DNA of 34,062 nucleotides from Acidobacteriaceae bacterium. GTDB lineage: Bacteria; Acidobacteriota; Terriglobia; Terriglobales; Acidobacteriaceae. The DNA lies in the NCBI GenBank assembly GCA_003152695.1, contig PMAT01000064.1, forward strand, positions 1 through 34,062. The letters are read 5' to 3'. The position numbers were made by a program, and so were the translations under genes. This document shows positions 1-34,062 of the stretch, in pieces. The notes beneath the pieces are model-generated. The model did not search any database and was not told the origin of the DNA. It saw nothing but the letters and a program-made list of their open reading frames with translations. How positions within the stretch are numbered: position 1 is the first letter of the stretch; the number at the start of each line of letters is the position of its first letter.

Positions 1-142
1 TGTTTTCTCTGGTCTTATCGGGAAGAGTAGCTTCAAATTGATCAATCAAGCTGCCCAAGCGACTCATCCACAGTGCACGGAGTTCCAGAAGGGAGATAAA
101 TTTTGCAAACGTTAGATAACGCCAAACGGTATCCAAGGTGAA

Positions 143-529
143 TCAAGGCCCCCATCCACACTCGGCTACCGCCGCTTCGACGGGGTCCCTCAAAACAATC
201 CACGCCAGAGAAATCTCCGCCACGTTTCTTGCTCGCGCGGTTAGACTCAGCAGACCGTCGAGGACCATTGCCCCACCAGCGAACCTCTGGGCTGCCGAGG
301 GACGGTTGAAATCGGGAATCCAGTCAGAGAGTTCCTTGCTCCCTAGAGTTTTCGGAAATTTCCAACCGCCAAATGCCCGTTTCGTCAGTACCTTCGCAGT
401 TGTTGTTCCTATGCTGATGATTAACGGTTCATGCGAGGGGAGGATAAGCAAAGCTACACGGCCTATCTCGTATTGCTGCAAAACCGACCCATACTTTGCA
501 CATACGGCCTGTGCTTCTTCCTGTTTCAT
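143..529 (-). CDS. hypothetical protein, last gene of a three-gene cassette
   Basis: A 128-residue protein that I do not recognise. It has no signal peptide or clear membrane segment; the middle is mixed alpha/beta in character and the C-terminal third is alanine-rich and probably helical. It starts 28 bases after the stop of the upstream small gene on the same strand, so the three genes ending here probably form one transcript. An overlapping plus-strand frame of similar length exists, but the minus frame continues the run of the two better-supported neighbours. The base composition of this cassette is visibly less GC-rich than the genes from 2.4 kb onward, which fits an acquired accessory unit. 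No function is proposed. Confidence 0.5.
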   Translation of the reverse strand: MKQEEAQAVCAKYGSVLQQYEIGRVALLILPSHEPLIISIGTTTAKVLTKRAFGGWKFPKTLGSKELSDWIPDFNRPSAAQRFAGGAMVLDGLLSLTARARNVAEISLAWIVLRDPVEAAVAECGWGP

Positions 530-557
530 CTCAGTTTCCGTGCTCGCTTAATGGTCT

Positions 558-752
558 TCAACGTTTTTCATTACCCCAGGCACCACTGACCAGCGTGATT
601 GGTTCTCCCTTAATGAACTTTAGGCCAATCGTGCCTTTAGCAACACCCGCGACAAATTCCTCATGAGTGATGTCTGTGACATCACTCGGCATGTTGTGAA
701 GTCTGTTGTATTCCTCCATCGCTTCATCAATGGTCCTTTCCTCATCACTCAT
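558..752 (-). CDS. small hypothetical acidic protein
   Basis: A 64-residue acidic protein of unknown function. The N-terminal half is rich in Asp/Glu and likely helical, followed by a short beta-like segment (GLKFIKGEPITLV). Its ATG overlaps the stop codon of the upstream membrane-protein gene by one base (TAATG), the arrangement expected for translational coupling, and this is the main reason to accept so short a gene. It could be a small partner or regulator of the membrane protein, but nothing in the sequence shows that. Confidence 0.5.
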   Translation of the reverse strand: MSDEERTIDEAMEEYNRLHNMPSDVTDITHEEFVAGVAKGTIGLKFIKGEPITLVSGAWGNEKR

Positions 753-1555
753 TACCCCTCCCAGAGTCCTTCGGCGATCTTTGGCAGTGGATAACCTTTT
801 TCGACATGCTTTCTAATGTTTTCCCGAATAGTGTTCATCTTCAGAATCTCTACCGGTACAGTCCTAGCCATCACTCCCTCAGAGGCTATTAGTACTGCTT
901 TTCGCCCCGGCTCAAGCCTTATCATCAATTTACTTAGCATTGTAGCCGTAAACTGGAATGCCTCGAAAAAGGGCAGCGACCACAAATCAGAACCGTACTC
1001 AGAGACGAACTCTTCCGGTTCCTTTGAATAGTCCGCGTCTTCCTTGCCTATAGCCAGAAAGTATACTTCGGCTGCACTCTTTAAACCCCTCATCAAGGTC
1101 AGTGCCGGGCCTTCCTTCTTTAGCCAGCCCTGTATTGCCGTCTGAACCACTACTGGATCATCCGATTCCAGGATGTCCTTGAACTCCTTGGCACTGGCAA
1201 AACTCAGGTAGCTGGTTGGCAAGTCTGAAAGGGAATTGATCTCGCTGTTCAAGGATAGGGCTTTTGCCTCCGCGGTGTTGAGAATTTCGCGCGCCAGCAT
1301 CAAGGCGTTTCGACGACTGTCCTCTCTAAGATGCCTAAATTCAGATAGGAAATGGGTTCTTTGTTCCTTCAGTTGTTGTGACTGGTACCAAAGACTGCCC
1401 GTAAACCAGATTACAGCGAGTACGCCGCCCGCAGCAGACAGAATGCTTCCGTAGGAGGAAAGGCGGGCGTTGTCCAAGTGATACATAGCGGCCGCCGCTG
1501 CCGCAGCATCCAAAAGGCTGAGCAGGATGAGTAGTACCAGGATTCTCTTGCTCAT
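752..1555 (-). CDS. membrane-anchored hypothetical protein
   Basis: A 267-residue protein with two hydrophobic segments at its N-terminus (about residues 4-23 and 37-58, the first containing an alanine run). A charged, probably coiled-coil stretch follows (about 60-100, many Gln/Glu/Arg), then a largely helical soluble domain of about 160 residues. No known catalytic motif is visible. It is the first gene of the cassette with the two small proteins downstream, the next start overlapping its stop. Two N-terminal membrane helices followed by a cytoplasmic helical domain are common in signalling or defence-associated membrane proteins, but that is only an analogy. Real gene likely; function unknown. 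Confidence 0.6.
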   Translation of the reverse strand: MSKRILVLLILLSLLDAAAAAAAMYHLDNARLSSYGSILSAAGGVLAVIWFTGSLWYQSQQLKEQRTHFLSEFRHLREDSRRNALMLAREILNTAEAKALSLNSEINSLSDLPTSYLSFASAKEFKDILESDDPVVVQTAIQGWLKKEGPALTLMRGLKSAAEVYFLAIGKEDADYSKEPEEFVSEYGSDLWSLPFFEAFQFTATMLSKLMIRLEPGRKAVLIASEGVMARTVPVEILKMNTIRENIRKHVEKGYPLPKIAEGLWEG

Positions 1556-1587
1556 TCTTTGACTCGCACATATATTACGCCTGGTGC

Positions 1588-1624
1588 CCCAGGTTCGCGT
1601 CCTTCGTTTGGACGCTAACCTGGG
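1588..1624. repeat. hairpin repeat of the GGTGCCCCA family
   Basis: Two 15-base arms (1588-1602 and 1610-1624) pair with one mismatch around a 7-base loop. The left end reads GGTGCCCCAGG, a start shared with 1674-1684 and, with variation, with hairpins at 7869-7901 and 33431-33463. No T-run follows on either strand, so it looks like a dispersed palindromic element rather than an intrinsic terminator. It lies between the three-gene cassette and the VapBC pair. Confidence 0.7.
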
Positions 1625-1699
1625 TTACGCCACCGTAAGAAATCTCGTGGGCCGCCCCTAAGCGCCTCCGCCCGGTGCCCCAGGCAGCAATTCGTTTCT

Positions 1700-2095
1700 T
1701 CAGAAGATCCGGCTGATGCCTGGGAACGAATCGAAGCCTGCATCAAAGCTCATTATTTGTGCGATGTCATGCTGTTCCATTACGGACACGTGCACGGCAT
1801 CCCGAGCTGAGAGCCGCCGGTAACCCAGAACAATTTCCTTGGCGCGTTCCACGGCCGCGTGAGTTACGGGCAGAACTTCATCGACGACTCCGAGCAGTGC
1901 ATCGAAAGCGGGCTGGATTGCGTCGCGTTGATCGATGGCCACGTAGCGGTGCAGTATCTCCTGCAAAACTTCGGCGTCGGTCACAAGACGCTCTCGGCCC
2001 CGTATCAGTTTCTCCAGCAGTCGCTGTCCATCCGTCTTGTGCGGGTGCGGCGCGCCCACCAGATACATCGGGACATTGGAATCGATGAGAATCAC
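1700..2095 (-). CDS. vapC: VapC-type PIN-domain toxin
   Basis: A 131-residue PIN-domain protein, the usual size of VapC ribonuclease toxins. The acidic residues expected around the Mg2+ site are present: Asp5 in the opening strand (ILIDSN), Glu46 (or Glu42), Asp99 in a SARDAVH motif and Asp118 in SFDAGFD. PIN toxins of this family cleave tRNA or rRNA when freed from their antitoxin; the actual target cannot be read here. Translation starts at a GTG (2093-2095) that overlaps the antitoxin stop codon (GTGA, 4 bases), typical of a coupled toxin-antitoxin pair with antitoxin first. Likely regulated by the antitoxin-bound operator upstream of vapB. Confidence 0.88.
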
Positions 2096-2349
2096 GAGCG
2101 CGGGCCGCTCAGGTAACCCGCTTCGATCTCAGCGAGCATAGTGTCCAGGTCTCCCGCCGGGTACTCCTGTTGGACCGCCCTACGGATCGCCTCCAGCTTT
2201 CGGGTGAGACTGCCGGCCGGCTCTTCCCGGCGTGCGGCTTCCAGCGCCTGGCGGACCCATTCTGCAAGGCTCATATGGCGCGAGCGCGCTACCCGCTGGA
2301 TCTCCCGATACTCCGGATCCTTCAAAATGACCTGCAGCCTCTTAGCCAT
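2092..2349 (-). CDS. vapB: VapB-type ribbon-helix-helix antitoxin
   Basis: An 85-residue protein. Its first 36 residues form a ribbon-helix-helix pattern: a short strand (KRLQVIL), a helix starting at DPEYREIQ and a second helix ([10 protein letters not shown]). The C-terminal part is charged and would wrap the PIN toxin encoded immediately downstream with a 4-base overlap. RHH antitoxins bind palindromic operators in their own promoter; a perfect 9-bp inverted repeat lies 14-35 bases upstream of the start. No Shine-Dalgarno is present before the ATG, and the -10 box ends 6 bases upstream of it, so the mRNA is probably leaderless. Confidence 0.85.
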
Positions 2350-2352
2350 GAT

Positions 2353-2384
2353 ATGAGTTTATTTGACTCATGCTAATGAGTCAA
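2353..2384 (-). promoter_or_regulatory. vapBC promoter with palindromic operator
   Basis: Read on the minus strand, TTGACT (2384-2379) and TAAACT (2361-2356) are separated by exactly 17 bases, a good sigma-70-type promoter. A perfect 9-bp inverted repeat (TTGACTCAT at 2363-2371 and ATGAGTCAA at 2376-2384, 4-base gap) covers the -35 and spacer. An extra half-site ATGAGT (2353-2358) overlaps the -10. An antitoxin bound here would block RNA polymerase. The predicted start of transcription falls at or beside the vapB ATG. Confidence 0.7.
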
Positions 2385-2428
2385 TTTGCCTACACCAGGT
2401 TTGGAGACATGGAAAGTCGGACTCGAAA

Positions 2429-2456
2429 CTATCCACTATCCACTGACCACTATCCA
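2429..2456. repeat. tandem 7-bp repeat at the ychF stop codon
   Basis: Four consecutive 7-base units, CTATCCA, CTATCCA, CTGACCA and CTATCCA (minus strand TAGTGGN), followed by a partial unit. The same core, TAGTGGC, is tandemly repeated at 18849-18869. The ychF stop codon (2450-2452) lies inside the array. Confidence 0.8.
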
Positions 2457-3532
2457 CTATGACGGATGTGCATCACATCGCCGTCCTTGACGATGTACTC
2501 CTTGCCTTCCAGACGCAGTGTGCCGCGGGCGCGTCCTTCGGCTTCCGACCCGGCATCGAGCAGTTGGTCCCAGTGGATGGTCTCAGCACGGATGAAATGG
2601 TGTTCCAAGTCTGTGTGAATGGCGCCGGCAGCGTGCACCGCTTTTGATCCGCGCTCCACGGTCCAGGCGCGGCACTCGTCTTCGCCCACGGTGAAGAAAG
2701 AAATCAGTCCCAGCAACTCGTAGGTTTTGCGGATCAGCCGAACTAGTCCACTTTCCTTCAGCTCGTAACTGGAGAGGAATTCGGCGGCATCTTCGTCGCT
2801 CATTTCGGCGAGTTCGGCTTCGACCTTGGCACACACCGCCAGCGCGCCCGTGTTCAGACGGGCCGCCACCTCCGTCACTCCGTATTTGGCGACGGCTTCC
2901 TCAAGGTCCTTACCCAGCGACGGACTTTCGCCGATGTTGAGCACGTACAGCATCGGCTTTTCGCTCAGAAACATGAAACCGCGCACCCGCTTTTTGTCCT
3001 CGGGCGTCATCTCCATCTCGCGCAGCGGCCGCTCGGTTTCCAGATGCGCCTTGGCACGTTTCAGCAAGTCGTGCTCGCGCTCCAGCTCCGCCGTCTTCAT
3101 CTTCTTCAAGTCTTTCTCGACGCGCTCCAGCCGCTTCTCCACTTGTCCCAGATCGTTGACGATCAGGTCGAAGTCGATGTTCTTGATATCGCGCAGCGGA
3201 TCGATGGGGCCGACATGCGCGATGGAGTCATCCTCGAAGGCGCGCACCACGTGGGCCAGCGCGTCCACATTGCGGAGGTTCGCGGCGAAGGCGGTCTCGT
3301 TCAGCGCCTCCTGGCTCAGCGCTGCCACGTCGGTAAACTCGACGCTGGCATGCACCAGCTTTTTAGGGTTATAGAGCGCAGCCAGGCGGTCGAGGCGGTC
3401 GTCGGGGACTTTGGTCACCCCCAGATGCGCCTCGCGAGGATTTCCCGTGCGCTGCGCTACCTGCTGCCTGGTCAACATCACGAACAACGACGTCTTGCCC
3501 ACTTGTGGCAGGCCTATGATTCCGGTTTTCAT
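2450..3532 (-). CDS. ychF: YchF, redox-regulated ATPase / ribosome-binding P-loop NTPase
   Basis: A 360-residue YchF protein, close to the family's usual length of about 363. YchF is an OBG-family NTPase that prefers ATP and binds ribosomes. The P-loop is GLPQVGKT (residues 7-14), slightly different from the common GLPNVGKS. The guanine-specificity NKxD motif is replaced by NIGE in YVLNIGESP, as is typical for YchF. A coiled-coil hairpin rich in Lys/Glu follows the G domain. The C-terminal TGS domain is recognisable from LISFFTVGEDECRAWTV to the VKDGDVMHIR end. Many homologues end in a phrase like HFRFNV; here the tail is shortened to IRHSG, and its last two codons and stop lie in the tandem 7-bp repeat. 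Confidence 0.96.
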   Translation of the reverse strand: MKTGIIGLPQVGKTSLFVMLTRQQVAQRTGNPREAHLGVTKVPDDRLDRLAALYNPKKLVHASVEFTDVAALSQEALNETAFAANLRNVDALAHVVRAFEDDSIAHVGPIDPLRDIKNIDFDLIVNDLGQVEKRLERVEKDLKKMKTAELEREHDLLKRAKAHLETERPLREMEMTPEDKKRVRGFMFLSEKPMLYVLNIGESPSLGKDLEEAVAKYGVTEVAARLNTGALAVCAKVEAELAEMSDEDAAEFLSSYELKESGLVRLIRKTYELLGLISFFTVGEDECRAWTVERGSKAVHAAGAIHTDLEHHFIRAETIHWDQLLDAGSEAEGRARGTLRLEGKEYIVKDGDVMHIRHSG

Positions 3533-3541
3533 GATCTTAGC

Positions 3542-3681
3542 TTTCAGCCGTCAGCTATCAGCTCTCAGCCCGAGCTGTTGGTGAAGGCTGCTCCTTTGGA
3601 TAAATGTCAAATAAAACCTCAGGGCGACTGCGTCAGTGCAGCACGAACGCTGACATCCGAGCTGATGGCTGATGGCTGACA
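3542..3681. repeat. two inverted blocks of 7-bp repeats between ychF and the membrane gene
   Basis: 3542-3569 holds four units of the form NNTCAGC; 3661-3681 holds three units GCTGATG, GCTGATG, GCTGACA, the complement of the same core. The two blocks face each other across about 90 bases, so the spacer could fold back on itself. The same core occurs at 18893-18955 and 24585-24605. Confidence 0.75.
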
Positions 3682-3685
3682 GCTC

Positions 3686-4186
3686 TTACAACATTCTTCG
3701 CGCGGTCAGATACAGCAACGCCAGCCCGAGCACCAGCACCGATCCCTCGATGCGCATGGACCACACGTGCAGGCGATTGAATTCGACCCGGCGGGCGTCG
3801 TCCTGCGGTACGTCGTCGATGACGCCCATCTGCTGGCGCAGGACCAGCATCCGCGATGCAATGCCGAACATGCCAACCAACGTCAAGATGATCATCGCGT
3901 AGATCAAAAGATTGCGGCCCGCAAACGGGTCGGCGACGCCATTCACGATCCGCGAATCGATCATGGACGTCACGGCAAATATCACGCCACACGCGATCGC
4001 CATCCAGTGCATGATGCCCAAGCTGCGGCTGACCACATTGCCCGCCAGTTGCCGGGTGGGCAAGACCGCAAAGACCGTCGGCGCCAGCACGAACGCAAAG
4101 AAGATGAGCCCGCCTATCCAGATCACCAGCGACAACAGCATCAGGTAACGAAGGAACGACATCAGCACCTCGGGAGTAAGGGCCAT
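3686..4186 (-). CDS. DUF4149-like integral membrane protein
   Basis: A 166-residue membrane protein with four predicted helices: about 10-35, 57-76, 90-112 and 146-162. The first contains WIGGLIFFAFVLAPTVF, a phrase typical of DUF4149 proteins and related CopD-like membrane domains. Charged loops lie between helices 2 and 3 (RIVNGVADPF) and before helix 4 (DDVPQDDARRVEFNRLH). The family has no assigned reaction. It lies between ychF and hypB on the same strand, 21 bases after the hypB stop side of its upstream neighbour, so it may be the last gene of a hypA-hypB transcript. I see no residue that marks metal transport, so a link to nickel is not claimed. Confidence 0.8.
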   Translation of the reverse strand: MALTPEVLMSFLRYLMLLSLVIWIGGLIFFAFVLAPTVFAVLPTRQLAGNVVSRSLGIMHWMAIACGVIFAVTSMIDSRIVNGVADPFAGRNLLIYAMIILTLVGMFGIASRMLVLRQQMGVIDDVPQDDARRVEFNRLHVWSMRIEGSVLVLGLALLYLTARRML

Positions 4187-4207
4187 TGTAAATGGGGGCT
4201 GCTGAAA

Positions 4208-4894
4208 TCAGTGTGGGACCGTTACGGTTTGCAGCTTTGCCTTGGCCCGCTCCTGGCGAGCGCGCAGCCATTCCATCCAGCGATCGAGGCCTTCGCCGGT
4301 GGTGCTGGACACATCAATGATTTCCATCTGGGGATGGACGCGCCTGGCGTTTTCACGCGCCACGTCCGCGTTGAAGGGAACGTAGGGCAGCAGATCGATC
4401 TTGGTCAGCAGCATCAGCTCCGACTTCAAAAAGATAGAGGGATATTTCAGCGGCTTGTCTTCGCCTTCCGATGTGCTCAGCAGAACGATCTTTGCGTCTT
4501 CTCCAAGATCGTAGCTGGAGGGGCAAACCAGGTTGCCAACGTTCTCTACGATCAGCAGGTCGAGGTCTTCAAGCTTCCAGTCCTCCAGATGTTTTCCAAT
4601 CATCTTGGCGTCGAGATGGCAGGTGCCTCCGGTCGTGATCTGCTTGACCGGAAAGCCGAACTTGGCCAGCCGCTTCGCGTCATTCTCGGTTTGCAGATCG
4701 CCGGTGAGCACGGCAACCCGCGAGCCCTTGTCCATGCGTTCCAGGGTCCGCTCCAGCAGAGCGGTTTTGCCCGAGCCGGGAGCGCTGATCAAGTTGATGC
4801 ACAGCACCCCGAGTTGCCGGTAGCGTTCGCGCAACTGTTCGGCCAGGATCTGGTTTTCGTTAAGGACTTTCTTTTCGACTTCGATGCGGTTCAT
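4208..4894 (-). CDS. hypB: HypB, nickel-inserting GTPase for [NiFe] hydrogenase maturation
   Basis: A 228-residue HypB. The P-loop is SAPGSGKT (37-44), followed by the family motif GDLQTENDAKR (65-75). A TTGGTCHLDA segment has Cys92-His93, the metal site at the dimer interface, and VENVGNLVCP contains Cys124. HypB hydrolyses GTP to drive nickel transfer, together with HypA, into the large subunit of [NiFe] hydrogenase (and sometimes urease). There is no N-terminal His-rich nickel store, so it is the short form. Its ATG overlaps the hypA stop codon by 4 bases (ATGA). No hydrogenase structural gene is present in the window. Confidence 0.95.
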   Translation of the reverse strand: MNRIEVEKKVLNENQILAEQLRERYRQLGVLCINLISAPGSGKTALLERTLERMDKGSRVAVLTGDLQTENDAKRLAKFGFPVKQITTGGTCHLDAKMIGKHLEDWKLEDLDLLIVENVGNLVCPSSYDLGEDAKIVLLSTSEGEDKPLKYPSIFLKSELMLLTKIDLLPYVPFNADVARENARRVHPQMEIIDVSSTTGEGLDRWMEWLRARQERAKAKLQTVTVPH

Positions 4895-5235
4895 TCATCC
4901 ACTTCCATGTAGGCGATGTCGAGTTCTTCTCCGCCGATGCAATCGGTGAGGAATTCGCCGCATTGCGGGCACTGCGGATCGAATTCGGTCATGCGAAACT
5001 CGTGCGCGCACTTCGAGCAGCGCTGCACGCGCGGAATATATTCCAAGTCCAGCACCACCGGCTCCCATTCCGTGTCTTTCACCAGCACTTCGAAGCCAAA
5101 TTGCAGCGCATCACGGTCAACTCCACACAGTTCCCCGATTTTAACGCCTACCTTCGTGATGCGACCGCCGGGATGCCGCAGAGCTTCGCTCTGAACGGAT
5201 TCGAGAATGGAGGCGGCGATACCTAATTCATGCAT
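4891..5235 (-). CDS. hypA: HypA, nickel metallochaperone
   Basis: A 114-residue HypA starting at MHELG; the N-terminal Met1-His2-Glu3 supplies the nickel site. A longer reading from further upstream exists, but the MHE start is diagnostic for the family and sets the start at 5235. The structural zinc site is complete: Cys73, Cys76, Cys89 and Cys92 in CSKC and CPQC. HypA passes Ni2+ to hydrogenase with HypB, whose gene overlaps this one by 4 bases. It is the first gene of the pair; a RelE-type toxin gene ends 47 bases upstream on the same strand. Confidence 0.95.
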   Translation of the reverse strand: MHELGIAASILESVQSEALRHPGGRITKVGVKIGELCGVDRDALQFGFEVLVKDTEWEPVVLDLEYIPRVQRCSKCAHEFRMTEFDPQCPQCGEFLTDCIGGEELDIAYMEVDE

Positions 5236-5282
5236 AATTGAGTGAGTATCGGCAACGGTATTGTCGCATTTTGCCGCACGCG

Positions 5283-5552
5283 TTACTTCAATCTGCGAAG
5301 CAACTGGTTGTAGGCCTCGTGCGAGCCAATCCAGAACCAATGGAAATCATTCTCTTCGCGGAGGGCGATCGCGCGATAGGAGCGGCCTATGTCAACCGTC
5401 CATACCTCACCCTTTTGCTTCAGGCCGAGTGAAGGATTAAACGGGTCTTGAGTGAAGAGCTCGAACTTTTTGTCGGCAAGCTCACGCACGTGGCCGGGAA
5501 GCTTTTCGTAGCATTTCCAGAATTCGGAGACGGCAAACGAGCGGAAACTCAC
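5283..5552 (-). CDS. RelE/ParE-family toxin
   Basis: An 89-residue protein with the RelE/ParE-type pattern: helices at the N-terminus (FWKCYEKLPGHVRELADKKFELF), a Pro/Leu-rich link (PFNPSLGLK), then a beta sheet with VWTVDIGRSYRAIALRE and FHWFWIGSHEAYNQLL. That order and the R-S-Y-R-A strand are typical of mRNA-cleaving or gyrase-directed toxins of this superfamily; which target applies cannot be read. It starts at a GTG that overlaps the antitoxin stop (GTGA), the same arrangement as in the VapBC pair. HigB-like is an alternative name. Confidence 0.8.
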   Translation of the reverse strand: MSFRSFAVSEFWKCYEKLPGHVRELADKKFELFTQDPFNPSLGLKQKGEVWTVDIGRSYRAIALREENDFHWFWIGSHEAYNQLLRRLK

Positions 5553-5770
5553 AGGTGGCGCGGACCCTGCGACAAGGGCTTGGACTTCCCTTCCCGCACC
5601 TGCTGGCGGACGCTATCGAGCAGGACGGCACCAGCGCCGTCGGCCGTGAAGTCGCGTTCGATCTCCGCGTCCCAAGCTGCCATGTCGCGCTCGGCAACCC
5701 AAGTGGCAAGCTGCGCTTGCTCCTCCTGGGGAAGGGCTTCGATGGAGCGCTGTATGTCGGGAAGACTCAT
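5549..5770 (-). CDS. cognate antitoxin of the RelE/ParE-type toxin
   Basis: A 73-residue protein: a helical N-terminus (SLPDIQRSIEALPQEEQAQLATWVAER) and an acidic middle (MAAWDAEIERDFTADG), ending in a basic tail. This composition is common in small antitoxins found next to RelE/ParE toxins. The start is at MSLPDIQ; a much longer open frame runs upstream but is not supported. The -10 box TAGAAT ends 7 bases upstream of the ATG and no Shine-Dalgarno is visible, so the message is probably leaderless. Its stop overlaps the toxin GTG. Confidence 0.75.
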   Translation of the reverse strand: MSLPDIQRSIEALPQEEQAQLATWVAERDMAAWDAEIERDFTADGAGAVLLDSVRQQVREGKSKPLSQGPRHL

Positions 5771-5777
5771 ATTCAGT

Positions 5778-5837
5778 ATTCTAGCGCCCCCTGCAAGGCT
5801 TGTGCTCCAGATCCGCATTGTGTCCGCAATTGGACAC
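5778..5837 (-). promoter_or_regulatory. probable promoter of the RelE-type TA pair and nearby inverted repeat
   Basis: On the minus strand a TAGAAT box (5783-5778) lies 7 bases before the antitoxin ATG, placing transcription start at or next to the ATG. No convincing -35 is seen. An inverted repeat GTGTCC-N6-GGACAC (5820-5837) lies 37 bases upstream of the -10 and could be an operator for this unit or for the divergent kinase gene. Confidence 0.45.
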
Positions 5838-5992
5838 CCCTCACGACAGAACCAACTCATCATAACCCGTCGATTGTCGGGCCGGGGCGCCCGTAATTTT
5901 TCGGAAACATCCGCCGCCGGATTTCGTCTATCAATTCGTAGGTGCAGCTCGTCTCGAATTGTCTTGGGTTCATGCAGAGTAGGTAGCTCACC

Positions 5993-7105
5993 ATGCTGAA
6001 ACAGTGGGGCCGCATCTGGGCCATCGGCTTCGTGCTGTGGACGGTGCTGGCTTTCCTGAGTGCCGCCGGGGCGCATGTTTATACCGCGTCCATGGGCAGC
6101 CCGGAGAGCTGGGCGCAGTTGCTTGCCTGGAACGTCACCATCTCGTTTGTCTGGTCGTTGCTGACGCCACCGGTGTACGCGTTGGCCCGGCGCTTTACCT
6201 TCGACCGCAGCAGTTGGAAGCTGGCCCTCCCCCTCCATCTTGCCGCCAGCGCCGTTCTTACGCTGGCTGGGGCGGCGCTGATTGTGTCCTTGTACCCGCT
6301 GGTGACTTGGACTAAGGAAACTCACGCGCCATTTCTCGCCCATACTTTTTCCCGCGCCCTCATGGATTTCCAGCGCTACTGGTATGTCCTGCTGATCACC
6401 CAGGCGATCGGGTATTACGGCAAGTACCGGGAGCGCGAATTGCAATCGTCACAGTTGGAAGCCCAACTGGCATATGCGCAACTCGAGGTGCTGAAGATCC
6501 AGCTGGAGCCGCACTTCCTGTTCAATACACTGAATTCCATTGCCGCCCTCACCAGAAACGATGGTCCGGCCGCCGAACACATGACCCTGCAACTGGCAGA
6601 CCTGCTGCGCCTGTCGCTCGACGCGGTCGGTGTCCACGAGGTGCCGCTCAGTCGTGAGCTGACCTTCCTGCAGAAGTACGTTGACATCCAGCAAACACGC
6701 TTCCGGGACCGCCTGCGCGTGGAGATGGATATCCAGCCGCACACCCGGTCTGCGTTGGTCCCAAACCTGATTCTTCAGCCTCTGGTGGAAAATGCCATTC
6801 GCCATGGCATAGGCCCGCGCCTCGCCCCAGGATGGATTCGCATCTCGACGCGCCAGGTTTTCGATGAGCTGTGGATGGAGATCAGTGACAACGGCCAGGG
6901 GCTGACCCACCATCGCGGCGGCATTCCACCAGAAGGCGTGGGGCTGCGCAACACGCGCGCCCGCCTGCAGCAACTGTACAACCACGATCACAGGATGACC
7001 CTTGAGGACCAGCTCGGCGGAGGCTGCGTCGTCAAGATCCACATACCGTTCCGCGAAAGCTCCGAGGAGGTCGTGACCACCGATGTCCATTCGAGTGTTG
7101 CTTAG
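5993..7105 (+). CDS. LytS/YpdA-type membrane sensor histidine kinase
   Basis: A 370-residue kinase. Four hydrophobic segments (about 10-30, 43-65, 78-104 and 128-143) form an N-terminal membrane sensor. A short coiled coil follows (145-168), then the His_kinase domain with the phospho-acceptor His174 in LKIQLEPHFLFNTL. The ATPase part has the N box PLVENAIRHGI (Asn267), DNGQG (299-303) and the GVGLRNTRARL lid. This is the HPK8-like class paired with LytTR regulators, and such a regulator overlaps it by 23 bases downstream. The signal sensed is unknown. It diverges from the RelE-type TA pair across a 222-bp spacer. Confidence 0.93.
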   Translation: MLKQWGRIWAIGFVLWTVLAFLSAAGAHVYTASMGSPESWAQLLAWNVTISFVWSLLTPPVYALARRFTFDRSSWKLALPLHLAASAVLTLAGAALIVSLYPLVTWTKETHAPFLAHTFSRALMDFQRYWYVLLITQAIGYYGKYRERELQSSQLEAQLAYAQLEVLKIQLEPHFLFNTLNSIAALTRNDGPAAEHMTLQLADLLRLSLDAVGVHEVPLSRELTFLQKYVDIQQTRFRDRLRVEMDIQPHTRSALVPNLILQPLVENAIRHGIGPRLAPGWIRISTRQVFDELWMEISDNGQGLTHHRGGIPPEGVGLRNTRARLQQLYNHDHRMTLEDQLGGGCVVKIHIPFRESSEEVVTTDVHSSVA

Positions 7106-7847
7106 TGACGATGAATCGCTGGCGCGCGAGCGCTTGCGCAGAATGTTGGAAGACGAGGCCGACCTGCAAATCGTGGCCGAGTGTGGCGACGGCAAATCGG
7201 CCATCGCGTTGATCAAGCAGGAAAAGCCCGACCTTGTCTTCCTCGATGTGCAGATGCCGGAGGTGGACGGCTTCGGCGTGATCGCGGCGCTGCACGGCGA
7301 GCATGTGCCGCTCACCATCTTTGTCACCGCTTACGACCAGTATGCGATGAAGGCGTTCGAGGTGCACGCGCTCGATTATCTGCTGAAGCCCGTGGGAAAG
7401 GACCGCCTGTCAGAAGCCTTGGGCCATGCTCGCAAGCAATTGTCCCACCCCTCGGAGGCAACTTTTCAGCGCAAGCTGCTCGATCTTTTGGCCGATCTGG
7501 AATCGCGGCAGCAAACCCCGCAGCGCATTGTCATCAAGGCGGACGGAGAGATCGTCTGCCTGAAACCCAACGAGATTGATTGGGCCGAATCGGCAGGCAA
7601 TTATGTCTGCCTGCACGTGGGAGGCAACACCCACATTCTGCGGGAAACGATCACCTCGCTGGAATCGCGGTTGGGGCACCGGCAATTTCTGCGCGTGCAC
7701 CGTTCCACGCTGGTGAATGTGGACCGCATCAAGACCTTGCGGCCCTCGCTGTATGGCGATTATTCCATCTTGCTGCGCGACGGCACCAAGCTGACGCTCA
7801 GCCGCGGCTTTCGGGAGAACGTGTTGAAGCGGCTGGGGACCGCGTAG
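7083..7847 (+). CDS. LytTR-family response regulator
   Basis: A 254-residue AlgR/LytR-type regulator. The receiver domain spans about 1-122, with acidic pocket Asp9-Asp10, phospho-acceptor Asp55 (VFLDVQMP) and the LKPVGK signature lysine. A short linker leads to a LytTR DNA-binding domain (about 148-250) with the typical DWAESAGNYVCLHV and FLRVHRSTLVNVDRI segments. The ATG at 7083 lies inside the kinase gene and has a strong Shine-Dalgarno (GAGGAGG, 7064-7070). Phosphorylated by the upstream kinase, it would act as a transcription factor; target genes are not evident here. Confidence 0.94.
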   Translation: MSIRVLLSDDESLARERLRRMLEDEADLQIVAECGDGKSAIALIKQEKPDLVFLDVQMPEVDGFGVIAALHGEHVPLTIFVTAYDQYAMKAFEVHALDYLLKPVGKDRLSEALGHARKQLSHPSEATFQRKLLDLLADLESRQQTPQRIVIKADGEIVCLKPNEIDWAESAGNYVCLHVGGNTHILRETITSLESRLGHRQFLRVHRSTLVNVDRIKTLRPSLYGDYSILLRDGTKLTLSRGFRENVLKRLGTA

Positions 7848-7868
7848 CAGCCGCAATTCGCTGGGTGC

Positions 7869-7901
7869 CCCATCCTTTCGCATCTTTTGCGAAAGGGTGG
7901 G
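7869..7901. repeat. hairpin repeat of the GGTGCCCCA family
   Basis: Arms of 14 bases (7869-7882 and 7888-7901) pair with one wobble around a 5-base loop, starting GGTGCCCCA as at 1584. An A-run follows on the plus strand, and on the minus strand the T-run precedes the hairpin. It therefore does not have terminator geometry for either of the converging genes. Confidence 0.65.
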
Positions 7902-7923
7902 AAAAAACGCCAGGTTCGTTGGT

Positions 7924-10263
7924 TTACCTTCCGCTCTGCGGTTTCTGAGCCTCGTGCTCTTTCACATTGGTTCGCTTGGCCTGCTGCGTTGCTGGCCGCT
8001 GGCCTTCCGCCTCTTCCAGCTCCTGGGCAATTGAGTCCACCAGGCTGGCCTCACTCATTAGCACCTGACCAACGATTACCGCACCGTCATCGGCGTCTTT
8101 CCATTTGTGTTCTTCCATCGCCTCGCGCACCGCGGGAATCGTCTTGGCCCCATAACCCGTGTACGCGCCAGGAGCATAGATCTGATGCTTGAACCAAGGA
8201 CGCTCCTTGAGACCCTGGCTGACGGTGAAGGTCCTCTCGGTCAACAGCAGCTTGGCGTTGATGGCCTGCAGCGCGGGAGACTGCCACGCGGCGCCATCGT
8301 TGTCGTTCAATTTCGCGACAGCCTGGCGATAGCGCTGCGCCGCGCGAGCATACGCTTCCACCCCATTGTCCAGCGGGGCAAAGTTCAAGTAGGGGGGCAC
8401 CGGCTCTTTCGGAGGAGGAACATACTGCTTCTCCGGATCGGCGGTCGCGGTGAAGACTCCTTCCTCAATCTCTTTGTTGCGCTCGCGTGCCTGGTCCTGT
8501 TGTTGCTTCAACTCCTTTTTCAGCTCCGCAACGTAGCGTTTGATGGTATCGGCCGATCCCGTGGGATCGAACGGCAGCAGGTCAGCGTCGGCAAAGCGCA
8601 TGACCGTGCTCCCGGCCACCTGCGCCAACGCGCGCTCATACACGAACTTCGGATCGCCAAAATGCGTGTACCAGTAGAAGTCGTCGTAAATGGAGTGATA
8701 AACGCCGCCGCCGCTCTCGCCGCCGAATCCCATATTCAGCGCGGCCACGCCCGTATAGTCGAGGAACGCCGTGTAGTCGGAACCATCACCCAGCGCTCCC
8801 AGCCGTAGGTCGGCGCGATCGCGCAACTCCTCTCGGTCCTCCGAGCTGGCGGCGCGACCTACCCGCCGAAGATAGGCGCGTTTCCACACGGAAATGTGCT
8901 TCTCCGGATCTTGAATCTCACGCTCAACCTGGTTGACCGCGCGCTCCAGCGTGTGTGACCCCGACACGCTTAAATAACCACGCGCGCTGGAATCGGTGTT
9001 CAGATACATCACAGCGTGCTGGCGCAATTCATCCTGGTGCTGCTCGACCCACTCGGTGGAACCCAGCAGGCCGGGCTCTTCGCCGTCCCACGCGCAATAG
9101 ATAATGGTCCGCTTCGGGCGCCAGCCCTGCTTTACCAACTCGCCCAGCGCTCTTGCCTCATCCAATACGACCACCATGCCAGAAATTGGATCATCAGCTC
9201 CATTGACCCAGGCATCGTGATGATTGCCACGGAGCACCCACTGCTCGGGAGTTTCGCGGCCCGGTATCTTGGCGATGACGTCGTAGATGGTCTTCAGGTC
9301 CCAGTTCGACTTCACCACCAGGTGGACCTTGGCCGGACCAGGTCCGATCCTGTAGGTAATCGGCAGCGCTCCGCGCCAAGCGTCAGGCGCAGTCGGCCCA
9401 GAGATGGCCGCCAGCAAGGGCTGCGCGTCTCCGTACGAGATCGGCAATACCGGAATCGAAGTAATAGTCTTGGCTTCCTTCAGACTCAGGCGCTTCGCGT
9501 TCTTGGTAGCTCCCACTCCCGGAGTCAAAGGATCGCCGGGATAGTCGGTGTCCATTACACTGCCACGCTGCACACCGTCTTCGGGACGGTACGGCCCGGC
9601 CGGATAATTCTGCCCCTCAAAGTAGCCGTCGTCTCGAGGATCGGAGTAGATGATGCAGCCGACGGCGCCGTGCTCGGCAGCGACTTTCGGCTTGATCCCG
9701 CGCCAGCCGCCGCCGTAGCGAGCGATCACAATCGCGCCCTTCACCGAAACTCCCAGCCGCTCCAGTTGCTCATAATCGTCGCGCATGCCGTAATTCACGT
9801 ACACCAGCGGGCCGGTGACGTCTCCATCAGCGGAGTAGGCGTTGTACGTGGGCAGTTGCTCGGAAGTCTGTTGCGAGGTCGGATCGATGCTGAGCGGCGG
9901 CTCTTGTAGTTTGGCCACAAAGTACGTGGGAGACAACAGCTCGACGTGACGCTCCTTCGGCGTGGGAAACAGCACGTCGAAGGTTTCGATGTGGGCGTCG
10001 AAGCCATACTGCTGAAACTTCGACAGGATCCACTCAGCGTTTTCCTTGTCGTACGGAGAACCGACGTTGTGCGGCCGGGCGCTCAGGTGCTGCATCGATT
10101 CCCGCATCGCGTCAGGATTGGGGAGGTTGCGGAATTTCGATTCCCAATCGCGCTCCACAACTGCATGCGCGGGCGAGTAGCCATCCATAGGCTCCTGATT
10201 GTTGGCTGCACTCCCCAACTGAAGCAACGAAAACAACAGAACGGCCACGCCGGTACGGCTCAT
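7924..10263 (-). CDS. secreted M28 peptidase, glutamate carboxypeptidase II-like
   Basis: A 779-residue zinc peptidase with an N-terminal signal peptide (hydrophobic 5-15, cleavage probably near Ala19-Ala20). Domains in order: M28 N-lobe, inserted protease-associated domain (about 150-320), catalytic M28 lobe and a C-terminal TFR-like dimerisation domain (about 600-740). Zinc and catalytic residues are all present: His348 (NHHDAW), Asp358 (GADDP), Glu395-Glu396 (DGEEPGLLGS), Asp424 (LNTDSS) and the His of GVYHSIYDDFYW. The family removes C-terminal Glu or other acidic residues from peptides, outside the cytoplasm. Gln/Lys-rich coiled coil before the dimerisation domain (ELKKELKQQQDQ) is longer than usual. 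The C-terminal tail is low complexity. Convergent with the response regulator gene. Confidence 0.94.
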   Translation of the reverse strand: MSRTGVAVLLFSLLQLGSAANNQEPMDGYSPAHAVVERDWESKFRNLPNPDAMRESMQHLSARPHNVGSPYDKENAEWILSKFQQYGFDAHIETFDVLFPTPKERHVELLSPTYFVAKLQEPPLSIDPTSQQTSEQLPTYNAYSADGDVTGPLVYVNYGMRDDYEQLERLGVSVKGAIVIARYGGGWRGIKPKVAAEHGAVGCIIYSDPRDDGYFEGQNYPAGPYRPEDGVQRGSVMDTDYPGDPLTPGVGATKNAKRLSLKEAKTITSIPVLPISYGDAQPLLAAISGPTAPDAWRGALPITYRIGPGPAKVHLVVKSNWDLKTIYDVIAKIPGRETPEQWVLRGNHHDAWVNGADDPISGMVVVLDEARALGELVKQGWRPKRTIIYCAWDGEEPGLLGSTEWVEQHQDELRQHAVMYLNTDSSARGYLSVSGSHTLERAVNQVEREIQDPEKHISVWKRAYLRRVGRAASSEDREELRDRADLRLGALGDGSDYTAFLDYTGVAALNMGFGGESGGGVYHSIYDDFYWYTHFGDPKFVYERALAQVAGSTVMRFADADLLPFDPTGSADTIKRYVAELKKELKQQQDQARERNKEIEEGVFTATADPEKQYVPPPKEPVPPYLNFAPLDNGVEAYARAAQRYRQAVAKLNDNDGAAWQSPALQAINAKLLLTERTFTVSQGLKERPWFKHQIYAPGAYTGYGAKTIPAVREAMEEHKWKDADDGAVIVGQVLMSEASLVDSIAQELEEAEGQRPATQQAKRTNVKEHEAQKPQSGR

Positions 10264-10419
10264 CGCTTATTTACCTCCGCCCGCCTCTGCGGGTGATGCC
10301 TAACAGTCTGCACAGGGTTGTAGTCTATCTCGCTGGAGTTCATGGAGTGTTTTGATCCGGGCAGGGGGAACCGCCCTGCTGTTCCGATGCTTGTGGGCAT
10401 GGGCCGCCTTCAATCTGAT

Positions 10420-10614
10420 CTACAACATTCCGCCGGTTCTCGTGGTCAGAACATTTAGCGCCATCTCCAGCTTGGCGATGGCTTTATCCAAGTCGGGATG
10501 TTTGTCGAGTTGCTGCCTCAGCCCACTCAAAATGCGATGCGCCTCGGCAACGTGCTCGGCCGCTGGGTGGTCTTTGGTTGCAGTGGTGTTTTCTTCGGAA
10601 GACTCGGGACTCAT
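10420..10614 (-). CDS. small hypothetical helical protein
   Basis: A 64-residue protein with a Ser/Glu/Thr-rich N-terminus and a likely two-helix remainder (AAEHVAEAHRILSGLRQQL and DLDKAIAKLEMALNVL). A modest AGGTG ribosome site lies before the ATG. No family is recognised. It is a single gene between the peptidase and the channel, transcribed away from the latter. It could be a small DNA- or protein-binding factor; function unknown. Confidence 0.5.
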   Translation of the reverse strand: MSPESSEENTTATKDHPAAEHVAEAHRILSGLRQQLDKHPDLDKAIAKLEMALNVLTTRTGGML

Positions 10615-10669
10615 GGAATCACCTGACGAACATCTTACCCGCTAGCCACGCCGTTGAAAACCGCAGAGG

Positions 10670-11857
10670 TTGCGGCTTCTCGAATTCATCCGTGTGGCTG
10701 TGTGTTTCGGCTTGCGCTCAAAGCCGGTTCCGGTGCAAACTCTGCCAACGCCTGTGAATGGACGTCCCGTGGAATCCAAGGAAAAATCGAATCCGGCCGC
10801 AATCGTGATTCTTTACTGCATTGCCACCGTCACCATCGCCGCCTACGGCTACGGGATCGGGGGCATGGACTCGCTCCGGGCAGGCGCACTCTACGCCGTC
10901 GCCGGCTTGATTCTCGCATTCGCCTGCGTAGGCTTCGCGCCCCGATTCATCGTGGTGGTTGCGCTTGCGACCGGCATGCTCGGCAGCATGATGCGGGCCT
11001 CCATCGCTCCCGAGATGACGTCGCTCATTCCCCGGCAGAGCACAATTGACTACTTGCAGAAAATGATGTCGGTCTGCGGCGCCATTGGTTTTGCCGGGAG
11101 CCTGTACGGTGGATTTCGCTTTACCGGCAAGGGCATTTTCAACTGGGTCAGCAAGGCCCTGCTTAGCCGCCTGCCAGCTTCCAAACCCGCATCAGTTCCA
11201 TTGCAACATCATGCGATGCGGCAATTGGCCCATCACTTCTACGCCTCCGAGCGAATGTACTTCTCGATACTGGCTGCCTTTGCCAGCGCACTGATCGCGC
11301 AAATCGAGGTCCATCCCGTTCCCCGTTCGCTGCTCATCATCCTGCTGGCGATCCTGATCTCCACCAATCTCGCGTGGCTTCTGGGCGAGTGGCTGAAACC
11401 ACGGCTGCTGGTGCTGGTCGGCGTCTTCCGCATATTGCAGCAGATGTGGGAAGCGCTTCTCGCCTTCTTGCTAGGCTATGCCGCCATCATCTTTATTTTC
11501 GCGTGTTTTTACGCCGCAGCCTGGCAACACAACCGCTCTTCCGCTTTCCAAGGCATGAGTCTGATTTCGCCTTTGCCTCCCAGTTTCGGTCAGTTCGTGT
11601 ACTTCTCCGTGGTCACCATGGCCACGCTGGGTTACGGAGACGTGATCCCGTCCGATGCCCTGACCCGGACACTTGCTTGTATCGAGGTGGTGATCGGTGT
11701 GGGGTGGGTGACCGTCGTCTTGAGTGCCGCCTCAGCGCTGGCTCGTCCCAGAGTGAATCAGATGCTGAAGGAAGTTTGGCTGGAAGAAGGCGAAACCGAT
11801 CCCGAAGATATCCCGCTGCAGGGCAAGGGTAAGGCCGGCGGCTCGCCAAGCGACTAG
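10670..11857 (+). CDS. K+-channel-like membrane protein (Ion_trans_2)
   Basis: A membrane protein of up to 395 residues. It has about six hydrophobic segments (roughly 44-64, 71-90, 93-108, 132-150, 197-212, 219-240) before the pore module. The pore module has a helix at 257-284, a pore loop with the selectivity filter TLGYGD (319-324) and a final helix at 334-357. T-x-G-Y-G-D is the potassium filter. No RCK or cyclic-nucleotide domain follows; the tail is short and acidic. The open frame begins at a TTG (10670); GTG codons at 10754 and 10769 are equally plausible starts, and the first membrane helix begins only after them. Start uncertain, function as a tetrameric K+ channel fairly likely. 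Confidence 0.85.
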   Translation: MRLLEFIRVAVCFGLRSKPVPVQTLPTPVNGRPVESKEKSNPAAIVILYCIATVTIAAYGYGIGGMDSLRAGALYAVAGLILAFACVGFAPRFIVVVALATGMLGSMMRASIAPEMTSLIPRQSTIDYLQKMMSVCGAIGFAGSLYGGFRFTGKGIFNWVSKALLSRLPASKPASVPLQHHAMRQLAHHFYASERMYFSILAAFASALIAQIEVHPVPRSLLIILLAILISTNLAWLLGEWLKPRLLVLVGVFRILQQMWEALLAFLLGYAAIIFIFACFYAAAWQHNRSSAFQGMSLISPLPPSFGQFVYFSVVTMATLGYGDVIPSDALTRTLACIEVVIGVGWVTVVLSAASALARPRVNQMLKEVWLEEGETDPEDIPLQGKGKAGGSPSD

Positions 11858-11944
11858 CTGGACGATGCGGGCGCGTTTGTCCCGCAGCATAAGGCGCGAT
11901 TCTTTGTCGTAGAGTTTGGCCTGGCGTCGTTGCCACTCCGTAGC

Positions 11945-12394
11945 CTAGCCTACCGCCTCGTCCAGCGGAACATTGGCCGTCACCAGATGCCGTTTGGCCT
12001 TTTCTTGTAACTCCTCGGTCATGGGCACGCTCTTGCCGGACTCCAGGCTGGCCTGCACCGCGACGCTGTCGCAAGTTGCCACCATCTTGCCGGTTTCGTC
12101 GTTGTACATCTGATGGAGAAAGCGAAAATATTTTTCGCCGATGGCCAGGAAGCCGCTCTTGATTTCCACCAATTCCCCGCCCCGCAACTCTTCCAGGAAC
12201 TGATAGTTCTGGCGCACGATCGCCACCCGCAAGTTCCTCTGCTTCATCGAAGCCGGGGTCATTCCGATGGCGTGCAGCAAAAACCAGGTGGCCTGGTCGA
12301 AGCGCGAGACATACATGTGCGAGTTCATGTGGCTGGCGAAATCGTACTCCGACGCCAGTACCGCGCCCTTGAAGGTGTGCACCCATTCAGTCAT
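11945..12394 (-). CDS. hotdog-fold acyl-CoA thioesterase (4-hydroxybenzoyl-CoA thioesterase-like)
   Basis: A 149-residue single hotdog domain. The motif EYDFASHMNSHMYVSRFDQA carries the Asp18 and His22-x-Asn24 of the FcbC/YbgC-type active site. Thioesterases of this kind hydrolyse aromatic or short acyl-CoA. Known box gene clusters can carry a benzoyl-CoA thioesterase that releases CoA when the pool is trapped. Here it lies in the minus-strand arm diverging from boxR, 145 bases beyond the alpha/beta hydrolase, which supports (but does not prove) a benzoyl-CoA or ring-cleavage-product role. Confidence 0.85.
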   Translation of the reverse strand: MTEWVHTFKGAVLASEYDFASHMNSHMYVSRFDQATWFLLHAIGMTPASMKQRNLRVAIVRQNYQFLEELRGGELVEIKSGFLAIGEKYFRFLHQMYNDETGKMVATCDSVAVQASLESGKSVPMTEELQEKAKRHLVTANVPLDEAVG

Positions 12395-12416
12395 GTTTTC
12401 GCCTCTTCTGGAAGAA

Positions 12417-12477
12417 CGCTTTTCGCTCTTCGCGATTCGCTTTTCGCTAGCGGCCCTGCAATTGTGTCATCCTGAGC
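12417..12477. repeat. 7-bp tandem repeat followed by a GTCATCCTGAGC element
   Basis: 12417-12451 reads as five 7-base units (CGCTTTT, CGCTCTT, CGCGATT, CGCTTTT, CGCTAGC). Next comes GTCATCCTGAGC (12466-12477), which recurs at 33306-33317 inside the peptide-transporter ATPase gene, and a GTCGAAGGACCC phrase near 12512. The block separates the thioesterase from the hydrolase gene. Confidence 0.7.
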
Positions 12478-12539
12478 GACGAGTCCGGGCGCTCCGGCGA
12501 CCGGGCGAGGAGTCGAAGGACCCCTATAGTGCCCATCCC

Positions 12540-13373
12540 TTATTGTTCTTCAACAGCCGCCTTGGTCGCACGTGTCGTTTCCTCATTACCCTCCACCGCC
12601 GCGACAAAGTCTGCCATTTTCTCCAGTGTCGCTTCCGCCTGATCGCGGTGCGGTGAGTGCCTGCAATTCGGCAGCATCAGAATTTCTGTCGCGGACACGC
12701 GCGCCCGGATCGCCTTTACCTGGGCGATGGTCCCGTATTCGTCCTCTTCGCCTTGAATGCACAGTATCGGGCAGCGGATCGCCGGCAAATACTCTTCGAT
12801 GTTCCACGAGCGAAATTGCCGATCGAGCCAGATATCGTTCCAGCCCCAAAAAGTCTCATCCACGTGCCGGTGGTAGCGCCCAAGTTTCCGCGGCAGATCA
12901 GTCGTCAAATAGGCCACTTTCGCCTCGGTGATGCTCGCGACACTCAGGTCTTCCACAAACACGTGCGGCGCTTCCAGGATCAAGGCGCGCGGCCGATCGG
13001 GATATTTACCCGCAAAGATCAACGCGATTGATCCGCCATCGCTGTGGCCCAGCAAAATTGGCTTCGCGATGCTCAGCTTCACGAGCAACTCCGGCAGCAC
13101 CACTTCGCCTTCGTGGTGCATGAATTCCACCGGACGCTTTTCCAGTAGCTTGTCGGAATTTCCATGTCCATAGCGCGAATAGACCAGTATCCCGCAACCG
13201 GTGCGCAGCGCGAGCCGTTGCGGAAAGTCCTTCCACAGCGCGACCGAGCCCAGGCCCTCGTGCAGCATGACGATCGTCGAGCGGTCGTTGCCTGCCGGCT
13301 CGATCCACACAGTCTCCAGCCGCTTGCCATCAACCAGAACTTCGCCGTGTTGGTGAGGTGCTGCCGCAGCCAT
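12540..13373 (-). CDS. alpha/beta hydrolase in the box locus
   Basis: A 277-residue alpha/beta hydrolase. The oxyanion loop is HEGLG (38-42); the nucleophile Ser111 lies in GHSDGG; the acid is probably Asp211 (GEEDEYG) and the base His239 in NCRHSPHRDQ. The start MAAAAPH at 13373 is 2 bases after the flavodoxin stop; a longer reading overlaps that gene and lacks support. Lactone or ester hydrolases occur in box clusters, where a side product of ring cleavage may lactonise, so that is a possible role. Haloalkane or epoxide chemistry is not indicated because the nucleophile is Ser. Confidence 0.87.
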   Translation of the reverse strand: MAAAAPHQHGEVLVDGKRLETVWIEPAGNDRSTIVMLHEGLGSVALWKDFPQRLALRTGCGILVYSRYGHGNSDKLLEKRPVEFMHHEGEVVLPELLVKLSIAKPILLGHSDGGSIALIFAGKYPDRPRALILEAPHVFVEDLSVASITEAKVAYLTTDLPRKLGRYHRHVDETFWGWNDIWLDRQFRSWNIEEYLPAIRCPILCIQGEEDEYGTIAQVKAIRARVSATEILMLPNCRHSPHRDQAEATLEKMADFVAAVEGNEETTRATKAAVEEQ

Positions 13374-13375
13374 AT

Positions 13376-13852
13376 CTACCCAATCTCCGATGAGGATGCG
13401 AGGTGCTGCTCGGCCCATGGCACCACCCATTGCGCCGCTACCTCTTCGGGCAGGGTGCCCGAGCTTGCGTCGTGCGTCAGGATTTCGCCGGCCCGCTTGG
13501 CGCCGAGCGAAGTCAGCATCTTGTCAAAGCGAATTCCGCCATGACAGTACGTGTTTTTGTAGGTGCGGTCACCCAGCGCGATCACGCCGTAGATTACGCC
13601 GGTGAGGTCCGGCTTCTCACTCTCCAGGCTGTTAAAGAGTGCCTGTGCATTGTCGGGAACATCACCCTGTCCATAGGTGGAAGTGCAAATCAGGAAGGCG
13701 CCCCCGCTCTGAAAGACGCTGGCATCGAGGCCGTCCATCGCCCTGATCGTCGTCTGATGGCCAGCCACCTCCAGCGCTTGCTGCACCTCCTGGGCGACCA
13801 TCTCGGCCGTGCCGGTCATGGTACCCACTAGGATCGTAATGTCGCGGCCCAT
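13376..13852 (-). CDS. flavodoxin-like FMN protein (MioC-like)
   Basis: A 158-residue flavodoxin fold. The phosphate loop is GTMTGTAEMVA (10-20), the first ring loop STYGQGDVPDNA (58-69) and the second GDRTYKNT (94-101), all in the right places for FMN. The length fits free short-chain flavodoxins and MioC. It starts at an ATG with a GGGGA ribosome site and diverges from boxR, sharing a promoter region that contains the TGCA box motif. In the box context it could carry electrons to the BoxB di-iron centre; see the findings. It may equally serve an unrelated redox enzyme. Confidence 0.88.
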   Translation of the reverse strand: MGRDITILVGTMTGTAEMVAQEVQQALEVAGHQTTIRAMDGLDASVFQSGGAFLICTSTYGQGDVPDNAQALFNSLESEKPDLTGVIYGVIALGDRTYKNTYCHGGIRFDKMLTSLGAKRAGEILTHDASSGTLPEEVAAQWVVPWAEQHLASSSEIG

Positions 13853-13870
13853 GCTTGTGTCCCCACTTCA

Positions 13871-13939
13871 GGCACTATTATACGTGCGACCATGGAAGTA
13901 TAATGCATCCACGGTGAGCCGAAAACGCGACATAGTGCA
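13871..13939. promoter_or_regulatory. divergent flavodoxin/boxR promoter with TGCA and GCACTATWAT motifs
   Basis: The plus strand has TATAAT (13899-13904) immediately followed by TGCAT, ten bases before the boxR GTG. The minus strand has TATAAT (13882-13877) inside GCACTATTATACGTGC (an imperfect palindrome, GCAC...GTGC), 24 bases before the flavodoxin ATG. A further TGCA lies at 13936-13939, inside boxR. Neither strand has a good -35. The same TATAATGCATC string is found at the boxC promoter, so one regulator probably acts on all three. Confidence 0.6.
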
Positions 13940-14852
13940 TGTTGTGGAGAACGCGGCGGCGCAGACCCCTGCCGCCGCGGTTTCCGCTGGCGCCGACTCC
14001 AGCTCCCAATCCGATTACCTCCGGTTGCTCGGCGAGCGGGTGCGAGAGATGCGCGCTCGCCGCGGTATGACCCGCAAGATCCTCGCCCGTGACTCGGGAG
14101 TATCCGAACGCTACCTGGCGCAACTGGAAAGCGGACAGGGCAACATTTCCATCCTCCGACTGCGACAAATCGCACAGGCGCTCGACACTCCTCTCGAAGC
14201 CCTGGTGCTCGACGGCCCCGAGCCGCCTGTGGACCTGGTGCACACCACCGAATTTCTGCGGCGGCTGCCGGCGGCGGAACTAGTGGAGGCCCGCCGACTG
14301 CTGGTGGAACACTTCGGCGGCGTTGACCTCGACGCGAGGCGCGGCCGCATCGCCTTGGTCGGCCTGCGCGGCGCCGGCAAGTCCACGTTAGGAGCCATGC
14401 TGGCTGATCGTTTGGAGGCGCCGTTTCTCGAGCTGGATCGCCTGATCGAGCAGGAGAGCGGGGTCAGCCTCAGCGTCATCTTCGATCTTTATGGGCAGAG
14501 CGGCTTTCGCCGGCTGGAGCGCCGCGTTTTGGACCAGGTCATCGAACGCTATCCGCGATTCGTGCTGGCTACTGGCGGCAGCCTGGTCTCCGAGCCCGCG
14601 ACCTTCGAGCGGTTGCTTACTATGTGCTTCACGGTCTGGCTGCGGGCCACGCCGGAAGAGCACATGCAGCGTGTCATCGCTCAGGGCGACATGCGGCCCA
14701 TGGCCGACAACCGCGAATCCATGTCGGACCTGCGACGCATTCTCGACGTGCGCGAGCCGCTGTATCGCAAAGCCGACGCGACCATCGATACCAGCGGCGG
14801 TTCGGTGGAAGAGACGCTGGAGATGCTGCAGCAGTCAATTCGCCAGAGCTGA
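13914..14852 (+). CDS. boxR: BoxR/BzdR-type regulator (HTH fused to shikimate-kinase-like domain)
   Basis: About 312 residues. An XRE-type helix-turn-helix spans 37-98 (RARRGMTRKILARDSGVSERYLAQLESG) and is followed by a linker. A shikimate-kinase-like domain begins near 145, with P-loop GLRGAGKS (150-157), DRLIE and a GGS loop. This two-domain build is the hallmark of the BzdR/BoxR family, repressors of benzoate catabolism that bind benzoyl-CoA through the kinase-like domain. The GTG at 13914 lies just after a TATAAT box; GTG 13944 is an alternative start. The open frame continues upstream into flavodoxin territory but is not supported. boxC and boxB follow on the same strand after a HigBA module. 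Likely autoregulated through TGCA sites. Confidence 0.93.
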   Translation: MSRKRDIVHVVENAAAQTPAAAVSAGADSSSQSDYLRLLGERVREMRARRGMTRKILARDSGVSERYLAQLESGQGNISILRLRQIAQALDTPLEALVLDGPEPPVDLVHTTEFLRRLPAAELVEARRLLVEHFGGVDLDARRGRIALVGLRGAGKSTLGAMLADRLEAPFLELDRLIEQESGVSLSVIFDLYGQSGFRRLERRVLDQVIERYPRFVLATGGSLVSEPATFERLLTMCFTVWLRATPEEHMQRVIAQGDMRPMADNRESMSDLRRILDVREPLYRKADATIDTSGGSVEETLEMLQQSIRQS

Positions 14853-14891
14853 TTGGGTTTTCAGCGCTGTTCCCTTGCCAGTCGATTTTTC

Positions 14892-14922
14892 TTGACCCGT
14901 TCGCAAATTGCGAACATCTTAT
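14892..14922 (+). promoter_or_regulatory. higBA promoter with palindromic operator
   Basis: TTGACC (14892-14897) is a good -35. A perfect inverted repeat TTCGCAA-A-TTGCGAA (14900-14914) fills the spacer, and a weak TCTTAT (14917-14922, 19-base spacing) may be the -10. The site is suited to binding by the HigA helix-turn-helix protein. No Shine-Dalgarno precedes the GTG of higB at 14926. Confidence 0.6.
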
Positions 14923-14925
14923 TAA

Positions 14926-15213
14926 GTGCACGTTATCAGCCGGAAGAGACTTCTGGATGCGGCGAAGCGCCATGGCGATCTCTCCGCTCCCTTGGATTTG
15001 TGGTACCGGGTGGCCAAGAAGGCAGAGTGGAAGTCGCTGGACGAAGTGCGACAGACGTTTCCCTCTGCGGATGCAGTCGGGAAATACACAGTGTTCAACA
15101 TCAAGGGCAATTCATACCGCATGATCGCTGAGATTAATTATCGCAGCCGACGAATCTTTGTCCGGCAGGTGCTGTCGCACGCGGATTACGAGAGGGGAGG
15201 ATGGAAACAATGA
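14926..15213 (+). CDS. higB: HigB-type mRNA interferase toxin
   Basis: A 95-residue HigB toxin, starting at GTG with the family's usual opening HVISRKRLLDAAKRH. The characteristic KYTVFNIKGNSYRMIAEINY strand pair and the FVRQVLSHADY C-terminus are present, matching ribosome-dependent HigB RNases of the HicA-unrelated RelE superfamily. Toxin precedes antitoxin, as in other higBA operons, and its TGA overlaps the higA ATG by 4 bases. It is sandwiched between boxR (74 bases upstream) and boxC. Confidence 0.9.
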   Translation: MHVISRKRLLDAAKRHGDLSAPLDLWYRVAKKAEWKSLDEVRQTFPSADAVGKYTVFNIKGNSYRMIAEINYRSRRIFVRQVLSHADYERGGWKQ

Positions 15214-15608
15214 ACGCGCTGGCAATCAATCCGGTTTACGCCAAGTTGCTGGCGCAAATTCCTCCCAAGGTCATCCGCAGCGAAGCCGAGAACGAGCACT
15301 ACGTCAATGCGCTTTACGCGCTTGAACAAAAGCGCTCGCTGACGAGAGAAGAGAAAGAACTGGCTGACCTGCTGACGCTGTTGATTGAAGATTTCGAGGC
15401 AAAGCGGTACCAGTTGCCACGCGCCACGCCGCGGCAAGCATTGTCTTTTCTGATGGAAGAACATGGACTCAAGCAGAAAGACCTGATTGAGATCTTCGGT
15501 TCGCGCAGCACCGTTTCCGAAGTGATTAGCGGCAAGCGAGAACTGACGAAAGCACAGATCAGCCGCCTGAGCCAGCGTTTCCATGTCTCGCCGGAGGTGT
15601 TCTTCTAG
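15210..15608 (+). CDS. higA: HigA-type helix-turn-helix antitoxin
   Basis: A 132-residue antitoxin. The N-terminal half is helical (HYVNALYALEQKRSLTREEKELADLL). The C-terminal XRE domain (about 75-130) holds the HTH (LKQKDLIEIFGSRSTVSEVISGKRELTKAQISRL is abbreviated here as its LKQKDLIEIFG and STVSEVISGKR parts). A strong GGGGAGG ribosome site (15194-15200) abuts an ATG at 15201, but the ATG at 15210 has normal 9-base spacing and overlaps the toxin stop (ATGA), so I start there. It should neutralise HigB and repress through the TTCGCAA palindrome. Confidence 0.9.
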   Translation: MNALAINPVYAKLLAQIPPKVIRSEAENEHYVNALYALEQKRSLTREEKELADLLTLLIEDFEAKRYQLPRATPRQALSFLMEEHGLKQKDLIEIFGSRSTVSEVISGKRELTKAQISRLSQRFHVSPEVFF

Positions 15609-15631
15609 CTCTTCTCTCTAATCCGACAATC

Positions 15632-15678
15632 TGCACCATACTTCCTCTCCTAATATCTAAGAAATGCACTATAATGCA
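15632..15678 (+). promoter_or_regulatory. boxCB promoter/operator, TGCA-N6-TGCA over TATAAT
   Basis: TGCA (15665-15668) and TGCA (15675-15678) are separated by 6 bases, and TATAAT (15670-15675) lies between and overlaps the second. Another TGCA is at 15632-15635. No clear -35 is present. BzdR/BoxR repressors are known to recognise repeated TGCA sequences, so a bound repressor would cover the -10. The boxC start is 64 bases downstream with a GAGGAGA ribosome site (15724-15730). Confidence 0.65.
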
Positions 15679-15741
15679 TCTATTCGCGTGGGGATCTTGC
15701 AGGCGCCCGCCCGGCGCTGCCTTGAGGAGAGTACGACCTGT

Positions 15742-17415
15742 ATGCCAACCGTAAACCAGAAGGAACTGGTCACGTTCGACGTGGCTCCGGGAGAGCATCG
15801 CCATTGGCGGCTCACATTTGATGGCCAGGTGGCGACGCTGGCCATGGACGTCAACGAAGATTACGGCCTGAGGCCGGGCTACAAGCTCAAGCTCAACTCT
15901 TACGATCTCGGCGTTGACATTGAGTTGCACGACATCCTGCAGCGCATTCGCTTCGAGCATCCCGAAGTGGCCTGCGTCGTGCTCACCAGCGCGCGCGAGC
16001 GCATGTTCTGCGCCGGCGCCAACATCTACATGCTGGGCACCTCCTCGCATGCCTGGAAGGTGAACTTCTGCAAGTTCACCAACGAGACGCGCAACGGTAT
16101 GGAGGACTCCAGCCGTCATGACGACCTGAAGTTTCTGGCCGCGCTGAACGGCACCACCGCCGGCGGCGGCTACGAGCTGGCGTTGGCCTGCGACGAGATT
16201 CTGCTGGTCGATGATCGCTCCAGCGCCGTGAGCTTGCCCGAAGTTCCGCTGCTCGGCGTCCTGCCCGGCACGGGCGGTCTCACGCGCGTGGTGGACAAGC
16301 GCAAAGTGCGCCGCGACCGGGCTGACATGTTCTGCACCAATCCTGACGGCGTCAAGGGCGAGCGCGCCAAAGAGTGGGGCTTGGTGGATGACATCGCAGT
16401 CCCAGAGAAATTCCCGGAACTGGTCCGCACCCACGCGCAAGCGCTGGTAAACGACTCAACCCGTCCCGCTGCTGCGAAGGGCATTAAGCTGACTCCGCTG
16501 GATCGTAAGCTCGACGACGACACCTACCACTACAAGCACGTTAACGTCGCGTTCGATCGCGCTGCGCGAACCGCGACGCTGACGGTGCGCGCGCCCGAAG
16601 GAGTACAGCCTCAGGAGCCCGATGCGATTCACGCCGCAGGCGACCAGTGGTGGCCGCTGGCGATGGCGCGCGAGCTTGACGACGCCATCCTCATGCTTCG
16701 CGTCAACGAACCGGAACTCGGACTCTTGCTGCTGAAGACATCGGGCAGTGCTGAAGCGGTCCTTGCCAGCGATGCCGTCATGCTCGAACATCGCAACGAT
16801 TGGCTGGTGCGTGAAACCATCGGCATGTTGCGCCGCACCTTGGCGCGGCTGGATGTTTCTTCGCGCAGCATGTACGCCATCATCGAGCCGGGTTCGTGTT
16901 TCGCCGGCGTGCTTTTCGAACTGGCACTGGCCGCCGATCGCAGCTACATGCTGGCGCCTCCCGAAGAAGAAGGCGACGCGTCCATTCCGAAAATCGCCGT
17001 GGACGAAATGAATTTCGGTTTGCTGCCCGCGGTTAATGCTCGCGGCCGGCTCGAAACACGATTCAGTGGCAATGCGCGATGCATGGCTGGCGCAGTAGAA
17101 GCCAAGGGCAAAGTCCTTGGCCCCAAGGAAGCTCTTGAGCTCGGCCTTATTACCTTGGCGCCCGACGATCTCGACTGGGAAGACGAGGTCCGTATGGCCA
17201 TCGAAGAGCGTGCCGCGCTCTCGCCCGACGCGCTCACCGGCATGGAAGCCAGCCTGCGCTTCCCGGGAGCGGAAACCACGGAGACCAAGGTGTTTGGCCG
17301 CCTCTCCGCATGGCAGAACTGGGTATTTATCCGGCCGAACTCGACCGGCGAGCAGGGCGCGCTCAAGCTGTTCGGCACGGGATCGAAGGCGCGCTTCAAT
17401 TGGGAGAGAGTTTAA
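15742..17415 (+). CDS. boxC: BoxC, benzoyl-CoA-dihydrodiol lyase
   Basis: A 557-residue protein, the family's usual length. BoxC is a crotonase-superfamily enzyme that opens the 2,3-epoxide of benzoyl-CoA, releasing formate and giving 3,4-dehydroadipyl-CoA semialdehyde. Crotonase signatures are present: the oxyanion-hole segments MFCAGANIYMLG (88-99) and NGTTAGGGYELALACDEI (136-153), and VPLLGVLPGTGG (168-179). A second crotonase-like half follows from about residue 270, as in known BoxC. The start MPTVNQKEL has a good ribosome site; an upstream in-frame ATG at 15664 falls in the promoter motif and is rejected. The stop overlaps boxB by one base (TAATG). Confidence 0.95.
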   Translation: MPTVNQKELVTFDVAPGEHRHWRLTFDGQVATLAMDVNEDYGLRPGYKLKLNSYDLGVDIELHDILQRIRFEHPEVACVVLTSARERMFCAGANIYMLGTSSHAWKVNFCKFTNETRNGMEDSSRHDDLKFLAALNGTTAGGGYELALACDEILLVDDRSSAVSLPEVPLLGVLPGTGGLTRVVDKRKVRRDRADMFCTNPDGVKGERAKEWGLVDDIAVPEKFPELVRTHAQALVNDSTRPAAAKGIKLTPLDRKLDDDTYHYKHVNVAFDRAARTATLTVRAPEGVQPQEPDAIHAAGDQWWPLAMARELDDAILMLRVNEPELGLLLLKTSGSAEAVLASDAVMLEHRNDWLVRETIGMLRRTLARLDVSSRSMYAIIEPGSCFAGVLFELALAADRSYMLAPPEEEGDASIPKIAVDEMNFGLLPAVNARGRLETRFSGNARCMAGAVEAKGKVLGPKEALELGLITLAPDDLDWEDEVRMAIEERAALSPDALTGMEASLRFPGAETTETKVFGRLSAWQNWVFIRPNSTGEQGALKLFGTGSKARFNWERV

Positions 17416-18839
17416 TGGCAATCAACTATCGGGACCGAATACCGAACAACGTAGACCTGGGCTCCAACCGTACCTTGCAGCGCGCGCTGGAACATTGGCA
17501 GCCGGAATTTCTGAAGTGGTGGCAGGACCTCGGTCCGCGCGATTTTCAGGTGGCTGACGTTTATCTGCGCACCGCGACCTCGGTGGACGCGAAGGGTTGG
17601 GCGACCTATGGATTCGTCCATATGCCGGAGTACCGCTGGGGAATCTTTCTCGCCGACCGCGATCCCAATCGCAAGATTGGCTTTGGCGACAACTACGGGC
17701 AGGAAGTCTGGCAGCAGATTCCCGGTGAATTCCGCGCCATATTGCGTCGTCTCATTGTTACCCAGGGCGATACCGAGCCTGCGTCCGTCGAGCAACAGCG
17801 CATGCTCGGCCACACTGCTCCGTCACTTTATGACTTGCGCAATCTGTTCCAGGTAAATGTCGAGGAAGGCCGCCATCTGTGGGCGATGGTTTATCTGCTG
17901 CACGCCTACTTTGGGCGCGACGGCCGCGAAGAAGCCGAAGAGTTGCTGGAGCGCCACTCCGGAGATGCCAACAAGCCGCGCATCCTCGGCACCTTCAATG
18001 AACCCATCAACGACTGGCTGAGCTTCTTCATGTTCACTTATTTCACCGATCGCGATGGCAAGTTCCAGTTGAAGTCGCTGGCCGAGTCGAGCTTCGATCC
18101 GCTGGCCCGCACCTGCTCGTTCATGCTGACCGAAGAAGCGCACCACATGTTTGTCGGCGACACCGGCATCAACCGCGTGGTCAGGCGCACGCTGGAAGTG
18201 ATAAAAGAGTTAGGCACCGAAGATCCGCTGGCCGTCCGCAACGCCGGCGCCATCGATCTGCCCACGGTGCAGAAGTATCTGAACTTCTGGTTCAGTTCGT
18301 CGCTCGATTTGTTCGGCTCGGAGACTTCCTCGAATGCGGCTTCCTATTTCGCGAACGGATTGAAGGGCCGGCCGGATGAGGCGCAATACGAAGATCACCT
18401 CGCTGTCGAGCAGACCTTTTCGCTGGAGCTGCCGGACGGGAGCGGTAGCACGAAGACCGAGCAAATCCCCATGCGCAACGCGATGAACGAAGTCACGCGA
18501 GGCTCCTACGTCCGCGATTGCGAGCTGGGCGTCAAACGCTGGAACCGGCTGATCGAGAAGGCCGGCTATTCCTTCCGGTTGTCGCTGCCCAGCACGCGTT
18601 TCCGGCGCAATATCGGAGCGTGGGCTGCCGTTCCCACCGATCTGACCGGACGGCCGATCGGCCAGGAACAGTTCAACGCTCAGATTGGCGAATGGCTGCC
18701 CAGCGAGAGCGACCGGGCATACATACTCAGCCTCATGCACGGAGTACAGGAGCAGGGCAAGATGGCCGCATGGATTGCACCTCCCGATCGCGGCATCAAC
18801 AACAATCCCGTGGACTACGAGTACGTGAAGCTGCATTAA
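17415..18839 (+). CDS. boxB: BoxB, di-iron benzoyl-CoA 2,3-epoxidase
   Basis: A 474-residue BoxB, the oxygenase component that adds one O2-derived oxygen to benzoyl-CoA. The carboxylate-bridged di-iron ligands line up with those I recall from the BoxB structure, with a one-residue offset: Glu121, Glu151 and His154 (VEEGRHLW), Asp212 (FTDRD), Glu241 and His244 (TEEAHHMF). The reaction needs two electrons, normally from the BoxA reductase, which is not present. It starts at an ATG overlapping the boxC stop, with a GGGAGAGAG ribosome site, so the two genes are translated together. Cytoplasmic. Confidence 0.96.
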   Translation: MAINYRDRIPNNVDLGSNRTLQRALEHWQPEFLKWWQDLGPRDFQVADVYLRTATSVDAKGWATYGFVHMPEYRWGIFLADRDPNRKIGFGDNYGQEVWQQIPGEFRAILRRLIVTQGDTEPASVEQQRMLGHTAPSLYDLRNLFQVNVEEGRHLWAMVYLLHAYFGRDGREEAEELLERHSGDANKPRILGTFNEPINDWLSFFMFTYFTDRDGKFQLKSLAESSFDPLARTCSFMLTEEAHHMFVGDTGINRVVRRTLEVIKELGTEDPLAVRNAGAIDLPTVQKYLNFWFSSSLDLFGSETSSNAASYFANGLKGRPDEAQYEDHLAVEQTFSLELPDGSGSTKTEQIPMRNAMNEVTRGSYVRDCELGVKRWNRLIEKAGYSFRLSLPSTRFRRNIGAWAAVPTDLTGRPIGQEQFNAQIGEWLPSESDRAYILSLMHGVQEQGKMAAWIAPPDRGINNNPVDYEYVKLH

Positions 18840-18848
18840 GGCAGGGGT

Positions 18849-18955
18849 TAGTGGCTAGTGGCTAGTGGCTAGCGAGGAACGAGAAGATAAGAGCCGAAAG
18901 CTGACCGCTGAGAGCTGAGGGCTAAAGGCAAAAGGCTAGAAGCTAAGAGCTAACA
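18849..18955. repeat. 7-bp tandem repeat arrays after boxB
   Basis: 18849-18869 holds three exact TAGTGGC units. 18893-18955 can be read as nine consecutive 7-base units, most of them GCTRANN (e.g. GCTGACC, GCTGAGA, GCTGAGG, GCTAAAG, GCTAGAA, GCTAAGA, GCTAACA). The array fills nearly the whole spacer between boxB and the reductase gene. Confidence 0.85.
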
Positions 18956-18970
18956 GCCCCAGCGGAGTTC

Positions 18971-20233
18971 ATGAAACACATCGCCATCATCGGTAGCGGT
19001 CCGGCGGGTTGTTGCCTGGCGGACAGCCTGCTTCGCTTGATCCCCGATGCTTCCATCGACATCTTCGAACGGCTGCCCGCGCCATTCGGACTTGTCCGCT
19101 ATGGGGTTGCTCCGGACCATCAGGGCACGAAGGCGGTTGCGCGAGTGCTGGACCGCGTGCTTTCCCGCGACCGCGTCAGCTTTTTCGGCAATGTCGAAGT
19201 TGGCCGTGACGTTAGTCTTGAGGAGCTGATGTCGCTCTACGATGCCGTCGCGCTGGCAACCGGGGCCTCGCGCGATCGACGTCTCAACATTCCAGACGAG
19301 GAACTTCCGGGCGTCCTCGGGTCGGGCGCATTTACCGGCTGGTACAACGGCCATCCGGACAGCCAACCGCCCACAATCGACGGTGTGCGATCGGCAGTCG
19401 TCATCGGCAACGGCAATGTAGCGATTGATGTGGCCCGCGTCCTAGCCAAGAGTGCCCCCGAGTTGGCTGGTTCCGATCTTTCACCCGAAGTGACGTCGTG
19501 GCTGGAAACCCAGCCTATCGAGACCATCCACGTCGTCGGCCGGCGCAGTGCTGCGGATGCGAAGTTCACCCAGCACGAACTCGCCGAGCTGGGCACTTTG
19601 CAGCGCGCGTGTCGCATGGTGCAGGATCCGACCGCCCTCGCTGGAGATGGCGCAATCGTTGAAACCTTACGTAGTTTCGCCGCGGACCAATCGCGCACGG
19701 CTCCGGTCAGAATTCACTTTCATTTCAACTTGACGCCCATCGCCTTCCTCGGTAAGGGCCGACTCAGCGCCGTGCAGTTTCGTTCTGCCGACGGAGCGCT
19801 CCACGAAATTCCCGCGCAACTGGCCATCACCTGCATCGGATATGAAACGCGTCCGTGCTGCACTGCCACTCCTGCCAACGGTGTATTCGCCAACATAGAA
19901 GGAAAAGTCAAAGACAGGCTGTACGTGGTCGGATGGGCAAAGCGAGGCCCTTCGGGAACAATTCCGACCAATCGCACTGAGGCTCAGCAGGTAGCCCAGA
20001 AGATTGCGCAAGAAGTGCCGGACAGGCCACGACGGGGGAGAGCGGGGGTCCTCCAACTGCTGGCGCAAAGGCATGTCTGCTGGGTGGACTATTCTGCATG
20101 GCGGCGAATCGATGCCGCCGAACTCGCCCGCGCCGGTGACGGACGTTGCCGGGAAAAATTCACCACCGTGACCAAGATGCTCGAAGCCGCACAGGTTGGC
20201 CAGGGCCTTGGTTGCCCGAGCGCAACCACCTGA
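18971..20233 (+). CDS. FAD-dependent NADPH-ferredoxin/adrenodoxin-reductase-like enzyme (FprA type)
   Basis: A 420-residue flavoprotein. The FAD-binding GSGPAG (8-13) is at the N-terminus, followed by FGLVRYGVAPDH (39-50), which is characteristic of the adrenodoxin reductase/FprA family. The NADPH site GNGNVAIDVAR (146-156) and VVGRRSAADAKFT follow, and the C-terminal FAD loop is GWAKRGPSGTIPTN. Such enzymes move electrons from NADPH to a ferredoxin or flavodoxin. It has no iron-sulphur domain, unlike BoxA. It follows boxB on the same strand after 131 bases of tandem repeats and precedes a small membrane protein. A role as BoxB electron supplier is inference from position and partner (flavodoxin at 13.4 kb). 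Confidence 0.92.
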   Translation: MKHIAIIGSGPAGCCLADSLLRLIPDASIDIFERLPAPFGLVRYGVAPDHQGTKAVARVLDRVLSRDRVSFFGNVEVGRDVSLEELMSLYDAVALATGASRDRRLNIPDEELPGVLGSGAFTGWYNGHPDSQPPTIDGVRSAVVIGNGNVAIDVARVLAKSAPELAGSDLSPEVTSWLETQPIETIHVVGRRSAADAKFTQHELAELGTLQRACRMVQDPTALAGDGAIVETLRSFAADQSRTAPVRIHFHFNLTPIAFLGKGRLSAVQFRSADGALHEIPAQLAITCIGYETRPCCTATPANGVFANIEGKVKDRLYVVGWAKRGPSGTIPTNRTEAQQVAQKIAQEVPDRPRRGRAGVLQLLAQRHVCWVDYSAWRRIDAAELARAGDGRCREKFTTVTKMLEAAQVGQGLGCPSATT

Positions 20234-20268
20234 CCCAACACCGCAGAATCTAGAATCGGCTGCAAACC

Positions 20269-20290
20269 AGCCCAACGCGCTGGGCTTATA
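20269..20290 (+). terminator. possible weak terminator after the reductase gene
   Basis: A 6-bp stem (AGCCCA/TGGGCT, 20269-20274 and 20281-20286) with a 6-base loop is followed by TTATAT. The stem is short and the T-run poor, so this is a weak candidate for the end of the boxCB-reductase transcript. Confidence 0.3.
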
Positions 20291-20372
20291 TCTCAAAATG
20301 AGGCAGAATTCTGGAGCGCGCAAGGTCTGGTAAGCTACGCTGAGTACTACCGTCAGCGAAGCCCGTCAGGGT

Positions 20373-20918
20373 ATGAACAGCATCGCCAGTCGAACCCACA
20401 TCCGGCGTACCAAGTGTGAGCACACCCACCAGGGCGGGCTGCGCATGGTCGCGGTGTTCGAGGCGCTGAAAGGAGCTTTGGCCCTGGCTAGCGCTTACTT
20501 CTTGATCGTCATGATTCGGCGTGATGTGGATTTCGAGGAGGCGGCAGAGCATATTCTTTTCTCGCTGCATATCAATCCCAGTCGCCATTGGTCCCAGGAA
20601 TTTCTGCACGCGGCCGACAAAATCTCCAGCACTAGTATTGTAATGATCGGTGCGATCGCGATTACTTACGCCATTCTGCGCTTCGCAGAAGGCTACGGCT
20701 TGTGGAGGCAACGCGCGTGGGCGGAATGGCTGGCAATCATCTCAGGATGCGTGTACCTCCCGTTCGAAATCTACAAAGTAATTCGCCGCTCCAACCAACT
20801 CCACTGGGCGGTCCTCGGGATCAACATCCTGGTCGTTCTTTACATCGCCTGGGTGCGCTGGGACGAAATCAAAGCCGCCCGCCTCCGCGCATCGGAAATT
20901 TCCAGCGAAGGCGTCTAG
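20373..20918 (+). CDS. DUF2127-like membrane protein
   Basis: A 181-residue protein. After a basic N-terminus comes GLRMVAVFEALKGALALASAYFL, the opening typical of DUF2127. Further hydrophobic segments are at about 87-106, 116-137 and 144-160, giving about four membrane helices. It ends in an amphipathic helix (IKAARLRASEISSEG). The family has no known reaction. The gene ends 4 bases inside the convergent AidB-like gene (20915-20918). Part of the box transcript or a separate small gene; the 139-base gap favours the latter. Confidence 0.8.
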   Translation: MNSIASRTHIRRTKCEHTHQGGLRMVAVFEALKGALALASAYFLIVMIRRDVDFEEAAEHILFSLHINPSRHWSQEFLHAADKISSTSIVMIGAIAITYAILRFAEGYGLWRQRAWAEWLAIISGCVYLPFEIYKVIRRSNQLHWAVLGINILVVLYIAWVRWDEIKAARLRASEISSEGV

Positions 20919-22564
20919 ATCACATGGGCGGAGCGCACGGCCTCGTCGCTCAATAGTTCCAGAACACCCCGGCGCGCGTTGTCGTCTTCCATTCCGAAGG
21001 CCGGCGGCTCAATCTCCTCAAAGTATCGCCAGGCGCTATGCCCCGGCAACGGGTTGCCGGTCGTCTGGGCGTCGCTGGCCGCTTCGCACAACAGGGCAAA
21101 CGCCAGGCTCTGGCTCAAGCGATGCAACAGCTTCCTCGCATAGCGTTGTGCGCTCTGCTCATCGCGCATGGCGATCGCCACGGCCTCGCGGTCGCCCTCG
21201 AGCCTGGATTGCATGGCCTTGCGCAGTTTGTCGTGCACCACTGGGAGCTTCTCTTGGATCGCTTGCATTCGCGACTGGTATTGCTCCCAGCCGCGATAAC
21301 GAGGGGCGAGCAAACGCAGCAACTCCAGCGCCTGAATATTGGCCGGACCCTCCCACACGGTCAGCACTTGCGCATCCCGCAACAGGCGGGCCGCGGGATA
21401 GTCGCTGGTATAGCCGTTGCCCCCGATCAACTCCAGCGCAGCCCGCGCCGCTGTAATGGCATACTCCGCGGTCAAGTATTTCGCCAGCGCGGTAACCAAT
21501 CGCAACCAGGTGCGGCGCTCCGGGTCGTGCTGCGCCTCGTCGAAAGTAATGGCAGCCTCGAAGGCGAGCAACGCGCCTGCCTCGAACTGCACGCGCATCC
21601 GCAACAGGTCATCCTGCACCATGGGGTAATCCACCAGCACGTGGCCGAAGACATGGCGCGATTTCGCCCAAGCAAGGGCCTCGCGCAGTGCCCTGCGCTG
21701 TACGCCCGCCGACCCAACGGCGTTGTGAACGCGGCTGTACTCCAGCGCATCCATCATCAACCGGAAGCCATCAGGAGGCGCAGCCACTTCGACAGCTTCC
21801 GCGCCGAGTAATTCGATCTCTCCGGTCGGAAGCCCTTTGGTACCGAGCTTGTCTTTCAAGCGACGGATGCGATAGTGATTGGGCCGCCCATCTTCCAGAT
21901 GACTGGGCACGAGGTAGAGACCAAGTCCAGCCGTCCCGCTTGCGGCGCCCTCGGGCCGCGCCGTGGCCAACGCCAGACCGCTGTTGGCGTTGCTGGTAAA
22001 CCACTTCAATCCATGCAGCGCAAAGCGGTCGCCGTGCTGAACAGCCGTGGTGGTGGTCGCTCCCACGTCGCTGCCGCCATGTTGCTCGGTCGCCCATGTG
22101 CCGCCGGTCTTCGCGAGACCGTCCATGCGTGCAACGTCGTAAAGAAATTGCTGCCGCACCGCGTCCGGCGCATGCGCGCTGAGTACGTACGCCACTGCTC
22201 CGGTGAGAGTAACCGGACAATGCAAGCTGATGTCGGCTTGCGATAACACATAGCCCATGGCGAAGGTCAGCAGGTGAGGCGCCTGCTCCGCGTAGGGCAA
22301 TCCGATGATGCCGCGACGATACAGTTCCTGATGTTGCTGGTCGTACCACCGGTTCGCGACAACCCGGTTCACCACTTCGCCATTGCGGTCGTAGGTCTCC
22401 AACGCCGGAGGCGCGTAGCGATCGGTATAGTTCGCCTGCGCGTCCACGTCGGTGCACACCCAGTCGTAGAAGTCGGCGAGTTGCCGACTGTACTCGGCCA
22501 TGCGCGGCACGCGCGCCGTAAGCCAGGGTTCGAGATAGAGGTCAAAGCTGGTGGAATCGTTCAT
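20915..22564 (-). CDS. AidB-like acyl-CoA dehydrogenase
   Basis: A 549-residue flavoprotein of the AidB branch of the acyl-CoA dehydrogenases. The N-terminal part aligns in style with AidB (YDRNGEVVNRV, CPVTLTGAV). The FAD motifs WATEQHGGSDV and LKWFTSNANSGLALATA are present, as are RRLKDKLGTKGLPTGEI and the ELIGGNGYTSDYPAARLLRDAQVLTVWEG region with the base Glu. The start is MNDSTSF at 22564 with a GGAGG ribosome site; a TTG 12 codons upstream is rejected. AidB-type enzymes are poorly understood and bind DNA in E. coli, where they have weak isovaleryl-CoA dehydrogenase activity. A role in degrading the box product is possible but not shown. Tail-to-tail overlap of 4 bases with the DUF2127 gene. 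Confidence 0.9.
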   Translation of the reverse strand: MNDSTSFDLYLEPWLTARVPRMAEYSRQLADFYDWVCTDVDAQANYTDRYAPPALETYDRNGEVVNRVVANRWYDQQHQELYRRGIIGLPYAEQAPHLLTFAMGYVLSQADISLHCPVTLTGAVAYVLSAHAPDAVRQQFLYDVARMDGLAKTGGTWATEQHGGSDVGATTTTAVQHGDRFALHGLKWFTSNANSGLALATARPEGAASGTAGLGLYLVPSHLEDGRPNHYRIRRLKDKLGTKGLPTGEIELLGAEAVEVAAPPDGFRLMMDALEYSRVHNAVGSAGVQRRALREALAWAKSRHVFGHVLVDYPMVQDDLLRMRVQFEAGALLAFEAAITFDEAQHDPERRTWLRLVTALAKYLTAEYAITAARAALELIGGNGYTSDYPAARLLRDAQVLTVWEGPANIQALELLRLLAPRYRGWEQYQSRMQAIQEKLPVVHDKLRKAMQSRLEGDREAVAIAMRDEQSAQRYARKLLHRLSQSLAFALLCEAASDAQTTGNPLPGHSAWRYFEEIEPPAFGMEDDNARRGVLELLSDEAVRSAHVI

Positions 22565-22675
22565 GGTCGCCTCCGCAATGTCAATGTCGCGAGGAGCCAA
22601 CTAGGGTGAGCTTAAACCTTTTGCAGTATTTTGTGACAACAGGTTTATATTTGCTGCCAGCGCGTGATGCGAGAG

Positions 22676-23242
22676 TCACGTCACAAGATAATGGTTCTGT
22701 TCTTCATCCGGCGCGGTAATGCCCTCGGGCAGGCGCCCGCCGTTGTATTCGGCCAGGCGGTTCTTCCACTTGAGGAACTCGGTAATGGTCTGCGGCTCGA
22801 TGCGCACTTCCACCCGCCGCAGACTCGCCAATAGCAGATTCATCTCTTTCATCAGACCTACGGCGCTTCTCAGGTCCTGCTTCCCCGGCTTCACCGACAT
22901 TTGCACCTGCCGGCCTTTGCACTCCAGCAAACCCCAATACCTGGGCACTTCTTCCCGCGCAATCAAGCCCGCCGGTGCCATATAGAATCGCCGGCTTCCC
23001 AGACCCTCTTCCGGCTTTAGGCGAAACGGCTTGTTGGCGTCAGCGAGAAAATCGCTGCGCGAGACCTTGCATTCCACAACCACCGACTGGCAGGAGCCTT
23101 TCCAGCCGATCACGTCAGGGACTTCGCCGCTGGCGCAATACTGCTCCGAGAGGATGATGCCGCATCGGTAGGTGTAGCGCAGCCACTCCACCGCTCGCTC
23201 CACCAACTGCGCATGTTTGGCTTCGGACGATGCTCTCCTCAT
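22676..23242 (-). CDS. PD-(D/E)XK nuclease-like protein (MmcB-like)
   Basis: A 188-residue protein with a nuclease-fold signature: Asp43 in EVPDVIGW and Glu57-x-Lys59 in VVVECKVSRSDF, plus Glu15 in the first helix. The following RFYMAPAGLIAREEVPRYWGLLEC strongly resembles MmcB-type DNA-repair nuclease domains. The C-terminal half is helical. The start is set at MRRASSEAK; an upstream open reading extends 67 codons, but it runs through the palindromic repeat and includes the repeat-encoded phrase GTAEAVPLQ, so it is unlikely to be translated. DNA-repair nuclease likely; substrate unknown. Start lacks a clear ribosome site. Confidence 0.7.
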   Translation of the reverse strand: MRRASSEAKHAQLVERAVEWLRYTYRCGIILSEQYCASGEVPDVIGWKGSCQSVVVECKVSRSDFLADANKPFRLKPEEGLGSRRFYMAPAGLIAREEVPRYWGLLECKGRQVQMSVKPGKQDLRSAVGLMKEMNLLLASLRRVEVRIEPQTITEFLKWKNRLAEYNGGRLPEGITAPDEEQNHYLVT

Positions 23243-23300
23243 GCTGCTGTTGTAACTCGAATTCGGCGGCTTGGGGAGTATCGGAAGAGTGGCGGGGAGT

Positions 23301-23466
23301 GCGCTTTGAAGGGGCACGGCTTCAGCCGTGCCGTAGACCGCTGTGATCACGTTGGCTTTAGCCACTGAGGGACTTCGCTGTTGATATAAACCGCGAGTTC
23401 CCTCAGCGGCTGAAGCCCAACTTTTCATGCCACGAAGCGGCACGGCTGAAGCCGTGCCCTTTCAAA
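23301..23466. repeat. composite palindromic repeat (two inverted GGCACGGC hairpins)
   Basis: The 347-base spacer 23243-23589 has no gene. It holds GGCACGGC-TTCA-GCCGTGCC (23313-23332) and GGCACGGC-TGAA-GCCGTGCC (23439-23458), each a perfect 8-bp hairpin. Between them, related phrases around GTTGGCTTTAGCC and the complement of GTTGGGCTTCAGCC face each other, so the whole block is one large inverted repeat. A third copy of the first hairpin with identical flanks sits at 33367-33386 inside a gene. Confidence 0.85.
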
Positions 23467-23589
23467 ACGTGTTGGCTTCTGCTATTGAAACCGATGAATA
23501 ATTCAGATGAAGGCCCGCACTACCCGAGCACAGCTACCCCGCGCTAGCCCTCGGCCGCGCAATCGTTTCGTGTAAGATCAAGGATTCGC

Positions 23590-24303
23590 ATGGCGTGGAT
23601 GATTCAAGCTGAGAATGTTCGCAAAACCTACCGCATCGGCAAAGTGGATGTGCCCGCCTTGCGCGGCGTTTCCCTGGCGGTCGAGAAGGGGGAATTCGTC
23701 AGCATTGTCGGCCCGTCTGGCAGCGGCAAGTCCACCCTGTTCTACATCCTGGGCGGACTGACCCACGCCGACTCCGGACGGGTATTGATCGACGGCACAG
23801 ATTTCACGGCCTTGTCGGACTCGGCGCGCACGCGCATGCGTAAATCCAAAATTGGCTTCGTCTTCCAGAAGTTCAACCTGCTGCCGACGCTCACCGCGCA
23901 AGGTAACATCGACATCGCCCGCGACATCGCCGGCAAGAGCAACGGGAGCGGCGATCACGAATACATCAATCGCATCACGCGACTGCTGGGCATTGACCAG
24001 CGCCTGGAGCATCGCCCTTCCGAGTTGAGCGGCGGCGAGCAACAACGAGTGGCACTGGCGCGCGCGCTGGTGAATCAGCCCGCGATTGTGCTGGCCGACG
24101 AGCCCACCGGCAATCTCGATTCGCAGAATTCCGAAATTGTTCTGAAAATGCTGCGGCAATCGAACCAGGAACTGGGACAGACGGTATTGATGATTACGCA
24201 CAATCCCGAAGCTGCGACCTATGGCGATCGCATCATTCACATGCGCGATGGGTCTATCGTGCCGCCCGAGAAGGACCGGCAATGGAGCCTCGCCCATGAA
24301 TGA
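23590..24303 (+). CDS. ABC transporter ATP-binding protein (MacB/LolD-like)
   Basis: A 237-residue ABC ATPase. Walker A is GPSGSGKS (41-48), the Q-loop Gln93 lies in [10 protein letters not shown], the signature is LSGGE (146-150) and Walker B is IVLADEP (D170, E171). TGNLDSQNS and ITHNPEAA complete the nucleotide site. The [13 protein letters not shown] phrase and size are typical of the MacB/LolD/FtsE-like exporter ATPases. An AAGGAT ribosome site precedes the ATG. No permease gene adjoins it; the next features are tRNA genes, so its partner is encoded elsewhere. Confidence 0.93.
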
Positions 24304-24338
24304 GGACTTTCCACGCAGTGGCGTGTCCTCGCTCTCAT

Positions 24339-24368
24339 TTGCCCGGCAGTTCCAGCATTCGCTATAAT
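24339..24368 (+). promoter_or_regulatory. promoter of tRNA-Gly
   Basis: TTGCCC (24339-24344) and TATAAT (24363-24368) are 18 bases apart, and the tRNA starts 13 bases after the -10. This is the only clear promoter for the tRNA pair. Confidence 0.6.
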
Positions 24369-24380
24369 CACAGGCGGCGA

Positions 24381-24455
<75 letters not shown>

Positions 24456-24465
24456 GGATATGTCG

Positions 24466-24489
24466 CCCTCGCCGTACGCGAGGGTTTTT
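24466..24489 (+). terminator. intrinsic terminator-like hairpin between the tRNA genes
   Basis: CCCTCGC (24466-24472) pairs perfectly with GCGAGGG (24478-24484) around CGTAC and is followed by TTTTT (24485-24489). It lies 10 bases after tRNA-Gly and 18 before tRNA-Cys on the same strand, leaving no room for a separate tRNA-Cys promoter downstream of it. It may therefore attenuate rather than stop transcription. Confidence 0.7.
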
Positions 24490-24507
24490 CGCACCACCTA
24501 TCCTCGA

Positions 24508-24582
24508 GGCGCGGTACCCAAGTGGTAAGGGAGAGGTCTGCAAAACCTTTATGCGTGGGTTCGATTCCCACCCGCGCCTCCA
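24508..24582 (+). tRNA. tRNA-Cys (GCA)
   Basis: A complete cloverleaf: acceptor GGCGCGG/CCGCGCC, D-arm with AGTGGTAAG, anticodon loop CTGCAAA (anticodon GCA, 24540-24542), T-arm GTGGG-TTCGATT-CCCAC and encoded CCA. Read-through from the tRNA-Gly promoter is its likely source of transcription. Confidence 0.97.
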
Positions 24583-24584
24583 AA

Positions 24585-24605
24585 TTTCAGCTGTCAGCCT
24601 TCAGC
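24585..24605. repeat. 7-bp tandem repeat after tRNA-Cys
   Basis: Three units, TTTCAGC, TGTCAGC and CTTCAGC, share the NNTCAGC form of the block at 3542-3569. It begins 3 bases after the tRNA end. Confidence 0.75.
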
Positions 24606-24687
24606 TACCCCCCAAGAAAAACCTATCCCGGTGTGATTTCGGTCACAGCCAATTGTTCAATCGGCGCGACACACTAGAACAGTGTTT

Positions 24688-25095
24688 ATGGATCGATTTG
24701 CCATTATCACCAACCGCAAACGGGCGATCATCGCGCTGGTGCATTCCGTGTTTTTTCTGGGTGTGGCTGGACTGCAGCTCGCGGTTTCTCATGCCGAGGC
24801 ATTTTCGATTCACCGCGAGAAGATCGCGGGCAGCATCGTTCTGCTGGCTGTTTATGTGATCGTTACGACCATCCTTCTGGTCCTGCTGCGCTTCTCGCAT
24901 TGCGCGAAGGAGAAACTTTATTTCGCTTTCTGCGCGGCCAGCGCTGCCTTCGGGTTGGTACGAATTCTGCTGGGCGATCCCGTCCTGCACGCTAACGTGG
25001 CGAGGGTGCTGTTGCTGTTTTGCGCCGTGCTCACCGGCGCAGTGATTCTGCGCAACCACTCCTCCGTTGAAACCCCCGAAGTGGAAACGCAATAG
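24688..25095 (+). CDS. small four-helix membrane protein of unknown function
   Basis: A 135-residue protein with four hydrophobic segments (about 13-33, 45-68, 77-96 and 101-121), short loops and a charged C-terminal tail. No known family is recognised. The ATG at 24688 is preferred; a GTG 6 bases upstream is in frame, and no ribosome site is visible. It stands alone between the tRNAs and the convergent ankyrin gene. Confidence 0.65.
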   Translation: MDRFAIITNRKRAIIALVHSVFFLGVAGLQLAVSHAEAFSIHREKIAGSIVLLAVYVIVTTILLVLLRFSHCAKEKLYFAFCAASAAFGLVRILLGDPVLHANVARVLLLFCAVLTGAVILRNHSSVETPEVETQ

Positions 25096-25113
25096 CCAAT
25101 CGCTGCCACCGTT

Positions 25114-25761
25114 CTATTTCCTCGACGCCAGCAACTCGACCACTTCCTTGTTGCCGTTTTGCGCTGCCATATCGGCCGCAGTCTGCCCCTCATCGGTCTT
25201 AATGGCCAAATCAGCGCCCGCGTCCAACAGCGCCTGCGCCCTCTCCACACTGTTGTGCATGGCCGCCTCGTGCAACGCGGTGTAGCCACGCTGTTGTTGA
25301 GAGTTGGGATCCGCTCCGCCGCGGAGGACAAGCTTCAGGAGCGCCGCATTGCGCGAGGCAGCCGCGCTGTGGATCACTGCAATCCGGCTGGGAGACACTG
25401 CATTGGCGTCGGCGCCGTGCTGCACCAGGATCTCCGCCGCTTCTAGCTGCCCGAAGAAGCATGCCAGGTGCAGTGGCGTAAAGCCATCGGCGCTGCGCGC
25501 CTTGACCAGCCCGCCATCGTTCGCCAGCAGCTTCTTGAGCCGCGCAACATCGCTTAAGGCCGAGGCCTCGAAGATGTCGAGGTCACCCGCCGCCTTACGC
25601 AACAGGTCAACGATCTCCATTCTGTTTTCGTAACGCGCCTGCATCAGCGCAGAAATACCGCCCGCATTGCGGGCATGCGCCGCGCCTGGGTCTGCCGCAA
25701 TCAACTGTGCAATGCGCCCTTTGTCGTTGGCGGTAATAGCAGTGAACACGTCTTCTTTCAT
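25114..25761 (-). CDS. ankyrin-repeat protein
   Basis: A 215-residue protein made of about five to six ankyrin repeats. The canonical DGFTPLHLACFFGQLEAAEILVQHGADANA repeat (here in parts DGFTPLHLACFFG and AEILVQHGADANA) occurs in the middle, and GYTALHEAAMHNSVERAQALLDAGADL near the end in the same register. Ankyrin repeats bind other proteins; the partner is unknown. The start MKEDVFT has a strong GGAGG ribosome site (5-base spacing). It lies 13 bases after the GlcG/HbpS-like gene on the same strand, so the two are probably one transcript. Confidence 0.88.
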   Translation of the reverse strand: MKEDVFTAITANDKGRIAQLIAADPGAAHARNAGGISALMQARYENRMEIVDLLRKAAGDLDIFEASALSDVARLKKLLANDGGLVKARSADGFTPLHLACFFGQLEAAEILVQHGADANAVSPSRIAVIHSAAASRNAALLKLVLRGGADPNSQQQRGYTALHEAAMHNSVERAQALLDAGADLAIKTDEGQTAADMAAQNGNKEVVELLASRK

Positions 25762-25774
25762 CTCAGCCTCCTGC

Positions 25775-26176
25775 TCAGAACGCCGCAGCTCCGGCTTCGG
25801 CAACAGCGTGGTCCTGTTCGCCCGAGCCACCGCTCACGCCGATCGCGCCCACAACCTTTCCGTCGCGTTTCAGGGGAATGCCCCCGGCGAAGATCATGAT
25901 TTTGCAATCGTTGGAGACATGAATGCCGAAAAACTGTCCGCCCGACTGCGAATGCGTGGCCAGGTCTTTGGTGGTGATATCGAAGGCGCGCGCGGTGAAG
26001 GCCTTCTTCATGGAAATATCGATGCTGCCGATCCACGCGCCATCCATGCGAACGTGCGCCACGATGTTGCCGCCCTCGTCAGCCACCGCGATGTTCATGG
26101 GCTGGCCGATTTCCTGCGCCTTTTTCTCGGCGGCCGCGATCACGCGCCGCGCATCTGCAAGATTTACTCCCGCCAT
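25775..26176 (-). CDS. GlcG/HbpS family protein
   Basis: A 133-residue single GlcG/HbpS domain, a PAS-like fold. Recognisable phrases are MNIAVADEGGNIVAHVRMDGAWIGS (MNIAVADEGG and VRMDGAW), SIDISMKKAFTARAF and FAGGIPLKRDGKVVGAIGVSGG. Members include haem-binding proteins and proteins next to glycolate or diol pathways; the ligand cannot be read here. The start MAGVNLADAR has a GGGGGA ribosome site; a longer upstream reading is not supported. It is followed by the ankyrin gene. Confidence 0.88.
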   Translation of the reverse strand: MAGVNLADARRVIAAAEKKAQEIGQPMNIAVADEGGNIVAHVRMDGAWIGSIDISMKKAFTARAFDITTKDLATHSQSGGQFFGIHVSNDCKIMIFAGGIPLKRDGKVVGAIGVSGGSGEQDHAVAEAGAAAF

Positions 26177-26275
26177 TGTTCCCCCACAGTGAGTTATGAG
26201 CCGCGTGCCGCATAGGCGGCGGTTCTCGACAATAGCGGGTTGCAGCGCCTTTGGCAAGCGCACCTTTTCCGAAGC

Positions 26276-26659
26276 TCACCCGCTCGATTCGAACAGGCTG
26301 TACAGCAGAATTCCCAGGACAATCAAGGTGATGAGGACGTACAGGTAATCGCGCTCCAGGGCGAAGGCGATGGCTGAAAATAGCACCCGCGCCACCGGGG
26401 TGGCGATCAGCAGCAGCAATCCGAGTTGGATAATCGCCCGGCCGCTCATGCCCAGCGCCCCGTGAAGGATGGCGGTCGTGCTTGTCAGGTTGTCGGGTTC
26501 ACGGTGGAACACGGCGTAGTTGGGAATTTCGCCACCATGGCGCACCAGGTAAACTATAGCGCCCAAGAGAACGACCGTAGCGGCAAGAAGCACTCCAGTA
26601 CGCAGCAGCGCGCCGATAATAACTTCAATGCGTTGATCGTTCCAGTCTTGCGCGCTCAT
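26276..26659 (-). CDS. DUF1634 membrane protein, partner of the TauE-type exporter
   Basis: A 127-residue protein with three membrane helices (about 12-40, 74-99 and 104-121). DUF1634 proteins are frequently encoded directly after TauE/SafE-type transporters, as here, where the ATG overlaps the transporter stop (ATGA). It could be an accessory subunit. A much longer frame reads on through the transporter gene but is a shadow. Confidence 0.85.
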   Translation of the reverse strand: MSAQDWNDQRIEVIIGALLRTGVLLAATVVLLGAIVYLVRHGGEIPNYAVFHREPDNLTSTTAILHGALGMSGRAIIQLGLLLLIATPVARVLFSAIAFALERDYLYVLITLIVLGILLYSLFESSG

Positions 26660-27489
26660 ATTCGCCCGGCGATTCCTTTGTAGATCATCTCGAATCCCAA
26701 CACGACGATGACCGCCGCGAACAAGTACCGCAATACCTTGACTCTGGCCCTCACCAGCACGCGCGCGCCGAGAAGCGATCCCGCCAGCACGCCCAGCATC
26801 ACCGGCATTGCCAATCCGGGCGCGATGTAGCCGCGGTGAAGATACAGTCCCGCGCTCGCGGCCGCCGTCACGCCGATCATGAAGTTGCTGGTGGTGGTGG
26901 AAACCTTGAACGGAATCTTCATCGCCCGGTCCATGGCCAGCACTTTCACCGCACCCGAGCCAATGCCCAGCAATCCGGAGAGCGCGCCCGCCACGAACAT
27001 CAGACCGTATCCGGCGGGAACACCTGTGACGTTGTAGGACTCCTTTCCGTTGGGACCGGGATAGGCGCCATTCAGGCGCAACCGCTCGGCCAGCTTCGAG
27101 GAAGGCACATGAGCGCCGTCCACCCAGTGGCGGCTTGACAGATACGCGGAACAAAGGAGAACGGCTCCAAACACAATTGCTATCGCGTTGCTGGAGACAT
27201 AAAGAGCGATGCCGACTCCGGCGAGCGCGCCCGCCGTGGTTGCGGTTTCCAGAAACATGCCAATGCGAATGTTGGAGTAGCCTTCGCGCACATACGCGGC
27301 AGCCGCGCCGGAAGAGGTCGCGATCACGGAAACCAGCGAGGCGCCAATAGCGTAGCGGATGTCCACGTGGAACAGCAGCGCCAGCATCGGCACTACCACG
27401 ACACCGCCGCCCAGTCCGGTCAGCGCGCCGAGAAATCCGGCGAGCAACGAACCAAGCCCGATCAGCGCGCTGAATTCAAGGACATTCAT
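26656..27489 (-). CDS. TauE/SafE-family anion exporter
   Basis: A 277-residue membrane protein of the sulfite exporter TauE/SafE (DUF81) family. It has eight or so helices in two related halves; GALTGLGGGVVVVPML near the N-terminus and GALSGLLGIGSGAVKVLAM in the second half are the repeated family motif. Substrates of the family include sulfite, sulfoacetate and other organosulfur anions; the one used here is unknown. It is co-translated with the DUF1634 protein. No sulfur-metabolism gene adjoins it. Confidence 0.92.
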   Translation of the reverse strand: MNVLEFSALIGLGSLLAGFLGALTGLGGGVVVVPMLALLFHVDIRYAIGASLVSVIATSSGAAAAYVREGYSNIRIGMFLETATTAGALAGVGIALYVSSNAIAIVFGAVLLCSAYLSSRHWVDGAHVPSSKLAERLRLNGAYPGPNGKESYNVTGVPAGYGLMFVAGALSGLLGIGSGAVKVLAMDRAMKIPFKVSTTTSNFMIGVTAAASAGLYLHRGYIAPGLAMPVMLGVLAGSLLGARVLVRARVKVLRYLFAAVIVVLGFEMIYKGIAGRI

Positions 27490-27638
27490 GGAATCTTAAC
27501 GACGCTCACGATGTGCGGCTTTCGAATTCCTTGACCACAGGAAAGTGTATGGATTGTAAATGTAGGCGTGGCGTTGTCCAGCGGCAGCGACCACATTGGA
27601 TTTTAGACCCCGAACGCATTACTGTAGGGCATCCGTAC

Positions 27639-27714
27639 GGCGCGGTGCCTAAGCGGTAAGGGAGAGGTCTGCAAAGCCGTTGCGCGTGGAGGTCGATTCG
27701 CACCCGCGCCTCCA
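27639..27714 (+). pseudogene. decayed tRNA-Cys copy
   Basis: The 372-base spacer 27490-27861 has no gene except this. The sequence keeps the full acceptor stem (GGCGCGG/CCGCGCC), D-arm, anticodon loop CTGCAAA and the encoded CCA of tRNA-Cys. The anticodon stem (GAGGT/GCCGT) has a mismatch, and the T-arm (GTGGA...CGCAC) pairs in only three positions with an extra base. GACCCCGAA flanks it on both sides (27606-27614 and 27739-27747), and CAACATTCTG is repeated just after it. Probably non-functional. Confidence 0.75.
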
Positions 27715-27861
27715 ACATTCTGCCTTCAACATTCTGGTGACCCCGAATCGCTCGCCAGCAATCCGCGCGGTCCAGGATTGTGTGCATAATGGCGATGTTT
27801 CGCCAGTAATCGCGAACGCTAACCGTCAGAGCCGCCAAGAACGAGCGGCAGTGCGGCCATC

Positions 27862-28401
27862 TCAGGGATGGTCGGCCGATTCTGACTTCTGCTGTGCGGA
27901 ATCCTGTGGCGATTCATATTGAATCGTGATGTTAAGCCCCTCGATAAGACAGCTTACTGGCGGGAACTGAGGTTTTTGTGGAGGCAGGAGCGCGGCGGTG
28001 ATTCGATTTCCCCCGATGAACAGCAGGCTGAGGGCCCCGCTATCGGTATAGGTCTGTGACGTCTCTTTGTTTAAGAATACGTTCGATATGGGTATTTGCT
28101 GTGTCGTGATTCCATTTGTGAGTTCTATGGTGTATTGAACCGGACAAGGCACGGGCTCACCATTCGACCGCATTCCGTTCATAGGTCCGCGATTGCTTAA
28201 GGCCTCTAGTCGGCGAATAACGATTGCGCCCGGTGGAGTGAACACGCCTAGCGGATAGACGGTGCGTCTGGCGACAACAATGTCGGGTGAGTGTATGCTC
28301 CATGTCGAAACCGCATGAGCATCCCCTGAATTGGTTTGCGCTCTCACCTGAACAATTGGGAACAGAAGGGCAACCACGAGACCAACCATCCACTTCCTCA
28401 T
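27862..28401 (-). CDS. secreted hypothetical protein
   Basis: A 179-residue protein with a clear signal peptide (MRKWMVGLVVALLFPIVQVRAQ, cleavage after Ala-Gln region). The mature part is rich in Pro, Ser, Thr and beta-type stretches, with two cysteines (CPVQYTIELTNG and SCLIEGLNI) that could form a disulfide. No family recognised. The GGAGG ribosome site 4 bases upstream fixes the start at 28401. The region is less GC-rich than its neighbours. It could be an outer-surface or periplasmic protein. Confidence 0.7.
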   Translation of the reverse strand: MRKWMVGLVVALLFPIVQVRAQTNSGDAHAVSTWSIHSPDIVVARRTVYPLGVFTPPGAIVIRRLEALSNRGPMNGMRSNGEPVPCPVQYTIELTNGITTQQIPISNVFLNKETSQTYTDSGALSLLFIGGNRITAALLPPQKPQFPPVSCLIEGLNITIQYESPQDSAQQKSESADHP

Positions 28402-28770
28402 ACTGCCTCCTTGTAGACACCGCCTTAAGTATTCCATCCCGCTCGATGCTGGAAGACAAAATGTTCTGACGTAAGTAGATTCCCAGTGTGGAACCCCACT
28501 CAAGGGCAGAATGGGAGCGACACAACACAAATATAGACGTGTCGGTTGCCTCAGGGTTATCAGCCTTATCGCGCGAGTTCCGGTTGCATCCAGTAGAAAA
28601 GTCCTGAGCTGGGATCGTTGTTATTGATAACAGGCGATTTCACAAGTAAACAGAATAGCGCCTGCGCGGCGCGGCGCCTGAACCTCCATTTGACTTGGGC
28701 ATTGCTGATGTTCGAGTGAATCCTATTTCTAGCTATTCGCTCGGCGAGGAGCTAGCCCCGCAAGCTAAAG
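28402..28770. other. 369-base spacer without a gene
   Basis: No supported gene. Short plus-strand frames here lack any protein-like pattern. Near the right end is a GCTA-rich stretch (AGCTAAAGCTAAGGCTG) like the 7-bp repeats elsewhere. Confidence 0.6.
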
Positions 28771-29880
28771 CTAAGGCTGGGCCGCACTGCCGGTGTAGTA
28801 TCCGTCGCGGGTCTGCACGACCAGGTCTTTCTGGGTGGTTGTCAGATGGATCTTGTGATAGCCGGGGGCGGCGTCGGCCTTGTCCGGGGTATAACCTAGG
28901 CTGTACTGATTGCGCAGCTCTTCTTCAATGCTGGCGTAGATTTGATCGATCGACTGCTTCTTGGAAACTTCAAAGAAGCGGCCGCCGGTCTCTCTTGCAA
29001 TCTGCTCCATAACTTTCTTGCCATCGGGATGGGACTGCTGAGGATACCCCCCGGGTCCGCCGCGACCTATGCCGCCGGGGCGACCCATTCCGCCGCCCAT
29101 TCCGCCCATGTGGACGCCGTAGTTCCTGTTTCCGTAGGCATCCTTGTCGGAGAACAGGATGGAGTAAACCAGCGTGTTGGCACGCTGCGCCGCCTCGATC
29201 GCTCTGGTCAGCGTCACTTTGCTTCCGGTATCCACACCATCGGAGAGGATGATAACCGCCTTACGGCCCTGCTGCTTCTGCATCAGTTCGTCCGAGGCCA
29301 GGAAGACGGCGTCATAGAGCGTGGTGCCTCCGCCCCGGTGATGGCCGCCCGAACCGGGTGAACCGCCTCCGCCACCACCGCCGCCGCCACCGCTTTGCTC
29401 GAACTCCGGATTGTCCAGCTTCTCCAGAGCGGCGTTCAGCTTCTTGCGCGAAGAGGTCAGGTCCTGCAGCAGTTCTATGTCCCAGTCGAAATGAATGACG
29501 AATGCCTTGTCCTTGTCTTCGCGCATCAGGTGTTCCAGAAAGGCATAGCTGGCGATGCGCTCCTGCTCCAGCACACGCCGCTGACTCATGCTGGTGTCCA
29601 CCAGCAGACCGAGCGTGAGCGGAAGATCGGTTTCCTTGGCGAAGTAGCGGATCGTCTGCGGACGGCCGTCTTCTTCCAGCTTGAAATCGTCCTTGGTCAG
29701 GTTGTTTACAATTTGGCCGTGTTTGTCTCGCACCGTGGCCAGCACATTGACAACATTAACGTCGGAAGAGAAGGTCGGCGTTTGCTGGCCCCGCAGTGGC
29801 AGGTATGACACCAGCAGAGATGTCAGTGTCGCCAATAGAATCCAGCGTCTTGGCGCGCTCGATCGCGATTGAGTCGACAA
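28771..29880 (-). CDS. acidobacterial VWFA-related secreted protein
   Basis: A 369-residue protein with a signal peptide (about 1-32). A short N-terminal beta domain (VNVLATVRDKHGQIVNNLTKDDFKLEEDG, here in parts) precedes a von Willebrand A domain. The metal-ion adhesion site is present: Asp95-x-Ser97-x-Ser99 (VDTSMS), Thr186/187 and Asp214 (ILSDG). This layout is that of the VWFA-related family expanded in Acidobacteriota. Two odd insertions lie in surface loops: a ten-glycine run (164-173) followed by HHR, and a Gly/Met-rich stretch (257-280). Likely exported, function in binding or adhesion unknown. Confidence 0.88.
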   Translation of the reverse strand: MSTQSRSSAPRRWILLATLTSLLVSYLPLRGQQTPTFSSDVNVVNVLATVRDKHGQIVNNLTKDDFKLEEDGRPQTIRYFAKETDLPLTLGLLVDTSMSQRRVLEQERIASYAFLEHLMREDKDKAFVIHFDWDIELLQDLTSSRKKLNAALEKLDNPEFEQSGGGGGGGGGGSPGSGGHHRGGGTTLYDAVFLASDELMQKQQGRKAVIILSDGVDTGSKVTLTRAIEAAQRANTLVYSILFSDKDAYGNRNYGVHMGGMGGGMGRPGGIGRGGPGGYPQQSHPDGKKVMEQIARETGGRFFEVSKKQSIDQIYASIEEELRNQYSLGYTPDKADAAPGYHKIHLTTTQKDLVVQTRDGYYTGSAAQP

Positions 29881-29993
29881 GGTAGCTCGCTTCCTGGGAT
29901 TTGGATTCTTATGAAACCTGTTTAGCTGGAATGCTTATGAACCCGCGAGCATCCCAGAAGTTCTGGACAGAGCACAGCAAGCGTCCATTACCC

Positions 29994-31016
29994 CTAGTCC
30001 CTAACTCGCCGCAATTTCTCCACCCGCTCGGCCATGGCCCACTTCAGGTCGTCAATCCCCACGCCGGTAACCGCCGAGATAGGAAACAGTTCCAGCTTCT
30101 TACGCTTGCAGTAGCGTTTCAGCTTGGCCAGTTTTTCTTTGTTCGCCACATCCATTTTCGATGCGACCACAATGGTCGGTTTCGAGTCCAGGCCCGCGCC
30201 GAAGGTCGCCAGTTCGCGGGTGATCACCTCATAATCCTGCACCGGGTCAGGCCGGCCGCTGGCGTCGGAGACGTCCACCAGATGCGCGAGCAAGCGGGTG
30301 CGCTCGATGTGCCGCAGAAACTGCGTGCCCAGCCCCGCGCCTTGGCTGGCGCCTTCGATCAGTCCAGGTATGTCGGCCACCACAAAACTCATTTCTTCGG
30401 GCGCTTCCCCGACCGCCACCACACCCAGGTTGGGCTGCAAGGTGGTGAAGGGATAATCGGCAATCTTGGGCCGCGCCGCCGAAATACGCGAGATCAGCGT
30501 GCTCTTGCCGGCGTTGGGATAGCCGACCAGCCCGACATCGGCAAGCAGCTTCAATTCCAGACGCAGCGCGCGCTCTTCTCCGGCGTGTCCCTCCTCGTGC
30601 TCGCGGGGGGCCTGATGGGTCGAGGTAGCGAAGCGGGCATTGCCGCGGCCGCCGCGGCCGCCGTGCGCCACCACGACGCGCTCGTCGGGATGGGAGAAGT
30701 CATGCACCACTTCGCCGGTCATTTCGTCGTAAACGATGGTCCCGACGGGCACCTTGAGGATGATGCTCTCGCCCTCGCGGCCGGTTTTGTTGGAGCCTTC
30801 GCCATGGCGTCCGCGTTCGGCCTTGTATTCGGGATTGAAGCGGAAGTGCACGAGGGTGTTGTGGCGTTCGCTCGATTCCATCACCACGTCGCCACCATGA
30901 CCGCCATCGCCGCCGGAGGGACCACCGCGCGGCACGAACTTCTCGCGCCGGAAGGCCATGCAGCCGTTGCCGCCATCGCCCGCCTTCACCCGGATTCTTG
31001 CTTCGTCAACGAACAT
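29994..31016 (-). CDS. obg: Obg/CgtA GTPase
   Basis: A 340-residue Obg. The glycine-rich Obg fold occupies about 1-158 ([24 protein letters not shown]). The G domain has G1 GYPNAGKS (165-172), the switch [10 protein letters not shown]3 DIPGLIEGA and an NKxD replacement ASKMD, as normal for Obg. Obg is an essential large-subunit ribosome assembly factor and stress-linked GTPase. The start MFVDEARI (31016) matches the family; an ATG 10 codons upstream gives a non-conserved tail. No C-terminal OCT domain is present. Confidence 0.95.
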
Positions 31017-31159
31017 AGGGAAGCCACTCTGGAATCGCGTCCGCATCGGCCAGCAACAGGCGTACGAGCGGCAGAATCATAATGACACCGGCATTTGCAT
31101 GTTCACCCGGAAAAAGCGATAAGAGTGGTTGACCCAAGCCAAAGCTTCAGCCTAGATGA

Positions 31160-31807
31160 CTATTTCTTTGCCGTGGGTGAAGCACCGCGAACCTTGACCA
31201 GAGTCCCATCGGGGAGCGGATTTCCCAGGAATTCGACTACGCCGTTGCGCACCACGCCATTGAGTTCGGGTATCACCGACGCAGCCCCGCCGACATCCGT
31301 GGCGCTCACCGCAGGCGCTCTTTTCGCGATGCCGTGGTCCATGGCGAGGTTCGCCAGGCGGTCGGCGTCGCGGTTCTTTTCGCGCAGCACGTGCTTGATC
31401 TCGAAGTAGTCAAGCTGGTCGATCATCTTCATCGCGCGGGCGTGCAGCTCCTTCAGCGTGGCATTGCTGACTTTGTACTCGCCGTTGAGCTGCTTCACCA
31501 TCAGCTCGGAATCGCTGACCACCTTTAGGGCCTTAAAACCGTGCCGGAGAGTGTAGTTGAGGACCGCCAGCAAGCCGGAATATTCGGCATAATTGTTCGT
31601 CTGGCGGCCGAGAAATTCGCTGAGCTCGGCGACGGGACGGCCAACTTCGTCCTCGATGACAACGCCATATCCTGCGGGGCCGGGATTGCCGCGGGCGCCG
31701 CCATCAACGTAAGCGACCAGATAGCCTTCGTCCGAACTATCGATTGCGCCACCGTCGAATTCCTGTGAGCGATACCGGGATTTTCCGGGAAACGGGCGAG
31801 CGGGCAT
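31160..31807 (-). CDS. RNase HI-type ribonuclease
   Basis: A 215-residue RNase H. The catalytic carboxylates are Asp35 (VAYVDGGARGNPGPAG), Glu75 (NNYAEY), Asp99 (VVSDSELMVKQ) and Asp149 (NRDADRLANLA). The N-terminal 28 residues are a short basic/acidic lead and the C-terminal 60 are a tail not seen in E. coli RNase HI; both are typical of the RnhA-like subgroup in many bacteria. It removes RNA from RNA-DNA hybrids. It lies between obg and a metallophosphoesterase; not clearly co-transcribed (85-base and 143-base gaps). Confidence 0.9.
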   Translation of the reverse strand: MPARPFPGKSRYRSQEFDGGAIDSSDEGYLVAYVDGGARGNPGPAGYGVVIEDEVGRPVAELSEFLGRQTNNYAEYSGLLAVLNYTLRHGFKALKVVSDSELMVKQLNGEYKVSNATLKELHARAMKMIDQLDYFEIKHVLREKNRDADRLANLAMDHGIAKRAPAVSATDVGGAASVIPELNGVVRNGVVEFLGNPLPDGTLVKVRGASPTAKK

Positions 31808-31892
31808 GATCTGTAGTTTATCCCAAAACTTTTTGATGCGGTGAGCCGCCCTGCCATCGCGGAGCCCATTCTGGCGGCGGATTTGCTTGATA

Positions 31893-32660
31893 CTATCGTC
31901 CGGTCGCTAACCGCAGCGCCAGTCGCTCAGGCAGTGAGGCCGCAAAAATCCTATCCTGCGCCTTCTTTACGTTGTAAGGAACGCGGTAGAAGGTAACCTG
32001 TGCGGGTGCGTCCCCGTTCTTTTCATAGAGAGCGAAGGCCGCCCGCCAGTCACCATCACGGGGCTGGCCGACCGACCCAGGATTGATGAGGTAACGCTCA
32101 CCCGGTGTAAGCGTGAGGGTAAACTCCGCAACGCCCTCCATGGTGTCGTAACCAGGCGCGAAGTAATGGGTCTTGCCCTCCTGGTATACGAAGCCACCCT
32201 GCACATGGGTGTGCCCAAACATCATGACATCGGCATGGTCGGGCTCCCGGAAATTGGCGTTAGCGGTGGAAGCGTTTAACAGGTACTCGTCTTCATCGCG
32301 CGGGGAGCCGTGCACGAACTCGAGTCCGGGTAATTCGTCGAGGCGGGCCGGCCCTTGCGGCAAGCACCGCAACCAGTTCCGATGTTCGCGCACCAGCGCG
32401 GTTTGGGTCCACTGCGCCGACATGGCCGCCACCAGGTTGAAGTCGGACAGGTCGGTCAGCCCGGTGCAGGCGCGATCATGATTGCCCCGCACCACCGGTC
32501 CGCCCATGGCGCGCACCAACTCGCACACTTCATTCGGCGACGCGTTGTAGCCGACCACGTCCCCCAGGTTCACCACCTGATCATACGGAGGAGCGGCGGC
32601 GACACAGGCTTCCATCGCTTCCAGGTTAGCATGAACGTCGCTGAGCACGAGAAGGCGCAT
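31893..32660 (-). CDS. calcineurin-like metallophosphoesterase
   Basis: A 255-residue phosphoesterase. The five metal motifs are present: Asp8-x-His10 (LSDVHAN), Asp34 (LGDVVGY), Asn60-His61 (RGNHD), His117 (VHGSP) and GHTH (149-152). The family (YfcE/MJ0936-like) hydrolyses phosphodiester or phosphomonoester bonds; the substrate is unknown. The ATG follows the peptide-ABC ATPase gene by 3 bases, suggesting one transcript. Confidence 0.9.
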   Translation of the reverse strand: MRLLVLSDVHANLEAMEACVAAAPPYDQVVNLGDVVGYNASPNEVCELVRAMGGPVVRGNHDRACTGLTDLSDFNLVAAMSAQWTQTALVREHRNWLRCLPQGPARLDELPGLEFVHGSPRDEDEYLLNASTANANFREPDHADVMMFGHTHVQGGFVYQEGKTHYFAPGYDTMEGVAEFTLTLTPGERYLINPGSVGQPRDGDWRAAFALYEKNGDAPAQVTFYRVPYNVKKAQDRIFAASLPERLALRLATGR

Positions 32661-32663
32661 CGG

Positions 32664-33854
32664 TCAGCGCACCTCCGCGGAGACAACCGGGCAGCGGGCC
32701 AGATGGCCGGGCGCAACTTCGACCAGCGGCGGCAGTTCAATCGAGCAACTGGCAACGCGCCAGGAGCAGCGTGGCTCGAAAGCACAGCCCGGTGGCAGGC
32801 CCGTTATGGCAGGCACAGTTCCCTCGATGGTCTGGAGTGGTTGGCCGCGCTCCGTGCGCAGCGTCGGCACAGAGTGTAACAGCCCGCGCGTGTAGGGATG
32901 CACCGGATGCGTGAAAACTTCCTGTGCAGTTCCCATTTCGACCAGGCTGCAAGCGTACATGACTCCGATGCGGTGCGATACTTGCGAGACGACGGCGAGG
33001 TCGTGGGAGATGAATAGCATCGCCAAGGAGAATTTTTCGCGCAGCTCGCTGAGCAGGTCGAGCACTTGCGCCTGGATGGTGACATCGAGCGCGGTTGTAG
33101 GCTCGTCAGCAATCAGCAGCGACGGCCGGTTCACCACGGCCATGGCAATCATCACGCGCTGGCGCTGGCCGCCGGAGAGCTGATGGGGATAGTCGCGCGC
33201 GCGTCGGTCGGGGTCGGCAATGGCGACGGTGCGCAAGGCCTCGACTGCAAGCCGCCAGGCTTCGGCTTTGGTGACCTTGCCGCCCGCAGAACCCCTGGCA
33301 GTATTGTCATCCTGAGCAGGCTTCACGCCCTGCTGAAACAGCCCTCCAACGCCATGGTTTTGAAGGGGCACGGCTTCAGCCGTGCCGTTAAGCCCTATAT
33401 TTTCGTCATCACGAGCGGGCGAACAGGGGTCCCCAACGAGCGCCGTTTTTGCGCTTGTTGGGGTAAAGTTTAGCCCGCGAGGGATCTGCTTTTCTGCATG
33501 CGCCAACACCGCTTCGGCAATCTGATCGCCCACGCGCATCACCGGATTGAGCGCGGTCATCGGCTCCTGGAAAATCATGCTGATCTCAGCGCCGCGGATG
33601 TGTCGCATCTCTGGCTCCGGCCTGGCGAGGAGATCCTCGCCACGAAATTGAATGTTGCCGTGAATGCGCGCCTGTGGCGGCAGCAGGCGCAAGATGGCCA
33701 GCGCGCTGACCGACTTCCCCGAGCCCGACTCGCCCACCAGTCCCAGGACCTCGCCCGGCGCAATCTGAAAACTCACATCGCGGACAGCGGTCACGTTTCC
33801 CTGAGCGGTGGCGAATTCGACGGTGAGATTGCGGACCTCAAGCAGCGGGAACAC
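32664..33854 (-). CDS. peptide/nickel ABC transporter ATP-binding protein (DppD/OppD-like), with an internal insertion
   Basis: A 396-residue ATPase of the dipeptide/oligopeptide (or nickel) importer group; the usual length is about 325. Walker A is GESGSGKS (41-48), the Q-loop is FQEP (95-98), the signature LSGGQ (226-230) and Walker B LLIADEP (Asp250-Glu251). The C-terminal oligopeptide-type domain ends in PGCAFEPRCSWRVASC, the iron-sulphur-like cysteine motif of this group. Residues about 121-193 do not belong to the family: they are encoded by about 200 bp of palindromic repeat (33304-33491) read through in frame, between the Q-loop and the signature motif. The gene may therefore be damaged, or the insert tolerated. 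Confidence 0.88.
   Translation of the reverse strand: MFPLLEVRNLTVEFATAQGNVTAVRDVSFQIAPGEVLGLVGESGSGKSVSALAILRLLPPQARIHGNIQFRGEDLLARPEPEMRHIRGAEISMIFQEPMTALNPVMRVGDQIAEAVLAHAEKQIPRGLNFTPTSAKTALVGDPCSPARDDENIGLNGTAEAVPLQNHGVGGLFQQGVKPAQDDNTARGSAGGKVTKAEAWRLAVEALRTVAIADPDRRARDYPHQLSGGQRQRVMIAMAVVNRPSLLIADEPTTALDVTIQAQVLDLLSELREKFSLAMLFISHDLAVVSQVSHRIGVMYACSLVEMGTAQEVFTHPVHPYTRGLLHSVPTLRTERGQPLQTIEGTVPAITGLPPGCAFEPRCSWRVASCSIELPPLVEVAPGHLARCPVVSAEVR
33304..33491. repeat. palindromic repeat mosaic inserted in the ABC ATPase gene
   Basis: The segment begins with TTGTCATCCTGAGC (33304-33317) and ends with GGATCTGCTT (33482-33491). Inside are three hairpins: AGCAGG...CCTGCT (33315-33335 region), GGCACGGC-TTCA-GCCGTGCC (33367-33386, identical to 23313-23332 with identical flanks) and a 13-bp stem with one wobble around a CGTTTTT loop (33431-33463). 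It adds about 70 codons without breaking the frame. Confidence 0.85.
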
Positions 33855-33957
33855 AAGGCTATGCTAGCAGGTAGATTACCCATCCCATCTCCGGTTGACG
33901 GTGATAGCGTTTGACGGGATAGGAGGTAGAGGCCTCCACGTCTGCCCTCTCTAGTAG

Positions 33958-34062
33958 CTAAGTAGTAATAGCGCGGGAATTCCGGGGGCGGGCGGCGGGA
34001 GAGGAACCGGGCGGCAGCTCCGAGCGGCGCAGGATCAGCTTGACCTGACCGATCTTTTGTAC
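33958..34062 (-). CDS. C-terminal fragment of a gene running off the window
   Basis: Read from the right edge on the minus strand, 34 codons end in TAG at 33958: a KIGQVKLILRRSELPPGSS segment followed by a Pro/Arg/Ser tail. The strand-turn pattern of QVKLILRRSEL weakly recalls the end of Flp-pilus CpaB-type proteins, but this is too short to assign. It may belong to the next gene. Confidence 0.35.
   Translation of the reverse strand, partial: VQKIGQVKLILRRSELPPGSSPAARPRNSRAITT

Follow-up and report, generated by a model that had tools for sequence, protein, structure and literature searches.

Results

A box gene cluster with a flavodoxin gene facing boxR

The window is a 34,062-nucleotide stretch of contig PMAT01000064.1 from the 99.4%-complete genome of Acidobacteriaceae bacterium GCA_003152695.1, and it carries a cluster of genes for the aerobic benzoyl-CoA (box) pathway (Table 1). 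The original prediction held that boxR, boxC, and boxB are recognizable here, and all three exceed their family cut-offs. The window BoxB scores 665 bits to Azoarcus evansii BoxB (3per), and all six diiron ligands, together with the second-shell residues Q117, T120, S124, and T211 (window numbering), align with 3per/3pm5, the identities of these residues being taken from the accessible part of PMC5489048. The predicted thioesterase, hydrolase, and AidB-like dehydrogenase genes are present as well, with one correction: read from the sequence, the start of the hydrolase probably lies near 13373, 2 bases from the flavodoxin stop. This hydrolase may correspond to the lactonase that belongs to BoxR regulons elsewhere (available portion of PMC6449761). 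Close relatives of the AidB-like dehydrogenase occupy the equivalent place in the nearest genomes only; a role as substitute for BoxD is not supported, as the relatives L036 and L038 have the dehydrogenase as well as full-length BoxD.

Table 1. Features of the box cluster in the window.
Feature	Position	Strand	Evidence and remarks
4HBT_2 thioesterase	11945..12394	-	PF13279, 2.7e-19; same place in close relatives
Alpha/beta hydrolase	12540..13373	-	PF00561, PF12697; box-linked relatives exist
MioC-like flavodoxin, proposed BoxB electron donor	13376..13852	-	PF00258, 1.7e-27
Two operator/promoter-like sites, GCACTATTATACGT and GAAGTATAATGCATC	13872..13909	.	Between flavodoxin gene and boxR
boxR, HTH and shikimate-kinase-like regulator	13944..14852	+	NF006015, 407.9 bits (cut-off 204); PF01202, PF01381; start estimated, ORF opens at 13809
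HigB/HigA pair	14926-15608		Between boxR and boxC
BoxR-type operator TGCA-N6-TGCA, TGCACTATAATGCA	15665..15678	.	Upstream of boxC
boxC	15745..17415	+	TIGR03222, 886.2 bits (cut-off 712.3); 762.7 bits to BoxC 2w3p; predicted dihydrolase; start estimated
boxB, benzoyl-CoA 2,3-epoxidase, type II clade	17415..18839	+	TIGR03225, 757.7 bits (cut-off 499.1)
Adrenodoxin-reductase/FprA-type NADPH reductase	18971..20233	+	Proposed flavodoxin donor; same position in other loci
DUF2127 gene	20373-20918		Between reductase and AidB-like dehydrogenase
AidB-like acyl-CoA dehydrogenase	20915..22600	-	PF18158, PF00441

The flavodoxin gene diverges from boxR, as predicted, and the nearest solved relatives of its product are flavodoxin 2m6r, MioC 2hna, PA3435, and cindoxin 4oxx. 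Its top NCBIfam matches are the PRK08105 flavodoxin (134.7 bits), a type that we take to go by the name YqcA, and MioC (118.2 bits), both under the curated cut-offs of 160 and 158 bits, respectively. The adrenodoxin-reductase-like gene expected after boxB is also in place; its product is nearest to bovine adrenodoxin reductase (1cjc, 242 bits, in two stretches) and mycobacterial FprA (1lqt, 217 bits over residues 3-405). The GSGPAG, GNGNVA, and GRR stretches are aligned, and similarity over the full length, with FAD and NADPH motifs, places the protein in this family.

The predicted TGCA-type promoter shared by the flavodoxin gene and boxR corresponds to the two sites between them, and upstream of boxC a 16-base stretch, ATGCACTATAATGCAT, is one base off the published BoxR palindrome (palindrome and operator consensus from the portion of PMC6449761 available to us). 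Taken alone, exact TGCA-N6-TGCA is nothing unusual in the window, with 1 copy against 0.81 expected, and copies with one mismatch number 13, below the 20.1 expected, while the longer operator motif was found 3 times against 0.58 expected. An operator-like site with at most three mismatches lies in 42 of 45 flavodoxin-boxR regions (0.6 expected). The operator evidence is the longer motif and its conserved place, not exact TGCA-N6-TGCA; BoxR would be expected to bind at these predicted sites.

BoxA, BoxD, and benzoate-CoA ligase in the genome

BoxA is described in the accessible text of PMC4498308 as an NADPH/FAD reductase with two 4Fe-4S clusters. Its predicted absence is borne out genome-wide: with all 22 candidates scored, none exceeded the cut-off of the BoxA model TIGR03224. 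The best match (63 bits, model positions 157-379 of 411) comes from contig C100, in a frame of 253 aa that corresponds to the reductase half of the model, has like frames in seven relatives, and may be an FNR. The window reductase gave no TIGR03224 match at E values up to 0.001, and none was placed in the window's contig. As a positive control, the same model finds BoxA in 44 of the 75 boxB genomes of one sampled order.

BoxD and a benzoate-CoA ligase had been expected elsewhere in the genome, and here the prediction failed: neither was found over threshold. For BoxD the search returned no more than five distant matches, the strongest at 76 bits and 26% identity; a close match is lacking in this genome (G000) and in G299, and BoxD is full-length in six relatives (G301-G305 and G336) and in two pieces in G300. 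The best ligase match reached 257.5 bits with a cut-off of 375.25, and a distant ligase may be present. The genome encodes other aldehyde dehydrogenases and other acyl-CoA ligases.

The flavodoxin co-occurs with a distinct clade of BoxB

The BoxB tree comprises two large clades, type I and type II, and the window BoxB belongs to type II. Diiron ligands and second-shell residues are kept in both clades across 126 aligned sequences, apart from a gap at 211/212 in one type II row and one X at 241. We found 18 type-specific positions; type II BoxB does not stand out by net charge, the means being alike (-12.6 vs -11.1).

Within the sampled order of 75 boxB genomes, BoxA is encoded by 44 of the 47 genomes with type I BoxB and by none of the 28 with type II alone, and the flavodoxin, sought with profile A1, is present in all 28 of the latter. 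Over all type II carriers of this order the flavodoxin occurs in 32 of 32 genomes vs 4 of 43 others; for three of those four type I, non-type II genomes the stretch fetched held no box genes. Four genomes with tandem boxB-I, boxA, and boxB-II carry both BoxA and the flavodoxin. Across the whole BoxB tree, 51 of the 59 genomes with type II BoxB carry the flavodoxin, vs 2 of 60 type I-only genomes. The p-values of these comparisons overstate their strength, as related genomes are not independent. The eight type II genomes that lack it are all MAG records, and inspection by eye of open frames beside boxR or boxB in six such loci revealed no convincing hidden partner. Neither BoxA nor the flavodoxin was found in 35 of 64 type I genomes (in one of them, G391, boxB sits at the end of a contig), so that BoxB can apparently draw on unlinked carriers.

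The flavodoxin is present in just 2 of the 41 boxB genomes from the window's own class. Of the strong flavodoxin loci in a sample of 385 genomes not drawn by BoxB, 36 were fetched, and in 27 of these the flavodoxin gene diverges from boxR. In genome G553, the flavodoxin gene and boxB share a contig but are separated by about 1.1 Mb. Alphaproteobacterial flavodoxin loci without boxB yielded no BoxB or PaaA relatives. The window, with type II BoxB, a flavodoxin gene divergent from boxR, and no BoxA, fits what we define here as the flavodoxin-linked type II variant. The original prediction placed this arrangement in an acidobacterial setting; the host is indeed acidobacterial, but the arrangement is not specific to Acidobacteria.

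An FprA-type gene follows boxB in some flavodoxin-bearing genomes

Within 4 kb downstream of boxB, an FprA-type gene is present in 15 of 55 genomes that have the flavodoxin and lack BoxA, in none of the 30 entries lacking both partners, and in none of the 5 having both. These genes occur in Acidobacteria and Alphaproteobacteria. The 40 of 55 flavodoxin-bearing, BoxA-free genomes in which none was seen over this distance include all loci read in the order that contains G325, as well as the close relative L038. At two further loci (L340 and L341) the flavodoxin and an FprA-type reductase lie close together, with no box genes detected there.

The same flavodoxin family adjoins a PaaA-like gene

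Five phenylacetate-type loci have a member of this flavodoxin family facing a gene for a PaaA-like diiron protein. The complete PaaABCE set was not seen next to that gene, and no matches to PaaB, PaaC, PaaD, or PaaE were found among the proteins scanned in these loci. In L353 and L354 a further gene resembles PaaA distantly, at 74 and 72 bits against a cut-off of 280.

Discussion

We propose, with a probability of roughly three in four, that the window holds a BoxA-free variant of the box pathway in which type II BoxB is fed by a dedicated MioC-like flavodoxin, encoded opposite boxR under BoxR-type operators, with the FprA-type reductase as donor here. In this scheme, NADPH would reduce the FAD of the FprA-type reductase, which would pass electrons to the FMN of the flavodoxin and thence to the diiron site of BoxB; BoxB would convert benzoyl-CoA and O2 to 2,3-epoxybenzoyl-CoA, which BoxC would hydrolyze. 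Each transfer step, the binding of BoxR, and the reductase as physiological donor we infer. The route was part of the original prediction, and its two halves fare differently. That the flavodoxin stands in BoxA's place is strongly supported by comparative genomics, namely near mutual exclusion with BoxA, co-occurrence with type II BoxB, the shared operator, and the PaaA-like parallel, and the flavodoxin most likely reduces type II BoxB. The reductase as donor is less firm (15/55 vs 0/30, unseen in 40/55): FprA likely reduces the flavodoxin in this genome but probably not in general.

A doubtful alternative, though one to be taken seriously, is that the flavodoxin feeds BoxB while its main donor is a different ferredoxin/flavodoxin-NADP reductase, encoded at another place in the genome. 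Flavodoxin-bearing loci from the order of G325, and L038, show no FprA-type gene, and the C100 frame of this genome, like its counterparts in seven relatives, resembles the reductase half of BoxA (63 bits); yet FprA-type genes follow boxB only in flavodoxin-bearing genomes, and do so in both Acidobacteria and Alphaproteobacteria. It is distinctly improbable that the reductase instead passes electrons straight to BoxB, or reaches it via an unlinked ferredoxin, leaving the flavodoxin to, for example, oxidative stress protection or reductive epoxide removal. Other carriers must work somewhere, given the 35 type I and 8 type II genomes with neither BoxA nor flavodoxin, but the near-constant element of type II genomes is the flavodoxin rather than the reductase, no other likely redox acceptor for it is seen in the window cluster, and its family also adjoins the PaaA-like gene.

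That last parallel likewise weighs against the least probable reading, in which the flavodoxin and BoxB make no direct contact and their genes are associated only through common regulation and joint inheritance. Linkage within a conserved divergon would by itself yield co-occurrence, but genomes with tandem boxB-I, boxA, and boxB-II keep both partners, and G553 retains a flavodoxin distant from its boxB. Unlikely, to much the same degree as the alternative donor, is that the cluster here is a remnant or has been repurposed, BoxB and BoxC acting on another acyl-CoA or in detoxification. The loss of boxD, full-length in six relatives, and the lack of a typical benzoate-CoA ligase (257 bits against a cut-off of 375) favor this reading, whereas boxB, boxC, boxR, the flavodoxin gene, and the operator sites are all intact and other aldehyde dehydrogenases and acyl-CoA ligases exist in the genome.

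BoxA has been treated as the box pathway reductase, and a 2024 survey, in the part available to us (PMC10803450), read its absence beside one gene copy as suggesting an impediment. Textbook BoxA is probably only one of at least two electron supplies for the box pathway. Many bacteria with aerobic benzoate genes have no BoxA and instead have a small flavin protein beside the box genes; if the flavodoxin fills BoxA's role, the pathway may be functional in genomes that have been scored as incomplete. The flavodoxin route would offer a simple, separable electron chain for BoxB, and two BoxB clades with different redox partners, together with four tandem genomes in one order, form a natural experiment on partner choice by a diiron oxygenase. 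It seems to us an even bet that a single MioC-like flavodoxin family supplies electrons to diiron aryl-CoA epoxidases in general as their dedicated donor, serving type II BoxB (with BoxA replaced, in Acidobacteria and Proteobacteria) and a stand-alone PaaA-like epoxidase in phenylacetate-type clusters; if true, aerobic CoA-dependent aromatic degradation would have a whole flavodoxin-driven branch.

MioC/YqcA-type flavodoxins are the best NCBIfam matches of the window flavodoxin, which differs in falling below their cut-offs and in being tied to box genes. The canonical box pathway of Azoarcus/Aromatoleum evansii and Paraburkholderia has BoxB, BoxC, BoxR, and the operator motif in common with the window, and the same BoxB chemistry is expected; unlike it, the window genome has no BoxA, BoxD, or ligase over cut-off and has a flavodoxin gene in the divergon. 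The proposed order of NADPH, FAD reductase, FMN flavodoxin, and oxygenase resembles the P450cin system, in which cindoxin reductase, cindoxin, and P450cin form the chain (as given in the accessible part of PMC9687028), and one of the solved structures closest to the flavodoxin is that of cindoxin, but the oxygenase there is a heme P450 and here a diiron CoA-ester epoxidase. The phenylacetyl-CoA epoxidase PaaABC(D)E shares NADPH-fed diiron epoxidation of an aryl-CoA; according to the available sections of PMC4498308, its PaaE is a 2Fe-2S/FAD reductase and its oxygenase has PaaB and PaaC partners. BoxB, unlike PaaABC(D)E, needs no structural subunit and in the window is linked to a flavodoxin.

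Results

The window carries a complete epoxidation module without BoxA

The original prediction had named boxR, boxC and boxB with their key residues. In a profile scan each scored well above its own curated cut-off, and alignment showed that the window BoxB conserves all the diiron ligands of Azoarcus evansii BoxB, as these are identified in PMC5489048. The thioesterase, hydrolase and AidB-like dehydrogenase placed in the same cluster were all found. The HigA-type HTH antitoxin is present also in L035 and was not found in the other relatives' loci compared.

Features of the window cluster and of the loci compared
Feature	Position	Context
Flavodoxin, MioC-like, 158 aa	window 13376..13852 (-)	Opposite strand, faces boxR
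Alpha/beta hydrolase and thioesterase		After the flavodoxin, same strand
HigB/HigA toxin-antitoxin pair	window 14926-15608	Between boxR and boxC; HigB PF09907, antitoxin HTH
FprA-type reductase (FAD/NADPH-type), 420 aa	window 18971..20233 (+)	3' of boxB; nearest: adrenodoxin reductase and FprA
DUF2127 gene		Next after the reductase
AidB-like acyl-CoA dehydrogenase		After DUF2127, opposite strand
boxD loss series	window 13371-13378; L130, L133 (G300); L124-L129	Window interval: hydrolase and flavodoxin abut
Flavodoxin facing a PaaA-like diiron gene	L344:8042-16501	Phenylacetate-type cluster with paaG-, paaI- and paaK-like genes after the PaaA-like gene
Second, distant PaaA-like gene	L353:12922-13812	Near the flavodoxin cluster; TIGR02156 74 bits
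Second, distant PaaA-like gene	L354:10096-10926	Near the flavodoxin cluster; TIGR02156 72 bits
boxB region of the acidobacterial clade within type I	L104:12592-15689	Example locus

A genuine boxA elsewhere might have served BoxB. None reached the 459-bit cut-off in the window's own genome (4.50 Mb, 99.38% complete), where the best match to the BoxA model was a 253-aa frame at 63 bits. Across the window's class, boxB exceeded its cut-off in 41 of 299 genomes by profile search, and BoxA did so in none of the 41, the window's genome counted. BoxA likewise stayed below cut-off (0/41 above it; best 140 bits, in G331) in the boxB genomes drawn from loci found by BoxB similarity (51 loci, 10 omitted), a list that shares at least two genomes with the first (G106/G308 and G262/G312). 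As a positive control, BoxA was detected in 44 of 75 boxB genomes of the order of G325 (Burkholderiales by record title), so the model works.

In relatives, boxD sits between the hydrolase and the flavodoxin (L037 BoxD: PRK11903 736 bits, cut-off 444). Of nine genomes compared, six have a full-length boxD and G300 has it split into two pieces; the window's genome and G299, the two in which hydrolase and flavodoxin abut where boxD was lost, gave distant matches only. Benzoate-CoA ligase above cut-off is present in three of the nine genomes and was not found in the window's own. The expectation that BoxD and the ligase must lie elsewhere in this genome was thus not borne out. Because neither was found, the full benzoate route is not demonstrated here, though the epoxidation module is complete.

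Type II BoxB is usually accompanied by the flavodoxin

Among 399 genomes of this order (75 with boxB above cut-off), BoxB scores form two groups, type I at 838-918 bits and type II at 718-775 bits. The window BoxB, at 758 bits, is type II, and an additional copy in G518 (529 bits) belongs to neither type. Typing used the best three or fewer candidates per genome, by which a second boxB copy could be missed. All 28 genomes with type II and no type I had the flavodoxin, and none had BoxA among the best 20 or fewer candidates per genome (four of them, G486, G553, G664 and G696, had more than 20 candidates, and BoxA could be missed there). Both partners were present in all four genomes with both types. 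The 43 genomes with type I and no type II had BoxA in 40 cases and the flavodoxin in four; those lacking BoxA were G391 (boxB at a contig end), G423 and G502. The flavodoxin therefore occurs in 32/32 type II genomes versus 4/43 others (Fisher p ~4e-17), and BoxA in 44/47 type I genomes versus 0/28 with type II only (p ~1e-17), both figures overstating the strength of the association because the genomes share ancestry. Flavodoxin profile scores in this order comprised 36 strong matches (at least 188 bits) and two weak ones (77-78 bits). The gene order boxB-I, boxA, boxB-II was seen in G349, G442, G607 and G691; in the tandem loci of this kind (L242, L262, L263 and L265) a single cluster combines two BoxB types whose presumed partners differ.

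A FastTree phylogeny of 138 BoxB sequences (midpoint root) gave a type I clade of 64 sequences with support of 1.0 and a type II clade of 62 sequences from 59 genomes with moderate support (0.79). Twelve sequences fell outside both: ten with neither partner, one from G331, whose flavodoxin frame is interrupted by a stop codon, and the odd G518 copy. In this set, which is not a random sample because many loci were found via the window BoxB, 51 of 59 type II genomes carried the flavodoxin, versus 2 of 60 type I-only genomes. The flavodoxin profile matched 23 of 77 further boxB genomes; within the window's class just two of the 41 boxB genomes matched (the window's own and G262).

A large acidobacterial clade within type I (L104-L121) has neither BoxA nor flavodoxin. 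Near boxB in 9 of 20 loci of that clade are 2Fe-2S and molybdopterin-binding subunits of xanthine-dehydrogenase type, perhaps a 4-hydroxybenzoyl-CoA reductase. A shorter BoxB-like family, scoring roughly 120-225 bits against TIGR03225 (below cut-off), is common in the window's class (e.g. G002:C152 and G224:C15) and occurs in its taxonomic family too.

Flavodoxin loci sampled without reference to BoxB gave a similar neighbourhood. At 1e-20 the flavodoxin profile matched at least 52 of 385 genomes of the class of G310 (Alphaproteobacteria by record titles; best nine or fewer candidates per genome), yielding at least 39 strong loci (at least 168 bits), of which three had been read earlier and the other 36 were examined. 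With some contigs short, boxR was the divergent neighbour in 27 of the 36, and none of boxR, ligase or hydrolase was seen in three; other neighbours were a box-type hydrolase (25), boxC (19), boxB (17) and benzoate-CoA ligase (17). Eight loci (L310, L311, L323, L328-L331 and L343) pair flavodoxin and boxR with boxC and boxB absent from the examined stretch, and seven of these have the ligase.

Regulation and the reductase

According to a betaproteobacterial regulon study (PMC6449761), BoxR binds TGCA repeats, with the main motif ATGCACTATAGTGCAT. The window has ATGCACTATAATGCAT upstream of boxC and two degenerate TGCA-type sites between the flavodoxin gene and boxR, in keeping with the shared promoter proposed for this pair. 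Using a 14-base consensus derived from the window, we found a site that differs at three positions or fewer in 42 of 45 flavodoxin-boxR regions (0.6 expected from single-base shuffles), these loci being related and hence not independent cases. They are the type II loci with a readable region, tandem genomes included and L038 (boxR not seen) omitted. Such a site lies upstream of boxC in 14 of 44 loci. From these sites, BoxR probably controls the flavodoxin gene.

Among genomes with at least 3 kb read downstream of boxB, the first 4 kb after boxB hold an FprA-type gene in 15 of 55 with flavodoxin and no BoxA versus none of 30 entries that lack both partners (p 0.0008; one genome, G106 = G308, is counted twice), and in none of the 5 that have both. 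The boxB-linked gene occurs in Acidobacteria and Alphaproteobacteria. In L340 and L341, a flavodoxin family member and an FprA-type reductase occur within about 4 kb and box genes were not detected; L340 also has, by eye, a branched-chain-type substrate-binding protein. The reductase is likely a donor to the flavodoxin, but a replaceable one.

The flavodoxin also faces PaaA-like diiron genes

Five phenylacetate-type loci (L344, L345 with its longer copy L354, L346, L347 and L353) have the flavodoxin facing a PaaA-like diiron gene, after which come paaG-, paaI- and paaK-like genes. This arrangement suggests that the family may serve diiron aryl-CoA epoxidases in general. The L344 protein has 255 aa and scores 83 bits against PF05138 and 78 bits against TIGR02156, well below the cut-off of 280. 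The proteins scanned from L344 and L346 contained no PaaB, PaaC or PaaE, nor did eight further frames beside either PaaA-like gene in L353/L354 match PaaB, PaaC, PaaD or PaaE. L344 and L346 each have an FAD monooxygenase gene. L348-L352 are five further loci, with the flavodoxin facing crotonase-type genes; a search near it for relatives of BoxB or PaaA found none.

Discussion

We conclude that the box pathway has a real and widespread form that is BoxA-free and flavodoxin-linked, and that the window is an acidobacterial member of it, with an FprA-type reductase added and boxD lost. The BoxA-free cluster in an acidobacterial host stands as originally predicted; the form is not confined to acidobacteria, occurring in Burkholderiales and Alphaproteobacteria too. 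We infer that electrons would pass from the reductase through the flavodoxin to BoxB. Replacing a transient electron donor should be easy.

For one gene copy with no BoxA next to it, a 2024 survey suggested an impediment (PMC10803450). The regulon study reports boxCBA operons for the bacteria it covers; its main text does not use the word flavodoxin (PMC6449761). In the literature searched, whose scope excluded the primary BoxA/BoxB papers, no paper combined boxA, boxB, benzoyl-CoA and flavodoxin, and none combined BoxB terms with Acidobacteria; flavodoxin combined with "benzoyl-CoA oxygenase" matched PMC10078663, and with "benzoate-CoA ligase" PMC9973337. The closest working analogue of the proposed chain is P450cin with cindoxin and cindoxin reductase, as described in PMC9687028.
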